Assembly (NCBI RefSeq): GCF_900142775.1
Contig: NZ_FRCC01000001.1
Location: forward strand, 1-64,000
Direction of reading: 5' to 3'
Length of the DNA: 64,000 bases
Source of the DNA: Flavobacterium flevense
GTDB taxonomy: Bacteria; Bacteroidota; Bacteroidia; Flavobacteriales; Flavobacteriaceae
Shown here: piece by piece, positions 1 through 64,000 of the stretch
Numbering within the stretch: the first letter of the stretch is position 1
Layout: each line of letters opens with the position of its first letter
Notes under the pieces: generated by a model
Told to the model about the DNA's origin: nothing
Seen by the model: the letters and a program-made list of their open reading frames with translations, nothing else
Databases searched by the model: none
Made by a program: the position numbers and the translations under genes

Positions 1-953
1 TCATATTTATAGCCCGTACCAACAAGCGTTGCTTTAATTAATCCCAGAGTACTGCCAATCCAATAATTATTATCTAAACCTTTTTCGAACGTATTTACAA
101 AAAAACCATTATCAAGTCCGTCTCTTGAACTTATTGCTGGGTAATTTATTTTATAAAAAGATGTAGAAACAGTTTGTTGCTTCTTAGTATCAAACACAGA
201 AGTGTTTGCTTTAAGAAATCCATTTTCGGTACCTAAAAGTAAATAGTTAGTTTCATTAGTATATAGTCCTGTAAAATTAGAATAAATGATGTCCCCGTTT
301 GAAACCGTAATTTTCCTTAATTTTGTTTTTCCACTATAGTTTTCAACAAAAAACAATCCTTTGTTTGTAATCATCCATTCTAAACCACTTTTATCAGATT
401 TCATGTCTAAAAACATAGTGCTTTTGGGTACATTATTTAAAAAGTTTTCAGTGAGCACAATTTCAGCGGCTGAAGAAAAATCAACCGAAAAAACTTTTAG
501 ATAATTATTCGACAAAACATATGCTTTATCATCATTAGAAATATAAATAGAATTTATCTTCACTTTGCTTAGTGTAGCGTTATCGTTTAACTTCCATTTG
601 AGTTTTAAAAATTTCTCTTTCTTAATATCAAAACATTCAATTCCCCCTTGTGTTACTAACCACAATAGATTATTTTGGGGAACTATTTTAACTATTCTAT
701 TTTTGTAAACACTTTCAAATGGAGAATTTTCATTGAAAAATGTTTTTATATCGTAGCCATCAAATCTATTTAATCCTCTTAAGGTTGCAAACCAAATAAA
801 ACCTCCATTATCTTGAATAATAGAAGTAACATCAGAATGTGCCAAACCTTCATCAACAGATATTCTATTGAATCGCAATTGCATTTCTTGAGAAAAACCT
901 ATTTGAAGAGCAAATAAGAACCACAAAAAAGACAGTATACTTTTTTTAATCAT
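1..953 (-). CDS. Two-component-regulator propeller protein, N-terminal part (runs off the window)
   Basis: The minus strand is open from an ATG at 953 to the window edge, 317 codons with no stop, so the gene is cut at its 3' end. A signal peptide (residues 1-24, ending FSQ) is followed by ISVDEGLAHSDV, IIQDNGGFIWFAT and RGLNRFDGYD, the typical first blades of the periplasmic Reg_prop beta-propeller. Such propellers sense sugars in hybrid two-component systems, or are fused to a histidine kinase or LuxR-type output; the output domain lies outside the window. It is divergent from the sugar-catabolic operon at 1588 and is a plausible regulator of it (inference). Confidence 0.85.
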   Translation of the reverse strand, partial: MIKKSILSFLWFLFALQIGFSQEMQLRFNRISVDEGLAHSDVTSIIQDNGGFIWFATLRGLNRFDGYDIKTFFNENSPFESVYKNRIVKIVPQNNLLWLVTQGGIECFDIKKEKFLKLKWKLNDNATLSKVKINSIYISNDDKAYVLSNNYLKVFSVDFSSAAEIVLTENFLNNVPKSTMFLDMKSDKSGLEWMITNKGLFFVENYSGKTKLRKITVSNGDIIYSNFTGLYTNETNYLLLGTENGFLKANTSVFDTKKQQTVSTSFYKINYPAISSRDGLDNGFFVNTFEKGLDNNYWIGSTLGLIKATLVGTGYKY

Positions 954-1587
954 TATATAATAGTTTACAAAATTTACAAATTCGCTAAAAAAACATAGCA
1001 CAGTTGCTCAAATACTGTTAAGCAAAGTTAAACCTTATGTTAAATTAAATTTAGCGTTTTTAATTTGAACTATTGTTTTTTTGTTCTATTTAGATGCTAA
1101 ATCAATGATTATTTGACATATCTTAAGTATATCTGTACCTTATACAATAAGACTAAATTTAAAAATGCATACTTATTTATAAATTTATCTAGTTTTAACA
1201 AAGTATTCAAAAATCAGAGTGATTAGTTACACCAGGAAAATATTGTGTTCTAAACAAAAAATTGATACATAATCAAATGATTTTTCACTTTAAGCTAATC
1301 TAATTTCTGCTTAATATTTTATATCTTAAAAAAACGACAAATTAAAGAAAATACAAATTTGTTTTTTTTGACATATTCCTAAAATCAAAAGGATATTAAA
1401 ATAAAACAATGCTTTACCTAATACTTATCACATCATAATTAACCCGAACCCTTCTATTTTACTTTTTTCTCAACTTTAATACGTAAAAAAACCTTAATAA
1501 GAGAAAAAGCAATTATCATGTTCAATTAAACAATCTAGCTCTACAATTTACTTCTAAATTTGGTTTGTAATTTCAAACAAGATTATA
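954..1587. other. Divergent intergenic region, AT-rich
   Basis: A 634-base stretch with no credible ORF between the propeller regulator and the GH2-like gene. It must hold both divergent promoters. The only clear element is a TAnnTTTG box close to the start of the plus-strand gene (listed separately). No RNA gene or long inverted repeat was recognised; the sequence is mostly A/T tracts. Confidence 0.6.
1555..1562 (+). promoter_or_regulatory. Candidate -7 box (TAAATTTG) for the catabolic operon
   Basis: TAAATTTG fits the Bacteroidota -7 consensus TAnnTTTG and ends 25 bases before the ATG at 1588. No good TTG/TTTG -33 element is seen at the usual spacing, so a weak or activator-dependent promoter is possible. 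Confidence 0.35.
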
Positions 1588-2229
1588 ATGAAATCAATTG
1601 TTTCGCTCTTATTAGTTTGGATATTTTCTTTAAATGTCTTTGCTCAGGACAATAAAGTCACAGACCTAACAGTTCTAAAATGGCGTATTTGTTTAGATAA
1701 AGAAGCAACCTGGGCAAATGACAAATTATTTCTAACTCCAGAAATTTTAAAATTACCAAATAATCCGCCTTCTGAAGGATGGGAAATGCTTGAAAAAACT
1801 GGAAATGAAATTACCATTCCCGCAACCGTTGAAGAGCATTATTGGGGCGAAAACGGCTATGATTTCGGGATAACTGGTGATTACATAGGTGTTTTTTGGT
1901 TTTCGACTCAATTTAAGGCAAAGGAAAATTGGAAAGGAAAACGAGTGCTTCTCCATTTTAAAAGTACCAGATTAAGAACTGAAATCTATGTCAATAAAAA
2001 ATTAGCAGGCTATGAAAACAATCGATTGGGAATGCGAATAGAAAACGGTGAATCCATTGTGGGTGTTTATGCCGATCGTAAAGAAGAACTCTATTCTACA
2101 GTCGTTAGAATACCTGTTGGAATAAGAGAAATTATCATTTCATCATTAGATTTAACGAAAGCTATAAATTCAAATACTTCAGCAAGTGTTGTGGCTAAAA
2201 AAATACTGCAAAATATGTTACTTAACTAA
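1588..2229 (+). CDS. Truncated GH2-like sugar-binding domain protein with an unrelated-looking tail
   Basis: 213 aa with a signal peptide (1-19, cleavage near VFAQ). Residues about 26-143 resemble the N-terminal galactose-binding-like domain of family 2 glycoside hydrolases: an ATVEEHYWG segment at 80, DYIGVFWFSTQF at 98, and KGKRVLLHFKSTRLRTEIYVNKKLAGY at 116-142. Full GH2 enzymes have 600-1000 residues with a TIM-barrel catalytic domain, absent here. After YENN (145) the sequence no longer reads as GH2 and ends in about 68 residues (including SIVGVYADRK and SNTSASVVAKKI) that I cannot assign. It looks like a deletion fusion or pseudogene rather than an active glycosidase. First gene of the operon, 11 bases before the ThuA gene. 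Confidence 0.6.
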   Translation: MKSIVSLLLVWIFSLNVFAQDNKVTDLTVLKWRICLDKEATWANDKLFLTPEILKLPNNPPSEGWEMLEKTGNEITIPATVEEHYWGENGYDFGITGDYIGVFWFSTQFKAKENWKGKRVLLHFKSTRLRTEIYVNKKLAGYENNRLGMRIENGESIVGVYADRKEELYSTVVRIPVGIREIIISSLDLTKAINSNTSASVVAKKILQNMLLN

Positions 2230-2240
2230 TAAAATAAATT

Positions 2241-2996
2241 ATGAAAATTAAAACCAGTCGTATCTTTGGCTCTTTACTATGTTTGTTCCTGGTAATTTCT
2301 GCTGCTTCACAAGAATCTAGTGATTCAAATAAATTAACTTCGCTTAAAGATAAAAAAGTCTTATTAGTATATGGAGGTTGGGAAGGTCATAAGCCAAAAG
2401 TATTTGCGGAAAGAGTGAATAAATGGCTTGAAAAAGAAGGTGCCAAAGTTACTATGAGCGATTCATTGGGAGTTTATACTCAAAAAGAAATTATGGACAA
2501 TACCGACCTTGTAATCCAATATTGGACGATGGGACAAATTTCAAAAGAACAAAGTAAGGCTTTGTTGGATGCTGTTAAAAATGGAATTGGAATAGCGGGT
2601 TGTCACGGTGGATTGGGTGATTCCTTCAGAAACAATACAGACTATCAATATATGATTGGCGGCCAATTTGTAACACACCCTGGAGGTTTAATCGATTACG
2701 ATGTAACTATCATTAAGGACAAAAACCCAATTACTAAAGGTATTTCTAATTTTAGTGTTAAAAATACGGAACAATATTATATGCACATTGATCCTAAAGT
2801 AAAAATACTGGCAACAACCACTTTTTCAGACACTCATAATTATTGGATTAAAGGAACGGTAATGCCTGTTTGCTGGACAACTCAATATGATAAAGGAAAG
2901 GTTTTTTATTTATCAATTGGACATGATCCAAAAGATTTTGATAATCCTGACGCATGGCAATTATTAACTAGAGGCTTCAAATGGGCTTGTAAATAA
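2241..2996 (+). CDS. ThuA-like domain protein, secreted
   Basis: 251 aa with a signal peptide (about 1-23). The rest is one ThuA-like (trehalose utilisation, class I glutamine amidotransferase-like) domain: KVLLVYGGWEGHKP at 39-52, DLVIQYWTMGQIS at 89-101, GIGIAGCHGG at 115-124 in the position of the nucleophile elbow, and FVTHPGG at 143-149. ThuA proteins act with Gfo/Idh/MocA dehydrogenases in pathways through 3-keto sugars; the exact reaction here is not readable from sequence. The gene sits 12 bases before such a dehydrogenase, matching the thuA-thuB arrangement. The signal peptide suggests periplasmic action. Confidence 0.82.
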   Translation: MKIKTSRIFGSLLCLFLVISAASQESSDSNKLTSLKDKKVLLVYGGWEGHKPKVFAERVNKWLEKEGAKVTMSDSLGVYTQKEIMDNTDLVIQYWTMGQISKEQSKALLDAVKNGIGIAGCHGGLGDSFRNNTDYQYMIGGQFVTHPGGLIDYDVTIIKDKNPITKGISNFSVKNTEQYYMHIDPKVKILATTTFSDTHNYWIKGTVMPVCWTTQYDKGKVFYLSIGHDPKDFDNPDAWQLLTRGFKWACK

Positions 2997-3008
2997 AAAT
3001 TAAAAAAA

Positions 3009-4154
3009 ATGACACGAAAATTAAGAATGGGAATGATTGGTGGAGGAATTGGTTCATTCATCGGTGATGTGCACCGAAAAGCTGCTGCATTGGATGGTAT
3101 GATAGAGTTAGTCTGCGGTGCTTTTAGTAGTAGTCCTGAAAAATCGATAGCCTCTGGCAAAGACTTTTATCTTCCCGAAGATAGATGTTACAAAGATTAT
3201 GAAGAAATGATCGCAAAAGAGAAAATGCTTCCCGAAGATCAACGAATGAATTTTGCGGCAATAGTGACACCCAATCACATGCACTTTACTCCCGCAAAAT
3301 TAGCTTTAGAAAACGGTTTTCATGTGGTTTGCGATAAACCTATGACCCTAACCCTGGAAGAGGCTATTGAACTTGAAAAAATCGTAACCAAAAGTGGGCT
3401 ATTATTTGCTTTAACCCATAATTATACCGGACATCCATTAGTTAAACAAGCTAAAGCTATGGTGACCAATGATGTCTTGGGAAACATCCGAAAAATTCAA
3501 GTACAATATTTACAAGGCTGGTTATCCACCTCAGTAGAAAAAACAGGACACAAACAAGCTTCTTGGAGAGTAGATCCTAGTAAATCAGGTATTGGTGGTG
3601 CTCTAGGCGATATTGGTACGCATGCCGAAAATTTGGTCGAATATATTACAGGTTTAAAAATAGAGGAATTAGCAGCCGATTTAGGACGATTTGGTAAGGG
3701 AAGAGTATTAGACGATGATGGAAATCTACTTATTCGGATGGAAAATGGTGCCAAAGGAACAATGTCATTTTCTCAAATTGCTTTGGGTGAAGAAAACAAT
3801 CTATCTATTAAAGTATATGGAGAAAAAGGAAGTTTAGAGTGGCATCAAGAAAATCCCAATCAATTAATTACACATTGGCTTAAAGAACCCAAAAAAATCT
3901 TCACTCCAAATGGGAATGATTTATATCCAGAAGCATTAAATAGTTCAAGAATACCAGCTGGTCACCCAGAAGGCTATTTAGAAGCTTTTGCAACTATTTA
4001 CAAAAATTTCGCTATTCATTTAATGGCAGTATTAAGCAATAAAACAATTGAAAAACCCGATTATCCAACAGTAAATGATGGAATAAGAGGGATGAAGTTT
4101 ATTTATGCAGCAGTAGAAAGTGATAAAAACAATGCTACTTGGACTAAGATTTAA
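3009..4154 (+). CDS. Gfo/Idh/MocA family NAD(P)-dependent oxidoreductase
   Basis: 381 aa. An N-terminal Rossmann fold shows the dinucleotide loop GMIGGGIGS at residues 8-16, and the family signature appears as CDKP (108-111; usually EKP), whose lysine is catalytic. The C-terminal alpha/beta domain holds GALGDIGTH (198-205), giving the usual substrate-binding Asp and His. Members oxidise or reduce sugars, inositols or glycosides at a ring hydroxyl. No signal peptide, so cytoplasmic. Third gene of the operon, between ThuA-like and isomerase genes; a ThuB-like role (forming or reducing a 3-keto sugar) is inferred. The substrate is unknown. Confidence 0.9.
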   Translation: MTRKLRMGMIGGGIGSFIGDVHRKAAALDGMIELVCGAFSSSPEKSIASGKDFYLPEDRCYKDYEEMIAKEKMLPEDQRMNFAAIVTPNHMHFTPAKLALENGFHVVCDKPMTLTLEEAIELEKIVTKSGLLFALTHNYTGHPLVKQAKAMVTNDVLGNIRKIQVQYLQGWLSTSVEKTGHKQASWRVDPSKSGIGGALGDIGTHAENLVEYITGLKIEELAADLGRFGKGRVLDDDGNLLIRMENGAKGTMSFSQIALGEENNLSIKVYGEKGSLEWHQENPNQLITHWLKEPKKIFTPNGNDLYPEALNSSRIPAGHPEGYLEAFATIYKNFAIHLMAVLSNKTIEKPDYPTVNDGIRGMKFIYAAVESDKNNATWTKI

Positions 4155-4192
4155 TATACAAATAGAATGTCTTAAATTATTAACCAATTTAT

Positions 4193-5245
4193 ATGAAAAC
4201 AATTAAAGGACCTGCTGTGTTTTTAGCTCAATTTGCGGGAAATCAACCTCCATTCAACAGTTTAGAAGGGATGTGTAAATGGGCAGCCGATTTAGGATAT
4301 AAAGGAATACAGATACCAACATGGGAACATAGCTTAATCGATATTGATATAGCTGCTGAAAGTCAGGATTATTGTGATGATTTAAAAGGAAAAGTTAATT
4401 CCTATGGATTAGAAATAACCGAGTTATCCACACATCTTCAAGGACAATTAGTCGCTGTAAATCCAGCTTTTGATATTATGTTTGATAGCTTTGCCCCTGA
4501 CGCAGTCAAAAACAACCCAAAAGCAAGAACAGAATGGGCAATCCAAACCGTGAAAAATGCTGGAACTGCCAGCGGACGATTAGGATTAAAATCTCATGCC
4601 ACCTTTTCAGGATCTTTATTATGGCACACTGTTTATCCATGGCCACAACGACCTAATGGACTTGTGAAAATGGGATTTGAAGAATTAGCAAAGCGATGGC
4701 TACCCATTTTAAACCATTTTGATGAGCATGATGTAAATGTATGCTACGAAATTCATCCTGGAGAAGATTTACACGATGGAATCTCTTTCGAACGTTTTCT
4801 TGAAGCAACAGCGAATCATCAACGAGTAAACATTTTATATGATCCTAGTCATTTTGTATTACAACAATTAGACTATTTAAGTTTTATTGATTTTTATCAC
4901 GACCGCATTAAAGCTTTTCACGTAAAAGATGCCGAATTTAATCCTACAGGAAAACAAGGCGTTTACGGTGGCTATTCCGATTGGAAAGATAGAGCGGGTC
5001 GTTTTAGATCTTTAGGGGATGGTCAAGTGGATTTTAAAAGTATTTTTTCAAAATTAACCAAATACGAATGTGATGTATGGGCAGTAATGGAATGGGAATG
5101 TTGCATAAAATCATCATCACAAGGAGCTCGTGAAGGCGCTCCTTTCATACTAAACCATATTATTGAAGCAACTGAAAGAAGTTTTGATGATTTTGCAGGA
5201 ACTGAAATTGACAAAGAACAATTAAAAAAGATTTTGGGAATATAG
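4193..5245 (+). CDS. Sugar phosphate isomerase/epimerase (xylose-isomerase-like TIM barrel)
   Basis: 350 aa, cytoplasmic, AP-endonuclease-2-type TIM barrel. Likely divalent-metal ligands are in the expected order: E186 in CYEIHPGED, D217 and H220 in YDPSH, H243 in FHVKDAEF and a late Glu in AVMEWE (about 304). This family includes hydroxypyruvate isomerases, inosose isomerases, keto-sugar epimerases and C-deglycosidase partners. With the ThuA-like and Gfo/Idh/MocA genes upstream it completes a set typical of keto-sugar or C/O-glycoside breakdown. It is 38 bases after the dehydrogenase and is the last gene of the operon. The substrate cannot be told from sequence. Confidence 0.88.
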   Translation: MKTIKGPAVFLAQFAGNQPPFNSLEGMCKWAADLGYKGIQIPTWEHSLIDIDIAAESQDYCDDLKGKVNSYGLEITELSTHLQGQLVAVNPAFDIMFDSFAPDAVKNNPKARTEWAIQTVKNAGTASGRLGLKSHATFSGSLLWHTVYPWPQRPNGLVKMGFEELAKRWLPILNHFDEHDVNVCYEIHPGEDLHDGISFERFLEATANHQRVNILYDPSHFVLQQLDYLSFIDFYHDRIKAFHVKDAEFNPTGKQGVYGGYSDWKDRAGRFRSLGDGQVDFKSIFSKLTKYECDVWAVMEWECCIKSSSQGAREGAPFILNHIIEATERSFDDFAGTEIDKEQLKKILGI

Positions 5246-5611
5246 AAACGATTTGAAATAGCACTATTAAATCTAATAAGCCGCCAAAGTTCATCTCTCA
5301 AAAATATTTTTATTCAAGATGGAAAATTCATTTTCTAAAAAAATGTTCTTAAACTAAATCACTTATTTTACTACAAAAATTATTTTCTATTTTGCGGTTT
5401 AAAAAGAGTAAATTATACTGCCTATTTAATGCTTTTTATCCAAACAAATCTCTAAAATCTAATATAAAATGATTTGAGATTTGTTCGGATAAGAACACTT
5501 AATAATAAGCATCTTTAAATTTTAAAAAATGTATCATAGAATAAGTTCCACGGCTTTAATTGTAGATTGTATGAAGCTTCTCAATATCGGCAGTGTCTAT
5601 GTAGACAGGTT
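5246..5611. other. Intergenic region between catabolic operon and excisionase-like gene
   Basis: 366 AT-rich bases with no ORF. It contains a strong inverted repeat (5432-5496, listed separately) that may end transcription of the catabolic operon, and a 14-base dyad, TGTCTA-TG-TAGACA, at 5594-5607 just beyond the end of the excisionase-like gene. No copy of the tRNA-Pro 3' end, which would mark the other attachment site, was seen here. Confidence 0.6.
5432..5496. repeat. Imperfect inverted repeat, about 19 bp arms
   Basis: The arm ATCCAAACAAATCTC (5438-5452) pairs with GAGATTTGTTCGGAT (5476-5490) at 14 of 15 positions, and pairing extends a few bases outward with one more mismatch. The loop is about 23 bases. 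It could be a terminator for the upstream operon or a recombination or regulator site; there is no good T-run after it on the plus strand. Confidence 0.6.
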
Positions 5612-5899
5612 TCAGTTAATATTACTAGTTCCATCCATCAGTTTTTGAATATCCTCATAACGGTAGTACATAAGCCCTCCTATTTTATTATAAGGAAGAG
5701 TACCATTTAACCGAAGGTTCTGTAGAGTCCCTGCTGAAATATTTAAAAGTTTACGAACCTCATAGCTTTTGAGCCAAACACGAGCTTCTTGACCTTGCTT
5801 GCGAGGATACTGTTGATACTTGCGGATTTCTTCCAACAATTCTTTTTTAAATTTTTCAAGGTCGTCTTTAGTAATTAGATCCACGTTCATAATTTTCAC
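5612..5899 (-). CDS. Helix-turn-helix excisionase-like protein
   Basis: 95 aa. Residues about 40-88 (VWLKSYEVRKLLNISAGTLQNLR, then NGTLPYNKIGGLMYYRYEDIQ) form the MerR/HTH_17-like winged helix of excisionase-family DNA-binding proteins, widespread in Bacteroidota integrative elements. The N-terminus is a charged helix. A second Met at residue 4 (5890) is an equally possible start. It lies about 250 bases downstream of, and in the same orientation as, the tyrosine recombinase, which suggests it is the directionality factor (Xis) of that element. This is inferred from context; the same fold is also used by transcription regulators. Confidence 0.75.
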   Translation of the reverse strand: MKIMNVDLITKDDLEKFKKELLEEIRKYQQYPRKQGQEARVWLKSYEVRKLLNISAGTLQNLRLNGTLPYNKIGGLMYYRYEDIQKLMDGTSNIN

Positions 5900-6049
5900 T
5901 TTTTTATTAGCTTACACCATCTAAACTTATAAGTCAGGTAGTTAATTAATTTGGCAAACAAAATAACGCTATTATAGTCCTAAAAAATAAAATTGGATAC
6001 ACTTGGCTAACTTTGTCTATCTTTTACTAGCAAAATGCTTTTTGTTATG

Positions 6050-6059
6050 GTTAGCTAAC
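6050..6059. repeat. 10-bp perfect palindrome GTTAGCTAAC
   Basis: The palindrome lies in the 250-base gap between the integrase and excisionase-like genes; a related GGCTAAC occurs at 6005-6011. It could be a binding site for the excisionase-like protein, but is short enough to be chance. Confidence 0.3.
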
Positions 6060-6150
6060 TAGAATAAAATAATTGAGATTAAATCGAATAACAAGAAAAA
6101 GGCGATTGTAAATAACCACCTTTTATGTGTCAAAAATTCTACGTGTAACA

Positions 6151-7425
6151 TTAATTGTCTTGCAAACTACTGGAAGATATACGCTGCTTAAGATTACGCA
6201 TGTCCTCACTAAGTTTGTGTTCTATTACCTTTGCATAGATTTGAGTGGTGCGAATATTTGTATGACCGAGCATTTTCGATACACTTTCTATTGGAACTCC
6301 ATTACTCAGTGTAACTGTAGTTGCAAAAGTATGCCTTGCTATATGAAAAGTCAATATCTTTGTTATCCCACATATATCAGCGATTTCTTTAAGGTAACCA
6401 TTCATACGTTGATTTGAAATTACAGGAAAGACTGTACCATTATTTTGTGCCCGGGGATCATCCCTATATTTTTCAATTAATTTCATTGCTTGTGGCAATA
6501 TCGGTACACGTACACTTATGTCAGTTTTTATCCTATTTGTGGATATCCAAAGCTCTCCATCAGCACCAGTAATAATATTATTCGGTCTTAGCTCAGCAAG
6601 GTCAATATAAGCAAGCCCCGTATAACAACTAAACAAGAACATATCCCTTACATGTCTCAGACGTTCGATGCCAAAATGTTTGTTTTCTAATCCTTCGAGT
6701 TCTCGTTTGGTCAAACATTGTCGCTCCACTTTGTCAAAATGCTTTTTGAAACTTGAAAACGGATCTTTAGGTAACCAATCTAACAGTACAGCCATATTTA
6801 TCATTTTACGAAGTCTTTCAATATGTTTCATTATGCCATTGTTATTTAAAGGCTTTTGATGATCTTTCGGGACATGATTAAATAAATAGCTTTCAAAATC
6901 TAATATAAATCTATAGGTCAATTCAGAAAGAACAATATCACTTCTATAGTACTTCTCCATAAGGAACTTTTTAATATACCTTTGGGTCGTATAGTAATTT
7001 TTCATCGTGCCATGAGCCAACTTATGCATCTGTTGCTGATTATGATGTTCTATAAGTACTAGCATTGTTGGAGCCAATTTTCCAGTACCCAGCATTTTCT
7101 CTCGAATTGCAGGACCATCTATCACGACATCTGTGAGCAGCATCTGTTGGTAGGTACTTATAATTTTTGCTTTGAATTGATTAAGAAACATACTAAGTTC
7201 AGCGATTTCCTTTCTGCTTCCCCTTGGCATTCCTTTTTTGCTGTCCCATTCTGATGCCATTACCGAGCGCTTTACTGATATTTCTGTACGCTTGCCATTT
7301 ACAGTTATTCTTGCGCAAATTGGCATTTTTCCCTGTGAAGAAACCTTCTGTACTTTAAGATAAAATAATACCCCAAATGTGTTGTTTATTGTTTTCATAT
7401 CTCCAAAAAATTTAATATTTAACAT
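6151..7425 (-). CDS. Tyrosine-type site-specific recombinase/integrase
   Basis: 424 aa, in the normal range for Bacteroidota integrases. Residues about 15-110 are the arm-type DNA-binding domain (FYLKVQK, ICARITVNGKRTEISV, EWDSKKG), about 120-230 the SAM-like core-binding domain, and 240-410 the catalytic domain. Visible catalytic residues are K300, H361-I-A-R364-H, H388 in MLGHTN and the nucleophile Y397 in TTQIYAKV. The first Arg of the usual R-K-H-R-H-Y set is Ala272 (YTGLAYIDL), a substitution known in IntDOT-type integrases. It starts about 280 bases from the 3' end of tRNA-Pro and reads away from it, so it probably integrates the element into that tRNA gene. Confidence 0.93.
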   Translation of the reverse strand: MLNIKFFGDMKTINNTFGVLFYLKVQKVSSQGKMPICARITVNGKRTEISVKRSVMASEWDSKKGMPRGSRKEIAELSMFLNQFKAKIISTYQQMLLTDVVIDGPAIREKMLGTGKLAPTMLVLIEHHNQQQMHKLAHGTMKNYYTTQRYIKKFLMEKYYRSDIVLSELTYRFILDFESYLFNHVPKDHQKPLNNNGIMKHIERLRKMINMAVLLDWLPKDPFSSFKKHFDKVERQCLTKRELEGLENKHFGIERLRHVRDMFLFSCYTGLAYIDLAELRPNNIITGADGELWISTNRIKTDISVRVPILPQAMKLIEKYRDDPRAQNNGTVFPVISNQRMNGYLKEIADICGITKILTFHIARHTFATTVTLSNGVPIESVSKMLGHTNIRTTQIYAKVIEHKLSEDMRNLKQRISSSSLQDN

Positions 7426-7645
7426 CTCTTTTCTGATAAATTCAAATCATATTTGGAGATACTATTATGTAAATAAATAGATTCGATTACCCCAGGAATT
7501 TAAAAATACCAAACAAAAAAACATTGACTGAATTAGAAGATGTTATCCCTTTAAAAGGGACCTAAATTTAGGAAAACAAAAAGGGTAGCCGAATAGGTCC
7601 CATTTTATTTGATACGACTTGAACATTTTGGAGTTAAATAAATAG
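7426..7645. other. Probable attachment region between integrase and tRNA-Pro, with nested palindromes
   Basis: This non-coding stretch contains TCCCTTT-A-AAAGGGA (7546-7560), the 12-base palindrome CCTAAATTTAGG (7561-7572), and GGGACCT (7557-7563) matched by AGGTCCC (7595-7601). Overlapping dyads next to an integrase start are what one expects of arm-type binding sites or integrase promoter control. That role is inference; no direct-repeat partner is visible in the window. Confidence 0.45.
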
Positions 7646-7680
7646 AAAAACCCCTTAAATCATACAATTTAAGGGGTTTT
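7646..7680 (-). terminator. Terminator downstream of tRNA-Pro
   Basis: AACCCCTTAAAT and ATTTAAGGGGTT form a long near-perfect stem around a short loop, with A-runs and T-runs on both sides, so it could work in both directions. It lies just past the tRNA 3' end on the minus strand. Confidence 0.8.
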
Positions 7681-7704
7681 GACTGCTTTTAAAAAGCTTT
7701 TTTG

Positions 7705-7779
7705 TCGGGGTGGCAGGATTCGAACCTGCGGCCTCCTGCTCCCAAAGCAGGCGCGATAACCGGGCTACGCTACACCCCG
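7705..7779 (-). tRNA. tRNA-Pro (anticodon TGG)
   Basis: On the minus strand the 7-bp acceptor CGGGGTG pairs with CACCCCG, followed by discriminator A. The T-arm contains GGTTCGAATCC, and the anticodon stem CCTGC/GCAGG encloses loop TTTGGGA, giving anticodon TGG for proline. CCA is not encoded. The structure is complete, so the gene is presumably functional. Its 3' end faces the integrase, which makes it the likely integration target. Confidence 0.97.
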
Positions 7780-7979
7780 TAACGCGGCTGCAAATATACA
7801 ACTCTTTTTTGCTTATGCAAACTATAAATCAAAAATAAATTCAATTGTAAAAATATTTTTTTAGCGGTAGTCTAAAACCTGACAAAACACCTCAAATCAG
7901 GCTTTAACAAATGTTAACAAAATAGATTTTTAGAAACAATAATAAATTGTATTTTTACCGTTCAAAATTATAGAAATAA

Positions 7980-8747
7980 ATGGGCAAAATCATTGCGATT
8001 GCTAATCAAAAAGGAGGCGTTGGAAAGACTACTACATCAGTTAATCTTGCTGCTTCCCTGGGCGTTTTAGAAAAGAAAGTTTTATTAATTGATGCTGATC
8101 CTCAGGCTAATGCCAGTTCAGGATTAGGAATTGATGTGGAAAGTGTAGAAATTGGTACTTACCAGATTCTGGAACACAGCAATACTCCTAAAGAAGCAGT
8201 AGTAAAATGTTCCGCTCCTAATGTAGATGTTATTCCTGCTCATATTGATCTTGTGGCTATCGAAATTGAATTAGTAGACAAGGAAAACAGAGAGTATATG
8301 CTTAAAAAAGCGTTGGAAAGTGTCAAAGATGATTATGATTACATCATCATTGACTGTGCTCCTTCGCTGGGCTTACTAACATTAAATGCTTTAACAGCTG
8401 CCGATTCTGTAATTATTCCTATTCAATGTGAATATTTTGCATTAGAAGGATTAGGAAAATTATTGAATACTATTAAAAGTATCCAGAAAATTCATAATCC
8501 GGACTTAGATATCGAAGGTTTATTATTAACCATGTACGATTCCAGGTTACGTTTATCCAATCAGGTGGTTGAAGAAGTTCAAAAACATTTTAATGATATG
8601 GTTTTTGAAACCGTTATCCAGCGAAATGTGAAATTGAGCGAAGCACCTAGTTTTGGCGAAAGCATTATTAACTATGATGCTACCAGCAAAGGAGCAACAA
8701 ATTATTTACATCTTGCTCAAGAAGTTATAAAGAAAAATAGCAACTAA
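7980..8747 (+). CDS. parA: Chromosome-partitioning ATPase ParA (Soj)
   Basis: 255 aa. The deviant Walker A KGGVGKTT is at residues 11-18, followed by LIDADPQANAS (about 36-46) and the Walker B segment IIIDCAPSLG (about 121-130). ParA is a nucleoid-bound ATPase that, with ParB, segregates replication origins. Length and sequence are of the chromosomal Soj class. parB starts 4 bases after the stop, so they form an operon. The upstream region carries only an approximate promoter (TATTTTTA). Confidence 0.97.
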   Translation: MGKIIAIANQKGGVGKTTTSVNLAASLGVLEKKVLLIDADPQANASSGLGIDVESVEIGTYQILEHSNTPKEAVVKCSAPNVDVIPAHIDLVAIEIELVDKENREYMLKKALESVKDDYDYIIIDCAPSLGLLTLNALTAADSVIIPIQCEYFALEGLGKLLNTIKSIQKIHNPDLDIEGLLLTMYDSRLRLSNQVVEEVQKHFNDMVFETVIQRNVKLSEAPSFGESIINYDATSKGATNYLHLAQEVIKKNSN

Positions 8748-8751
8748 TTTT

Positions 8752-9651
8752 ATGGCAAAAGCAATAAAAAAACAAGCCTTAGGAAGAGGTTTATCTGCAT
8801 TATTAAAAGATCCTGAAAATGACATAAAATCAGTTGAGGACAAAAATGCAGACAAGGTTGTTGGAAATATTATTGAGCTCGAAATAGAAGCTATAGAAAT
8901 AAATCCGTTTCAGCCCCGAAGCAATTTTAACGAAGAATCATTAAAAGAATTAGCCACTTCTATTAAAGAACTGGGGGTAATTCAGCCTATAACTGTTCGA
9001 AAATTAGATTTTAACAAATACCAGTTAATTTCCGGAGAGCGCCGTTTGCGTGCTTCGAAATTAGTAGGTCTTACCACTGTTCCGGCTTATATTCGAATAG
9101 CCAATGATAATGAATCACTGGTGATGGCATTGGTAGAAAATATCCAGCGTCATGACTTAGATCCTATTGAGATTGCACTTTCGTACCAGCGATTAATGGA
9201 TGAAATCCAATTGACGCAGGAGCAAATGAGTGAACGTGTAGGTAAAAAACGTTCTACAATTGCTAATTACTTACGCCTTTTAAAACTGGATCCGATTATC
9301 CAGACAGGAATTCGTGACGGTTTTATCAGCATGGGACACGGAAGAGCCATTATCAACATTGAAGATTTAGACGCTCAAACGGATATTTATCAAAAAATTG
9401 TAAGTCAGAATCTTTCCGTTCGTGATACTGAAGCTTTGGTAAAAAGCTATCAGGAAAGTTTAAAACCAAAAGCGGCTGTAAAAGCTAAAACGGCTTCTTT
9501 TGATATTGACGACAGTCAAAAAAGAGCTTTTAATTCTTATTTTGGCAACAAAGTAGATATCAAAGTCGCCAGTAACGGAAAAGGAAAAATCACCATTCCT
9601 TTCCAGTCTGAAGAAGATTTTAACCGAATTATAGAATTAATCAAGGGATAG
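8752..9651 (+). CDS. parB: Chromosome-partitioning protein ParB (Spo0J)
   Basis: 299 aa. The N-terminus has the ParA-stimulating motif GRGLSALL (residues 10-17), then the ParB/Srx domain with NPFQPR (about 51-56) and the CTP-binding box GERRLRASK (about 104-112), then a helix-turn-helix (MSERVGKKRSTIANYLRLLKL) for parS binding, and a C-terminal dimerisation part. No obvious parS site (16-bp palindrome around CACGTG) was seen in the gene or nearby. Its stop codon shares a base with the GTG start of the next gene, indicating translational coupling. Confidence 0.97.
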   Translation: MAKAIKKQALGRGLSALLKDPENDIKSVEDKNADKVVGNIIELEIEAIEINPFQPRSNFNEESLKELATSIKELGVIQPITVRKLDFNKYQLISGERRLRASKLVGLTTVPAYIRIANDNESLVMALVENIQRHDLDPIEIALSYQRLMDEIQLTQEQMSERVGKKRSTIANYLRLLKLDPIIQTGIRDGFISMGHGRAIINIEDLDAQTDIYQKIVSQNLSVRDTEALVKSYQESLKPKAAVKAKTASFDIDDSQKRAFNSYFGNKVDIKVASNGKGKITIPFQSEEDFNRIIELIKG

Positions 9652-10211
9652 TGAATAAAATTATTTCCATAGCACTATTTCTTATTTTCTTATGCAACAC
9701 TGCTGCATGGGCACAAAAAAAAGTCCCTACAGAAGTAGTTGCTGCTGATACTTTGAAAGCAATAGATATTGACCCGTTAACACCTGCAAAAGCTGCCTTT
9801 TATTCGGCTGTTTTACCGGGTTTAGGTCAGGCTTATAATAAAAAATACTGGAAAATCCCTCTGGTTTATGGTGCCATAGGAACCAGTCTTTATTTTTATT
9901 TAGACAGTAATAAAAAATACCATCAGTTTAGAGATGCCTATAAACGAAGACTGGAAGGATATTCAGACGATGAATTCTCTTATCTGGATGATAACCGGTT
10001 AATTGCGGGTCAAAAATTTTATCAGCGTAACCGTGACTTATCCTCATTATTTATTGTAGGCTTTTATGTTTTAAACATTATTGATGCTAATGTGGATGCC
10101 GCTTTAATGCAGTTTAATGTAGATGATCGTTTATCAGTAAAACCAACTCTTTATCAAAATAGTTTTAACTATAAGACTAATGTAGGACTTACTCTTAATT
10201 ATAATTTTTAA
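9651..10211 (+). CDS. DUF5683 family outer-envelope protein
   Basis: 186 aa with a signal peptide (about 1-22). It contains the DUF5683 core: TPAKAAFYSAVLPGLGQAYNKKYWKIP (about 44-70), a hydrophobic stretch YGAIGTSLYFYL and a second one, FIVGFYVLNIIDANVDAAL (about 133-151). Function is unknown, but the family commonly follows parAB in Bacteroidota, as here. The GTG start at 9651 overlaps the parB stop by one base and is the only start that includes a full signal peptide. Confidence 0.88.
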   Translation: MNKIISIALFLIFLCNTAAWAQKKVPTEVVAADTLKAIDIDPLTPAKAAFYSAVLPGLGQAYNKKYWKIPLVYGAIGTSLYFYLDSNKKYHQFRDAYKRRLEGYSDDEFSYLDDNRLIAGQKFYQRNRDLSSLFIVGFYVLNIIDANVDAALMQFNVDDRLSVKPTLYQNSFNYKTNVGLTLNYNF

Positions 10212-10266
10212 CAGAATACAATAGAATTGGTTTACTCCAAATCATTTTAATTTAAAATACACACAA

Positions 10267-10971
10267 ATGAAAATTGCGCTTTTAGGATACGGAAAAATGG
10301 GTCAGGTTATTGAAAGAATTGCTCTGGAAAGAGGTCATGAAATTGTTTTGAAAAAAGACGAATTCAATACTTATGACGGACTTTCAAATGCAGATGTAGC
10401 TATTGATTTCAGTGTTCCTATGGCTGCAGTAGATAATATTTCGGCTTGTTTCAATACGAATGTTCCTGTAGTTTCGGGAACAACGGGATGGCTGGATCAT
10501 TACGAAGAAATGATTGCATTATGTAAAGAAAAAAACGGTGGTTTTATATCCAGTTCCAACTTTAGTTTAGGCGTGAATTTATTTTTTGGACTTAATGAAT
10601 ACCTGGCCAGAATGATGGCTAATATTGACGGTTACAAAGTTAGCATGGAAGAAATTCATCATATCCATAAACTGGATGCTCCAAGCGGAACCGCTATTTC
10701 ATTAGCACAAGGCGTGATTGAAAACAACAGTCAATACAGCAAATGGACTCTTGAAAATGCAACCGAAAAAGACATTCATATTGAAGCTGTCCGTACGGGT
10801 GAAGTTCCGGGTACTCATACTGTAACGTATGATTCAGGTATTGACAGTATCGAAATTAAACACACAGCTCATAATCGTGAAGGATTTGCACTTGGTGCGG
10901 TTATTGCTGCCGAATGGTTAGCCGGGAAACAAGGTATCTTCAGTATGAGAGATGTACTTAACATTCAATAA
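10267..10971 (+). CDS. dapB: 4-hydroxy-tetrahydrodipicolinate reductase DapB
   Basis: 234 aa, the short form usual in Bacteroidota (E. coli has 273). It has the NAD(P)-binding loop GYGKMGQ (residues 7-13) and the signature HHIHKLDAPSGTA (131-143), which supplies the catalytic His and Lys. The enzyme reduces the lysine/diaminopimelate intermediate that feeds peptidoglycan cross-links. It is 55 bases after the DUF5683 gene and 63 bases before lepB, in the same direction, so the parA-lepB block is probably co-transcribed or nearly so. Confidence 0.96.
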   Translation: MKIALLGYGKMGQVIERIALERGHEIVLKKDEFNTYDGLSNADVAIDFSVPMAAVDNISACFNTNVPVVSGTTGWLDHYEEMIALCKEKNGGFISSSNFSLGVNLFFGLNEYLARMMANIDGYKVSMEEIHHIHKLDAPSGTAISLAQGVIENNSQYSKWTLENATEKDIHIEAVRTGEVPGTHTVTYDSGIDSIEIKHTAHNREGFALGAVIAAEWLAGKQGIFSMRDVLNIQ

Positions 10972-11034
10972 ACTTGTTTAAAATTTAAGGTAGAAATACT
11001 GCTTTAAACTTTTCAAACTTAAAAACACATAATT

Positions 11035-12615
11035 ATGACACTATATCAATGGTTTGTATTTTTTCTTATTATTCAGGTGATTCACTTTTTAGGAACCTGG
11101 AAATTATATGAAGCGGCAGGAAGAAAAAAATGGGAGGCTGCAATACCGGTATATAATGCTATCGTATTAATGAAAATCATTGGTCGCCCTACATGGTGGA
11201 CTTTATTGCTTTTTATTCCCATCATCAACTTAATTATGTTTCCGGTTATCTGGGTAGAAACTCTGAGAAGTTTTGGAAAACGCAGTCAGTTAGATACCTT
11301 TTTAGGCATTATAACTTTTGGATTGTATATCTATTATGTGAATTACACACAAAAATTAGAATATAACAGTGACAGAAGCTTACATCCCAAAAACAAAACT
11401 GCCGATACGGTAAGCTCTCTTTTATTTGCTATTATTGTTGCTACTTTAGTACACACCTATTTTGTACAACCTTATACGATTCCAACTTCTTCATTAGAAA
11501 AATCATTATTAGTGGGTGATTTTCTGTTTGTAAGCAAAATAAATTACGGCGCCCGAGTTCCTATGACTACTGTGGCTTTGCCAATGGTTCATGACACTAT
11601 TCCGATGACCAAAAGAAAATCATACTTAAATTGGCCTTTACTACCCTATTTAAGATTACCGGGAATAGAAGACCATATTAAACGTACAGATATTGTTGTT
11701 TTTAACTGGCCCGTAGATACCGTTCATTATTTCCGTGAACCGGTAGGAACTCCGGGAGTTATAAAACCTATCGATAAAAAATCAAACTATGTAAAACGTT
11801 GTTTGGGTATTCCTGGTGACAGTTTAGCTATAAAAGACGGAATTGTTTATATCAACGGAAAAGTATTAGAATTACCTGAACGTGCTAAACCTCAGTTCTC
11901 GTATGCTGTGGGTATTGATACTAAAAATCCTCCCGTAAATTTAGAACAACTATTAAGAGAAATGGATGTCACTGATGGTGTAGGTCTGAATGATTCCAGA
12001 GACACTCTTTATTTTAGAGCATTAACTGCTGCAGGAGCCGAAAGATTAAAAAATACTGCCGGAATAACTGTTGTAAAACGACAAATAGGTAGAGGTGTTG
12101 AAAATGGAATATTTCCTCAGCTAAACAAATGGAATGCAGATAATTTTGGTCCAATTTATATTCCTCAAAAAGGAAAAACAGTAGCCATTACTCCGGAAAG
12201 TCTTCCTTTTTATAAAAGAATCATCACTACTTATGAAACAGATGACAATGGCAATCAAAATGATTTAAAAGTTACCGGAAACGAAATCAGACTGAATGGA
12301 AAAGTTATCAACTCGTATACTTTCAAACAAAACTACTATTGGATGATGGGTGACAACCGCCACAATTCTGAAGATAGCCGTTACTGGGGTTATGTTCCGG
12401 AAGATCATATTGTAGGGAAACCTGTTTTTATCTGGATGAGCTGGGATACAAACGGAAAAGGATTGAACAAAGTGCGTTGGGACAGAGTTTTCACTACAGT
12501 TAGCGGTGAAGGTCAGCCCCAATCTTATTTCAAAATTTTCCTGATTTTATTAGCCGCATTCTTCGTGGGTGAATATTTTTGGAAAAAAAGAAAAGAAAAA
12601 AAAGAAAACATATAG
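11035..12615 (+). CDS. lepB: Signal peptidase I LepB, long Bacteroidota form
   Basis: 526 aa, much longer than E. coli LepB (324). Residues 1-110 hold several membrane segments (DUF5684-like). A further membrane anchor at 125-142 precedes the catalytic domain. The nucleophile is S153 in IPTSSLEKSL, the general base K254 in YVKRCLGIPGDS, and the conserved box GDNRHNSEDSRYWG lies near 441-454. A C-terminal membrane segment (about 497-514) and a lysine-rich end follow. It removes signal peptides from exported proteins. The large insertion between the catalytic boxes (about 270-400) is typical of this phylum. Confidence 0.95.
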   Translation: MTLYQWFVFFLIIQVIHFLGTWKLYEAAGRKKWEAAIPVYNAIVLMKIIGRPTWWTLLLFIPIINLIMFPVIWVETLRSFGKRSQLDTFLGIITFGLYIYYVNYTQKLEYNSDRSLHPKNKTADTVSSLLFAIIVATLVHTYFVQPYTIPTSSLEKSLLVGDFLFVSKINYGARVPMTTVALPMVHDTIPMTKRKSYLNWPLLPYLRLPGIEDHIKRTDIVVFNWPVDTVHYFREPVGTPGVIKPIDKKSNYVKRCLGIPGDSLAIKDGIVYINGKVLELPERAKPQFSYAVGIDTKNPPVNLEQLLREMDVTDGVGLNDSRDTLYFRALTAAGAERLKNTAGITVVKRQIGRGVENGIFPQLNKWNADNFGPIYIPQKGKTVAITPESLPFYKRIITTYETDDNGNQNDLKVTGNEIRLNGKVINSYTFKQNYYWMMGDNRHNSEDSRYWGYVPEDHIVGKPVFIWMSWDTNGKGLNKVRWDRVFTTVSGEGQPQSYFKIFLILLAAFFVGEYFWKKRKEKKENI

Positions 12616-12625
12616 CCAATGTTTA

Positions 12626-12669
12626 AAAGTCAAAAGTCATAAAATAGCTATTTTATGACTTTTGACTTT
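12626..12669. terminator. 44-bp perfect palindrome after lepB, possible terminator
   Basis: Two perfect 22-base arms meet at AGCT in the centre with no loop. The arms are built from two direct copies of AAAGTCA-type sequence, and part of this (TATGACTTT) recurs just beyond the right arm. It sits between lepB and the WbqC gene and may terminate lepB transcripts, although it lacks a clean T-run. Perfect palindromes of this length are unusual. Confidence 0.55.
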
Positions 12670-12698
12670 ATGACTTTAAAACGTTAGCCAATCAACAA

Positions 12699-13325
12699 AT
12701 GAAAACCTTATTACACCCCTCCTATTTTCCTTCTATCAGTCATTTTGCAGCAATGATACAAGCAGAAAGTATCGTGTTTGAAATGGAAGATAATTTTCAA
12801 AAACAAACCAATAGAAACCGTACGTATATTTATAGTCCTAACGGAATTCAGCTTTTGAATATCCCCATAAAACATTCTAAAACAAGCCACCAAAAGACAA
12901 AAGACATTCAGATAGAAAATGATTTTGACTGGCAAAAACAACATTTTAAATCCTTAGAAGCTGCTTACAGAAGCTCGCCTTTTTTCGAATTTTTTGAAGA
13001 TGATTTCATTCCTTTTTTCGAAAAAAAACATACTTTTTTAATGGATTTGAATTTGGAAGCATTGGAAATTATCTCCAAATGCATGCGTACCAAATTCGAT
13101 TTTGAAACCACTACAGAATATTTTCATGAAGTGGATACCAATGAAATTAAAGATTATCGTTTTTTGGTAAACGGGAAAAAAGACCCTTCCGTTTTTGAAC
13201 CTTACACTCAGGTTTTTGATGATAAATTTGGCTTTATCAACAACTTAAGTATCTTGGATTTACTGTTTAACGAAGGGAAATTTACCGTTGATTATCTAAA
13301 AACACAAAATTTAGTAGTTAAATAA
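12699..13325 (+). CDS. WbqC family protein
   Basis: 208 aa, cytoplasmic. It starts with PSYFPSISHFAAMIQA (residues 8-23), the WbqC-family opening, and continues with NRTYIYSPNGIQLLNIPI and PFFEFFEDDF. WbqC-like proteins occur in polysaccharide and glycan biosynthesis settings and next to lepB in many Bacteroidota; the biochemical role is not established. It starts 83 bases after lepB, past the 44-bp palindrome. Confidence 0.85.
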   Translation: MKTLLHPSYFPSISHFAAMIQAESIVFEMEDNFQKQTNRNRTYIYSPNGIQLLNIPIKHSKTSHQKTKDIQIENDFDWQKQHFKSLEAAYRSSPFFEFFEDDFIPFFEKKHTFLMDLNLEALEIISKCMRTKFDFETTTEYFHEVDTNEIKDYRFLVNGKKDPSVFEPYTQVFDDKFGFINNLSILDLLFNEGKFTVDYLKTQNLVVK

Positions 13326-13386
13326 TTAGGACTAATTTTTTACTGTAAAAATTCAATACTAATTCGTGCATTCGTGGCAATAAAAC

Positions 13387-14433
13387 CTACTCCAGCGAAA
13401 GCTTTGCCATTATCGGGAAATGGTCTGAATTATCAAATTCAGGAAAGGTTTCAAATTTTTTAACCTCCATTTGTTTATCGGCAAAAATATAATCAATTCG
13501 GGCAGGATAATATTTAAAACGATAGGTTTGTCCAAAGCCCACACCGGCTTCTTCAAAAGCATCTTTTGAATCCCCTTTTATAATGCGATACACGTATGAA
13601 AACGCACTGTTATTCATGTCTCCGCAAATGATTACAGGATAAGGACACTCTTTTAAGCTCTCTTTTAAAATCTCCGCTTGTTCTTGTTGTTGCTTAAAAG
13701 CTTTACTGATTCTAAAAAATATCATCTGCGATTTCTCTTTATTCATCACATCAATATTTTCTGAAATCTCATTGACATCCGGCGAAATTTTAATGGATTG
13801 TAAGTGCATATTATACACCCGGATAATGTCTTTCCCCTTCTTAACATCAGCATAAACAACACTATTATTAGAATTAGGAAACAGAATCTTTCCTTGCTCA
13901 ATAATAGGAAATTTAGAGAAAATAGCTTGCGCGGTTTTAATTTGGTCTCCCTCCATAAAAATAGTCCGGTGCGGATATACCTTTAAATCAATATGTGCCG
14001 AATTAGAATATTCCTGGATACATAAAATATCAGGATTTTTATCGTTTACAAATGCTAAAATAGTTTCCGGAATATCTGCTTTATCATCCCATTTAAACAA
14101 ATTAAACAAACGGACATTATAGCTCATCACCACAAAATCCTTATCGCTCTCCGGATATTTTTTAGCCGAAAATTTATAAAACTTATTAATAAAAGTAATA
14201 CCTATTAAAAGAACCAACCCTGAAACAATCATCCTTTTTTTGAACTGAATGGCCCAATACAAAAAGAAAAGGCTGTTTAAAATAAAAAACAAAGGCATGA
14301 AAAGTGTCAAAACGGATAACCATGGAAAAATTTTAGGTGCCAAAAATGGAAGCACATAAGCTATAAAAGTGACGATAATAAGCGTAATGTTCAAATAAAA
14401 CATTCCTGTATTGAACCATGAAAGTTTTTTCAT
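13387..14433 (-). CDS. Membrane-anchored endonuclease/exonuclease/phosphatase family protein
   Basis: 348 aa. Three N-terminal membrane segments (about residues 8-30, 37-60 and 67-85) are followed by an EEP fold: VMSYNVRLFN (about 103-112), the metal-binding Glu in DILCIQEYSN, ICGDMNNSAFS (about 271-281) and the terminal SDHFPIMAKL. The family includes DNase I-like nucleases and phosphodiesterases acting on nucleic acids or lipids. The active site faces the side opposite the loops and cannot be placed with certainty. First gene past the convergent junction; it follows the two rhomboid genes in the same direction. Confidence 0.88.
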   Translation of the reverse strand: MKKLSWFNTGMFYLNITLIIVTFIAYVLPFLAPKIFPWLSVLTLFMPLFFILNSLFFLYWAIQFKKRMIVSGLVLLIGITFINKFYKFSAKKYPESDKDFVVMSYNVRLFNLFKWDDKADIPETILAFVNDKNPDILCIQEYSNSAHIDLKVYPHRTIFMEGDQIKTAQAIFSKFPIIEQGKILFPNSNNSVVYADVKKGKDIIRVYNMHLQSIKISPDVNEISENIDVMNKEKSQMIFFRISKAFKQQQEQAEILKESLKECPYPVIICGDMNNSAFSYVYRIIKGDSKDAFEEAGVGFGQTYRFKYYPARIDYIFADKQMEVKKFETFPEFDNSDHFPIMAKLSLE

Positions 14434-14485
14434 TTTATTTTATTTAATGTCTAAAACCCCTTTTACAACAAAGCATTTTAAACAA

Positions 14486-15361
14486 TTACTTCCCTGACTT
14501 GAATAAAAAATCTTTCTCTTCTTTAGTTAAACTATCGTAACCTGACTGGCTGATTTTATCTAAAATCTCATCAATTTGTTGTTGCGCTTTATCTTTTGTG
14601 ACAATTCTGGAAGCAGTTCTTTTTTCTGCTGGCTTCACATTATAATTTCTATGTACTTTTTTAAAAGGCGTTGATGGAGACATTCTGAAACCATTAGCAA
14701 AAAAATCAATAATACGAGTAACAATCAGACTCATATCAGTACCATTTTGCAATGCTTTTATGTACATAAAACCGAAAAAAGCACCTGCTAAATGCGAAAT
14801 ATGTCCGCCCATATTATCTAAACGGATTTGCATTAAATCTAGTATGAGCAACACCGCTGTTAGATGCCATAATTTGACGTTTCCTATTAACAACAAACGC
14901 ACTTGCATTAAAGGCTGATAAGCCGTAACGGCCACTAATATTGCCATTATTGCTGCCGAAGCTCCCACAATGGCTCCGCTAATATTCATGATATAATAAC
15001 TGGCTGCAAAAACTACTCCTGCAAAAACAGCACTCAAAAGATAGAGTCCTAAAAATTGCTTTTGGGTAAAAAAGGTTAAAAACAACTGACTGGCAAAATT
15101 AAGGACCAATAAATTGAATAAAATATGGAAAAAATCAAAATGAAAAAAAGAATAACTCAGCAGCGACCAAGGTTTCCATAATAAATCTGCCGGATTAGAG
15201 GACAAACTTACATATTGAAGAAAATCGGCTTCAACATTCCCCAGTAGTAATAATCGGGGCAACACATACGAAATTAAGAAACAAGCTATGTTCCAATAAA
15301 TTAATTTATTAGCTACTCCTCCCAGTTTATATTGTAATTTTAAATCGTCTAAAATATTCAT
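14486..15361 (-). CDS. Rhomboid family intramembrane serine protease
   Basis: 291 aa. About six membrane segments lie between residues 20 and 205. The catalytic Ser is S135 in GASAAIMA (the usual GASGA reads GASAA) and the catalytic His is H190 in GGHISHLAGAFFG. A charged cytoplasmic tail (205-291) follows. Rhomboids cleave membrane proteins within or near the bilayer. It lies downstream of a second rhomboid gene and mutL in one minus-strand run; 33 bases separate the two rhomboid genes. Confidence 0.92.
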   Translation of the reverse strand: MNILDDLKLQYKLGGVANKLIYWNIACFLISYVLPRLLLLGNVEADFLQYVSLSSNPADLLWKPWSLLSYSFFHFDFFHILFNLLVLNFASQLFLTFFTQKQFLGLYLLSAVFAGVVFAASYYIMNISGAIVGASAAIMAILVAVTAYQPLMQVRLLLIGNVKLWHLTAVLLILDLMQIRLDNMGGHISHLAGAFFGFMYIKALQNGTDMSLIVTRIIDFFANGFRMSPSTPFKKVHRNYNVKPAEKRTASRIVTKDKAQQQIDEILDKISQSGYDSLTKEEKDFLFKSGK

Positions 15362-15394
15362 TTTTCAATTCTTTTTTCAGGTTGAATAGCCATC

Positions 15395-16147
15395 TTAATT
15401 CCAACGGCGGTCATTAAACTGGTTTTTCTTCCAATACCACATAATCAGAAAACCAGTTATTGCTCCGCCAATGTGTGCAAAATGAGCAATCCCCGAGTCT
15501 ATTCCCATTAAGGAATTCCCAAAGATACCGAAGAAACCATCAAACAAAAGCATATAAACAGGAACAAAGTATTTAGCTTTTACAGGCACAGGAATAAACA
15601 TAATTCCCAGCTCAGCATTAGGAAACATAAAAGCAAAGGCAATTAATAATCCATAAACAGCCCCCGATGCTCCTACCATAGTCGTTGCAAAAGAACTAAT
15701 AAAATTTTGATATTCAGTCGCTGTCAAAAGAGACTGCCATTGCGTATTAATTTTTCCCTGATTCAGTAACTGCAAAATTTCCGTTCTTTGAAAACCATTC
15801 GATTCTAATATACTAACGGCATCATTAAAGTAATAATAACTCACTCCGGTTTGTACCAGAACAGCTCCTAATCCGCAGGAAATATAAAAAAACAAGAATT
15901 TCTTTTCGCCCCAAAAATGTTCCAACGTTGAACCAAAAGAATACAAAGCAAACATATTAAAGAAAATGTGCATAAAATTACCATGCATGAACATGTGGCT
16001 TAATGGCTGCCAAAAATGAAAACCTTGATTTTCAGGAAAAAACATCGCTAAAATTTGATATGCCGGTTCACCTACGACAAGTGTTCCCACAAAAAACAAA
16101 ATATTAATGATTAATAATTGTTTTACTATTGGTGTTATATTCATCAT
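15395..16147 (-). CDS. Rhomboid family intramembrane serine protease
   Basis: 250 aa with six membrane segments. It has the oxyanion-loop region HMFMHGNFMHIFFNM (51-65), the catalytic Ser S161 in VGASGAVYG and the catalytic His H225 in AHFAHIGGAITG. The loop between 100 and 155 is longer than in GlpG. The start overlaps the end of mutL by four bases, so it is translationally coupled to mutL. It is only distantly similar to the neighbouring rhomboid, so the pair is not a recent duplication. Confidence 0.93.
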   Translation of the reverse strand: MMNITPIVKQLLIINILFFVGTLVVGEPAYQILAMFFPENQGFHFWQPLSHMFMHGNFMHIFFNMFALYSFGSTLEHFWGEKKFLFFYISCGLGAVLVQTGVSYYYFNDAVSILESNGFQRTEILQLLNQGKINTQWQSLLTATEYQNFISSFATTMVGASGAVYGLLIAFAFMFPNAELGIMFIPVPVKAKYFVPVYMLLFDGFFGIFGNSLMGIDSGIAHFAHIGGAITGFLIMWYWKKNQFNDRRWN

Positions 16148-18012
16148 ACTGCAAATTTTTTATCTAAGTCTTCCACACGCATCGTGATGAAAGTGGGTTT
16201 TTGAAAAGGCGATACATTAGGGTCTTTACAGGCAAAAAGACCATTTACTAGATTTTCCTGCTCTTTTACCGTTAAACTGATTCCTGTTTTAACAGCCAGA
16301 CTTCTCGCCATCGATTTGGCAATACTGTCATTCTGACTAAAACTATTCTCTGGGATTCCGTCTTGTAAATCGCTTAATAATTGTTCTAACAGGATGGAAA
16401 CTTCACTTTCGGTCACATTTACCGGAATTCCGGAAATCACCACATGATCGTCATTCGTTTCTTCAAAAACAAATCCTGTATTGACCAATGAAAGCTTTAA
16501 TTCGCTGATTAATTCCATTTCGCCTGACGAAAAATACAAATTCAACGGAAACAGTAATTGCTGACTCGATGCCTGATGTACCGTCATATTAGTCAAAAAT
16601 TGCTCATATAAAACCCGCTGATGTGCACGCTGCTGATCCACAATAACCATTCCTGATTTGATAGGCGAAACAATATATTTTTTATGAATCTGATAGACAT
16701 TCTGAACCGCATGTTCTACTTCTTCATCATTAAATAACGAAGCGGTAACTTCTTCACTTTCAAAAGAAATTTCGGCGCTTGCCGGAAACTCAGGTTCTTG
16801 TTCTAAACCTACATACAAGCTTTCCCAACTGGCCGTTGCGGCTGGTTTTTTATACAATGATCCAGATGATCCCGAACCAGCATAATGTTTATTGACTTTA
16901 TCATCCGAAAATGGATTGAAAGTACTATCGACCTGAATGGTGGGCACTGCTCCCGCCAAATCTTTGTAATGATAAGGGGTATCCAAATTAGAATCTCTGT
17001 CGAAATCTAAAACCGGAGCCACGTTAAACTGCCCCAGACTGTGCTTGATAGAAGCTCTTAAAATAGCATACAAAGCGCTTTCATCATCAAACTTGATTTC
17101 AGTCTTTGTAGGATGTATATTGATATCGATAGAATTAGGCGGAACTGTTAAATACAAGAAATAACTGGGCTGTGCTCCGTCTTTTAAAATACCGTCATAA
17201 GCCGCCATTACTGCGTGATGCAAATAGCCGCTTTTTATAAATCGGTCATTGACAAAGAAAAACTGTTCCCCTCTGTTTTTTTTAGCAAATTCAGGCTTGC
17301 TGACAAATCCTTCAATAGTTACAATTTCGGTTTCTTCATGAACGGGAACTAATTTCTCATTGGTTTTACCTGAAAAAACATTCACCACACGCTGTCTCAA
17401 TGTTGAAACAGGCAAGTTGAACATTTCACTACCATTATGGTAAAATGTAAAATGTATGTTCGAATGTGCCAAAGCTACTCGCTGAAATTCATCAATAATA
17501 TGGCGGTATTCCACCGTATCCGATTTTAAGAAATTGCGTCGGGCGGGAATATTAAAAAACAAGTTTTTAACAGCAAAAGAAGTCCCCTGAGGCAAAACCG
17601 CTGTTTCCTGCGATACAAATTTGCTTCCTTCAATAACTATTTGTGTTCCTAACTCTTCCTGTGGCTGCCTGGTTTTCATTTCCACATGAGCAATCGCTGC
17701 AATAGAAGCCAATGCTTCTCCACGAAAGCCCTTAGTATGTAAGGTGAATAAATCTTCGGCATGACGAATTTTAGAAGTTGCGTGACGCTCAAAGCACAAT
17801 CGCGCATCGGTTACGTTCATTCCTTTTCCATTGTCAATCACCTGAACTAATGATTTTCCGGCATCTTTTATAATCAACTTGATATCAGTTGCATTTGCAT
17901 CTACTGCATTTTCAAGTAATTCTTTCACTACCGAGGCAGGTCTTTGAACGACTTCTCCAGCGGCAATCTGGTTCGCAACATGATCAGGAAGTAATTGGAT
18001 GATACTCGACAT
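16144..18012 (-). CDS. mutL: DNA mismatch repair protein MutL
   Basis: 622 aa. The N-terminal GHKL ATPase is intact: ELLENAVDAN (31-40), IDNGKGM (59-65), HATSKI (77-82) and GFRGEALASI (95-104). A variable linker (335-435) and a C-terminal dimerisation domain follow. The place of the MutL endonuclease motif DQHA(x)2E(x)4E reads DQQRAHQRVLYE (459-470), and the CPHGRP box near the C-terminus reads SPFQKP (601-606). Nicking activity is therefore doubtful, even though this phylum is not known for MutH. It links MutS mismatch recognition to downstream repair. Confidence 0.96.
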   Translation of the reverse strand: MSSIIQLLPDHVANQIAAGEVVQRPASVVKELLENAVDANATDIKLIIKDAGKSLVQVIDNGKGMNVTDARLCFERHATSKIRHAEDLFTLHTKGFRGEALASIAAIAHVEMKTRQPQEELGTQIVIEGSKFVSQETAVLPQGTSFAVKNLFFNIPARRNFLKSDTVEYRHIIDEFQRVALAHSNIHFTFYHNGSEMFNLPVSTLRQRVVNVFSGKTNEKLVPVHEETEIVTIEGFVSKPEFAKKNRGEQFFFVNDRFIKSGYLHHAVMAAYDGILKDGAQPSYFLYLTVPPNSIDINIHPTKTEIKFDDESALYAILRASIKHSLGQFNVAPVLDFDRDSNLDTPYHYKDLAGAVPTIQVDSTFNPFSDDKVNKHYAGSGSSGSLYKKPAATASWESLYVGLEQEPEFPASAEISFESEEVTASLFNDEEVEHAVQNVYQIHKKYIVSPIKSGMVIVDQQRAHQRVLYEQFLTNMTVHQASSQQLLFPLNLYFSSGEMELISELKLSLVNTGFVFEETNDDHVVISGIPVNVTESEVSILLEQLLSDLQDGIPENSFSQNDSIAKSMARSLAVKTGISLTVKEQENLVNGLFACKDPNVSPFQKPTFITMRVEDLDKKFAV

Positions 18013-18123
18013 TTTTTTAGTATTCAGTTTTCAGTAATTAGTATTGAGAAGATAACCAAGCCCAGCAAATTTAATAAATTTCTATCGGCTTTTAGGGTAT
18101 CCTATGTCATAAATAAAACAAAA

Positions 18124-18157
18124 AAACCCATACTATTTAGCAAAATAGTATAGGTTT
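18124..18157 (-). terminator. Terminator after ribH
   Basis: On the minus strand a 14-15 bp stem with one mismatch (AAACC, ATACTATTT and partners) around a short loop is followed by a run of seven T. It lies between the ribH stop and mutL. Confidence 0.8.
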
Positions 18158-18177
18158 CATTCTGAATTATTTAGTTT

Positions 18178-18753
18178 TTATTCTTTTAATTCCAAAGGTG
18201 TTCCTTCATCCAACTGAACAGCACCCGAAGTCAATAAATTTTGACTGGAATAACCATGAGTCAACGAAGCCTGCTGGCGGATATAAGCCATTTTTATGGC
18301 TGCAATAGCGGCTTCTGTCCCTTTATTTCCGTGAATTCCCCCACTTCTGTCAATAGATTGCTGCATCGTATTATCGGTCAGTACACAAAAAATAACCGGA
18401 ATATCTGTTTGTACATTCAGGTCTTTAATTCCCTGAGTTACGCCTTCGCAAACAAAATCAAAATGCTTCGTTTGTCCCTGAATCACACATCCAATAGCAA
18501 TAACCGCATCTACTTTTTGAGTTTGCAACATTTTTTTTGCACCATAAATCAACTCAAAACTTCCCGGAACATTCCATCGGATAATATTTTGAGCAGGAAC
18601 TTCATTATCTAAAAAAGCATCTTCTGCTCCTTTATACAAACCTTCTGTTATATTTTCGTTCCACTCGGAAACTACCACTCCAAAACGAAAGTCTTTAGCA
18701 CTTGGAAGTGCACTTTTATCGTAAACTGATAAGTTTTTATTAATCGTTGCCAT
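18178..18753 (-). CDS. ribH: 6,7-dimethyl-8-ribityllumazine synthase RibH
   Basis: 191 aa. Characteristic segments: FRFGVVVSEWNENIT (22-36), VPGSFELIYGAKK (about 82-94), GCVIQGQTKHFDFVCEGV (about 108-125, including the catalytic His) and GGIHGNKGTEAA (about 156-167). It makes the lumazine precursor of riboflavin and forms icosahedral or pentameric shells. The C-terminal 25 residues beyond the usual end are a Q/S/L-rich extension. No FMN riboswitch is seen upstream. Confidence 0.95.
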   Translation of the reverse strand: MATINKNLSVYDKSALPSAKDFRFGVVVSEWNENITEGLYKGAEDAFLDNEVPAQNIIRWNVPGSFELIYGAKKMLQTQKVDAVIAIGCVIQGQTKHFDFVCEGVTQGIKDLNVQTDIPVIFCVLTDNTMQQSIDRSGGIHGNKGTEAAIAAIKMAYIRQQASLTHGYSSQNLLTSGAVQLDEGTPLELKE

Positions 18754-18789
18754 ATAAAATTTAATTTTTAGACCTTGAATTTATAAATA

Positions 18790-18836
18790 AAAATTGGTGA
18801 TTACAAGCTTTTTTATAACTCGTAACCACCAATTTT
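18790..18836 (-). terminator. Terminator after the TPR protein gene
   Basis: An 18-bp stem with a few mismatches (AAAATTGGTG paired with CACCAATTTT plus inner pairs) is followed on the minus strand by a T-run. It lies between the TPR gene and ribH. Confidence 0.75.
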
Positions 18837-18852
18837 TTATAATTTATTGCTA

Positions 18853-19629
18853 TTATTGAGACAAACCAATCAACCCTTCTACTGAAGCGGCTTCCGGTGA
18901 ATTCTCATAATTTTCTTTAATATCTGTAAAATATTTCAATGCATCTTCCTTGTTACCAATAGCTAAAGCTGTTTTTCCGGCTTTCAAAAGGAAACGTGGT
19001 GTGGTGAAATCATTTTTATTAGATTCTGCTGCTTTTACATAATTTTCCAAAGCTTCTTTTGGCTGATTATTTTCAGAATAGGCATCACCAATTGCTCCTT
19101 TTGCCATAGCACTCAAAACAACATCTTCTGATTTAAATTTGCTCAAATAATCAATAGCTTCTGTATATTTTCCAGTATTCAAATAAGCGATACCGGCATA
19201 ATAATTAGCTAAATTTCCTGCTGAAGTCCCTGAATATTCATCGGCAATTTTAATAAATCCAAATTTCCCTTCAGAACCATTCAATGCTAATTTGTATAAG
19301 GAATCACTTGCTACTCCGTTGCTGGCCTGATCAAAATTTTGTTGTGCTACAAACATTTCACTAGCAGCTTCCTCTTCTTTTGGTTCTGCAACAAATTTCT
19401 CATAAGCTACATAACCTACTGTAAACAAAGCAATAGCTGCTACTACACCAATAATTATTTTTTGGTTTTTAGCAACCCAGTCTTCCGTTTTTGATGCAGT
19501 CTCGTCTAATTTAGAAAAAACTTCAGCAGTTGTACTGTTTTTTTCATCAATTACTACTTGTTCTTCTACTGCTTCTTTAACTTCTTTCTCTTTTGGTGCT
19601 TTATATCCTCTTTTATTGTACGTAGCCAT
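18853..19629 (-). CDS. Membrane-anchored tetratricopeptide repeat protein
   Basis: 258 aa. A charged N-terminus (1-55) precedes one membrane segment (IIIGVVAAIALFTVGYVAY, about 58-76), then TPR-like helices: GNLANYYAGIAYLNTGKYTEAIDYL (about 137-161), MAKGAIGDAYSENNQPKEALENY and TPRFLLKAGKTALAIGNKEDALKYF. The layout resembles YfgM/TPR_21 proteins, periplasmic chaperone-like partners of the export machinery; that role is inferred. It is divergent from recF. Confidence 0.85.
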   Translation of the reverse strand: MATYNKRGYKAPKEKEVKEAVEEQVVIDEKNSTTAEVFSKLDETASKTEDWVAKNQKIIIGVVAAIALFTVGYVAYEKFVAEPKEEEAASEMFVAQQNFDQASNGVASDSLYKLALNGSEGKFGFIKIADEYSGTSAGNLANYYAGIAYLNTGKYTEAIDYLSKFKSEDVVLSAMAKGAIGDAYSENNQPKEALENYVKAAESNKNDFTTPRFLLKAGKTALAIGNKEDALKYFTDIKENYENSPEAASVEGLIGLSQ

Positions 19630-19872
19630 TTAAAATTAATTTAGTGAACCGCAAAAATAAAATTTTTATTCAAACCCACACATAAAAACTCATTTTTTAT
19701 ATTTAAATCGAAAATATTTTTATTTTAAGTTTTTTTTGAACAAAAAATGTGATTAAATTTTTACTATAGAAAAGCACCAAAAGTCGTTTATATCGATATT
19801 TTTCAATAATTTGCAGCCTCTTTTGAAAGCCTAATAAAAAGACCAATCTCTCAATAGCAGCATCCCTCAAAA

Positions 19873-20952
19873 ATGTATTTAAAAAAAATAGCTTTATTCA
19901 ATTATAAAAACTTTTCGGAAGCCAGCTTCGAGTTTGATGGTAAAATAATCTGCTTTGTTGGGAAAAACGGCATTGGTAAAACCAATATTTTAGACGCTAT
20001 TTACCATTTGTCCTACGGAAAAAGCTATTTTAATCCGCTGGCAGTTCAAAACATCAAACACGGCGAAGAGTTTTTTGTCATTGACGCCGAATTTATCAAA
20101 AATGAAAGAAGTGAGCAATTGCTGTGCAGTCTGAAAAAAGGGCAGAAAAAAATCCTAAAACGCAACGGCAAAGTCTATGATAAATTCTCCGATCATATTG
20201 GGTTTATTCCGCTCGTTATTATTTCGCCCGCTGACAGGGATTTAATTATCGAAGGCAGCGAAACCCGCCGAAAATTCATTGACAGCATTATATCTCAACT
20301 GGATTCTCATTATTTACAACAACTCATTCAGTATCAAAAAGTAATGAGCCAGCGGAATGCGTTGTTAAAATATTTTGCACTAAATCATGTTTTTGACAAT
20401 GATACCCTTTCTATATATAATGAGCAATTAAACGATTTTGGCAATTATATTTTCGAAAAAAGAAAAGAATTCATTGCCGAATTTATTCCAATATTCAACA
20501 AGCACCATCATGCTATCACCGATTCGCAGGAATCCGTACAATTAGTATATGAAAGTCATTTATTTGAAAATGATTTATTGACGCTTTTACAGCAAAATAT
20601 CAATAAAGACCGAGCCTTACAATACACCAGCGTGGGAATCCACAAAGACGATCTGGCTTTTGAAATTGACAATCATCCTATCAAAAAATTTGGTTCTCAG
20701 GGACAACAAAAGTCGTTTTTGATTGCGCTAAAACTGGCTCAGTTCGAATTTCTGAAAAAACAAAGTGGTGTAAAACCCATCTTATTATTTGATGATATTT
20801 TTGACAAACTAGACGAAACCCGGGTAGCTAAAATTGTAGAAATGGTGAATTCAGATACTTTTGGTCAGCTTTTTATTTCAGATACACATCCGGAACGCAC
20901 AGAAGCTATCGTGAAATCGACATTGCAATCGTATAAAATATTCAATTTGTAA
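19873..20952 (+). CDS. recF: DNA replication and repair protein RecF
   Basis: 359 aa. Walker A is GKNGIGKT at residues 30-37. The ABC-type signature region ([20 protein letters not shown], 272-291) and Walker B ([14 protein letters not shown], about 300-313) are present, followed by a D-loop and FISDTHPE with the switch His. RecF loads RecA at gapped DNA with RecO and RecR. It is monocistronic here, separated from dnaA/dnaN as is common in Bacteroidota. Confidence 0.96.
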
Positions 20953-21272
20953 TTTTTTAAACATATAAGTCATATAAGTTTTTTTATCTAATACTTTACT
21001 CAATGAGCTGTGTGGTTTTATAAATGCAGATCATATAAGAAAAAATAGCTTTTTATGCACCTATTACTTCTCTTATATGACCTTATGATTAAAATTTAAG
21101 TTATATGTAAAAACAAAAACTTATATGACTTATATGTTAAAAATGGCTTTATTTCATTCCTCTTTACTGGATTAATCCGTTTAAGTCTGCGTAATCTGTG
21201 GTTAAATTTTAATATAAATCTATCAAAGTCTGTCGTTTTGACTATTTTTGATACAATTAAAATTCAAATTCG
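20953..21272. other. Repeat-rich intergenic region after recF
   Basis: 320 bases without a gene. It contains a perfect 24-base inverted repeat (20960-20983 with 21115-21138), an inner pair built from CTTATATGA-like sequence, and a fragment of the CAGATTAA/AATCTGTGG dispersed repeat type (about 21168-21210). No ORF or RNA gene was recognised. Confidence 0.7.
20960..21138. repeat. Perfect 24-bp inverted repeat enclosing about 130 bases
   Basis: The left arm (20960-20983, starting AACATATAAGTCATATAAG) is the exact reverse complement of 21115-21138. A third copy with 2 mismatches lies at 24075-24098. Each arm is itself a tandem of two ATATAAGT units. This looks like a dispersed non-coding repeat family. 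Confidence 0.8.
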
Positions 21273-21662
21273 ATGAAATTCAAATCCTTATTCGCAATAA
21301 TCCTTTTATTCAGCTTGTTTTCCTGCCATGCACAGACTTCGCAAAACATTAAAACGGTTGAAGTTACTGCTTTCGCAAAAGAAATAAAGACAGCCAAAAA
21401 ACCGCAAATCATTGATGTTCGTACTCCGGAAGAATTTGCCGAAGGACATATTAAGAATGCTGCAAACATAGACTGGCAAGGAGATCAATTCATCCTGAAT
21501 GCTGAAAAACTGAATAAAAACAAACCCGTCTATGTGTATTGCCGAAGCGGAAAAAGAAGCCAGAAAGCATCTGAAAAACTATCCGAATTAGGATTCAAAG
21601 AAATTTACAACCTGGATGGCGGCTACCTTCAATGGAAAGCTGAAACAAAAACAGCGCAATAA
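21273..21662 (+). CDS. Rhodanese-like domain lipoprotein
   Basis: 129 aa. The signal sequence ends in a lipobox-like LFSC with Cys18, so the protein is probably a lipoprotein. One rhodanese domain follows: IIDVRTPEEFAEGHIKNAANID (46-67) and the active-site loop YCRSGKRS with C90. Such proteins transfer sulfane sulfur or act in periplasmic redox or cyanide chemistry. It is 18 bases before the DUF2461 gene. Confidence 0.92.
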   Translation: MKFKSLFAIILLFSLFSCHAQTSQNIKTVEVTAFAKEIKTAKKPQIIDVRTPEEFAEGHIKNAANIDWQGDQFILNAEKLNKNKPVYVYCRSGKRSQKASEKLSELGFKEIYNLDGGYLQWKAETKTAQ

Positions 21663-21680
21663 AAATAAAAAGTTACATTC

Positions 21681-22358
21681 ATGCTTACAAAAGAATCACT
21701 ACAATTTCTGGACGATTTAAGAGCCAATAATAACCGCGAATGGTTTCAGGATAACAAAAAAAGATACGAGATTTTCAAAAAAGACTATCATCAGTTGGTC
21801 TCTGATTTTCTGGATGCCATGAAACCCATGGATCCGTCACTAGAAATGCTGGAAATAAAAAACTGTACTTTCAGAATCAATCGCGACATTCGGTTTTCTA
21901 AAGACAAATCGCCTTATAAATCGCATTTGGGTGTCTGGCTTTCATCGGGTGCAAAAGATCAGAATCGTTCCGGATATTATGTTCATATTGAAAAAGGAGG
22001 CAGTTTTATTGCTGGGGGATTTTATTCACCTGATCCGGACCAACTAAAAAAAATACGCAAAGAAATTGCTTTTTTCTACGACGATCTGGAAGCTATTTTG
22101 AACGAACCTAATTTCAAAAAAGAGTTTGGTGATTTTAACCGAAGCGAAAAAAGCCTGTTAAAAAATCCGCCAAGAGGTTACGAAAAAGAGCATCCTGCGA
22201 TTGATTTTCTCAAGTTAAAAAGCTTCGAAACGCTTCAGAAATTCGATATCTCCGAAGTGACTAAAAAAGATTTTGTTTCGAAAATGAGTCAGAAGTTAAT
22301 CCTTTTAAAACCATTGAACGAATTCCTGAACCGTGCACTCGAAACAGAGGAGTTTTAA
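21681..22358 (+). CDS. DUF2461 family protein
   Basis: 225 aa, cytoplasmic. It starts FLDDLRANNNREWFQDNKKRYE (9-30), the hallmark of DUF2461/TIGR02453, and has the conserved FRINRDIRFSKDKSPYKSHLGVWLS (about 63-87). The function of the family is unknown. It probably shares a transcript with the rhodanese lipoprotein gene upstream. Confidence 0.92.
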   Translation: MLTKESLQFLDDLRANNNREWFQDNKKRYEIFKKDYHQLVSDFLDAMKPMDPSLEMLEIKNCTFRINRDIRFSKDKSPYKSHLGVWLSSGAKDQNRSGYYVHIEKGGSFIAGGFYSPDPDQLKKIRKEIAFFYDDLEAILNEPNFKKEFGDFNRSEKSLLKNPPRGYEKEHPAIDFLKLKSFETLQKFDISEVTKKDFVSKMSQKLILLKPLNEFLNRALETEEF

Positions 22359-22375
22359 AATAATACTAAAATTTC

Positions 22376-22422
22376 TGCCACGAATTCACAAATTAATCTA
22401 AATAATTCGTGAATTCGTGGCA
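22376..22422. repeat. Inverted repeat, 19 of 20 bp arms
   Basis: The arm TGCCACGAATTCACAAATTA (22376-22395) pairs with 22403-22422 at 19 of 20 positions around a 7-base loop. A related half-copy (AATTCGTGCATTCGTGGCAA) lies at 13361-13380. It occupies the whole gap between DUF2461 and the GT4 gene and may end the upstream transcript. Confidence 0.7.
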
Positions 22423-22435
22423 AAAAACTTCTTTA

Positions 22436-23518
22436 ATGAAAAAAAGAAAAATACTTTTTCTTGGAGAATCCTATCGCGCCGATGCCATCACGTGGACAAA
22501 CGGCTTAAAGGAATTTGGTGATTTTGAAATTATCAGTTGGGAATTAAAAACGCCTAATAATTCGTTCCTGAACAGAATCCTGCGAACACTGGAATTAGTC
22601 TTCGCTCCTATTACAATACGCAAAATAATTCGTCAGCAAAAACCAGATATGATTATTGCCGAAAGAACCACAAGTTACGGTTTTCTGGCAGCACTTTCAG
22701 GTATGCAACCTTCTGCCATTGCCCAACAAGGCAAAACCGATTTATGGCCGGAAGATTCCATCACCATTCCGCTTAAAAAAATCATTCAGAATTACGCCTT
22801 TAAAAAAGCCACGCTCATTCATGCCTGGGGAAATATCATGGCTGAACACATGAGAAATTGCAATGTGGACATGCAAAAAGTAATGGTTTTGCCTAAAGGA
22901 ATTGATGTAGATTTATTCGAAAACAAAAATACTTCTGATTCTGATAAAATTGCTGCCATTATCACTCGTTCGCTTTTACCGGAATACCGCCATGCTATTA
23001 TTTTGAAAGCTTTTGGCATTTTATACCAAAAAGGAATTGATTTTAGCCTGACAATTATTGGCGATGGCAAACAACTTTCATATTTAAAAGCATTATCTAA
23101 ATCATTGCAAATCGAAAACAAAGTGGTTTTCACAGGGAGAATCCCGAATACCGAACTCCCTAAATTATTACAACAATCCAATTTTTACATCAGCATGCCT
23201 GTAACCGAAGGCGTTTCGGCTTCTTTATTTGAAGCTATGGCTTGCGGTTGCTATCCTATAGTTTCTGATATTGCGGGAAATCAAAGTTGGATTCGCCATC
23301 GTGAAAACGGACAATTAATTACGGTAGATGATATTGAAATGCTTGCTAATGAAATCCTTTGGGCTTTTGAGAAGAAAGCGATTCGAAACCAAACCATTAC
23401 AAACAACCGCAAATTCATTGAAAATCATGTGAATTACAAAACTAATATGAAAATCATTGCGGATAAATACCACATATTAATTGACAAAACACTTAAAAAA
23501 ACAATAAATCATAAATGA
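22436..23518 (+). CDS. Family 4 (GT-B) glycosyltransferase
   Basis: 360 aa from the ATG at 22436; the upstream GTG at 22409 lies inside the inverted repeat and adds nine atypical residues, so it was rejected. The C-terminal Rossmann half has TIIGDGKQLSYLKALS, VVFTGRIPNTELPKLL and the donor-binding motif PVTEGVSASLFEAMACG, a GT4-type E-x7-E. It probably adds a sugar from a nucleotide donor during glycan or lipid-glycan synthesis; acceptor unknown. It overlaps the next gene by four bases. Confidence 0.88.
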   Translation: MKKRKILFLGESYRADAITWTNGLKEFGDFEIISWELKTPNNSFLNRILRTLELVFAPITIRKIIRQQKPDMIIAERTTSYGFLAALSGMQPSAIAQQGKTDLWPEDSITIPLKKIIQNYAFKKATLIHAWGNIMAEHMRNCNVDMQKVMVLPKGIDVDLFENKNTSDSDKIAAIITRSLLPEYRHAIILKAFGILYQKGIDFSLTIIGDGKQLSYLKALSKSLQIENKVVFTGRIPNTELPKLLQQSNFYISMPVTEGVSASLFEAMACGCYPIVSDIAGNQSWIRHRENGQLITVDDIEMLANEILWAFEKKAIRNQTITNNRKFIENHVNYKTNMKIIADKYHILIDKTLKKTINHK

Positions 23519-23991
23519 AACAATTATTCACATTAATTTTTTTTTCAGTTATCAGTATTATTTCTTATTCTCAAAATATTAATTTTGAAAATAAGTACAC
23601 ATCTGAAATAGTTTTTATAAAAGACTCAAATTTAAAAAAATTACTTCTCAAAATCATCAAAAAAGATGTCCTTTGTCAAACAAAAGGACTTGAGTGGTAT
23701 CTTGATATTATAGATAATGATAAAATTTTAATTAGCAAATATGCTATTGAAAACTTTATAGATACAAAAGGAATCAATAATATATATGCAACAACAATAG
23801 ATGATAACATTCTATTTATTGTGAACAGCGAGTATATGAATAATATTATCTCAAAATCAAAATATTCAATAGATCTAAGTCACTTCAAAGGAAAAGAAAA
23901 TTATTCTACAGTAGATTATTCATTTTGGGCTATTCAAAAAAAAGGTAATAAATATCAAATTATTAAAGAAAAAAAATATAACTGTGATTAA
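23515..23991 (+). CDS. Hypothetical secreted protein
   Basis: 158 aa with a clear signal peptide (1-19, ending SYSQ). The mature part is Lys/Ile/Asn-rich with no motif I recognise; it has two cysteines, in DVLCQTK and at the penultimate position. It overlaps the GT4 stop codon (ATGA), so it is probably coupled to it. It is markedly more AT-rich than its neighbours, which hints at recent acquisition or weak constraint. No function can be assigned. Confidence 0.65.
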   Translation: MKQLFTLIFFSVISIISYSQNINFENKYTSEIVFIKDSNLKKLLLKIIKKDVLCQTKGLEWYLDIIDNDKILISKYAIENFIDTKGINNIYATTIDDNILFIVNSEYMNNIISKSKYSIDLSHFKGKENYSTVDYSFWAIQKKGNKYQIIKEKKYNCD

Positions 23992-24238
23992 TAAATTGTA
24001 GATTCAACCTATAAATACAACGATTTACAAAAGAAATCCGTTTGATCTGGGTTAATACATGGCTAACTATTTTAACCATATAAGACATATAAGTTTTTGT
24101 ATCTTCTAATGTGGAAAAGAAGTTCAGATAAGTTCATTTTCATTTATGAAAATGAAAATCTGCGGCAATTCTTAAACTCATAGATTAAAAAAATAATTAG
24201 TATCCGATAACAACTATCGGGATCGTGGTGAATTTATT

Positions 24239-24315
24239 AACCGCAAAGTTCGCCAGGATTTACGCAAAGAACACAAAGCTTAGCGAACTTTGCGCAAACT
24301 TTATGTCTTTGCGGT
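24239..24315. repeat. CGCAAAG-type dispersed repeat with nested inverted arms
   Basis: Outer arms AACCGCAAAG (24239-24248) and CTTTGCGGT (24307-24315) enclose AAGTTCGC (24246-24253) matched by GCGAACTT (24283-24290), with further GCAAAG units between. The design matches repeats common in flavobacterial intergenic regions. Confidence 0.65.
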
Positions 24316-24336
24316 AAAATCAAAAATTATAATCCT

Positions 24337-24344
24337 TACTTTTG
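24337..24344 (+). promoter_or_regulatory. -7 promoter box for murB
   Basis: TACTTTTG fits TAnnTTTG and lies 36 bases before the chosen murB ATG. A TTTG at 24308 is the nearest upstream element, at a longer than usual spacing of about 25 bases. Confidence 0.5.
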
Positions 24345-24380
24345 AACCTTCAATTCACGACTAAAAAAGCGCTTTCTTTT

Positions 24381-25406
24381 ATGGAAATTCAACATCATTT
24401 TTCTTTAAAAAACTACAATACTTTTGGCATTGAAGCCAAAGCCAGACAATTTGTTGCTGTTCACAGCGTAGCCGAATTGAAAACGGTTTTAGAGCAAAAT
24501 TCTTCTGAAAAAAAGTTCATTTTGGGCGGCGGCAGCAATATGTTACTGACAAAGGATATTGATGCATTGGTGATTCATATTGATTTAAAAGGAAAAAAAA
24601 TCATTAAGGAAGACGATGATTTTGTGTGGATTGAAAGTCAGGCAGGCGAAAACTGGCACGAATTTGTACTTTGGAACATTGAGCAAAATTTTGGCGGACT
24701 GGAAAATATGTCGCTAATTCCCGGAAATGTGGGTACAACTCCTGTTCAGAACATTGGTGCTTATGGCGCCGAAATCAAAGATACTTTTGTTTCCTGTGAT
24801 GCCATACATATCGAAACGCAGAAAATGAGAACCTTTACGAATGCCGAATGTCGTTTTGGATACCGCGAAAGTATCTTTAAACACGAAGCAAAAGACCAAT
24901 ATATTATCACTTCGGTGGTTTTTAAACTAACTAAACGTAATCATAAAATCAATACTTCTTACGGAGATATTTTAGCCGAATTAGAGAAGAAAAATCCCGA
25001 AGGCTCGGGACTAAATCCTGGGTTGAAAGACGTAAGCAATGCCGTAATTGCTATCCGACAAAGTAAATTACCGGATCCTAAAGAACTGGGAAACAGCGGT
25101 AGTTTTTTTAAAAATCCTATAGTTTTAAAAAGTGATTTTGAAGCCATTCATAAAAAATTTCCGGAGATGAAATTCTATGAAGTTTCGGCTACTGAAGTGA
25201 AAGTTCCTGCGGGTTGGCTTATTGAACAAGCCGGGTTTAAAGGGAAGCGTTTTGGTGATGCCGGAATTCATAAAAATCAGGCTTTGGTTTTAGTCAACTA
25301 CGGCAATGCAACAGGACAGGAAATTCTGGCTGTTTCTAAGGATATTCAAAATACTGTTTTTGAGACTTTTGGCATTAAAATTGAAGCCGAAGTAAACGTG
25401 ATTTAA
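24381..25406 (+). CDS. murB: UDP-N-acetylenolpyruvoylglucosamine reductase MurB
   Basis: 341 aa from the ATG at 24381; the TTG at 24342 lies inside the promoter box and was rejected. Landmarks: NTFGIEAKA near the start, the FAD-binding LGGGSNMLL (about 52-60), SLIPGNVGTTPVQNIGAYGAEIKD (about 113-136), the catalytic Ser region ELGNSGSFFKNP (about 235-246) and a late catalytic Glu in KIEAEVNVI. It is a type I MurB (E. coli-like length) that makes UDP-MurNAc for peptidoglycan in the cytoplasm. Confidence 0.97.
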   Translation: MEIQHHFSLKNYNTFGIEAKARQFVAVHSVAELKTVLEQNSSEKKFILGGGSNMLLTKDIDALVIHIDLKGKKIIKEDDDFVWIESQAGENWHEFVLWNIEQNFGGLENMSLIPGNVGTTPVQNIGAYGAEIKDTFVSCDAIHIETQKMRTFTNAECRFGYRESIFKHEAKDQYIITSVVFKLTKRNHKINTSYGDILAELEKKNPEGSGLNPGLKDVSNAVIAIRQSKLPDPKELGNSGSFFKNPIVLKSDFEAIHKKFPEMKFYEVSATEVKVPAGWLIEQAGFKGKRFGDAGIHKNQALVLVNYGNATGQEILAVSKDIQNTVFETFGIKIEAEVNVI

Positions 25407-25477
25407 GTCGAAAAATCCACTTGAAAATTTTCTTTTAAAATTCATATTTTATCATTTACAATTCCTAATTGTATTCT

Positions 25478-25485
25478 TACCTTTG
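25478..25485 (+). promoter_or_regulatory. -7 promoter box for the GT2/sigma operon
   Basis: TACCTTTG, followed by CA, is a strong TAnnTTTG match 27 bases before the ATG at 25513. No perfect TTG is seen 17-23 bases upstream; TTTACA near 25455 is the best candidate. Confidence 0.6.
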
Positions 25486-25512
25486 CAGTCGATTAAAAAC
25501 TCTTAAACTCCA

Positions 25513-26619
25513 ATGCTTATACTGATTCTTTACTTTTTTATTGCTATTGTTGCTATTCAAATTGCGTATTATTTAGGTGTTTTTGGGAAATTTGCTTTCG
25601 CCAAAGCGCAAAAAATAACACCCAAGAAAATAGCTGTTTCGGTTATCGTTTGTGCTAAAAATGAAGAAGAAAATGTAGCTAAATATGTTCCGCTTCTGGC
25701 AGAGCAAAACTACCCTGATTTTGAGATTGTTTTAATCGATGATGCATCGAGCGATAATACATTAGAACTTTTTGAAGCATTCGAACAACAATATTCTAAC
25801 ATTCGTCTCGTTAAGGTAAAAAACAACGAAGCGTTTTGGGGAAATAAAAAATATGCACTGACCTTAGGTATCAAAGCTGCCAAAAAGGAATATTTACTTT
25901 TCACTGACGCAGATTGTTTTCCAACATCTAAAGATTGGATTACTGCTATGAGTTCACAATTTACATTACATAAAACAATTGTTTTGGGCTATGGAGGCTA
26001 TGAAAAAATTGCCAACTCCTTCCTGAATAAGATTGTTCGTTTTGAAACCGTACTTACTGCTGTACAGTATTTTTCATGGGCAAAAATAGGGCATCCATAT
26101 ATGGGTGTGGGTCGAAATTTAGCCTATAAAAAAGAAGAATTCTTTAATGTAAATGGTTTTATCAATCATATTCAGGTGCGTTCAGGCGATGATGACTTGT
26201 TTATTAATGAGGCGGCCAACAGAAAAAACACAACAATAGCCTACACTCCGGAGAGTTTTACCTATTCGGCACCAAAAACCACTTATAAAGACTGGTTTAC
26301 CCAAAAAAGAAGGCATGTAGCCACGGCAAAGCATTATAAAATGATCGATCAGTTGCAACTGGGTCTATTTTTCAGTTCGCAGTTGTTGTTTCTTATTCTG
26401 GCAATCGTACTATTGGCATTCCAGTTTCAATGGATTTTAGTATTGAGTCTGGTAGGTTTAAGGTATTTATGTGCGTGGACTACCATTGGTTTTTCGGCTG
26501 GAAAATTAAAAGAAAAAGATCTTAAATTTTGGTTTCCAATAGTCGAAATTGCACTTGTTTTCACACAACTTAATGTGTTCTTTACTAATATTTTTTCAAA
26601 ACCGGTCAATTGGAAATAA
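25513..26619 (+). CDS. Membrane-associated family 2 glycosyltransferase
   Basis: 368 aa. An N-terminal membrane segment (1-20) precedes a GT-A domain: VSVIVCAKNEEENVAKYVP (about 42-60), EIVLIDDASSDNT (about 75-87), the DXD-type LLFTDADCFP (about 132-141), the acceptor GDDDLFINEA (about 225-234) and QKRRHVATA (about 266-274) in place of QxxRW. Two to three membrane segments close the protein. It probably builds a surface glycan or lipid. It overlaps the sigma-factor gene by 10 bases. Confidence 0.9.
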   Translation: MLILILYFFIAIVAIQIAYYLGVFGKFAFAKAQKITPKKIAVSVIVCAKNEEENVAKYVPLLAEQNYPDFEIVLIDDASSDNTLELFEAFEQQYSNIRLVKVKNNEAFWGNKKYALTLGIKAAKKEYLLFTDADCFPTSKDWITAMSSQFTLHKTIVLGYGGYEKIANSFLNKIVRFETVLTAVQYFSWAKIGHPYMGVGRNLAYKKEEFFNVNGFINHIQVRSGDDDLFINEAANRKNTTIAYTPESFTYSAPKTTYKDWFTQKRRHVATAKHYKMIDQLQLGLFFSSQLLFLILAIVLLAFQFQWILVLSLVGLRYLCAWTTIGFSAGKLKEKDLKFWFPIVEIALVFTQLNVFFTNIFSKPVNWK

Positions 26620-27161
26620 GTAACCAAATAGAAAAAGCAAAACAAGGAGACCAGACGGCCTTTACTTTTCTGTTGAATCATTACTGGAGTGAAGTTTACG
26701 GATTCATGCTCAAACGCACCGAAAACGAAACTAACGCCGAAGATATTACCATTGAAACTTTCTCAAAAGCTTTTGACAAAATAGCGACTTATAACCCTGA
26801 ATTTCAGTTCAACACCTGGCTTATTGCTATTGCAAAGAATGTCTATATTGATATGCTTCGCAAAAAAAGATCGAGTCTTTTTGTGGAAACTACCGAACAG
26901 GAAGACCAGAAAGCATACAATATTGCCGATACTACTCCGTCTAAAGAAGACGAATTGATTACCGAGCAAAATCTGTCGCAATTGCTGCAATACATCAAAG
27001 AATTGAAACCTCATTATCAGGAAGTAATCCAACTGCGCTACTTTCAGGAAATGAGTTATCAGGAAATAGCAAACAAAATTGACGAACCCCTCAACAACGT
27101 CAAAGTAAAACTCCTAAGAGCTAAGAAATTATTAGCGGAGATTATCGATAATAAGCGGTAA
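26610..27161 (+). CDS. ECF-type RNA polymerase sigma factor
   Basis: 183 aa from a TTG start inside the end of the GT2 gene, which implies translational coupling. Region 2 shows DQTAFTFLLNHYWSEVYGFML (about 13-33) and ETNAEDITIETFSKAFDKI; region 4 shows LKPHYQEVIQLRYFQEMSYQEIANKIDEPLNNVKVKLLRAKKLL (about 130-173). It redirects RNA polymerase to a small regulon. No anti-sigma gene follows, which is unusual for the group. No upstream ATG gives a full region 2, so TTG is chosen. Confidence 0.92.
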   Translation: MEISNQIEKAKQGDQTAFTFLLNHYWSEVYGFMLKRTENETNAEDITIETFSKAFDKIATYNPEFQFNTWLIAIAKNVYIDMLRKKRSSLFVETTEQEDQKAYNIADTTPSKEDELITEQNLSQLLQYIKELKPHYQEVIQLRYFQEMSYQEIANKIDEPLNNVKVKLLRAKKLLAEIIDNKR

Positions 27162-27234
27162 ATTTTTATTTTTTTTAAACCATTAAGGGCATTAAGTTAT
27201 ATTAAGGTTTTCTTTTAGAGGTAAGAAAAGTTTT

Positions 27235-27242
27235 TATATTTG
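27235..27242 (+). promoter_or_regulatory. -7 promoter box for the DUF4262 gene
   Basis: TATATTTG matches TAnnTTTG about 100 bases before the start. The implied 5' leader would contain the nested-dyad element. Confidence 0.45.
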
Positions 27243-27260
27243 TAGAAATAGAAAACTTTC

Positions 27261-27322
27261 GTATAACATCCTATTTAGAACAAAACAGCGCACATTTATG
27301 CGTTTCTAAACGAGTTAGAAGT
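27261..27322. other. Nested-dyad element resembling an integron attC site
   Basis: From outside in: TAAC (27264-27267) with GTTA (27314-27317), TTTAGAA (27274-27280) with TTCTAAA (27304-27310), and CGCA (27289-27292) with TGCG (27299-27302). The right end, GTTAGAA, is close to the attC core GTTRRRY. It could equally be a folded mRNA leader of the DUF4262 gene. Confidence 0.35.
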
Positions 27323-27340
27323 AATTATAAAAAACAAAGT

Positions 27341-28096
27341 ATGGCAGAAGATTTTATTGATAGTGATATAGAAGATAGAAGAACTATCGAAGAAGATATT
27401 GAGAAATTTGGCTGTCATTTAATATTGATTGAGCCAGATAATTATTTACCTGGATTTGTTTATACGATTGGATTGTTTAAAAAATTCAATCATCCAGAAA
27501 TTATTTGCTTTGGTTTAAGCAATAAAGTTTCTGCAGCAATCCTCAATCATGCTTGTGATCTAATTAAACAAGGCAAAACTTTGAACCCAAATGAACTGTA
27601 TAAAGGATTTCTACAAAACTTCCCTATTCAATTTATTGAAGTTAAAAAAGAATTTTATGCCGACTACGTTGGATATTCAGGTTGGTATTATAATAATTTT
27701 GATTTTCCGATTTTACAATTGGTCTGGACAGATAAATCAAATCATTTTCCTTGGGAAGATAAATTTAATGCCGACTGGAAATTTAAACAACCGCTATTAG
27801 ATCGAAGCACAGATTTCAAGTTTTATGAAGAACGCAATTTGGGAGTCTTTACAACTAAACAAGTCTTAGATGGTGAACCTATTCTATACGTATACCATAA
27901 TGAAGATGGTGATTGGCAATTTTTTTCAACTTTAGACCCAAATTTAGAAGATGCTAAATTAGTTAGCTTACAAGAACTCAACAAATTAGACCCAACAATC
28001 AACGAAATTTATCATTTACAATTTGGCTTTAGAGCTTGGCGAGAAACAAAGGAAAATGATTGGGAATATGAAGATTACACAGAACCGGAAGAATAA
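27341..28096 (+). CDS. DUF4262 domain protein
   Basis: 251 aa, cytoplasmic and acidic. The DUF4262 segment is FGCHLILIEPDNYLPGFVYTIGLFKKFNHPEIICFGL (about 24-60). The C-terminal part is rich in Trp and acidic residues. Function is unknown; DUF4262 genes are scattered and often sit in accessory regions. It stands alone, preceded by an attC-like element and followed by several dispersed repeats, so lateral acquisition is plausible. Confidence 0.82.
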   Translation: MAEDFIDSDIEDRRTIEEDIEKFGCHLILIEPDNYLPGFVYTIGLFKKFNHPEIICFGLSNKVSAAILNHACDLIKQGKTLNPNELYKGFLQNFPIQFIEVKKEFYADYVGYSGWYYNNFDFPILQLVWTDKSNHFPWEDKFNADWKFKQPLLDRSTDFKFYEERNLGVFTTKQVLDGEPILYVYHNEDGDWQFFSTLDPNLEDAKLVSLQELNKLDPTINEIYHLQFGFRAWRETKENDWEYEDYTEPEE

Positions 28097-28181
28097 CACG
28101 ACCGCTCAAATATATCAACACAACAATAGCGATTAAATACTTTCCGTGCCGACAGCAATCAGCAACTTTGTCGAGTTACTA

Positions 28182-28321
28182 AATGAGATTGCTTCCTTCG
28201 TCGCAATGACAGGATTGCGGATAATTATATTAAAAAATGAATTGGAACGGGCTTCAGCCCGTTTTAAAATTAGAATCTAAATTGGCTTTAGCCTAAACAA
28301 TCTTGATTTTGCTAAAGCCAA
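28182..28321. repeat. Cluster of three dispersed repeats after DUF4262
   Basis: In order: a GAGATTGCTTCCTTCGTCGC-type repeat (about 28182-28211), a tight hairpin AACGGGCT-TC-AGCCCGTT (28246-28263), and an 11-bp perfect inverted repeat TTGGCTTTAGC (28282-28292) with GCTAAAGCCAA (28311-28321). All are common intergenic repeat types in flavobacteria; none is coding. Confidence 0.7.
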
Positions 28322-28336
28322 ATACATTTAACAAAT

Positions 28337-28373
28337 AAATCCGTCCCATTCTAAAAAACGAGACGGATTTTTT
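28337..28373. terminator. Terminator, probably bidirectional
   Basis: AAATCCGTC (28337-28345) pairs with GACGGATTT (28362-28370), and T-runs follow on the plus strand. It separates the convergent DUF4262 gene and the His/Tyr-rich gene. Confidence 0.7.
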
Positions 28374-28386
28374 AGTCTTTCACACA

Positions 28387-28848
28387 TTAAAGACCTAATC
28401 GCAGGCTTGGGGTGCCTACGCTAATTCTTGTATTTACAGTACTCGGACTGTAGCTTCTTTGATAAGAAGGTCGTTCGTAACCGTAGTAATAATAGCCCGC
28501 ATAAGTATAAAAAGCAGCATCATGGTGGCAATGCCCATCACAATGATAATAATGTTGACTATAAGCCTCTTTCTTGCTTGCTAAATAAGCACGATACGCT
28601 TTTTTATCTTTTTGTTTCAAAGCCTTTTCGTATGCTTTTTGTTCTTTCCAAAAAGATTTTTCCTCTTCTTTGGTTTTAGCAGTAAATGCTATTTCGAATT
28701 GAGCATCTTCTGCACCACGTTTTTGATAATAGGACATTTTATCAGTAGCAACATTTACATCTGTTTTACTTTTCACGCTGCCATTCTGTGCGTTGATTGC
28801 TAGGCTTCCTAAAAAAAGAAATACTATTATGGAGTGTATCGTTTTCAT
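28387..28848 (-). CDS. Small secreted protein with a His/Cys- and Tyr-rich C-terminus
   Basis: 153 aa with a signal peptide (1-20, ending INAQ). A Lys/Glu/Gln-rich helix (about 40-95) is followed by YSQHYYHCDGHCHHDAAFYTY (about 95-115) and a Tyr-rich stretch (YYYYGYERPSYQRSYSP). The HxCxxHCHH cluster could bind a metal ion. I recognise no family, and related small flavobacterial proteins are only described as hypothetical. It stands alone between a terminator and the GH43 gene. Confidence 0.7.
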   Translation of the reverse strand: MKTIHSIIVFLFLGSLAINAQNGSVKSKTDVNVATDKMSYYQKRGAEDAQFEIAFTAKTKEEEKSFWKEQKAYEKALKQKDKKAYRAYLASKKEAYSQHYYHCDGHCHHDAAFYTYAGYYYYGYERPSYQRSYSPSTVNTRISVGTPSLRLGL

Positions 28849-29080
28849 AATTTAATAATTAATAGTTTGTAGCACATTTTAGTAGTAAGACAACTATACT
28901 ATTGTTTTCCCTACCTGCTCGACTATTTTTTATCAAAAAAATCTATTCAATCATTGGCTACAGCCAAAACAGAGAAACAAAACTCCAAGAAACGATACTT
29001 AGTATTTGATCTAATTATAAAATTTTCTCCCATTAATGTTGTTCTGTATATAATTTCAGGATGGGACAATGGTAAAAAAA

Positions 29081-29108
29081 AGAGGCTGACCTTATTAGCC
29101 AGCCCCTT
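29081..29108 (-). terminator. Terminator after the GH43 gene
   Basis: On the minus strand a GC-rich stem (AAGGGGCTGGC with GTCAGCCTCTT) is followed by eight T. It lies immediately after the GH43 stop codon. Confidence 0.75.
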
Positions 29109-29115
29109 ATGATTT

Positions 29116-31203
29116 TTATTCTGAAGCAAAATCGACATTATATGTTTTCACTACACCATTATAATCAAACTTCACTATTGCTTTTCCAGTTAAGGAGACT
29201 GCTTGTTCAATACTAACCTTTACTTTAGGATTATTGGTAGAAGCAGAAACAACCGGTATTGTAGTTTTACCAGAAGGAATTTTATAATTTGCCTGATAGA
29301 TATTGTAAGCTGTTATACCATTTTGATCTGTTGATCGTACTGGATTAGGAGCTAATTCTAATGCTTTTCCGTCTACAGAGATTTTTACTTCTGGTGCAAT
29401 TGGACGAGAAACTTTTTTGTTTTTTGCGCTAAAACTCAAACCTATAAAATCAAAAAGTTGTTCTGACTCATTCCCTTCTGCCACTAAAAAAATAGCGTGT
29501 TTTTTGTCTAAACCATCGACAAATTTTGAAACATCTGCAGAAAAATCAGTAACTTCCTGTTTTGAGTTTTCCGGAACAATAATCTCTGCTATTTTTTTTC
29601 CTTTCCATGTTGCATTATCCCAAGGACCGTCTAACCAAACACTCACTTTGAATGATTTTTTTGTTTTTGGCGTTAGAAACAGATTAAATTTGGTATTATT
29701 TCCTTTTTTAGTTCCCGAGAATGCTTTTAAACCATCTTTATCATTTTTAAGTCCTCCAAAACCAAAATATTTATATCCTATAATGTGACCATTTTTTACT
29801 TTAGTAATAGGCATGTTATTATCCCAAATATCCCATGAATCTTGCTGAATACTATTATCAGAAAGATAACTGGCATAACCCGCAGAATAATATTGATAAG
29901 GATTAAGTCCGTAAATATGAAAACCTTCTGAAGTTACTTCAGCACCTTTATATTCTTTACCCTGACTATCTTTAGCTGACCAAATTTTATCCGGACTGTA
30001 AGGATCAAATCCTGTTATTGTAACAGTTCCACCTTCTGAAACAGCTTTATCATCCCAAGTTACCTTAACAGGGGCTACCATTGCTTGGCGTGCAAAACCA
30101 AATCCTCGGGGAGGTCTGTGATAAAACACATACCATTGTCCATTAATTTCCTGGATACTTCCATGAGTATTATGCCCAGCATTAGTCGTTACAATTGCTG
30201 TACCGTCTTGATTTAATACAGGAGCACGAGAATCAACTAAAACACCGCCACTTTTCCATGGTCCTAAAGGAGAATCTCCTATTACATAACGTAATGTAGA
30301 ATTTGAACTACCCACACCATATTCTGGTCCTGAATAACCGCTGTAAATTGAAACATATTTATTCCCAACTTTTCGAATAGAAGAAGCTTCAAAAAAATTG
30401 AAAGTACCCAAATCTTCGCCGGAGTATATTGCAGGGAACTCAGTGCCTTTTGGATCTCTGGTTACTCCATATCTTAAACTAGCAGGTAAAAAACGCTCAA
30501 TAATTTTAGTTCCTGGTCTAAGTGAGTACATGGTATTTTGATCTAATTCTGCAGCTGAAGATTTCTGAAATCCCCAATATCCATAAGCTCTAAATCCAAT
30601 TTCATAATCTGGATCTTTAGGATCAGTAATATATTGAACATAAATAGCGGGATCAAAACCTAAGATACTACCTGGCAGAGTACGTTTTCCATCAGGAGTT
30701 AAGTTCACCGGAACAAATGGACCATCAGGACGGCTTCCTTTGGCTACCATTGCTTCTCTGTTTTGTCCGCGGCTATGCGGATACAGATAGTATTCTTTTT
30801 TTCCATCTTTTCTTTTTACCTCAACAAGATCAGGTGCATACATTACATCCCACTTTCCATCTACTTCATAAGTAAAAGCAGGTCCTTCATCACGCCAACT
30901 GCCCAGATTTTCTACTGGTGCCGACCAGATTCTGATGTCTGGTCCGCAATAACTTGTCATTCGTAAATCATGCGACCCAATAATGTAGGCACGGTATTTT
31001 CCTGGATTATCAGGATCTTCAAAAACTCTTGGTTCTCCATCAGGTAAATGTTCCCACAATGGAAGGTACGGATTTCCTATTGAGTTATGCACAAATCCTT
31101 TTTCTGATTTGTTGTTGGGATTGTTATTATTTTGTCCCGTGACCTTAGTTCCACAAAACAATAATCCCCATACACATACTAAAATTACACTTGTTTTTTT
31201 CAT
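29116..31203 (-). CDS. Secreted glycoside hydrolase family 43 enzyme with C-terminal accessory domains
   Basis: 695 aa with a signal peptide (about 1-23). The five-bladed GH43 propeller spans about 40-410: the catalytic base Asp in GEPRVFEDP (56-64), the pKa-modulating Asp in MYAPDLVEV (about 116-124) and the acid Glu in FNFFEASSIRK (about 271-281). A CBM6-like beta-sandwich is likely at about 480-590, followed by an Ig-like end (about 600-695). GH43 enzymes are beta-xylosidases, arabinofuranosidases or related. Next to a xylosidase-type GH3 gene, action on xylan or arabinoxylan is likely. The exact specificity is not readable. Confidence 0.85.
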   Translation of the reverse strand: MKKTSVILVCVWGLLFCGTKVTGQNNNNPNNKSEKGFVHNSIGNPYLPLWEHLPDGEPRVFEDPDNPGKYRAYIIGSHDLRMTSYCGPDIRIWSAPVENLGSWRDEGPAFTYEVDGKWDVMYAPDLVEVKRKDGKKEYYLYPHSRGQNREAMVAKGSRPDGPFVPVNLTPDGKRTLPGSILGFDPAIYVQYITDPKDPDYEIGFRAYGYWGFQKSSAAELDQNTMYSLRPGTKIIERFLPASLRYGVTRDPKGTEFPAIYSGEDLGTFNFFEASSIRKVGNKYVSIYSGYSGPEYGVGSSNSTLRYVIGDSPLGPWKSGGVLVDSRAPVLNQDGTAIVTTNAGHNTHGSIQEINGQWYVFYHRPPRGFGFARQAMVAPVKVTWDDKAVSEGGTVTITGFDPYSPDKIWSAKDSQGKEYKGAEVTSEGFHIYGLNPYQYYSAGYASYLSDNSIQQDSWDIWDNNMPITKVKNGHIIGYKYFGFGGLKNDKDGLKAFSGTKKGNNTKFNLFLTPKTKKSFKVSVWLDGPWDNATWKGKKIAEIIVPENSKQEVTDFSADVSKFVDGLDKKHAIFLVAEGNESEQLFDFIGLSFSAKNKKVSRPIAPEVKISVDGKALELAPNPVRSTDQNGITAYNIYQANYKIPSGKTTIPVVSASTNNPKVKVSIEQAVSLTGKAIVKFDYNGVVKTYNVDFASE

Positions 31204-31318
31204 TAGCTTTTTTATGTATTTATTTAAAGTTTATTTTCTCTCTTAAAATAATTGTTATTTATATTCTCCTATTTCTTGTTATACAATACTTCTGTAGCAA
31301 AACATTTTATTTATACAA

Positions 31319-31517
31319 TTAACCTCTTACCCAAGGCATTTTTCTCTTCAAATCATTAGCAATGATATCATCTAGTTTTCCAACTGGTTGTTTACAATCC
31401 GCAGGAATTGGTTTCTTACTAAACTTTTGAAAATAAAGACGACGTAAAAGTTCATACGTTCCATATAAAATGCCAAATTCAGTATTCGCTTGTATACCAT
31501 TAGAAAGCAATTTAAAA
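31319..31517 (-). pseudogene. Broken glycosidase fragment between GH43 and GH3 genes
   Basis: Only about 65 codons remain (TTG at 31510 or a few codons earlier). QANTEFGILYGTYELLRRL resembles the N-terminal domain of alpha-glucuronidases (GH67/GH115-type GxLYGxYxLLR). After that comes YFQKFSKKPIPADC and a tail to MPWVRG that I cannot place. There is no signal peptide and no catalytic domain, and the open frame reads back into the end of the GH3 gene in another frame. I take it as what is left after a large internal deletion. The GH67 match is a weak recollection of the motif. Confidence 0.5.
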
Positions 31518-34091
31518 CTATTGAATGGTAACTTTCAGCTTTTTTAAAGCTTTTGCATCCGAACTATTACCGTATAATATTTCGTAATCACCTGAGGTAA
31601 CAACGACTTTATTTTGTGCCGCATCAAAGAATTCAAAAGTAGAAGGCTTTAACGAAAGCGTCACTTGTTTTGACTTTCCAGATTCGACTTCCACACGTTT
31701 AAATTCTCTCATCGTTTTAAGTGGTCCATCAACATCATTTACTTTTCTAATATAAATCTGAACTACTTCTGCACCATTACGTTTACCCGTATTGGTTACC
31801 GGAATTGTAATAGCTACTGTTTCATTATTCTTAATTGTTGTTTTGCTTAGCTTGGCTTTACCAATAGTAAATTGAGTATAACTCAATCCAAAACCAAATG
31901 GATAAAGCGGATCAGACATAAATCGATACGTACGACCTTTCATAGAATAATCTTCAAAATCAGGTAATTGATTTATGTTTTTATAAAAAGTCACAGGAAG
32001 ACGACCTGATGGATTGTAATCTCCAAAAAGGACATTGGCTACAGCCGTACCACCCGATTGACCTGGATACCATGCTTGTACAATAGCTTCACAAGACTCT
32101 GTTTCTGGAACCAATCCCATAGCTGAACCTGAAAAATTCACAAATACAACCTTTTTTCCAGCTGCTTTCAAGGCCTGAAGCATACGGCGTTGAATGGATG
32201 GAAGCTCAATATCCGTTCGATCACCCCCTTTGAAACCTGGAATTGTTACACGCATTTCCTCACCTTCAAGAGAGGGAGCAATACCGCCAGCAAAAATTAC
32301 AATATCAGCATCTTTTACTTTAGCAATACTAGCCGATAAATCTACTGGTACTAAATATCCAAAGTCAAAATTCAATGCAGCATCGCCATTCCTCTGAGAA
32401 AATAAAATTTCAATAGTATATGATTTTCCAGCCTCGGCTTTTAAGGTATAAACATTAGTAGTATTGTTTGCAAAAATATTTTTTACGACTAATTCGTCAT
32501 TAATAGTTAAACTAGTTCTTCCATTAGTTTGAAACTGGAATGCTACATCACCTGATTTAGTAGGCTTAAATACTGTTTTATAACGTGCAGAAAAATTTTT
32601 AATATTAACACCCGCAGCGAAAGCAGTAGCTCCCAGGGTTGTTAAATGAAACGGTGAAGAAATTACTTCTGTTGCAACTGGTTCTCCTTCTGGTGTAATA
32701 GTATTCCAATACTGAGCAACAAATCCTTTTTTTCCATTCATACTAGATTCAGAAAAAAGACTATTTACAGCAACATCATTCGTGCGATCGCATCCCCATT
32801 CATAAATCAGTTGAGACTCCGGTAAAGTTTTACGCACCGCTTCTAACAAAGTAACCGTATGAGCAGGGAATCCATTGTAATTTCCCCATTGCATTATGGA
32901 GTCTTTTGCATTTGGCCCCATAACAGCAATTTTCAACTTTTTATTCAAAGGCAGGATATTATTTTTGTTTTGCAACAATACGATACTTTCTTCCGCCATA
33001 CGAAGTGCTAAAGCTTGGTGTTCTTTACTATTCACTACCGAATAAGGAATATCCCAAACTGGTTTATCATTCATTTCACCCAACTCAAAACGTGCTTTAA
33101 GTAATCTTAATAAAGAAACATCAATACGCTTTTCATCCACCAATCCTGTTTTAACTGCCTCCGGTAAATTTCGGAAATCACTGCCACATTCTAAATCAGT
33201 ACCGTTTAAAACAGCATTTGCAGCTGCATGGGTTGCGTCTGGTTGCGTAGCATGTGCATTGGTTTGATAAAAATCAGAAATAGCCCAACAATCTGATACT
33301 ACTAATCCATCGTAACCCCAATCATTACGAAGTATTTGTGTCAACAAACGATTACTTCCGCAACAAGGTTCTCCTTCAAAACTATTGTAAGCACACATAA
33401 CTTCTTTTACATTCGCTTTTTGTACTAAATCTTTAAAAGCGGGTAAATAAGTTTCCCATAAATCACGTGGTTTAATGTTTTCTGCATTAAAAGAATGTCT
33501 GTTCCATTCTGGACCTGAATGAACAGCAAAATGTTTTGCACAAGCATGCAACTTATCATATTCACCATCTTCAGGGCCTTGCAAAGCTTTTACTACAGCA
33601 ACTCCCATTCGACTAGTCAAAAAAGGATCTTCTCCATAGGTCTCTTGTCCGCGTCCCCAACGAGGATCTCGAAAAATATTTACGTTTGGTGTCCAGTAAG
33701 TCAAGCCTTGGTAACGCTTTAAACCTCCTTGTTCACTGAATTTATTCGATTTAGCTCTTGCTTCATCTGCCACAGCGGTAAAAGCATCAAATAGTAAAAC
33801 GTCATTAAATGATGCAGCCATACCAATAGCTTGCGGAAAAACAGTTGCTAATCCTGCACGTCCCACACCGTGTAAAGCTTCATTCCACCATTCATATGCT
33901 TTGATTCCTAACCTTGGAATAGCAGGAGAATTATTTTGCATTAATGCTGCTTTTTCTTCTAGTGTAACACGAGATAGTAAATCTTTTGCCCTAGCATCAG
34001 CACTTAATTTTGTGTTTTGATACGGATACGGTTGCCCCAATAAACTCGCAGTAAATAAAAAACTTACAAAGCAAAGGAATAGTTTTTTCAT
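31518..34091 (-). CDS. Secreted GH3 beta-glycosidase with PA14 domain, xylosidase type
   Basis: 857 aa with a signal peptide (about 1-19). The N-terminal TIM-barrel domain contains NIFRDPRWGRGQETYGEDP (about 137-155), KHFAVHSGPEWNRH (about 187-200) and the nucleophile Asp in GLVVSDCWAI (about 256-265); a Cys after SD is typical of xylosidase-like GH3. The alpha/beta-sandwich domain starts near 385 (KIAVMGPNA) and is interrupted by a PA14 domain (about 455-580). A fibronectin-III-like domain ends the protein. It probably releases xylose from xylo-oligosaccharides in the periplasm. An operator-like dyad lies just upstream. Confidence 0.93.
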   Translation of the reverse strand: MKKLFLCFVSFLFTASLLGQPYPYQNTKLSADARAKDLLSRVTLEEKAALMQNNSPAIPRLGIKAYEWWNEALHGVGRAGLATVFPQAIGMAASFNDVLLFDAFTAVADEARAKSNKFSEQGGLKRYQGLTYWTPNVNIFRDPRWGRGQETYGEDPFLTSRMGVAVVKALQGPEDGEYDKLHACAKHFAVHSGPEWNRHSFNAENIKPRDLWETYLPAFKDLVQKANVKEVMCAYNSFEGEPCCGSNRLLTQILRNDWGYDGLVVSDCWAISDFYQTNAHATQPDATHAAANAVLNGTDLECGSDFRNLPEAVKTGLVDEKRIDVSLLRLLKARFELGEMNDKPVWDIPYSVVNSKEHQALALRMAEESIVLLQNKNNILPLNKKLKIAVMGPNAKDSIMQWGNYNGFPAHTVTLLEAVRKTLPESQLIYEWGCDRTNDVAVNSLFSESSMNGKKGFVAQYWNTITPEGEPVATEVISSPFHLTTLGATAFAAGVNIKNFSARYKTVFKPTKSGDVAFQFQTNGRTSLTINDELVVKNIFANNTTNVYTLKAEAGKSYTIEILFSQRNGDAALNFDFGYLVPVDLSASIAKVKDADIVIFAGGIAPSLEGEEMRVTIPGFKGGDRTDIELPSIQRRMLQALKAAGKKVVFVNFSGSAMGLVPETESCEAIVQAWYPGQSGGTAVANVLFGDYNPSGRLPVTFYKNINQLPDFEDYSMKGRTYRFMSDPLYPFGFGLSYTQFTIGKAKLSKTTIKNNETVAITIPVTNTGKRNGAEVVQIYIRKVNDVDGPLKTMREFKRVEVESGKSKQVTLSLKPSTFEFFDAAQNKVVVTSGDYEILYGNSSDAKALKKLKVTIQ

Positions 34092-34491
34092 ATATATTTA
34101 TTTCAATTATTGCTGTTTTAAAGAAATAAACAAAAATATACAAAAAACACAACCGATTGTGTTGTTTTTTATATTATCTAAAAAATAAATAAAATTTTAA
34201 TTCCGATAATGAAATTAAAAATGGAATTTTTAAAATTCCGCTTAAAAAAGCAATTTGACTCAACTCATTATATAACAGCATCTTATTAAAAATTAGTAAT
34301 ACCTCTTTAGATAAATTTAATTATTCTACGACTAAATCATTCTTGAAAGGAGAGGACAAATATTTTACTAAAAAAAACAAAAAAATAGTACAGAAATTAC
34401 ATCTAAATTTTGTACCTTAATCGTTCTAAATAAAAATACCACATACGCATACGATTTAACTGAAATCTTTAACCCATTAAATCAATATCTT
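34092..34491. other. Divergent intergenic region between GH3 and tonB genes
   Basis: 400 AT-rich bases. The GH3 side holds a -7 box (CAAAAATA at 34131-34138, TATTTTTG on the minus strand) and the AACACAA dyad (34146-34163). The tonB side shows only TACCTTAA near 34413. No ORF or RNA gene was recognised. Confidence 0.6.
34146..34163. promoter_or_regulatory. Operator-like dyad upstream of the GH3 gene
   Basis: AACACAA-CCGA-TTGTGTT is a perfect 7-bp dyad with a central CG, the style of LacI-family operators. It ends 8 bases from the GH3 -7 box (34131-34138), so it would cover the -33 region. No LacI-type gene is in the window. Confidence 0.5.
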
Positions 34492-35337
34492 ATGTCACAA
34501 CACAGCCTTTATGAAAGTAACTGGATTAATCTGGTTTTCGAAAACAGAAACAAAGAGTACGGTGCCTTTCAACTGCGTCAGGAAACCACCAGAACTTCTT
34601 TTAACGCTCTTTTTATTGGTATTTTAGTATGTTCCTCACTAATTATTTTACCCAATTTACTGCTTCACCCAAAAGAAATTACCGTTCCCACAAAAGAGGA
34701 CTGGACAGAAACCATTGTTCAGCTTCAAGACATTTATCAGGCTGAACCGCAAGCTCCTGCTGCTCCTGCACTTCCTGAAATCGAGAGACAAACTCCTACT
34801 GAAGCAATCGAAACCAAACAACTAATTGATCCGATAGTGGTAAGTGCTTCACAAGCGACGCCCGATATTGAATTTACCAAGGAAAAAACCAATCCTGTGG
34901 ACACCACCAAAGACGGAATGGGTGCTCCGGGACTCAGCACCGGAACAGGCGAAGGTGTACTGAATGGAAGCAGTGATGGAACAGGCATAGGAACCGGAAC
35001 TTCCAATACTAATGGTAACGAACTGGTTATTAACGAAGTCTTAGATAAAAAACCATTATTTCCGGGAGGAATAGAAAAATTCTACCGCTATGTGGGAAAC
35101 AATTTCAGAAGCCCAATGCTGGACGAAAGTAAAAACGTACGCATTTTTGTTTCTTTTGTGGTAGAAAAAGACGGTAGCATGAGCAACATAAAAGTAATTA
35201 ACAAACCGGGTCAGGCACTAGAAAAAGAAGCGATCCGTGTATTGCAATCTATAAAAACCAAATGGTCTCCGGGGATATTGAATTCAAAACCAGTGAGAAC
35301 GGCTTATAATTTACCTATTGTTGTACAAATTAATTAA
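34492..35337 (+). CDS. TonB-like energy transducer
   Basis: 281 aa. The start ESNWINLVFENRNKEYGAFQLR (8-29) is typical of flavobacterial TonB proteins. One membrane segment follows (about 38-60), then a Pro/Ala-rich and Gly/Ser/Thr-rich periplasmic spacer (about 80-175). The C-terminal TonB domain (about 190-281) shows IFVSFVVEKDGSMSNIKVINKPG and ALEKEAIRVLQSI. It transmits proton-motive force from ExbB/ExbD to outer-membrane receptors. No exbB/exbD is adjacent. A terminator follows directly. Confidence 0.9.
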   Translation: MSQHSLYESNWINLVFENRNKEYGAFQLRQETTRTSFNALFIGILVCSSLIILPNLLLHPKEITVPTKEDWTETIVQLQDIYQAEPQAPAAPALPEIERQTPTEAIETKQLIDPIVVSASQATPDIEFTKEKTNPVDTTKDGMGAPGLSTGTGEGVLNGSSDGTGIGTGTSNTNGNELVINEVLDKKPLFPGGIEKFYRYVGNNFRSPMLDESKNVRIFVSFVVEKDGSMSNIKVINKPGQALEKEAIRVLQSIKTKWSPGILNSKPVRTAYNLPIVVQIN

Positions 35338-35359
35338 AAGCAACTTATATAAAAACTCA

Positions 35360-35388
35360 AAGCAGCTCCAAAGGCTGCTTTTTTTTTT
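35360..35388 (+). terminator. Terminator after tonB
   Basis: AAGCAGC (35360-35366) pairs with GCTGCTT (35374-35380) and is followed by a run of T to 35388, a canonical intrinsic terminator. Confidence 0.9.
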
Positions 35389-35511
35389 GGAGCTAACTTT
35401 TCAATTTGCCACAGATTAAAAACCTTTGAACTGTCATTTTTATAACAAATCCTGTTGAAAGCTTCGACAATTAAAACACTGCATTTTAAATCAAGTTTCC
35501 GTATCTTTGTA

Positions 35512-35519
35512 GCCTTAAA
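35512..35519 (+). promoter_or_regulatory. -7 promoter box for lipA
   Basis: TATCTTTG is an exact TAnnTTTG match that ends eight bases before the lipA ATG at 35528. The leader would therefore be very short or absent. No clear TTG is present at the -33 position. Confidence 0.6.
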
Positions 35520-35527
35520 ATTGATTT

Positions 35528-36412
35528 ATGGAAACTGTTTTAGATACTACTACACCGGTTGCTACTCCAGCCACAGCTAAACCAAAATGGTTAAAAGTAA
35601 AACTACCAATCGGGAAAAAATATACAGAACTTCGCGGCTTAGTTGATAAATATAGCCTAAACACCATTTGTACCTCAGGAAGCTGTCCTAATATGGGCGA
35701 ATGCTGGGGCGAAGGTACGGCCACTTTTATGATTCTGGGAAACACCTGTACCCGTTCTTGCGGTTTTTGTGGTGTAAAAACGGGGCGTCCGGAAACGGTA
35801 GACTGGGATGAACCTGAAAAAGTAGCACGTTCCATCAAAATCATGAATATCAAGCATGCTGTAATTACCAGTGTGGACAGAGATGATTTGAAAGATGGTG
35901 GTTCCATTATTTGGATAGAAACTGTAAAAGCCATCCGCAGAATGAACCCAACTACGACTCTTGAAACTTTAATTCCCGATTTTCAGGGAATTGAAAGAAA
36001 CATAGACCGTATTGTTGCTGCTAATCCGGAAGTGGTTTCGCATAATATGGAAACCGTTCGCCGATTGACCCGTGAAGTACGTATTCAGGCCAAATATGAC
36101 CGTAGTCTGGAAGTTTTGCGTTACTTAAAAGAAAAAGGAATCAACAGAACCAAATCCGGGATTATGTTAGGTCTTGGTGAACAGGAAGAAGAAGTTTTCC
36201 AGACCATGAGGGATCTTCGCGCTGCTAATGTTGATGTAGTTACTATTGGCCAATATTTACAACCCAGTAAAAAACATTTGCCCGTTAAGGAATTTATCAC
36301 ACCTGAACAATTTGCTAAATACGAGCAATTTGGATTGGAATTAGGTTTCCGTCATGTTGAAAGTGGTCCCTTAGTTCGTTCCTCTTATAAAGCACAAAAA
36401 CACATATTATAA
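35528..36412 (+). CDS. lipA: Lipoyl synthase LipA
   Basis: 294 aa, a radical-SAM enzyme. The auxiliary cluster motif [12 protein letters not shown] is near residues 50-61, the radical-SAM CxxxCxxC is CTRSCGFC (about 75-82), and the C-terminal SSYKA near 286 supplies the serine ligand. It inserts two sulfur atoms into octanoyl groups on E2 and H proteins. lipB is not adjacent. It is followed by an inverted repeat and gap. Confidence 0.97.
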
Positions 36413-36419
36413 TAAAATC

Positions 36420-36475
36420 TATTTGGTTATTCGGTTATTTGGATAGCGATTAACCAATAAACGAATAACCAAATA
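36420..36475. repeat. Inverted repeat between lipA and gap
   Basis: The left arm (36420-36442, starting TATTTGGTTATTCG) and the right arm (36453-36475) pair at about 20 of 23 positions around a 10-base loop. It could terminate lipA transcripts on the plus strand, but has no T-run; it ends 11 bases before the TTG start of gap. Confidence 0.65.
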
Positions 36476-36485
36476 AACAACATAA

Positions 36486-37481
36486 TTGAAAACAAGAATT
36501 GCCATCAATGGCTTTGGTCGAATTGGCCGAAACCTTTTCCGTCTGCTTTTAAACCATCCTGAAATAGAAGTTGTCGCAATAAATGATATTGCCGATACTA
36601 AGACTATGGCACATTTAATCAAATACGACAGCATACACGGTGTTTTGCCCCAAACGGTAATTGCCGATGAAAAAGGATTTAGCATTGATGGAATACATTA
36701 TTTATTTTTCCACGAAAAAAGTATTTCTAATCTTAATTGGAAAGATTTAGATATTGATTTTGTGATTGAATCCACAGGAAAATACAAAACCCACGAAGAT
36801 TTAAATCAGCATATTATTGCAGGAGCCAAAAAAGTAATTCTTTCCGCTCCTTCGGAAGTAGACACTATTAAAACAGTGGTTTTAGGCGTTAACGAACATA
36901 TCCTGGACGGAACCGAAAAAATCATCTCTAATGCGAGTTGTACCACTAACAATGCCGCGCCGATGATTAAAATAATTGATCAGCTTTGCGGAATTGAGCA
37001 AGCGTACATCACTACTATTCACTCTTTTACCACTGATCAGAGCTTACACGACCAGCCACACAAGGATTTAAGAAGAGCCAGAGGTGCCAGCCAGTCTATT
37101 GTTCCAACAACTACAGGGGCAGCTAAGGCATTAACAAAAATTTTTCCTATCTTAGAGGGCAAAATTGGAGGATGTGGTATTCGTGTTCCTGTTCCTGATG
37201 GCTCGCTAACTGACATTACTTTTAATGTAAAGACAGCGGTTTCCATTGCAGAAATCAATGAAGCTTTTAAATTAGCTTCGGAAAATGAACTTAAAGGAAT
37301 ACTGGATTACACCGAAGACCCAATCGTATCAGTAGATATTATAGGAAATAGAAACTCCTGCTTATTTGACGCTCAGCTAACTTCTGTTATTGACAAAATG
37401 GTAAAAGTAGTAGGCTGGTATGATAACGAAATAGGATATTCGTCCCGTTTGATTGATTTAATACTTTTGACCAAACCCTAA
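36486..37481 (+). CDS. gap: Glyceraldehyde-3-phosphate dehydrogenase, type I
   Basis: 331 aa from a TTG at 36486, which gives the expected MKTRIAINGFGRIGRN opening; no ATG fits. The NAD-binding loop is GFGRIGR (9-15) and Asp in AINDIAD (about 33-39) suggests NAD preference. The catalytic Cys is in NASCTTNNAAP, where the usual second Cys is Asn, and the catalytic His is in TTIHSFTTDQ. The conserved end WYDNEIGYSSRLIDL is present. It catalyses the oxidative step of glycolysis or its reverse. The start follows the inverted repeat closely, and a hybrid histidine kinase starts eight bases after the stop. Confidence 0.96.
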   Translation: MKTRIAINGFGRIGRNLFRLLLNHPEIEVVAINDIADTKTMAHLIKYDSIHGVLPQTVIADEKGFSIDGIHYLFFHEKSISNLNWKDLDIDFVIESTGKYKTHEDLNQHIIAGAKKVILSAPSEVDTIKTVVLGVNEHILDGTEKIISNASCTTNNAAPMIKIIDQLCGIEQAYITTIHSFTTDQSLHDQPHKDLRRARGASQSIVPTTTGAAKALTKIFPILEGKIGGCGIRVPVPDGSLTDITFNVKTAVSIAEINEAFKLASENELKGILDYTEDPIVSVDIIGNRNSCLFDAQLTSVIDKMVKVVGWYDNEIGYSSRLIDLILLTKP

Positions 37482-37489
37482 TTGACTAA

Positions 37490-39673
37490 ATGAAATTGAA
37501 AATCAAATTCTACCTGATTTTATTTATTTTATTTAATTTGTCTCTGTATTCTCAAAAAGAAGTAACAGACAGCATTAGCTATTACAACACTCAGGCAAAT
37601 GCGAATATCAAAGCTAACAATTACAAAGAGGTTTTCCTGTACACTCAGAAAGCGATCAATTATGCTGAGGAACATTCGAAAATAAAAGAGCAGGCAGCCC
37701 AGACAGCTAAATTGGGCCGATTGTATTACAGTCTGAAAAAATATGATGATGCTGTCGAAAAACTAACCGAAAGCATCAACTTATTTAAATCTTTAAGTCC
37801 GTCAGCCGAATATGCTAAAGCCTACTATTTTCTGGGATTAGCTTACATTCAAAAAAATAATTTTAGTGCTGCAGAAATTTGCATTAGCAAGACAAGTGCC
37901 ATTTCTAAAGCAATTGAGCTCAATGACAACAACGAATCAATCCTGCTGCAAAAAGCTATTATTTACAAGGCTAATCAAAAATATGATAAAGCGGCAAGTA
38001 TTTTAAACAGTATCATTTCCAAACCTGACAAACCAGGAATTTTAGATACAAAAGCGGAGGCTTTATACCAAATGGGTTTGATTGAAGAACACAACAATCG
38101 AAATAATTTAGCCTTAAACTATTTCAACAAAGCCTTGAATTTAAATGCTAAAAACGAAAACTTAGATCAAAAATCGAATATTTTACTCGCTATTAGTACC
38201 GCTTACGAAAAAATGCTGGATAAAAGCAATGCGTATGCTTATCTAAAACTACATCTGAATTTAAAGGAAAGTATTGCTATAGCGAATAATGAAAAACTTG
38301 GCATAAATGACTATGAAGCCTTCAAAGAAAAACAAAGAGAGCAAAATCTGATTCGTTTAAACAAACAGAAACAGGAAGAAGAAAAAACTAAAAATTTCTC
38401 AAGACTCATTAATTATCTATCCATTGCGTTGATAGTGATTTTATCATTATTAAGTTTCTCCCTTTACAGAAACAATATCATTCGAAAAAAGTCAAACCTG
38501 CTGTTAACCGAAAAGAATAATGAGCTTGTAAAAGCGAAAGAAAAAGCAGAAAAAGCTTCTAATGCCCGGGCTGATTTTCTATCTATTGTAAGTCATGAAT
38601 TAAGAACACCCTTAAACGCCATCAACGGAATTACGCATTTATTACTGGAAGAAAATCCTAAAAAAACGCAATTGCATTACCTTAGTTCCTTACAATATTC
38701 CGGAAACTATCTAACTGCTTTTATCAATGATATTTTAGAAATTAATAAAATTGATTCTAACAAAATAGAATTAGAACATATTGATTTTGACATCAAACAA
38801 TTACTGGAGGATCTTCAAAATTCCTTACTGGAATTAGCCACAAAAAATAAAAATGCTTTTGTATTTGACATTGACCCCAATATTCCAAATAATTTAATTG
38901 GCGATCCTATTAAATTATCTCAGATATTCATGAATTTAATCAATAATGCATTAAAATTTACCAAAAACGGAAAAGTAACCCTTACAGCAAAACTACAGTC
39001 CATTCAGGATGAAAAAGCAGTATTATACTTTGAAATAACGGATACCGGAATAGGAATTCCGGAAGAAAAACTTAAAACTGTTTTTGAGAGTTTTTCTCAG
39101 GGTTCCACAGAAATCAACAGAAAATATGGCGGAACCGGTTTAGGACTCACTATTGTAAAAAAACTTTTAAAAGTGCTGGGTAGCGATATTCATTTAAAAA
39201 GCACACTGGGCGAAGGTTCCGTGTTTTCGTTCGAATTAGCCTTAGCTGTCAACAATAATCAAACTCCTGTAGAACCAAAACAACAAATTCCATTTGATAT
39301 TTCGATAATAAAAGGCAAAAAGATTTTAGTGGTTGAAGACAACAAAATCAACCAAATGATTACTAAAAGAATGCTTGAAAACAAAGAAATCATTTGTGAA
39401 CTCATTGACAATGGTGAAGATGCAATAGAAGCGGTCAAAAACCATAACTATGATTTAGTCCTTATGGACGTGCATTTACCGGGAATTAATGGAACGATTG
39501 CTACACAGGAAATCAGAAAGTTCAACAGCATAACGCCTATCATTGCCATGACTGCTATTTCATTGAATGAAAACAGAGCCATGCTTCTTTCCTACGGAAT
39601 GAATGATGTCATCACCAAGCCTTTTATTCCGGATGATTTTTACATACTGCTTTGCAGATACCTCGCAGATTAA
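37490..39673 (+). CDS. TPR hybrid sensor histidine kinase/response regulator
   Basis: 727 aa. A signal peptide (1-21) and periplasmic tetratricopeptide repeats (about 25-270) lead to a membrane segment (about 304-324) and a coiled linker. HisKA follows with the phospho-acceptor His in SIVSHELRTPLN (about 363-374), then HATPase (NNALKFTKNG, DTGIGIP, YGGTGLGL) and a receiver (about 603-720) with VVEDNKIN, the phospho-acceptor Asp in LVLMDVHLPG and Lys in ITKPF. The TPR region may sense a protein or peptide. It starts 8 bases after gap, so they are probably co-transcribed, an unusual pairing. Confidence 0.93.
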   Translation: MKLKIKFYLILFILFNLSLYSQKEVTDSISYYNTQANANIKANNYKEVFLYTQKAINYAEEHSKIKEQAAQTAKLGRLYYSLKKYDDAVEKLTESINLFKSLSPSAEYAKAYYFLGLAYIQKNNFSAAEICISKTSAISKAIELNDNNESILLQKAIIYKANQKYDKAASILNSIISKPDKPGILDTKAEALYQMGLIEEHNNRNNLALNYFNKALNLNAKNENLDQKSNILLAISTAYEKMLDKSNAYAYLKLHLNLKESIAIANNEKLGINDYEAFKEKQREQNLIRLNKQKQEEEKTKNFSRLINYLSIALIVILSLLSFSLYRNNIIRKKSNLLLTEKNNELVKAKEKAEKASNARADFLSIVSHELRTPLNAINGITHLLLEENPKKTQLHYLSSLQYSGNYLTAFINDILEINKIDSNKIELEHIDFDIKQLLEDLQNSLLELATKNKNAFVFDIDPNIPNNLIGDPIKLSQIFMNLINNALKFTKNGKVTLTAKLQSIQDEKAVLYFEITDTGIGIPEEKLKTVFESFSQGSTEINRKYGGTGLGLTIVKKLLKVLGSDIHLKSTLGEGSVFSFELALAVNNNQTPVEPKQQIPFDISIIKGKKILVVEDNKINQMITKRMLENKEIICELIDNGEDAIEAVKNHNYDLVLMDVHLPGINGTIATQEIRKFNSITPIIAMTAISLNENRAMLLSYGMNDVITKPFIPDDFYILLCRYLAD

Positions 39674-40482
39674 TAATTCAGGATAAGCTCTTTAATGAGT
39701 TTTCGAACTTTAGGTTCGGCTTTTCGTGCGGCTTCTAAAACCTCATCATGAGAAATCGTATCAATACTTTCCTCATTTCCCATATCTGTAATTACAGAAA
39801 CGCCAAAGGTTTCAACCTCCATGTGACGCGCTACAATAACCTCGGGAACAGTGGACATTCCCACACAGTCAGCACCCAGAATTTTGACCATTTTATATTC
39901 GGCCAGAGTCTCAAATGTGGGTCCTTGTAATCCCAGATAGATGCCGTCTTTGACTTCAATATTGTTTTTTTGTGCCAAATCTTTAGCCACAGCAATCATT
40001 TTTTTCGAATAAGGCTCACTCATATTGACGAACCTTGGTCCAAAACGTTCATCATTCTTTCCTCGCAAAGGATGTTCCGGAACCATATTAATATGATCGG
40101 TGATAAAAACAATATCACCTACTTTATAGTTAGGATTAACTCCGCCAGAAGCATTCGAAACAACCAGTTTTTGAACTCCTAAATATTTCATTACCCGCAC
40201 CGGAAAAGTAACTTCCTGCATAGAATAACCTTCATAATAATGAAAACGTCCCTGCATAGCCACCACTTTTTTGGTTCCGATGGTTCCAAAAACTAGAGCT
40301 CCTTTATGCCCTTCGACAGTAGAAACAGGAAAATTAGGAATTTCGGTATAGGGCAAAGTGAATTCTATTTGAATATCTGCTGTAAAACTCCCTAATCCTG
40401 AACCCAGAATCACTCCATATTCCGGAGTAAAATGGGTTTTCTCTTTTATAAAACTAACTGTTTCCTGTACTAGCTCCCACAT
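39670..40482 (-). CDS. Purine nucleoside phosphorylase, trimeric class
   Basis: 270 aa. Phosphate-binding GSGLG (27-31), VEGHKG (56-61), HYYEGY (81-86), SNASGGVN (109-116) and MSTVPEVIVA (209-218) mark the family. It splits purine nucleosides with phosphate for salvage. In the base-recognition loop, where mammalian enzymes have Asn243 (ITN), this protein has Asp233 (VITDMG). Its last four bases overlap the histidine-kinase stop, and its start overlaps the end of lpxK by 29 bases, so it is translationally linked to lpxK. Confidence 0.94.
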   Translation of the reverse strand: MWELVQETVSFIKEKTHFTPEYGVILGSGLGSFTADIQIEFTLPYTEIPNFPVSTVEGHKGALVFGTIGTKKVVAMQGRFHYYEGYSMQEVTFPVRVMKYLGVQKLVVSNASGGVNPNYKVGDIVFITDHINMVPEHPLRGKNDERFGPRFVNMSEPYSKKMIAVAKDLAQKNNIEVKDGIYLGLQGPTFETLAEYKMVKILGADCVGMSTVPEVIVARHMEVETFGVSVITDMGNEESIDTISHDEVLEAARKAEPKVRKLIKELILNY

Positions 40483-41491
40483 AATTTTTTATTGTTTTAT
40501 CAAATTGATCTCCCGAAGTTTCGGGACTGGAAAGAAATGAACTTTGTATGGGTAAGTAAAAAAGTTGCCCGTTAGGCACACTTCCTTTTAATCTTACATA
40601 ATCTTTTTCGGTCGTAATAATAATCGAATCCTGAGCTTTAATAATAATTTCCCGGATATCATTTTCAGAAAAATGATGATGATCCGGATAAGTCAGACAA
40701 ACATCATCAGGATTTTTTAAATAGGAGAAGAAAGATTCCGGCTTTGCTATTCCGGCCAAAAGTAACTTCTTTTCCTCCTTAATTTCACTTATTTCAATCT
40801 TGCTGTTTTCCGAATAAATACAGTTATCATAAGCAATAAAGCTAAAATATAATTCCTGATTTTTAGCCAGTTTAAGCTTGTTTTTTATCGAAAGTTGCTC
40901 CGCTTCAGAAAGATTGGGCGGACATTTAGTAACTACAACTACATCTGCTCTTTTTGCTCCGCTTCTGCTCTCTCTCAAATTTCCTGTGGGCAATATAAAA
41001 TCCTGTGCATAAATATCACCATAAGCGGTCAATAAAATATAAAATCCTGCCTTTACTTTCCGGTGCTGAAAAGCATCATCAAGCAAAATAACTTCCGGTT
41101 TTTCAGACTGAGACAGCAATTGTTCGATACCGTTTTTTCTGTTGGCATCAACGGCAACCTGAATATTTGGGAATTTTTGATAAAACTGAAAAGGTTCATC
41201 GCCTAAAATTGCTGCATTGGCATTGGCATCAGCCAGAACAAAACCTTCGGACTGTCTTTTATATCCGCGACTTAAGGTTGCTATTTTATATTTTGGCGAA
41301 AGCAAACGAATTAAATATTCAATCTGCGGTGTTTTTCCGGTTCCGCCCACACTAAGATTTCCCACAGCAATTACAGGAATATCAAATGAATAAGATTTTA
41401 AAATGCCTTTATCAAAAAGAAAATTCCGAATACTGGTAATGAAACCATAGAGAATGGAAAAAGGGAAAAGTATTTTTCGAAGTACATTCAT
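40454..41491 (-). CDS. lpxK: Tetraacyldisaccharide 4'-kinase LpxK
   Basis: 345 aa. An N-terminal membrane-associated helix (about 8-25) is followed by VIAVGNLSVGGTGKTPQIEYLI, with Walker A near 47-55. DDAFQHRKVK (about 138-147) carries the catalytic Asp, with LTYPDHHHFSENDI near 281. It phosphorylates the lipid A precursor at the inner membrane. A YoeB-type toxin gene ends just 2 bases upstream, and the purine nucleoside phosphorylase gene overlaps its 3' end by 29 bases. Confidence 0.95.
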   Translation of the reverse strand: MNVLRKILFPFSILYGFITSIRNFLFDKGILKSYSFDIPVIAVGNLSVGGTGKTPQIEYLIRLLSPKYKIATLSRGYKRQSEGFVLADANANAAILGDEPFQFYQKFPNIQVAVDANRKNGIEQLLSQSEKPEVILLDDAFQHRKVKAGFYILLTAYGDIYAQDFILPTGNLRESRSGAKRADVVVVTKCPPNLSEAEQLSIKNKLKLAKNQELYFSFIAYDNCIYSENSKIEISEIKEEKKLLLAGIAKPESFFSYLKNPDDVCLTYPDHHHFSENDIREIIIKAQDSIIITTEKDYVRLKGSVPNGQLFYLPIQSSFLSSPETSGDQFDKTIKNYVGASTGNS

Positions 41492-41493
41492 AA

Positions 41494-41775
41494 TTATTTA
41501 TCAGAATAGTGTCCCATTGCTGAAACTACAAAAACGGTTACAATATCGTCATCTACCCGATAAATCATTCGGTCTTTTTGATTGATTCGTCTTGACCAAA
41601 ACCCCGAATATTCATGTTTCAATGGCTCAGGATTTCCAAAACCCTCATATGGATTTTCGGTGAGATCAATTAAAATTTTAGCAATATTTTTAATTGTAAT
41701 CTTATTTCCTGATTTCTTATGCTTTTCAAGATCTTGATTAGCTACTTTAGTTACTTCAACCCTAAACTTCCCCAT
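41494..41775 (-). CDS. Txe/YoeB-family ribosome-dependent RNase toxin
   Basis: 93 aa, RelE/ParE fold. All catalytic landmarks of YoeB can be seen: ENPYEG with the conserved Glu, EPLKHE, WSRRI with the catalytic Arg, and the terminal GHY with His and Tyr. YoeB cleaves mRNA in the ribosomal A site; the paired antitoxin blocks it. The start overlaps the antitoxin end by 25 bases, and the stop lies 2 bases before lpxK. The toxin looks intact, so it depends on the antitoxin for control. Confidence 0.92.
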   Translation of the reverse strand: MGKFRVEVTKVANQDLEKHKKSGNKITIKNIAKILIDLTENPYEGFGNPEPLKHEYSGFWSRRINQKDRMIYRVDDDIVTVFVVSAMGHYSDK

Positions 41776-41999
41776 ATATCATTTGGATCTAGTGTTGTTG
41801 TTTTGCCATTTTTAATATCTTCTTCTGCTTTTTTTATTTTAGCAACAAATGATGGACTATATAAATTTTCTTCTTTTGTAATTTTTTCAGAATCAGTTTC
41901 AATAATTTCTATACCATCAACACCTTTAAAGAAAGCTTCAAACATAGCCATGAATGCTTTTCCTGTTTTAGTACGTTCATTAACTTTAATAGTAGTCAT
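41751..41999 (-). CDS. Antitoxin partner of the YoeB-like toxin
   Basis: 82 aa from the ATG at 41999 (MTTIKVNERTKTGKAFMAM). An open frame continues up to 42125, but lies upstream of the promoter box and was rejected. The N-terminal segment is a probable dimerisation and DNA-binding part. The C-terminus (SFVAKIKKAEEDIKNGKTTTLDPNDIWGSLGLK) is the amphipathic toxin-wrapping tail usual in Phd/RelB-type antitoxins. It should repress its own promoter. It does not have a clear YefM match. Confidence 0.85.
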   Translation of the reverse strand: MTTIKVNERTKTGKAFMAMFEAFFKGVDGIEIIETDSEKITKEENLYSPSFVAKIKKAEEDIKNGKTTTLDPNDIWGSLGLK

Positions 42000-42018
42000 A
42001 ACTTTAGGTTTAGAATTA

Positions 42019-42026
42019 CAAAGATA
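42019..42026 (-). promoter_or_regulatory. -7 promoter box of the toxin-antitoxin pair
   Basis: CAAAGATA on the plus strand is TATCTTTG on the minus strand, an exact TAnnTTTG match about 20 bases before the antitoxin ATG. It supports the short antitoxin start. Confidence 0.6.
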
Positions 42027-42138
42027 CAAAATTCGTATAGGATTCATTTTAAAGTTCATTGCTTTATTCGTTAATTTGTTTATTCGAAAAAACGAAAAAT
42101 GAAATCGAAGATTCACGAACACCATAAAAATAAAAACA

Positions 42139-43236
42139 GTGATTAAAATAAAAGAAATTCTTTCCTTACTCGAAGAAATGGCACCTTTAGCCTACGCTGA
42201 AGATTTTGATAATGTGGGTTTATTAGTTGGAGATCCTAAAACAGAAGCTACCGGTGTTTTAGTTTGTCACGATGCTCTGGAAAGTGTTATTGACGAAGCC
42301 ATTGACAAAAAATGCAATTTGGTGGTTTGTTTTCATCCCATTTTATTTTCAGGATTAAAGAAAATCACGGGTAAAAATTATGTAGAACGTTCGATAATCA
42401 AAGCCATAAAAAATGACATTGCTATTTATGCCGTTCATACGGCTCTGGACAATCATCAATATGGAGTGAACAAAATATTTTGTGATGCATTAGGATTAAG
42501 CAACACAAAAATATTGATTCCGAAACAGAATTTTATTCGAAAACTAATCACTTATACCATTCCGGAAAATGCCGCAAAACTACGCAATGCCTTATTTGAA
42601 GCAGGTGCTGGAAACATTGGAAATTATGAAGATTGCAGTTTTAATTCTCCTGGAATTGGGACTTACATGGGCAATGAAAACAGCAACCCTGAAATAGGCG
42701 AGCGTTTCGAGTTTGTTGAAAATGAAGAAATCAAAATCGAAGTTACTTTTGAAAAATATTTAGAATCCAAAATTTTAAAAGCACTCTTTAAAAATCATGT
42801 TTATGAAGAAGTGGCTTATGAAATTTATGATTTACAAAATTCGCATCAGAATATTGGCCTGGGAATGACAGGAGAATTTGAAAATCCGATGCCTGAAAAA
42901 GAGTTTTTACTTTTTGTAAAAGACAAAATGCAGGCTGAAGGCATCCGTCATTCTGCCTTTTTAGGAAAATCAATAAAAAAAGTAGCCGTTCTGGGAGGTT
43001 CAGGAAGTTATGCGATAAAAAACGCTATTCAGTCCGGAGCCGACGCTTTCCTGACTGCTGATTTAAAATACCACCAGTTCTATGAAGCTGAAAATCAATT
43101 ACTTTTAGCCGATATTGGACATTTTGAAAGCGAACGCTATACAAAAAATTATATTGTTGATTTTCTTAGGAAAAAAATCCTTAATTTTGCAATCATTTTA
43201 TCTGAAGAAAATACAAATCCAGTTAAGTACTTATAG
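42139..43236 (+). CDS. Nif3-like dinuclear metal-centre protein
   Basis: 365 aa from a GTG at 42139, with the conserved opening IKEILSLLEEMAPLAYAEDFDNVGLLVG. It is of the long type with a central YqfO/CutA-like insertion (about 125-245). Metal ligands in Nif3 are two His in an HHP box, an Asp and a late His-Glu; here the box is CFHP (F65-H66), VHTALDNHQYG and DIGHFESE, so one His of the usual pair is Phe. The family forms toroidal hexamers; in some bacteria it is reported as a GTP cyclohydrolase-like or DNA-binding protein, but the function is uncertain. It is 3 bases before the next gene. Confidence 0.92.
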   Translation: MIKIKEILSLLEEMAPLAYAEDFDNVGLLVGDPKTEATGVLVCHDALESVIDEAIDKKCNLVVCFHPILFSGLKKITGKNYVERSIIKAIKNDIAIYAVHTALDNHQYGVNKIFCDALGLSNTKILIPKQNFIRKLITYTIPENAAKLRNALFEAGAGNIGNYEDCSFNSPGIGTYMGNENSNPEIGERFEFVENEEIKIEVTFEKYLESKILKALFKNHVYEEVAYEIYDLQNSHQNIGLGMTGEFENPMPEKEFLLFVKDKMQAEGIRHSAFLGKSIKKVAVLGGSGSYAIKNAIQSGADAFLTADLKYHQFYEAENQLLLADIGHFESERYTKNYIVDFLRKKILNFAIILSEENTNPVKYL

Positions 43237-43239
43237 AAT

Positions 43240-44019
43240 ATGACTAATACGAAAGAATTAAGTGTTGAGGACAAGTTAAGAGCCATCTACGATTTACAAT
43301 TGATTGACTCTAGAATTGACGAAATTAGAAATGTAAGAGGAGAACTGCCTCTTGAAGTGGAAGATTTAGAAGATGAAGTTGCCGGTTTAAGCACACGTTC
43401 TGAAAAATTGAAAAGTGAGCTTGAAGTAATCGAAGAGCAGATTAAAGCTAAAAAGAATAGTATTGAAGACCACAAAGAGGCGATCAAAAAATATACTAAA
43501 CAACAAGAAAGTGTTCGTAACAACCGCGAATTCAACTCTTTAACTAAAGAGGTGGAATTTCAGGAGCTTGAAATTCAATTGGCTGAAAAGCAAATGAAAG
43601 AGATGAAAGCTTCTATCGAACATAAAAAAGAGATTATTGCTCAATCTAAAGAAAAATTAGAATTGAAATCAAATCACTTGAAACACAAAAAATTAGAGTT
43701 AGATGATATCATGGCAGAAACTGCTAAGGAAGAAGAATTCTTAACTCAAAAATCAGCTGAATTTAAAGAGCAAATCGAAGAAAGATTGTTAGCAGCTTAC
43801 ACCAGAATTCGTTCAAGTGTACGTAACGGCTTAGCAGTTGTTTCTATCGAAAGAGGAGCTTCTGCAGGTTCCTTCTTTACCATTCCTCCACAAACTCAGG
43901 TTGAAATTGCTTCCAGAAAGAAAATCATCATCGATGAGCATTCAGGAAGAATTTTAGTTGACAGTAGCTTAGCAGAGGAAGAAAAAGAAAAAATGGAAAA
44001 CTTATTCGCAAGTATTTAA
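43240..44019 (+). CDS. CT398-like coiled-coil protein with a degenerate zinc ribbon
   Basis: 259 aa. Residues about 10-180 form a long antiparallel coiled coil. The C-terminal part (205-241) aligns with the C4 zinc ribbon of this family, RGxCGGCF...CEHCGRIL, but here reads RGASAGSF and IIIDEHSGRIL: all four metal-binding Cys are gone (S208, S211, D232, S235), while TIPPQ and GRIL are kept. The family partners Nif3-like proteins, as in this operon, and is of uncertain role. A terminator follows. Confidence 0.9.
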   Translation: MTNTKELSVEDKLRAIYDLQLIDSRIDEIRNVRGELPLEVEDLEDEVAGLSTRSEKLKSELEVIEEQIKAKKNSIEDHKEAIKKYTKQQESVRNNREFNSLTKEVEFQELEIQLAEKQMKEMKASIEHKKEIIAQSKEKLELKSNHLKHKKLELDDIMAETAKEEEFLTQKSAEFKEQIEERLLAAYTRIRSSVRNGLAVVSIERGASAGSFFTIPPQTQVEIASRKKIIIDEHSGRILVDSSLAEEEKEKMENLFASI

Positions 44020-44027
44020 TTATATTT

Positions 44028-44056
44028 AAGTCCCGATGGTTAATCGGGACTTTTTT
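44028..44056 (+). terminator. Terminator after the zinc-ribbon gene
   Basis: AAGTCCCGAT (44028-44037) pairs with ATCGGGACTT (44043-44052), followed by T to 44056. It ends 3 bases before the hydrolase ATG, so an earlier start at 44036 is rejected. Confidence 0.88.
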
Positions 44057-44059
44057 ATT

Positions 44060-44902
44060 ATGAAAAAAATCCTTTATTATCTTTTTACCAAATCCATTGG
44101 TTTTTATATCAATGTACTTAGTTTTATTTTTCCTGAAAAAGCGAATCAGATTGCTTATGACTTATTTAGTCAGCCTCGCGATGGAAGATTAACCAAAGAT
44201 AATTTACCCCAAATTCTTCTGGAAGCTAATAGAGAAACGTATCAGCACCAGGGTGAATATTTTCAAACCTATACCTGGAAAGGGAACGAAAATGTTGTTC
44301 TTTTAGTTCATGGCTGGGAAAGCAATGCTTCCCGATGGGAAAAATTACTTCCTTACTTAAAAAAATCCGGCAGTACCATTATTGCTCTTGATGCTCCGGG
44401 ACATGGATTATCCAGCGGAAAGGAATTCAATATTCCGCAATATGCCGTTTTTATTGATATTATTGTTCAAAAATTTCAGCCTAAATATCTCATTGGACAT
44501 TCATTAGGCGGAAAAACCTGTTTGTATTATCAGTCTACGTATCAAAATAATAACTTTGAAAAAATGGTGATTTTAGGATCGCCAAGTGATTTCAAAATTA
44601 TTCTGAACAATTACATTAACTTACTTAGCCTAAATTCTAAAATCTCAAAAGGACTTGAAAACCACTATCTGCATCATTTTAATCTTCAATTAGAAAATTT
44701 TTCCGGCAAATCATTTGCATCTAAAATAAAAACAAAAGGATTTATTGCACATGATACTGAGGATACCATAGTCTTATTCGAAGAAGGAAAAAAAATAGCC
44801 AGCAGCTGGCAGGATGCCGTTTTTATTGAAACAAAAGGACTTGGACACAGCCTTCACGGAAAAGAATTGTACCAAAAAGTATATCAATTTCTGTTTGAAT
44901 AA
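44060..44902 (+). CDS. Alpha/beta hydrolase
   Basis: 280 aa from the ATG at 44060. Landmarks: the oxyanion-hole VLLVHGWESNA (about 81-91), the nucleophile elbow IGHSLGGKT (GxSxG, about 144-152) and the late His in GLGHSLHG (about 266-273). No signal peptide is clear; the N-terminus is hydrophobic (SIGFYINVLSFIF) and could sit at the membrane. The substrate is unknown. Its mRNA must come from a promoter inside the preceding gene or by read-through, as the terminator ends just before its start. Confidence 0.88.
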   Translation: MKKILYYLFTKSIGFYINVLSFIFPEKANQIAYDLFSQPRDGRLTKDNLPQILLEANRETYQHQGEYFQTYTWKGNENVVLLVHGWESNASRWEKLLPYLKKSGSTIIALDAPGHGLSSGKEFNIPQYAVFIDIIVQKFQPKYLIGHSLGGKTCLYYQSTYQNNNFEKMVILGSPSDFKIILNNYINLLSLNSKISKGLENHYLHHFNLQLENFSGKSFASKIKTKGFIAHDTEDTIVLFEEGKKIASSWQDAVFIETKGLGHSLHGKELYQKVYQFLFE

Positions 44903-45047
44903 CTTTTCAATTTCAAAATTCAATTTCAATGACAATGGCAAATCTGTTGTAACTCTATTTTAAAATTGATATTGCTATTGTTTTTTTTGCAATTGTCATT
45001 GTTATTGCCATTGCCATTATTATTGTATTATTGCTTACTTTTGCACT
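44903..45047. repeat. Intergenic CAATGRCAAT repeat with ATTGYC units
   Basis: The left part contains CAATTTCAATGACAATGGC. The right part (about 44992-45030) is a run of ATTGTC, ATTGTT, ATTGCC, ATTGCC, ATTATT hexamers, roughly the reverse complement of the left. The repeat provides a TTG at a suitable distance from the rluF -7 box. Confidence 0.6.
45011..45043 (+). promoter_or_regulatory. Flavobacterial promoter of the pseudouridine synthase gene
   Basis: TTG at 45011-45013, 22 bases, then TACTTTTG at 45036-45043 fits TTG-N17-23-TAnnTTTG. The ATG is at 45048, so the transcript would be leaderless or nearly so. Confidence 0.65.
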
Positions 45048-45860
45048 ATGGAAGAAAATCTAAAAAGGCTCAATAAATTCATTGGAGAAACGGGGTTTTG
45101 CTCCCGCCGTGAAGCAGATAAATATATTGAAGAAGGTCGTGTTACCATCAACGGAATTGTACCCGAATTAGGCACTAAAGTTTCCCCTAATGATGAAGTA
45201 CGTATTGATGGCAAACTCATTCATGAGAAAAATGAAAAACACGTTTACCTGGCATTCAACAAACCTGTGGGAATTGAATGCACGACCAATTTAGAAGTCC
45301 GCAACAATATTGTAGATTATATTAATTATCCAAAACGTATTTTTCCTATTGGCCGTTTAGACAAAGCCTCTGAAGGATTGATTTTCATGACTAATGACGG
45401 TGATATTGTCAACAAAATATTGCGTGCCAGAAACAATCACGAAAAAGAATATACCGTAACGGTTAACAAACCCATTACGGATAGATTTATACAACGAATG
45501 GGAAATGGAGTACCAATTCTTGACACGGTAACCCGAAAATGCAAGGTGGAACAAATTAGCAAAAACATTTTCAAAATCGTTCTGACTCAGGGTTTGAATC
45601 GCCAGATTCGCAGAATGTGTGAATATCTGGGCTACGAAGTTACTGCTCTGAAACGTATTCGTATCATCAACATTTCACTGGATGTTCCTGTAGGCCGTTA
45701 CCGCGACTTAACAGATGCTGAAATCAAAGAATTAAACGAATTGATCGAACCTTCGAGCAAAACAGAAGAAGCCAGTTTACCCAAAACTGAAGTTCCTAAA
45801 CGCCGAACCGAATTCATCAAAAAAGACGATCCAAGGTTTAAGAAAAGAGGGGATTATTAA
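45048..45860 (+). CDS. rluF: 23S rRNA pseudouridine synthase RluF-type
   Basis: 270 aa. An N-terminal S4 RNA-binding domain (RLNKFIGETGFCSRREADKYIEEGRV) is followed by the RsuA/RluB/E/F catalytic domain with the catalytic Asp in PIGRLDKASEGLIFMTNDGD (about 103-122), NKPVGIEC, and the C-terminal GLNRQIRRMCEYLGYEV (about 182-198). The latter matches RluF/RsuA proteins. A basic tail (235-270) is an extension. It modifies 23S rRNA and tRNA-Tyr in the case of RluF; the exact target position is inferred. Confidence 0.88.
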   Translation: MEENLKRLNKFIGETGFCSRREADKYIEEGRVTINGIVPELGTKVSPNDEVRIDGKLIHEKNEKHVYLAFNKPVGIECTTNLEVRNNIVDYINYPKRIFPIGRLDKASEGLIFMTNDGDIVNKILRARNNHEKEYTVTVNKPITDRFIQRMGNGVPILDTVTRKCKVEQISKNIFKIVLTQGLNRQIRRMCEYLGYEVTALKRIRIINISLDVPVGRYRDLTDAEIKELNELIEPSSKTEEASLPKTEVPKRRTEFIKKDDPRFKKRGDY

Positions 45861-47179
45861 TTCAATAATCCCTTTAATATTTTATCCAATTCTTCGGCAT
45901 CCGGATGAATGGCTAAAATTATACCTCTAGCATCAATAAGAAAAGTCGAGCCTCCGGAATTAGAAATATTGTATTTATCCCAAATTCTATTTTTATTTTC
46001 CAGTTCGATAAGATTCAGCCACGGATATTGGTCTTTTTCAATTGCTTTTACAAAAGCATTGGTGTTTTTAAATTCATTAGCTACCCCAAGAATCACAAAT
46101 CCCTTTTCTTTGTATTTTTCATATATAGGAATATAACTTTTACTGGTTACTCTGCAAGGTCCGCACCAGGAAGCCCACAAGTCAATTAAAGCTACTTTAC
46201 CAGCAATTACATCTGAAGCAATTATATTTTTTCCATCAATTGTAGGTGCGGAAAAGTCAATATACATTCCTCCCACTTTTACTGTTTTAATGCCTTCTAA
46301 AATCTCATTGATTTGTTTTGTATAAGGATGCAAAGGATATTTTTTAGAATAAATTTCGAATATATTGGACAACACATTTAAATCGGTAGTTTTTTTATTT
46401 TGTTTGTACCACCTTACATTATTCAATAAAAGGGAATACGAAAAAATATCCTGATTTGTTTTTACATATTTCACTTCCCAATCAAATTTTATTCTTTGAA
46501 TAGAATCCATCTTGCTTTTTAAAAACCATGCTCTGGAACTATACCCATTTTCTGTCTCCAATAATTCATCTCGCAAACGGTAAAGTTCATTCAATTCCAA
46601 ATCTTTTTCATGACCTTTAATCTTATCCATAATAGTATTTACCGCTTCACTAAAATATTTTTTTGATTCCCAAAGAGAATCAAGTTCTTCATTAAAAGGT
46701 TTTGCTATAGGTTCAAAAACTTTTTTTTGCTCATTTTTATAAGCAAGCATTTTGTTTGTCAAATTCCCTCCGGAGATGGTATTTTTATCAAAATCTTCTC
46801 CTGTAAATAAATTAAATTCAACCGCTCCATCTTCTGCAAAAAAAGAAATGGGTCTGAACATAGCATTCTCTAATTCTTCACCTAAAATCAGAGTATACTT
46901 TTCAGAGAAAGCTGTTTTTAAATCATACTCAAAGTATCCATCTGTAATGGGGATTTTCACTCCGCTTTTAAAAGGATTATCTTTTTCAGTAACCAGCATT
47001 AAATAAGTTGATTTCCCACTATTGATTTTTCCTTTTAATTTAGAATTAACGTTTGTGATTGTTGTTACAGCTTCTTTTTTGAGGTTTCCTGAACTCTCAA
47101 TTGGTTTGTCTTTTTTTTGCTGCGAAAAAACAACTGCGTTGCCAATAAGAAAAACGAGAATTATAAAGTTTTTTTTCAT
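45857..47179 (-). CDS. TlpA-like thioredoxin-fold protein with DUF4369-like N-terminus
   Basis: 440 aa with a signal peptide (1-19). Residues about 40-140 look like the DUF4369 beta-rich domain (GKINSGKSTYLMLV, YFEYDLKTAF). A helical middle follows, then a thioredoxin fold with KVALIDLWASWCGPCRVTSKS (active site WCGPC, about 331-335) and GGSTFLIDARGIILAIHP (cis-Pro loop not standard). It acts as a periplasmic thiol-disulfide reductase or oxidase. It overlaps the rluF end by 4 bases in convergent orientation. Confidence 0.88.
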   Translation of the reverse strand: MKKNFIILVFLIGNAVVFSQQKKDKPIESSGNLKKEAVTTITNVNSKLKGKINSGKSTYLMLVTEKDNPFKSGVKIPITDGYFEYDLKTAFSEKYTLILGEELENAMFRPISFFAEDGAVEFNLFTGEDFDKNTISGGNLTNKMLAYKNEQKKVFEPIAKPFNEELDSLWESKKYFSEAVNTIMDKIKGHEKDLELNELYRLRDELLETENGYSSRAWFLKSKMDSIQRIKFDWEVKYVKTNQDIFSYSLLLNNVRWYKQNKKTTDLNVLSNIFEIYSKKYPLHPYTKQINEILEGIKTVKVGGMYIDFSAPTIDGKNIIASDVIAGKVALIDLWASWCGPCRVTSKSYIPIYEKYKEKGFVILGVANEFKNTNAFVKAIEKDQYPWLNLIELENKNRIWDKYNISNSGGSTFLIDARGIILAIHPDAEELDKILKGLLN

Positions 47180-47380
47180 TAGGTTTATTTCTAATAGTAG
47201 CTTTCAAAAGGCTAAATATACTATTTTTCTAACAAAAAAAAATCCAAAAAAGAAATCGATTCGATTGTACGTTATTGGATTTTAAATTTTAAAACAATTA
47301 ATTAACCTTTTCTTCGAATTTTAGTAATCTTCATTCTATACTAAGCATATAATTTTGCTGTTGAAATTAACCTACTGCAA
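47180..47380. other. Divergent intergenic region
   Basis: 201 AT-rich bases between the TlpA-like and hybrid kinase genes; it must carry both promoters. No strong box, repeat or RNA gene was recognised. Confidence 0.5.
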
Positions 47381-49618
47381 TTGAAATTCTCAATACCCCA
47401 CATTCGCGATTTCAGAATCCAGATATTCCTGTCCTTCTCTGTAATGATAGTTTTAATTTTAATTTGGTTTCTACTCTATCTCACTATAGATCGTAAAATT
47501 GACAACCTCAATGATTTTAGCTATAAATCCTATCGGGTTTCCCAGGATTTTAGTGCGAATATCAAACGCTTCCAAACGTTTTTATTGTATGGTTACAAAC
47601 AGGAAGATTTCTATGTAAACCATAGCCAGAAAGACCTTAAGGAATATATTTCGAATTTAAAAGAGCAAAAATCGGAGATAAATTTACTTTTCAAACAATC
47701 TAAAGAACTTAACATTGGGATCAATGAAAAACGCATGTTTAGTCTTTTTGACAAAATTGATTCCCTTATTTCTGATGTGAATTTATACAAAAAGATAGCA
47801 CTGGTACGGGGTTTTAAGGATTATGGAATTGAAGGCAAAATGCGTGAAAAAGCACATTCATTAGAAAAAGAAAAAAAATTAAAACCTGCTGTCATATTAC
47901 AATTAAGACGTCATGAAAAAGACTACTTAATGCGTAATGAAACTGACTACATAGAAAGTTTTAAGAAACTATACAACCACACCATAGCATCTCCGGAAAT
48001 AGATAGCAATACAAAGGGAACTTTAAAGGCTTACAAAGACTATTTTGATCAATTAGTTTCACTAAGCAGCAAACTGGGACATTCGCAAAATCAGGGTTTA
48101 AATGGTGAAATAAATCAGCTGAACGAGGAAATAGAAACTGTATTCATCGAAATTATAAGTTTTAACGAAAAACAAATCAGTCATTTAAAAACCAATTTGT
48201 TTTACTTTCAACTAGGGCAAAGCTTGCTGATGATTGCGATTGCCATTTTTTTATGTCTCTATATTTCCAGGTATTTCACTAAGGACATTCAGTTGCTTTC
48301 ATTAGACATATCTAATTTTATATTATCGAATTTTAAAAATACAAGTACTCATTTAAACCATAAATCATCAATTAAAGAAATTGATTATTTGCTGAATAGC
48401 TATAAAATTCTAAAAGAAAAGCTAGCCGAAAATGTAGTTTCACTCGAAAAAAACACGGAAGCTGCTAATAATACAGCCAAATTTAAGACGCTGTTTTTAG
48501 CTAATATGAGTCACGAAATCCGTTCACCGCTAAATGGCGTTATCGGAATGCTGAATATTCTTAAAACAAGTCCGTTGAATGCAGATCAGTCTGAATATAT
48601 TGAAATTGCCGAACATAGCGCTAACCATCTTTTAGGCATCGTAAATATGATTCTGGATCATTCTAAAATGGAAGCAGGAAAACTCAAACTGGAAGAAAAC
48701 CCTGTTCATCTCAAAAAAGAATTATCTAAATTAATCCGTCTGTTTGAGTACCGTATCAAAGACAAAAACATAGCCTTACATTTTAAATTTGATGATGCAA
48801 TCGAAAATAATATTTTATGCGATAATTTACGATTGCAGCAAGTATTAATCAACCTTTTGGATAATGCCATTAAATTTACGGCTGTTGGTGATGTAAAACT
48901 GGAAGTCCGATTTATTAAACGAAAAGAAAATATTCAATATTTAAATTTCCGCATTATGGATTCGGGAATAGGGATTGATGTCAATAAAACCGAACAACTT
49001 CTTTTAGCCTTTGAACAAGCCGATTTAACAACTACCCGAAAATACGGCGGAACAGGACTTGGTTTAACCATTTCCAACCAATTAATCCGCTTGATGGGAG
49101 GTTCCAAATTAAATATTATAGCTTTAGAAGAAGGCGGTTCAAGTTTTAGTTTTGATATTCCTTTCCAGTTAAATTCAGCTTTAACTGTTGTAGAAAATCA
49201 AAATGATACATTTGTGCGTACTGATGAAAAAACAGTCAACAAAGCCTTGATTGTAGAGGATAATTTAATCAATCAAAAGGTTTTATGGAAACTTTTAGAA
49301 AAAATAAACATATCAGCTGACATAGCAAACAACGGAGTTGAAGCGGTTTCTTTATTCGAAAAAAATGAGTACGATATCATTTTCATGGATTTACATATGC
49401 CAGAAATGGACGGATTTGAAGCTACTAAAAAAATTCATTCATTGGCAAAATATAAATTGAAAAACATTCCGATTATTGCCGTAACCGCCAGCGCTTTTGA
49501 TGAAGATAAAATAAAAGCAATCTCTAAAGGCATGGATGATTTTATCACAAAACCGGTTGTTTTAAAAAACCTGAAGGAAACAATTGTAAAACAAATGCAA
49601 TTGCATGCTAATTTGTAA
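47381..49618 (+). CDS. Membrane hybrid sensor histidine kinase/response regulator
   Basis: 745 aa from a TTG at 47381; the next possible start lies inside the first membrane segment. Two membrane segments (about 14-34 and 279-299) bracket a helical periplasmic sensor. HisKA has the phospho-acceptor His in NMSHEIRSPLNG (about 374-385), HATPase has NNLLDNAIKFT-type, DSGIGI and YGGTGLGLTISN boxes, and the receiver (about 625-740) has EDNLINQKV, the Asp in IIFMDLHMPEMDG and FITKP. It resembles BarA/LuxQ-like hybrid kinases. No Hpt domain or partner gene is close by. Confidence 0.92.
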   Translation: MKFSIPHIRDFRIQIFLSFSVMIVLILIWFLLYLTIDRKIDNLNDFSYKSYRVSQDFSANIKRFQTFLLYGYKQEDFYVNHSQKDLKEYISNLKEQKSEINLLFKQSKELNIGINEKRMFSLFDKIDSLISDVNLYKKIALVRGFKDYGIEGKMREKAHSLEKEKKLKPAVILQLRRHEKDYLMRNETDYIESFKKLYNHTIASPEIDSNTKGTLKAYKDYFDQLVSLSSKLGHSQNQGLNGEINQLNEEIETVFIEIISFNEKQISHLKTNLFYFQLGQSLLMIAIAIFLCLYISRYFTKDIQLLSLDISNFILSNFKNTSTHLNHKSSIKEIDYLLNSYKILKEKLAENVVSLEKNTEAANNTAKFKTLFLANMSHEIRSPLNGVIGMLNILKTSPLNADQSEYIEIAEHSANHLLGIVNMILDHSKMEAGKLKLEENPVHLKKELSKLIRLFEYRIKDKNIALHFKFDDAIENNILCDNLRLQQVLINLLDNAIKFTAVGDVKLEVRFIKRKENIQYLNFRIMDSGIGIDVNKTEQLLLAFEQADLTTTRKYGGTGLGLTISNQLIRLMGGSKLNIIALEEGGSSFSFDIPFQLNSALTVVENQNDTFVRTDEKTVNKALIVEDNLINQKVLWKLLEKINISADIANNGVEAVSLFEKNEYDIIFMDLHMPEMDGFEATKKIHSLAKYKLKNIPIIAVTASAFDEDKIKAISKGMDDFITKPVVLKNLKETIVKQMQLHANL

Positions 49619-49620
49619 AA

Positions 49621-49641
49621 AAGCCCGGAATTACCGGGCTT
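49621..49641 (-). terminator. Terminator after the DUF4153-type gene
   Basis: AAGCCCGG (49621-49628) pairs with CCGGGCTT (49634-49641) around a 5-base loop. On the minus strand it is followed by TTTTTT. It can also stop the hybrid-kinase transcript from the other side, less strongly. Confidence 0.85.
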
Positions 49642-49646
49642 ATAGC

Positions 49647-51026
49647 TTATTCTTCTTTTAAATCAATCAGTTCATAATACAACACTTTAGATAAATAAGA
49701 AGCTTTTTTATTTTTTTGTAAATCATAATCAACCCATACATTTTCAATATTCTTTTCTTCAAAATACGCATCTCGTAATTCATTATTGTAATTCAGGCGA
49801 ATTAAAAAATCAGGTTCTACACCTTTATCGACAGCAATGTTATAACGCGTAATCAGATTTCCCCAATTGACAAAACTACAAAGCAGAATCGTTCCATAGA
49901 AATACCATAACATTCGATTAAAAAGAAATGCATTTGTTTTTTGCCTGCTGATTTTTATAAAAGAAATCAAAAGACCAATTATTGCCAGAATCAAAAATGC
50001 ATATACTCCCAATCTTTTATAGGTCAAACCAAAATACAACACATATTCAGAGTTTTTAATAATCGTACTCACTATTAAAACAGCGTTTAAGACAATCCAC
50101 ATCTTAGCCATTTTTTTAAGATTCTGGGCTTTTTCGTCAAAATTGAAGCCTCCTTTAAAGTAGAATAAAATTACGCCAATCGCCATAATTATTGAAAATA
50201 TAACGGCTCTTACCCTTTCATGCGTATCCGAACTCAATTTTGATTTTTCGACAATTTCAAAAAACTGCTCATAATTATAAGTTACGATGAAAACGATGAG
50301 CAACGCATTGAGAAGAAATAAAGTAATTTCTCCACTTTTTCTTTCGAAATCAATATCCAGAAACGAAAACGAATTTTTATTTTCTGTTTTTACTTCCTCA
50401 TTAAAATCATTCGCTAATAATTCATTTTTTTGATAACACACTTCCGGAATCCAATAATTCCAAAAAGTAAACGAAATATAAAATCCTAAAGCGGTAAGAA
50501 AAAAGGCTTGCCAGGCATCAATATCCAAGTAATAATCTGTAAATATCGCTGAAAAATGATCACTCCCAAAAGAATATACCATTAAAAACAACCCCAGAAA
50601 CACAGCCGGAATTATAAAATAAGCAATTAATTGTTTGGCAAAACCGCTATTTACCTTTCGTTTGGGAATGTATTGACTAAACATTAATATCCGCCCGAGA
50701 GAAGCAAGTCCGTTGACAATTACCAAAGGAAATACCTGCAACAGTTTAAGATTGGGTTCCTGTGTTTTAAATTGCAGAAAAACAACAGACAAAGCCATCG
50801 CTAAAAACGATGGAAAATCGGCATACCATGCAAAAGCAAAACAGGATAGTATGGATGTAATCACTAAAACCAAATGCAAACGGCTAACCAGCTTTTCCTT
50901 AAACAAATAACAAATTAACCCGATTTGCACTAATCCGAAAATGGCCCAGTTGAGTCCCAAATCTTCGTTGTAAAAAAGCAATGTAAATAACAAGCTGCTG
51001 CCTAAAATAATAGATAATTTTTTCAT
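49647..51026 (-). CDS. DUF4153/DUF4173-like multi-spanning membrane protein
   Basis: 459 aa from the ATG at 51026; the upstream start at 51059 adds 11 charged residues and was rejected. About eleven membrane segments. Conserved features include LGRILMFSQYIPKRK (about 117-131) and a DUF4173-like end NWGNLITRYNIA (about 400-411), followed by a soluble tail. Function is unknown. It is the downstream member of a three-gene set with a winged-helix regulator and a small membrane protein, which suggests it is regulated together with them. Confidence 0.8.
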   Translation of the reverse strand: MKKLSIILGSSLLFTLLFYNEDLGLNWAIFGLVQIGLICYLFKEKLVSRLHLVLVITSILSCFAFAWYADFPSFLAMALSVVFLQFKTQEPNLKLLQVFPLVIVNGLASLGRILMFSQYIPKRKVNSGFAKQLIAYFIIPAVFLGLFLMVYSFGSDHFSAIFTDYYLDIDAWQAFFLTALGFYISFTFWNYWIPEVCYQKNELLANDFNEEVKTENKNSFSFLDIDFERKSGEITLFLLNALLIVFIVTYNYEQFFEIVEKSKLSSDTHERVRAVIFSIIMAIGVILFYFKGGFNFDEKAQNLKKMAKMWIVLNAVLIVSTIIKNSEYVLYFGLTYKRLGVYAFLILAIIGLLISFIKISRQKTNAFLFNRMLWYFYGTILLCSFVNWGNLITRYNIAVDKGVEPDFLIRLNYNNELRDAYFEEKNIENVWVDYDLQKNKKASYLSKVLYYELIDLKEE

Positions 51027-51082
51027 AGTTTTAATTTTTAAAAGTACTTTGTAATTCAAAGTTATTAGTCAAAAAAAAGAGA

Positions 51083-51376
51083 TTATTTAGCGTTAATTAA
51101 TTTTTCAAGATAATTCAAGTGTTCCTTAAAAGCTACTCTTCCCAGATTAGTTATTCGGTAGGATGTCTTCGGTTTTTTACCGACAAATTCTTTCTTAATT
51201 TCGATATATTCTGATTTTTCTAAAGCAGCAGAATGGCTGGCTAAATTTCCATCAGTGATGCTTAACAAAGCTTTCATTTCGGTAAAGTCCACCCAATCGT
51301 TAACAATAAGGACAGACATAATTCCTAATCGTACACGGCTTTCAAAATTTTTATTTAATTTATCGATAATTCCCAT
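51083..51376 (-). CDS. Small winged-helix transcriptional regulator
   Basis: 97 aa, a single winged helix (HTH_34/MarR-like). Helices: NKNFESRVRLGIMSVLIVNDWVDFTEMKALLSITDGNLASHSAALEKSEYIEIKK (about 8-62), with a wing at FVGKKPKTSYRITNLGRVAF. Such small regulators often control the membrane-protein genes next to them. It starts 3 bases after the stop of the 204-residue membrane protein, so they are co-transcribed. Confidence 0.88.
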   Translation of the reverse strand: MGIIDKLNKNFESRVRLGIMSVLIVNDWVDFTEMKALLSITDGNLASHSAALEKSEYIEIKKEFVGKKPKTSYRITNLGRVAFKEHLNYLEKLINAK

Positions 51377-51379
51377 GAA

Positions 51380-51994
51380 CTATTTGTATTTTTTAAAAAG
51401 GATAATTCCATAAAAAACATGCAGGATTCCGAAGCCAAACATCCAAAAATACAATCCTTTCCCCAGAAAAAACAACGATAAACATCCCAAAAAAGCTTCA
51501 GAAATTCCTAGATATTTTATATCTGAAAAAGTATATTTCTCAGCATTTATCAATGCTAATCCGTAAAATATCAATGTTGACGGTGCTATAAATGCAATAA
51601 GATTATGATATAAAAGAGCGGTACAAAAAATACCTCCTATAAATAATGGCAAAGCAAGATTAAACAACAGATTCTTAGAAGAACTGGTCCAGACGGGCAA
51701 ATTGTTTTTTTTGCTTTTTCTAACCGTAAAAAAAACACCAAAAGAAACAGCAAATATTAAAATTAGTAATGCAGTAACAACAAGTTCTTTTATTAGATCA
51801 ATATTGTAAACTCTCCTTTCGGCTGTTAAATAATCAATCCCGTAATTTTCAAATAAAACACACACATAAGCTCCGCCAATTAATGCTGTTATACCGGCAA
51901 AAATCCCTGATAAACCACTTAATGATATAAATCGGGAAGAACGCTCCATCATGGAACGAATATGCAATAAATCTTCTTGATGTTTCTGACTCAT
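51380..51994 (-). CDS. Hypothetical membrane protein
   Basis: 204 aa. A short cytoplasmic N-terminus (1-20) and six probable membrane segments; conserved-looking ISLSGLSGIFAGITALIGGAYV (23-44) is typical of small flavobacterial membrane proteins next to HTH_34 regulators. Function is unknown. First gene of the three-gene set with the winged-helix regulator and the DUF4153-like protein. Confidence 0.78.
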   Translation of the reverse strand: MSQKHQEDLLHIRSMMERSSRFISLSGLSGIFAGITALIGGAYVCVLFENYGIDYLTAERRVYNIDLIKELVVTALLILIFAVSFGVFFTVRKSKKNNLPVWTSSSKNLLFNLALPLFIGGIFCTALLYHNLIAFIAPSTLIFYGLALINAEKYTFSDIKYLGISEAFLGCLSLFFLGKGLYFWMFGFGILHVFYGIILFKKYK

Positions 51995-52115
51995 GATTAA
52001 AGTACTTTGAAATACAAAGTTATTTTTTATTTTGAAATAACAAGCAGGAATTTCATTTTTTTATTAATAAAAACAAAATTCCTGCTATCAGTCTGTCCGG
52101 AAGCCCTTTAAAGAC

Positions 52116-53042
52116 TTAAAACCATCTCTTTCTTTTGAACAAAAACACCCCAAAAAGAGATAACAAAAACGAGATAAAAATAATAATCCATAAGCCGTAC
52201 GGATTGTTTTCTAAATTATTAGGTACATTCATTCCGTACAAACTTGCAATTAAAGTAGGAATCATCAATATGATAGAAATAGAAGTCATTTGCTTCATAA
52301 TGGTATTCATATTATTAGAAATCACCGAAGCATAAGCATCCATGGTACCCGTTAAGATGTCACTGTAAATATTAGTCGTTTCCTGAGCCTGACGCAATTC
52401 AATTTCTACGTCTTCTAACAATTCCGGATCAAAATTTTCTCTTTGTGATTTTATATTTCGAATACGGTGCAACAAAATATCATTTCCTTTTAATGAAGTC
52501 ATGAAAAAAACCAGACATTTTTCTATTTGTAATAACGCCTGCAATTCTTCATTTTTGATAGATTTTTCAAGGTTGTCTTCAGCTAATTTAATTTTCTGGT
52601 TGACTTGTTTCAGGTACTTTAAATACCAGACACTGGAAGACAATAACAGTTTTAAAACCAAATCAAAATTATCTTTGATATCAATTCGCTTGCGTTTTGT
52701 AAAAGCAACAAAATCAGTGAGCATCTCCGTTTGCTGAAAACTAATAGTTACACAAATTTCTCCCTTAAAAACAATTCCCACAGGAATAGTCTGAAATGGT
52801 AATTTTACATCCTTGCTTTTAACCGGAATTCGGAGGATAATTAAAGTCCAGCCATTTTCGATCTCAATACGCGGTCTTTCGTCTAAATCCTCTATATCAT
52901 TATAAAAAGCTTCCGGAATCTCGAGCTCATCAAGAAGGTACTTTTTTTCTGCTTTTGTGGGACATTCTACGTTAATCCAGCAGTTAGGAATCCACGCTTT
53001 AATCTCTGTTAATCCGTTATTATTTTTGTAATATGCTTTCAT
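52116..53042 (-). CDS. CorA family divalent cation transporter
   Basis: 308 aa. A large soluble N-terminal funnel (about 1-240) with a long helical stalk (about 155-240), then two membrane segments near the C-terminus with the pore signature YGMNVPNN (about 269-276). A basic KRKRWF end follows. It probably takes up Mg2+ (or another divalent metal). It stands alone between the membrane-protein set and folD. Confidence 0.93.
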   Translation of the reverse strand: MKAYYKNNNGLTEIKAWIPNCWINVECPTKAEKKYLLDELEIPEAFYNDIEDLDERPRIEIENGWTLIILRIPVKSKDVKLPFQTIPVGIVFKGEICVTISFQQTEMLTDFVAFTKRKRIDIKDNFDLVLKLLLSSSVWYLKYLKQVNQKIKLAEDNLEKSIKNEELQALLQIEKCLVFFMTSLKGNDILLHRIRNIKSQRENFDPELLEDVEIELRQAQETTNIYSDILTGTMDAYASVISNNMNTIMKQMTSISIILMIPTLIASLYGMNVPNNLENNPYGLWIIIFISFLLSLFGVFLFKRKRWF

Positions 53043-53224
53043 TATAAAATGCTATAAAAGGGTTAATAGCATTTTGAATAATGTTTCAAATGCTATACTA
53101 AGATGTTGTCTCCAAATAATAATAATCGTCCATTGGAAAGATTGTTTTTTAAAAGTGCTGCAAAAGTAGGCTTTAAATTTAGTTACGACAGCATATCTAA
53201 TCAACTTTAAGCAATTTTTAAGAC

Positions 53225-53257
53225 ATAAAAAAAGCCCTAAACTTTCGTTTAAGGCTT
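53225..53257 (-). terminator. Terminator after folD
   Basis: On the minus strand an 11-bp stem (AAGCCTTAAAC with GTTTAGGGCTT, one G-T pair) around a GAAA tetraloop is followed by a run of T. It is a model intrinsic terminator. Confidence 0.92.
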
Positions 53258-53277
53258 CTTATATTTATAGTAATCTC

Positions 53278-54159
53278 TTATTTTCTGCTTCTGATTTTTC
53301 GAGCTAAAAGTGTGTTTTGCAATAACATCGCAATAGTCATTGGGCCTACTCCACCCGGAACTGGTGTAATGAAAGACGATTTTTTACTTACTCCGTCAAA
53401 ATCAACATCTCCTTTGATAACATAACCTTTAGGGTTTGATGCATCATCCACACGAGTGATTCCCACATCAATAATAACCACACCATCCTTTACCATATCG
53501 GCTTTTAAAAATTCAGGAACACCTAAAGCAGTAATAATAATATCCGCATTTTTAGTGTATTCTTCTAAGTTTTTAGTACGACTGTGTGTCAGTGTAACTG
53601 TTGAATCTCCGGGATATCCTTTACGGCTCATTAAAATGCTCATTGGTCGACCCACAATGTGGCTACGTCCAATAACTACAGTATGTTTTCCGGAAGTTTC
53701 TACTTTGTATCTTTCTAACAATTGCATGATTCCGAATGGTGTTGCAGGCAAAAATGTTTCCATTTCCAAAGCCATTTTACCAAAGTTAGCCGGATGAAAA
53801 CCATCCACATCTTTGTCAGGATCGATTGCCATTAAGATTTTTTCCTCATCAATATGTTTAGGTAAAGGCAACTGAACGATGTAACCGTCTAAATTGTCAT
53901 CTTCATTCAAATCTTTGATCTTATTCAATAAAGCTGCTTCAGTAATATCTTCAGGCAAACTTACTAATGTAGAATCGAAACCAATTTGCTCACAAGAACG
54001 CACTTTACTTCCTACATACGTTAAACTAGCTCCATTAGTACCAACAATAACTGCGGCTAAATGAGGTACTTTTTCGCCATTGGCTTTCATTTGTTGTACT
54101 TCAGCTGCAATTTCTTTTTTAATGTCTTCCGAAGTCTTTTTTCCGTCTAATATTTGCAT
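53278..54159 (-). CDS. folD: Bifunctional methylene-THF dehydrogenase/methenyl-THF cyclohydrolase FolD
   Basis: 293 aa. Landmarks: [23 protein letters not shown] (about 39-61, with the catalytic Lys in the YVGSK box), QLPLPKHI (about 95-102), [14 protein letters not shown] (about 117-130), GRSHIVGRP (about 164-172, NADP site) and [16 protein letters not shown] (about 267-282). It interconverts one-carbon tetrahydrofolates. Adjacent to ffh, with about 75 bases between them that contain an inverted repeat. Confidence 0.97.
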
Positions 54160-54190
54160 TCTTTTTTAAGTTTAAAGTTTAAAGTTCCAA

Positions 54191-54222
54191 GTTTCAGGTC
54201 TCACCAACATGAAACCTGAAAC
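54191..54222. repeat. Inverted repeat between folD and ffh
   Basis: GTTTCAGGT (54191-54199) pairs with ACCTGAAAC (54214-54222) and is flanked by TTTAAAGTT-type sequence on both sides. It sits in the only gap between the two minus-strand genes and may end ffh transcripts. Confidence 0.6.
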
Positions 54223-54234
54223 TTTAAACAAAAA

Positions 54235-55593
54235 TTATTTCATTCCCGGCATTCCGCCCGGCATTCCTTTCATTCCACCCATCATTTTCATCAGGTTTTT
54301 TCCGCCTGGTCCCTGCATCATCTTCATCATTTTGCTCATTTGGTCAAACTGTTTCATCAACTGATTAACCTGCTCTATTTTAGTACCGGAACCTTTAGCA
54401 ATTCTTGCTTTTCTTTTTACATCAATCAAAGCCGGTTTTTTTCTTTCAATAGGAGTCATAGAATGGATAATTGCTTCAATGTGCTTGAAAGCATCATCTT
54501 CAATTTCTACATCTTTCATGGCTTTAGAAGCACCCGGTATCATTCCTACCAAATCTTTCATGTTACCCATTTTCTTTACTTGCTGAATCTGAGTAAGGAA
54601 ATCATCAAAACCAAATTCATTCTTAGCGATTTTCTTTTGTAATTTTCGGGCTTCTTCTTCGTCAAATTGCTCCTGAGCTCTTTCAACTAACGAAACAACG
54701 TCTCCCATCCCAAGGATACGCTCTGCCATACGATCCGGATAGAAAACATCAATGGCTTCCATTTTTTCGCCGGTACCAACAAATTTTATCGGTTTATTGA
54801 CAACTGATTTAATAGATAAAGCAGCTCCACCACGGGTATCACCATCTAATTTTGTTAAAATAACACCATCAAAATTCAGGATATCGTTGAAAGCTTTTGC
54901 TGTATTCACCGCATCTTGTCCCGTCATCGAATCCACAACAAATAAAGTTTCCTGAGGCTGAATTGCTTTGTGAACACGTGCAATTTCGTCCATCATTTCT
55001 TTATCTACTGCTAAACGACCCGCTGTATCGACAATTACAATGTTAAAACCGTTAGCTTTAGCATGCTTAATCGCATTTTGTGCAATTTCAACCGGATTTT
55101 TATTCTCCGGTTCTGAATACACTTCAACACCTATTTGATCTCCTACTACATGCAACTGATTAATTGCCGCAGGACGGTAAATATCACAAGCCACAAGAAG
55201 TGGTTTTTTATTCTTTTTTGTCTGAAGATAATTAGCTAATTTTCCTGAAAAAGTAGTCTTTCCTGAACCCTGTAATCCTGACATTAAAATTACTGAAGGT
55301 GTTCCCTGCAAATTAATTCCGGCAACATCGCCTCCCATTAATTCAGTCAGTTCGTCTTTAACTAATTTCACCAATAATTGTCCTGGTTGTAATGTAGTTA
55401 ATACGTCCTGTCCTATTGCTTTTTCTTTTACACGAGCTGTAAAATCTTTAGCAATTTTAAAATTCACATCGGCATCCAGTAAGGCACGACGTACTTCTTT
55501 TAAGGTATCTGCAACGTTTACTTCGGTAATTTTACCGTGACCTTTTAGTATATGAAAAGCTTTATCTAATTTATCGCTTAAATTATCAAACAT
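54235..55593 (-). CDS. ffh: Signal recognition particle protein Ffh
   Basis: 452 aa. N domain (1-90), then GTPase: G1 GLQGSGKTTFSGKLA (about 106-120), G2 DIYRPAA, G3 VDTAGR, G4 TKLDGD (about 246-251), and a Met-rich M domain (about 300-452) ending in repeated GGM/PGM units. It binds 4.5S RNA and signal sequences of membrane proteins. No 4.5S RNA gene was seen nearby. It is separated by a terminator from hmuY-type genes. Confidence 0.97.
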   Translation of the reverse strand: MFDNLSDKLDKAFHILKGHGKITEVNVADTLKEVRRALLDADVNFKIAKDFTARVKEKAIGQDVLTTLQPGQLLVKLVKDELTELMGGDVAGINLQGTPSVILMSGLQGSGKTTFSGKLANYLQTKKNKKPLLVACDIYRPAAINQLHVVGDQIGVEVYSEPENKNPVEIAQNAIKHAKANGFNIVIVDTAGRLAVDKEMMDEIARVHKAIQPQETLFVVDSMTGQDAVNTAKAFNDILNFDGVILTKLDGDTRGGAALSIKSVVNKPIKFVGTGEKMEAIDVFYPDRMAERILGMGDVVSLVERAQEQFDEEEARKLQKKIAKNEFGFDDFLTQIQQVKKMGNMKDLVGMIPGASKAMKDVEIEDDAFKHIEAIIHSMTPIERKKPALIDVKRKARIAKGSGTKIEQVNQLMKQFDQMSKMMKMMQGPGGKNLMKMMGGMKGMPGGMPGMK

Positions 55594-55623
55594 AATATTG
55601 TTTTTTTTGGAACTGCAAATATA

Positions 55624-55678
55624 CTAAGAAGTTGCAAAGGTTCAAAGTGGCAAAGTAACAAAGTTTCAAAGAAGTTTT
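55624..55678. repeat. CAAAG-type short tandem repeat
   Basis: Near-periodic AGTTGCAAAGGTTC, AAAGTGGCAAAGTAAC, AAAGTTTCAAAG units (about 9-10 bases apart) in the gap upstream of ffh. It is non-coding and close to the ffh promoter region. Confidence 0.45.
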
Positions 55679-55705
55679 TCTTTTATTTCTATTCGAATAA
55701 AAACA

Positions 55706-55736
55706 AAAAAGAGGCTGGAAAAATCCAACCTCTTTT
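55706..55736 (-). terminator. Terminator after the HmuY-like gene
   Basis: AAAAGAGGTTGGA and its partner (12-13 bp, one G-T pair) enclose a short T loop on the minus strand, with T-rich sequence after it. It closes the receptor-HmuY operon. Confidence 0.8.
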
Positions 55737-55832
55737 GACAAAAAAAATAAAAAAAACCAAGTAATTAACTTAATGACGTAAGGACATTAATTTAATATCG
55801 TGTATCGAAAATAGTAACTTAAGTCTATTTTC

Positions 55833-56444
55833 TTAGAATGTTGTGGTACTATTAGCCTGATAAGCATAATTGAAAGTATAGTATTTAGTCGCTTCTGAAT
55901 TTAATGGATCCGGAGTTGCTGGTGCATCTTTGTAATAGCTTACTATTTCAAATTTTGCATATTTACCGTCATGCGTTTTCACTACAAATACTTTTCCGGC
56001 AATAGGTGTAATAAGATGAGAGTTCATATTATAACTGTACCATCCGTTCCCGCTTCCTGTAGGAATGGCATAAGCAGTAGCGGCGTCTTGTTTAAAAGTT
56101 GTTGCTTCCGGAAATGTAGTTACAGCTGTAAACGCATTCGAAACAATACTAATTGCCCCTTGCCCCGTTCTTTCAGGTTCCTCAGCATTTTCAGGATTAA
56201 ATTTACCTCCTCCATTTACTATAATTGTGGTTCCACTAAAAGCAATATCCCATTTATCAGTAGTGACTACTTTATTTTCAGAGAAGCTGAACTTTGTAAA
56301 TCCGTCTCTTGCTGAAATATTAGTAGCTTTAACTGTTTGAACTGCCGGAATGGTTTCATTATCAGCATTATCATCATCATTACTACAGGATGCTGTAAAT
56401 ACTACTAAAGCTAAAAGTGTCAGTTTTAAAAAATTTGTTTTCAT
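55833..56444 (-). CDS. HmuY-like haem-binding lipoprotein
   Basis: 203 aa. A lipoprotein signal ends in FTASC (Cys20), followed by an acidic SNDDDNADNE spacer. The mature part is beta-rich, with KFSFSENKVVTTDKWDIAFSGTTIIVNGG (about 51-79) typical of HmuY proteins, surface lipoproteins that capture haem and pass it to a TonB-dependent receptor. Which residues bind haem here is not readable. The receptor gene ends 28 bases upstream, so the two are one operon. Confidence 0.85.
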   Translation of the reverse strand: MKTNFLKLTLLALVVFTASCSNDDDNADNETIPAVQTVKATNISARDGFTKFSFSENKVVTTDKWDIAFSGTTIIVNGGGKFNPENAEEPERTGQGAISIVSNAFTAVTTFPEATTFKQDAATAYAIPTGSGNGWYSYNMNSHLITPIAGKVFVVKTHDGKYAKFEIVSYYKDAPATPDPLNSEATKYYTFNYAYQANSTTTF

Positions 56445-56472
56445 TGTTAAAGGTGTTTAAATAATTGTTGAG

Positions 56473-58533
56473 TTAAAAATTATATTGAATTCGGGCAAAA
56501 ATCTGCCTTCCGGCAAGGTTGTTAATCTGATCAGGATTAGTAAAATCAAATACATTATTAGCTCCGGCCTGAAGCATGAATTTGTCTTTTATTTGTTTAG
56601 AAATCGATAAGTTAGTCAGGAAATAGCCTTTTACAAATTGATCGTATTTATCCATCACCTGATTGCCATTGGTGTCAAACATTCCGTATTTGCTTCTGTA
56701 AAAAACACGTAAATTGATATCTGTTTTCATTCTTGGAATCCGATATAAAAACTTAACATTCGCAGTATGTTTCGAACGATTGAATAATCCAAAATAATCG
56801 GATTTACTTATTGCAATGGTTCCTGAACCCGGAGGTCGTACAAACTTGTAACTGTCAAAATCATCAACTACCGATTTATCTTTGGCAATTAAATATTGAT
56901 ATCCCAGCGATACCGTAAAGTCTTTACTAAAATTATAAGTCGAATTATACTCTAATCCATAAGTGAAAATTTCGCTGATATTGGTATAACTAAAAACATT
57001 TTGACCATTACTTTTTAAAGCCACCACCTGAGTATCTATTAAATTAGAAATGGAATTATAAAACGCATTTACATCTAATCTGAATTTATTTTTTTTATAA
57101 AAAGTTCCAAAGTTGAAATTAATGGCACTTTCAGCTTTCAAAGGTTCGCTAAAATTAATTCCCGAAGTTCTCTCTGCAATTTGCCCCTGCTCTTCTAGTT
57201 CTTTCAGGCGGCTTTCGGCAACATTGTATCCTAAAACGGTATAGCCCACAGACGGATTCATAAAATCGAAATACAGCTGACGAAAATCGGGTGCTTTATA
57301 ACCATATCCTACCGACGCTTTCAAGGAAAAATCGGCTGTTATTTTATAATTAGCTGCTAATTTCGGGCTTAATTGCGAAGCATAAACACTGTGATTGTCA
57401 TATCTGAAACCCGCAAGTATATTTAATTTTTCTGTTGGATTATAATCATATTGCACAAAAACATATTGCGAATTAAAAACTACGTTGCTGTCAAAATACG
57501 TTCGGTCTAAGGTTTCATGATTGAATCCTATTCCTGTTGTTAATTTATTTTCATTTATCGAAAAAGTGGTTCGCACTTCCGGTCTCAAAAGCCATTGATT
57601 ATAATAAGATTCCTCAAAAAGAACGCTGTTTTCATCGTTTAAAAAAGCATTATTTTTATAGTTTGTAGCATACAATTCATACTCCGAATACCAATAGGAA
57701 TTCCATTTATGTTCTAACTTAATCTGTGAATTCCATTCCTTTTCTGTTGCATCACCCTGATATTGTTTGGTTTCAATTACTGCTTTGTTATCTATTTTTT
57801 GATTATAAAAACGATTACTGACAATCAGTTTTAAATTTTCCGAAAAATCATAATACAATTTGGGCTGGATGGTTGTGTTATGGTATTTTTCAATATTCTT
57901 CAACCAGGTACTTTTATCAAAATCATATCCGTCAGATGAATTGTAATTGACAAACACATTCGCCGCAAATTTTTTCTTTTTCCAAAGCAAATTAGCATTG
58001 GCATCATTACTGTTAAAAGTGGCATATCGATACGATAAACTCCCCGAAAACAAATCTTTTTGAGGTCTTTTTGTAATTACATTAATCACTCCGCCCATCG
58101 CTTCAGAACCATATAATGCCGATGACGCTCCTTTTACAATTTCAATTCTTTCTATATTCCCAACAGAAACTCTTGATAAATCCAAAACTCCCGCAGTTCT
58201 CCCTACCAGCGGAACACCATCAATCATAATCATCGTGTAAGCCGCATCCAGACCCTGCATTTGGATACCTTCAAATCCGCTTTCATCCGGAATCAAAATT
58301 ATCCCGGTTTGCTCGTTTAAAATTTCACTCAATCGGGTTAGTCCTGATTTAACAATTGCCTCTGATGTAATAATTGTCATGGGCAAAGGCAATGATGAAA
58401 GCACTCTTTCAGTTCTCGTACCCGTTACCACCACCTCTGCTAATATTTCATCAACAGCGATACTGTCTTTCATTTGTCCGAAAGCGGCACTACAAAAAAA
58501 CAGACTCATTAATGGTGTAATTCTAAGTTTCAT
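56473..58533 (-). CDS. TonB-dependent outer-membrane receptor, haem type
   Basis: 686 aa with a signal peptide (about 1-19). The plug (about 30-150) contains VVVTGTRTERV, GMDG-type MIDGVPL and VKGASSALYGSEAMGGVINVITKRP. The 22-strand barrel follows, ending ARIQYNF with a terminal Phe. A YKAPDFRQLYFDFMNPS segment (about 413-429) is like the FRAP/NPxL haem-receptor motif. It is followed by an HmuY-like gene, so HmuR-like haem import is the best reading. TonB energises it. Vitamin B12 or other chelates cannot be excluded. Confidence 0.88.
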   Translation of the reverse strand: MKLRITPLMSLFFCSAAFGQMKDSIAVDEILAEVVVTGTRTERVLSSLPLPMTIITSEAIVKSGLTRLSEILNEQTGIILIPDESGFEGIQMQGLDAAYTMIMIDGVPLVGRTAGVLDLSRVSVGNIERIEIVKGASSALYGSEAMGGVINVITKRPQKDLFSGSLSYRYATFNSNDANANLLWKKKKFAANVFVNYNSSDGYDFDKSTWLKNIEKYHNTTIQPKLYYDFSENLKLIVSNRFYNQKIDNKAVIETKQYQGDATEKEWNSQIKLEHKWNSYWYSEYELYATNYKNNAFLNDENSVLFEESYYNQWLLRPEVRTTFSINENKLTTGIGFNHETLDRTYFDSNVVFNSQYVFVQYDYNPTEKLNILAGFRYDNHSVYASQLSPKLAANYKITADFSLKASVGYGYKAPDFRQLYFDFMNPSVGYTVLGYNVAESRLKELEEQGQIAERTSGINFSEPLKAESAINFNFGTFYKKNKFRLDVNAFYNSISNLIDTQVVALKSNGQNVFSYTNISEIFTYGLEYNSTYNFSKDFTVSLGYQYLIAKDKSVVDDFDSYKFVRPPGSGTIAISKSDYFGLFNRSKHTANVKFLYRIPRMKTDINLRVFYRSKYGMFDTNGNQVMDKYDQFVKGYFLTNLSISKQIKDKFMLQAGANNVFDFTNPDQINNLAGRQIFARIQYNF

Positions 58534-58576
58534 TATTTTTATTTAATCTTAATAATGATGCAAATATATAATTATT

Positions 58577-58609
58577 TTTATTTGTTCTAAATAAATATTA
58601 ATATATTTG
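58577..58609 (+). promoter_or_regulatory. Flavobacterial promoter overlapped by a 7-5-7 dyad
   Basis: TTG (58582-58584), 17 bases, then TATATTTG (58602-58609) is an exact match to TTG-N17-23-TAnnTTTG for the DUF6607 gene. A dyad TTTATTT-GTTCT-AAATAAA (58577-58595) covers its -33 element and lies in the divergent region of the haem receptor gene, so one repressor, perhaps an iron regulator of the Fur type, could control both (inference). Confidence 0.55.
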
Positions 58610-58638
58610 TCGAAATTTTTAAATCAATAAAAACCGTT

Positions 58639-59544
58639 ATGAAAGCAAGAAAAAGTTATCTAACTGCTGTACTGGCACTTACAGCAAGCCTTGGATTTAG
58701 TCAGGAAAATAAGAAACAACAAGACATTCAATCGATAAAATCCATGTGTGGCTGTTATCAAGTCCAATTTAATTTTACTGAAACTTTTCAATACGCTAAG
58801 GATAGTGCTAACTACAAACCATCTGCAACCAAACATGAAACGGCTTTAGAATGGGTCGCTTTACTGGAAAATACTCCTAATAAGATCATGTTACAGCATT
58901 TATTAATAGCAGGACCGGACATGATTATCAAACACTGGAGACAGGACTGGGTTTATGAAAACACTGATTTATATTCCTTTTATAAAGACAATAGCTGGAA
59001 ATACAGCAAACTCAATAAAAATGACGTTAAAGGACAATGGACTCAAAAAGTATATCAGGTAGACGACAGTCCGCGATATGAAGGAACCGCTAGCTGGGTT
59101 CATGTGGATGGAAAAAACTATTGGGTAAACACTGCCGATGCACCATTACCAAGAAGAGAACATACCAAACGTAATGATTATAATGTGCTCAAAAGAAGAA
59201 ACATTCATGAGATTACTAAAACAGGATGGAATCATGAGCAGGATAATGCCAAAATTATCCGAGACAATAAAGGAAAAGATGTAGTATTAGCTGAAGAAAA
59301 AGGACTGGATATTTACACTAAAGTAGCTGATTCTAAATGTGAGGCAGCCCAAAAATGGTGGGAAGAAAATAAAGCACTCTGGAAAAATGTAAGAACCAAA
59401 TGGGATGTGGTTTTTGCACAAAACAAAGATCTTAACTTAGAAGAGAAAGTAGATAAAAAAACATTGTACTCGCATTTGTTTAAATTAAAACCAGATGCGC
59501 CAAAAACGGAAACCGATGCGATAATTGATCGTTTTCTAAAATAA
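58639..59544 (+). CDS. DUF6607 family secreted protein
   Basis: 301 aa with a signal peptide (about 1-20). SIKSMCGCYQVQFNFTETFQYAKDSANYKPS (about 33-63) and IKHWRQDWVYEN (about 94-105) are the family landmarks; the CGC near 39 may bind or bridge. The function is unknown. It is divergent from the haem receptor operon, with a shared dyad, which suggests a role with iron or haem (inference). Confidence 0.82.
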   Translation: MKARKSYLTAVLALTASLGFSQENKKQQDIQSIKSMCGCYQVQFNFTETFQYAKDSANYKPSATKHETALEWVALLENTPNKIMLQHLLIAGPDMIIKHWRQDWVYENTDLYSFYKDNSWKYSKLNKNDVKGQWTQKVYQVDDSPRYEGTASWVHVDGKNYWVNTADAPLPRREHTKRNDYNVLKRRNIHEITKTGWNHEQDNAKIIRDNKGKDVVLAEEKGLDIYTKVADSKCEAAQKWWEENKALWKNVRTKWDVVFAQNKDLNLEEKVDKKTLYSHLFKLKPDAPKTETDAIIDRFLK

Positions 59545-59575
59545 AATAGTTGAATTTGTGTGTTAGTTTGTTTTG

Positions 59576-59610
59576 AAAAGAGTCGGTAATCAAGTATTAT
59601 CGGCTCTTTT
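59576..59610 (+). terminator. Terminator after DUF6607
   Basis: A 14-bp stem, AAAAGAGTCGGTAA with TTATCGGCTCTTTT (two G-T pairs), around a 7-base loop. It follows the stop by about 30 bases. Confidence 0.82.
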
Positions 59611-59644
59611 CTATATCTGAAAACGCTAATATATATACTACAGA

Positions 59645-59755
59645 ATAAATAAAGACCACAGATAAAACTGATTTAAACAGATAATCACAGATTATAAAAT
59701 CCGTTTATATCCGTTGTATCGGTCTAATCTGTGGCCTATAATTCGTGCTCCTGAG
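59645..59755. repeat. CCACAGAT/AATCTGTGG dispersed repeat
   Basis: The stretch holds CCACAGATAAAACTG, AACAGATAATCACAG, AATCCGTTTATATCC, and AATCTGTGGCC, an imperfect inverted arrangement of a repeat seen in shorter form near 21170-21210 and 24030-24055. It fills the gap between convergent DUF6607 and argS genes. Confidence 0.65.
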
Positions 59756-59760
59756 GTGAC

Positions 59761-61539
59761 TTACATTCGCTCAGGAACATTAATTCCTAACAATCTAAAA
59801 GAAGCAGCAATGGTATCGGCTACTTTTTTAGATAACTGAACTCTGAATATTTTAATTTCTAAATCGGCTTCCCCAAGAATTGGTACTGCCTGATAGAAGG
59901 AATTGTATTCTTTTACCAAATCATACGTATAATTTGCTAACAATGCCGGACTGTGATTTTGAGCGGCATTCTGGATTACTTCCGGGAATAACTCCAATTG
60001 TTTAAGTAATTCTTTTTCTTTTTCGTGCAATGTTTCCACTTTAGCCACATTCGAAAAATCAAAATCAGCTTTTCTTATAATCGATTGAATTCTGGCATAC
60101 GTATACTGAATAAAGGGTCCTGTATTTCCGGCAAAATCAACTGATTCTTCCGGATTAAACAAAATACGTTTTTTAGGATCTACTTTCAAAATGTAATATT
60201 TTAAAGCTCCAAGACCAATTGTTTTGTACAATCTGGCTTTCTCTTCTTCTGAATAACCGTCTAATTTCCCTAATTCTTCCGAGATTTTCTGAGCCGTATC
60301 GGTCATTTCCTGCATCAAATCATCCGCATCCACCACAGTTCCTTCACGGGATTTCATTTTGCCCGAAGGCAAATCAACCATTCCATATGAAAGGTGAAAT
60401 AAATTATCAGCCCAATCAAAACCTAATTTTTTCAGAATTAAGAACAATACTTTAAAATGATAATCCTGCTCATTTCCTACCGTATAAACCATTCCGCCTA
60501 CATCCGGCATGTCTTTCACACGCTGAATAGCCGTTCCAATATCCTGTGTCATATACACCGCCGTTCCGTCAGAACGCAACACAATTTTTCGATCTAAACC
60601 TTCATCAGTCAAATCAATCCAAACCGAACCATCAGGATCTTTTTCGAAGATTCCTTTTTCTAATCCCATTTGGACAACATCTTTCCCTAACAAATAGGTA
60701 TTGCTTTCGTAATAATAACTGTCGAAATCAACACCCATGCTTTTATAAGTAGCAGCAAATCCATCGTAAACCCATTGGTTCATGGTTTTCCAGAGTTGGA
60801 TTACTTCTTCATCTCCTGCCTCCCATTTCAATAACATTTCCTGAGCTTCCAGAATAATTGGCGCTTGCTTTTTAGCTTCTTCTTCCGTTTTTCCCTGCGC
60901 TATTAACTGGTTAATTTCTTCTTTGTATGCTTTATCAAAAGCCACATAAAAATTCCCCACTAACTTATCGCCTTTTAATCCTGTAGATTCCGGAGTTTGG
61001 TCTTTACCAAATTTCTGCCAGGCCAGCATCGACTTACAAATATGAATTCCTCTGTCATTGATGATTTGGGTTTTATATACTTTTTTACCCGAAGCTTTGA
61101 TAATTTCAGCCACCGAATAACCCAATAAATTATTACGAACGTGCCCTAAATGCAACGGTTTGTTAGTATTAGGCGAAGAATATTCGACCATTACCGCTTT
61201 ATCATCAGCTTGTGGAGTTACAAAACCATAGTTCTCTTTATCTTTAATTCCGTTAAAGAAATTAAGGTAATGCGTATCTGAAATCACGATGTTCAAAAAT
61301 CCGGAAACCACATTAAACTTGGCTACCTCAGCAACATTATCTACTAAATAATTTCCTATTTTATTTCCTAATTCCACCGGATTACTTTTAATTACTTTTA
61401 ATAAAGGAAAAATAACCATGGTAATATCACCCTCAAACTCTTTTCGGGTAGCTTGGAATTCAATTTTTTCAACGGTTACTTCAAAAAGATTTTGAATTGC
61501 TTTTGTTATAGATGGTGTAAGAATCTGTTGTAATGACAT
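59761..61539 (-). CDS. argS: Arginyl-tRNA synthetase
   Basis: 592 aa from the ATG at 61539 (MSLQQILTPSI). An earlier ATG at 61602 lies beyond the promoter box and was rejected. Class I features: the N-terminal Add-1 domain (1-110), SSPNTNKPLHLGHVRN (about 113-128) containing HLGH, and the KMSKS-equivalent PSGKMKSREGTVV (about 384-396), with the DALR anticodon domain at the end (about 470-592). It charges tRNA-Arg without a pre-formed adenylate unless tRNA is bound. Confidence 0.97.
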   Translation of the reverse strand: MSLQQILTPSITKAIQNLFEVTVEKIEFQATRKEFEGDITMVIFPLLKVIKSNPVELGNKIGNYLVDNVAEVAKFNVVSGFLNIVISDTHYLNFFNGIKDKENYGFVTPQADDKAVMVEYSSPNTNKPLHLGHVRNNLLGYSVAEIIKASGKKVYKTQIINDRGIHICKSMLAWQKFGKDQTPESTGLKGDKLVGNFYVAFDKAYKEEINQLIAQGKTEEEAKKQAPIILEAQEMLLKWEAGDEEVIQLWKTMNQWVYDGFAATYKSMGVDFDSYYYESNTYLLGKDVVQMGLEKGIFEKDPDGSVWIDLTDEGLDRKIVLRSDGTAVYMTQDIGTAIQRVKDMPDVGGMVYTVGNEQDYHFKVLFLILKKLGFDWADNLFHLSYGMVDLPSGKMKSREGTVVDADDLMQEMTDTAQKISEELGKLDGYSEEEKARLYKTIGLGALKYYILKVDPKKRILFNPEESVDFAGNTGPFIQYTYARIQSIIRKADFDFSNVAKVETLHEKEKELLKQLELFPEVIQNAAQNHSPALLANYTYDLVKEYNSFYQAVPILGEADLEIKIFRVQLSKKVADTIAASFRLLGINVPERM

Positions 61540-61563
61540 GTAAACTTTGTTTTTATAGGTTGG

Positions 61564-61571
61564 CAAAGATA
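61564..61571 (-). promoter_or_regulatory. -7 promoter box of argS
   Basis: CAAAGATA on the plus strand is TATCTTTG on the minus strand, about 25 bases before the chosen argS start. It favours the ATG at 61539 over 61602. Confidence 0.55.
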
Positions 61572-61683
61572 ATCCTAATTCATTAATTAGAATAGTAAAC
61601 ACAAAATATATCGCATTCCATTAGCTATTTTAATCATTATCATAATAAAATGCTAAGAAAACCTCCATCAGCTGAAAAGTTTT

Positions 61684-61691
61684 TACTTTTG
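61684..61691 (+). promoter_or_regulatory. -7 promoter box of the small secreted protein gene
   Basis: TACTTTTG fits TAnnTTTG and ends 4 bases before the ATG at 61696; the transcript would be leaderless or nearly so. No TTG was found at the usual -33 distance. Confidence 0.5.
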
Positions 61692-61695
61692 CCTT

Positions 61696-62085
61696 ATGTT
61701 AGCTACAATTAGAAAAAACAAATATCTTCACTTATTTTGTGCTTTTATGGCATTCTATCTGCTCAATTGCAGCGTTGACGCCAGCGACATAACTCCTAAT
61801 TATATTCCCGAAAATTTAAATTTTAACGAACAGGAATCCGTCATCGAAATTATTGTCGAAAAGGTTTTAGGTTTTGAAAATGCCATCCCCGAAAATGAAG
61901 ATCCCGACAGTGAAAATTATGGATTTTTCAAAAAAACAATTTCAGTTACCTATTATATCCTGCCTGATTTTGACTGTAAGCTTAAAGAAATTACATTCGA
62001 TAAAAATTCTGTAAATTTTGAATTTCAGAAAACCAATATTCTAAAACCTTATTTCGAAATTCACTCTCCTCCTCCTGAAGTTTAG
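61696..62085 (+). CDS. Small secreted acidic protein
   Basis: 129 aa with an N-terminal hydrophobic segment (about 9-25: LHLFCAFMAFYLLNCSVDA), possibly a lipoprotein signal with Cys. The mature part is acidic (ENEDPDSENYG) and predicted beta-rich at the C-terminus (VTYYILPDFDCKLKEITF). No family recognised. It is 86 bases before the HAEPLYID gene in the same direction, so a functional link is likely. Confidence 0.65.
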   Translation: MLATIRKNKYLHLFCAFMAFYLLNCSVDASDITPNYIPENLNFNEQESVIEIIVEKVLGFENAIPENEDPDSENYGFFKKTISVTYYILPDFDCKLKEITFDKNSVNFEFQKTNILKPYFEIHSPPPEV

Positions 62086-62171
62086 TTTGTTTTTTTTAGT
62101 TTTTATTCGATTTTGTTTCTTTTTCAAGAAACAGAACACATTTTACATATCACAAAATCAAACAATTAAAC

Positions 62172-63041
62172 ATGGAGAAAAATAGTTTAAAAACAGCTTT
62201 TTTCACAACAATTACGCTGTTGTGGATGGCTCAAAACACCCAAGCTCAAACAGAAAAAAAGCAAAAAAACAGTATTATTGACAGTCTTTATATCCAGGAA
62301 ACAGAAAACAAATACCAGCGTGCTAAGGTCTTACATGCCGAACCGCTTTACATTGATTTAATACGGGATCTTGGTGCCCGAAAAGGAGAAAGAGAATGGA
62401 ATGTAGGTCTTGGACTTACCGATAAAAACAAATACGACGAATATATAGCCTTAGTTGAATACGAATGGGCTCCTATTGACCGATTAGGATTTGAAGTCGA
62501 ATTGCCTTTTTCTTTTTATCCTTCAGCCCATAATGCTACTACTCCGGATAGTAAATTAAATGGATTAAAATTAGCCACTCAGTATTCCTTTTTTGTATCC
62601 GAAAAGTTAAAAACATCAATGGCTGTCGGGTATATTCACGAATTTGGTCTCAATTCTTTTAACAACTATAGCAATGAAAAATTATTTACCGGAAACACTT
62701 ACAATCCGTTTTTTATAGTTGCTAAACGCTGGGGAAACAATTTTCACACGCTTCTATATACCGGTCCGGCCATAGAACATCATTCTGAAACTAATGCTAC
62801 CCATACTTCATGGCAAATCAACAGCAATTTTCATTATATGATTCCCGGAACTAAAAATTTTATTGGTATCGAATGCAACAAGGAAATACAAACCAAAGAT
62901 TTTGACATGACCATAAGGCCTCAAATGAGAGTAGCAGTTGCCGAAAACCTTTTAATAGGTATCGTTACAGGAATTCCTGTTAATAGAGAAAACGAGCGAT
63001 TTAGTTCTTTCTTGCGATTAATTTACGAACCCAAACACTAA
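62172..63041 (+). CDS. HAEPLYID family protein
   Basis: 289 aa with a signal peptide (about 1-25). It contains the naming motif VLHAEPLYIDLIRDLG (about 54-69), then beta-hairpin-rich sequence with alternating aromatic residues (YEWAPIDRLGFEVELPFSFYP, YSFFVSEKLKTSMAVGYIHEFG), ending FLRLIYEPKH. This suggests an outer-membrane beta-barrel. Function is unknown. It follows the small secreted protein gene and a terminator comes next. Confidence 0.85.
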   Translation: MEKNSLKTAFFTTITLLWMAQNTQAQTEKKQKNSIIDSLYIQETENKYQRAKVLHAEPLYIDLIRDLGARKGEREWNVGLGLTDKNKYDEYIALVEYEWAPIDRLGFEVELPFSFYPSAHNATTPDSKLNGLKLATQYSFFVSEKLKTSMAVGYIHEFGLNSFNNYSNEKLFTGNTYNPFFIVAKRWGNNFHTLLYTGPAIEHHSETNATHTSWQINSNFHYMIPGTKNFIGIECNKEIQTKDFDMTIRPQMRVAVAENLLIGIVTGIPVNRENERFSSFLRLIYEPKH

Positions 63042-63049
63042 AGAAAAAA

Positions 63050-63088
63050 CCCCAATTTTTGAAAAACTCAAAATTGGGGTCTTTTTTA
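63050..63088. terminator. Bidirectional terminator between HAEPLYID and fabH genes
   Basis: An 11-bp perfect stem ACCCCAATTTT with AAAATTGGGGT, A-run to the left and T-run to the right, 10-base loop. It serves the plus-strand gene, and possibly fabH on the minus strand. Confidence 0.88.
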
Positions 63089-63096
63089 CATAAAAA

Positions 63097-63241
63097 AATC
63101 TCTCCCATCTCCCATCTTCTATCTTCTAACTTCCCACTTCCATCTTCCCTCTTCTATCTTCTGCCTCCCATCTTCCTACTTCCATCTTCCCACTTCTAAC
63201 TTCTAACCTCTAACTTCTAACCTCTAACTTCTAACATCCCT
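63097..63241. repeat. Pyrimidine-rich degenerate tandem repeat, about 10-base period
   Basis: About 145 bases of almost pure C/T-plus-A sequence built from units such as CATCTTCTAT, CTTCTAACTT, CCCACTTC, CTAACCTCTAA. Near-10-base spacing of CTTC/CTAAC units gives it strong purine/pyrimidine strand bias. It lies downstream of fabH and is non-coding. Confidence 0.75.
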
Positions 63242-63245
63242 CAAC

Positions 63246-64000
63246 CTACCATTTAATAATAGCACTAGCCCAGGTAAATCCGCTTCCAAAAGCCGCTAAA
63301 ACTACCGTATCTCCTGATTTTATTTTGCCTTTTTCCCAGGCTTCCGTTAAGGCAATAGGTACTGAAGCTGCTGTAGTATTTCCGTATTTTTGAATATTAT
63401 TATAAACCTGATTGTCATTCAATCCAAATTTTTGCTGGATAAATTGAGAAATTCTCAAATTAGCCTGATGCGGAATCAGCATATCAATATCGGAAACTGT
63501 CAGATTATTGGCTTCTAAACCTTCATGAATGACTTCAGCAAAACGAACTACCGCATTTTTAAAGACAAATTGTCCGTTCATGTGGGGAAAATAACTTTCG
63601 TCATTCGGATCGTTATCGGCAACAATATCCGAAACCCAGCGTCCGCCCATTCCCGGTGCTGTTAAGGCTAATTCTTCGGCATGAATTCCTTCGGAGTGTA
63701 AGTGTGTCGAAAGAATTCCTTTAGTCAGATCTTCTTCACGACTCAACACCGCTGCTCCTGCTCCATCACCAAAAATCACTGAAACATTGCGTCCGCGTGT
63801 GGTCATGTCTAATCCTGAGGAATGCACTTCGGATCCTATAACCAAAATATTCTTGTACATCCCTGTTTTTATATATTGATCCGCAACAGATAAAGCATAC
63901 ACAAAACCGGAACATTGATTGCGAACATCTAAGGCTCCCACAGTGCGTAATCCCAGTTCTTTTTGTACCAAAACACCTGGTCCAGGAAAATAATAATCCG
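63246..64000 (-). CDS. fabH: Beta-ketoacyl-ACP synthase III FabH (5' end outside the window)
   Basis: The last 251 codons are present; the frame is open to the window edge (upstream codons read ...DYYFPGPGVL), so the gene continues to the right. Catalytic residues are in VRNQCSGFVYAL (Cys), PHQANLRI (His) and YGNTTAASVP (Asn), followed by the typical end VVLAAFGSGFTWASAIIKW. It condenses acetyl- or branched acyl-CoA with malonyl-ACP to start fatty acid synthesis. Full-length FabH would be about 330 residues. Confidence 0.93.
   Translation of the reverse strand, partial: DYYFPGPGVLVQKELGLRTVGALDVRNQCSGFVYALSVADQYIKTGMYKNILVIGSEVHSSGLDMTTRGRNVSVIFGDGAGAAVLSREEDLTKGILSTHLHSEGIHAEELALTAPGMGGRWVSDIVADNDPNDESYFPHMNGQFVFKNAVVRFAEVIHEGLEANNLTVSDIDMLIPHQANLRISQFIQQKFGLNDNQVYNNIQKYGNTTAASVPIALTEAWEKGKIKSGDTVVLAAFGSGFTWASAIIKW

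Follow-up and report, generated by a model that had tools for sequence, protein, structure and literature searches.

The window analysed here, a stretch of 64,000 nucleotides from Flavobacterium flevense, carries a mutL gene on the reverse strand (16144..18012) that encodes a protein of 622 aa. A GHKL ATPase, a DNA_mis_repair domain, and a MutL_C domain are all present (Pfam E values of 4.6e-10 for HATPase_c_3, 4e-35 for DNA_mis_repair, and 1.8e-26 for MutL_C), and the model TIGR00585 gives 491 bits; hence, the product is a member of the MutL family. Its N-terminal GHKL ATPase/transducer part (aa 1-330; 17023..18012, reverse strand) contains the motifs ELLENAVDA, DNGKGM, HATSKI, and TKGFRGEALASI, and the ATPase half, which an earlier note on this DNA described as intact, is so at the level of motifs. 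The MutL_C domain occupies aa 437-622 (16147..16704, reverse strand). The closest named relative, among the best 80 of 565 matches, is the Flavobacterium palustre MutL (93%). Only one copy of MutL was found in the 99.97% complete genome, with no second MutL. After mutL lie two rhomboid genes, one of them with a DUF6576 domain, and then an Exo_endo_phos gene (13387-16147 for all three).

In MutL endonucleases, the metal ligands sit in three boxes, and the arginine of CPHGRP is catalytic, according to the available part of PMC10366529; for B. subtilis MutL, the available part of PMC2965676 names the histidine and first glutamate of box 1 as metal ligands. The features that mark an endonuclease-type MutL (DQHAx2Ex4E, ACR, CPHGRP with its arginine, and a C-terminal FGR) are all four lacking from the window protein. 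On the reverse strand, box 1 reads DQQRAHQRVLYE in place of DQHAx2Ex4E (aa 459-470; 16603..16638), with the histidine and first glutamate replaced, box 2 reads ARS in place of ACR/ACK (aa 569-571; 16300..16308), with the cysteine replaced, and box 3 reads SPFQKP in place of CPHGRP (aa 601-606; 16195..16212), with the cysteine, histidine, and catalytic arginine replaced, the last by a lysine. The C-terminus reads FAV in place of FGR (16147..16155). Two residues of box 1, Asp459 and Glu470, are still present. We take the remaining ligands to be the cysteine of box 2 and the cysteine and histidine of box 3. The loss of the endonuclease motif that had been noted at 16195-16638 is thus confirmed, and the change reaches further than the boxes named at the time, to ARS and FAV.

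The rest of the domain is recognizable. It aligns over its full length with the C-terminal domains of B. subtilis (3gab; E = 4.5e-13) and Neisseria (3ncv) MutL, both of which have the metal ligands, the catalytic arginine, and FGR, whereas the window MutL has these replaced. One feature of the endonuclease type is retained, namely a putative clamp motif, QQLLFP (aa 484-489; 16546..16563, reverse strand), for which clamp binding is predicted from its alignment with QEMIVP of 3gab. We take QEMIVP to be the beta-clamp-binding motif of B. subtilis MutL. The match of the window domain to its E. coli counterpart is more distant (E = 0.0023).

We compared the window protein with close relatives in a set of 81 MutLs, made up of the window sequence and the best 80 of 565 matches. 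Box 1 is of the type DQ[QNHKS]RAH[QE]R[IV]LYE in 81 of 81, the box-1 histidine being kept in two and the first glutamate in one. Q.LLFP occurs in 80 of 81. Box 3 was captured by our search expression in 71 of the 81 proteins, none of which reads CPHGRP. The median pairwise dN/dS of the ATPase part is 0.025 (425 of 3240 pairs with a usable dS), that of the linker 0.123 (544 pairs), and that of the C-terminal domain 0.04 (598 pairs). Because the same type of box 1 recurs in all 81 proteins and the alignment with 3gab covers the whole domain, the altered boxes are neither a chance event nor a frameshift. The C-terminal domain is maintained under purifying selection without its nuclease and is not in decay.

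To place this loss, we surveyed the GTDB phylum and the class of the window organism, which we take to be Bacteroidia in GTDB. MutL_C was found in 392 of 395 sampled genomes of the phylum and in 80 of 80 genomes of a panel hand-picked for family coverage. From 121 loci, 114 MutLs could be read (L014, L018, L020, L027, L028, L120, and L121 gave no parsable ORF), with loci L001-L030 being the top scorers for the Pfam model, which may favour intact sites. All eight residues of the site (D, H, E, E, C, C, H, and R) are present in 35 of these 114 proteins and not in 78, and one is truncated. None of the 114 lacks exactly one of the eight; those nearest to intact have six (genomes G352 and G340, both outside the class). 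Aligned across many Bacteroidota, the boxes thus bear out the loss. It is not, as first proposed, a trait of this organism but the rule in our class sample, where the site is missing from 52 of 55 full-length MutLs, a set that includes 14 proteins chosen by a box-1 pattern match and so leans to the intact state. Among the 52 site-less proteins of the class, Q484 of the clamp-type motif is kept in 94% and F488 in 100%. Outside the class, intact and altered MutLs both occur within the same phylum.

The three intact proteins of the class all belong to one genus (g204) of family f89; these MutLs (L134, L135, and L136) are the only confirmed ones in the class with a complete site, reading DQHAAHERILYE, ACRAAIK, CPHGRP, and FGR. 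A DNA pattern for D.H.AHER[IV], which detected 35 of 35 intact MutLs and 5 of 79 others, was present in 25 of 395 class genomes, and a reversed control pattern in 2, although absence of the pattern alone is no proof of a site-less MutL in each genome. From the 25 positive genomes, 21 loci were retrieved, of which 18 had a MutL ORF and 3 were intact; left out of the retrieval were G497, G549, and G523, where the matched bases read DQHRAHERI, and G501. At the other extreme, the MutLs of the sister family f2 (L105, L106, L107, and L108) have a far more diverged C-terminal domain (e.g., DLGRMHRLVVSE), with MutL_C at just 33-40 bits and an eroded clamp motif.

Across the phylum, the site has switched state many times. 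A tree built from the ATPase half alone, to keep out the columns of the trait itself (110 rows), requires at least eight switches between intact and altered MutLs, five of which are forced by its best-supported, starred branches; the tree was built by a quick method with SH-aLRT support only, and its stars are weaker than those of a full search. A 79-row panel tree gives five changes of MutL state. Since the intact f89 proteins are nested inside the class branch, it is most natural to assume that the ancestor was intact and that the class lost the site, the tree alone being unable to tell gain from loss.

Could the altered protein still cut, by way of another metal site or a residual activity? 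Asp459 and Glu470 are kept, and the exchange of arginine for lysine is a mild one: Aquifex MutL with this exchange (R406K), its other boxes being intact, retained weak activity, as reported in the accessible text of PMC10366529. In addition, Cys595, six residues N-terminal of box 3, is enriched among site-less MutLs of the class (15 of 15 in the family, 81% in the class, and 37% of intact MutLs), and could in principle form a new metal site together with His464 and Glu470. The replacement of the box 1 histidine and glutamate, the box 2 cysteine, and the box 3 cysteine and histidine speaks against continued cutting. Moreover, among residues at least 85% identical in 15 family MutLs, no new D/E/H/C cluster near the old boxes was evident from sequence alone beyond Cys595 and those box-1 residues that are common to intact MutLs, and the alignment likewise offers no evident alternative metal site. 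An AlphaFold model of the C-terminal domain (pLDDT 45.2, pTM 0.36) is too poor to judge a metal site in space. We consider continued cutting by MutL highly improbable.

If MutL does not cut, a separate nickase might. MutH gave no match at E<=10 in the 99.97% complete genome of the window, with an E. coli control in the same run scoring over the cut-off. A MutH-family match over the cut-off was found in 1 of the 80 panel genomes (a 481-aa frame with two matches) and in 8 of 198 class genomes (frames of 453, 465, 468, 466, 486, 514, 352, and 213 aa). Six of these eight frames span 453-514 aa, and four of the six have a second match; their length and second match suggest that the long frames are presumably Sau3AI-type restriction enzymes. 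The MutH-family loci (L256-L263 and L143) are sporadic in the class, with those of G433 (352 aa) and G495 (213 aa) differing in length. Being absent from the own genome and rare in both panel and class, MutH was rejected as the replacement. NucS/EndoMS was rejected too: nothing in the own genome was over the cut-off, and the sole sub-threshold match is a YhcG PDDEXK protein. In the panel, the NucS model matched 14 of 80 genomes at E<=0.001, 10 of them over the cut-off, and the matches in frames of 120-138 aa look to us like YraN.

A third candidate was an Smr-bearing MutS2. No Smr domain was matched at E<=0.001 in the own genome, while 73 of 80 panel genomes were positive. The own MutS2 (721 aa; L253:490-2655, on contig C17 of G000) is encoded by a gene separate from mutL and, like the window MutL, is without its nuclease part: its match to the family model (790 positions) stops at position 690 (710 with the stop read through), short of the Smr nuclease domain. 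Hence, this substitute was rejected as well. With TIGR01069, the 80 panel genomes divide into 58 whose MutS2 runs to the Smr end (G428, counted here, reaches only model position 773), 16 that are Smr-less, and 6 with none over the cut-off. For the 42 genomes with an altered MutL, the corresponding numbers are 21, 16, and 5, and for the 38 with an intact MutL they are 37, 0, and 1; all 16 Smr-less genomes, the window's own included, thus have an altered MutL. An association between the two losses has no statistical support, with three to four changes of Smr state and a median p of 1 for independent pairs (79 of 80 rows; G485 has no row). Several genomes with an Smr-less MutS2 carry other, small Smr proteins. 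In the family of the window organism and in several of its sister families, MutS2 too is without its nuclease domain, which would leave them with no known cutting activity linked to MutS or MutL. The genome search that the earlier note proposed for MutH or other nicking partners therefore turned up no MutH at E<=10, no NucS over the cut-off, no Smr at E<=0.001, and no second MutL.

We also asked what lies beside mutL and mutS. Rhomboids and an EEP-family protein recur beside mutL in the 61 regions retrieved. In the window, the EEP-family gene is the third downstream of mutL (13387-14433), and its Exo_endo_phos domain raises the question of whether the product makes the nick, all the more so as the gene is found in 23 of the 61 regions, all 23 in the class. 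To judge from its N-terminal membrane segments and charge pattern, however, the catalytic domain appears to lie outside the cytoplasm. Nor did the gene turn up in the remaining 38 regions, each 4.6-9.5 kb long and some of them with an altered MutL from inside or outside the class, although it could sit elsewhere in those genomes. We therefore think it very unlikely that the EEP protein nicks for MutL. Around mutS, clustering of ORFs from 20 regions found no gene other than mutS common to more than 11; the widest cluster after mutS, with members in 11 regions, is by our reading of the sequence a SpoU-like methyltransferase, and no nuclease-like gene was seen among the mutS neighbours in the 14 widest clusters.

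MutS itself is nearly universal in the panel, with domain I found in 78 of 80 genomes; the two lacking a match come from f89, with assemblies of 340 and 400 contigs. This bears on the idea that MutL has left mismatch repair and serves only some other role, e.g., anti-recombination. A MutS with domain I accompanies the altered MutL in 42 of 42 panel genomes, and the ATPase and clamp-type motifs are retained under selection; both argue against such an exit, which we rate as highly improbable. The window genome (G000) also encodes two MutS-domain-V proteins without domain I, L254 and L255 (590 and 424 aa).

How does the window protein compare with known systems? E. coli MutL (1x9z) likewise keeps the ATPase and dimerisation domain without nuclease boxes, and works with MutH (PMC12733681, in the part available), whereas the window genome has no MutH match; of the two marks of the MutH-dependent type, a MutL without boxes is found here and MutH in the genome is not. 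MLH1 and human PMS1 are also MutL family proteins without the motif, according to the available text of PMC2965676. Unlike the window MutL, which is the sole MutL of its genome, they occur alongside PMS2, a paralogue that has the nuclease. The accessible part of PMC3848065 states that the motif is present in all MutL homologues except those of some gamma-proteobacteria that have MutH, and that of a 2025 review (PMC12733681) gives only MutH or MutL as the source of the nick. As far as the available passages go, reviews thus split bacteria into those that nick with MutH and those that nick with MutL, and nearly all members of the class studied here fit neither. Among the matches listed in a search of the open literature, judged by title and the opening of the abstract, we found no publication on a nuclease-less MutL of Bacteroidota. 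Banasik and Sachadyn reportedly surveyed about 200 MutL orthologues in 2014, and the pattern may already be recorded there.

The first proposal, by which another enzyme "must" make the nick, is plausible but not forced, since replication ends could serve and the replacements tested were not found. We suggest that the entry point for repair comes from elsewhere than MutL, most likely from replication-associated ends or nicks and otherwise from an undiscovered nickase. In the reading that we favour, at about even confidence, the altered MutL is a functional, nuclease-dead, clamp-tethered matchmaker, and discontinuities in the new strand provide the point of entry. MutS would load MutL as an ATP-driven clamp; MutL, held at the replicative beta clamp, would then do no more than bring in helicase and exonuclease as a matchmaker. 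Strands would be entered at Okazaki ends, at the leading 3' end, and at nicks at misincorporated ribonucleotides, without a cut by MutL. Replication breaks and nicks at misincorporated ribonucleotides have been discussed as possible strand signals in the available parts of PMC3848065 and PMC8744996, respectively. Because entry points of this kind would need no single partner, nuclease loss could recur in the phylum. A result from Thermus counts against the proposal: MutL there has the site, and R500T fails to complement a mutL deletion (PMC10366529, in the text available), so replication ends alone are insufficient in that organism.

A dedicated, as yet undiscovered endonuclease, recruited by MutL as MutH is in E. 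coli, fits the same data and is a possible, though more doubtful, source of the nick. E. coli MutL serves as the matchmaker for a separate nickase (PMC12733681) and does so without the boxes (PMC3848065 and PMC2965676, all in the parts available), and the C-terminal domain of the window MutL is conserved without its nuclease residues, as a docking surface would be. Set against this are the failure of the candidates tested (MutH, NucS, and Smr/MutS2), the lack of a nuclease-like common neighbour of mutS in the ORF clusters of 20 regions, and the repeated changes of MutL state, which demand that the partner be ancestral or have been gained repeatedly. Taking the two sources together, we think it probable that a very large bacterial class carries out MutS-MutL repair with neither a MutL endonuclease nor MutH, starting either from replication-born ends or from the cut of a nickase that the phylum inherited from its ancestor and that is yet to be discovered. 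How these bacteria start mismatch repair is a testable question, and Flavobacterium johnsoniae, in which neither of the known answers is expected to hold, allows a direct test of how the new strand is marked and opened.

Finally, a mutL 82-84% identical to that of the window is found in three metagenome bins that bear the names Klebsiella pneumoniae, Chitinophaga pinensis, and Lentimicrobium (L204, L230, and L214); their contigs are probably from Flavobacterium and were given a wrong name or put in a wrong bin.
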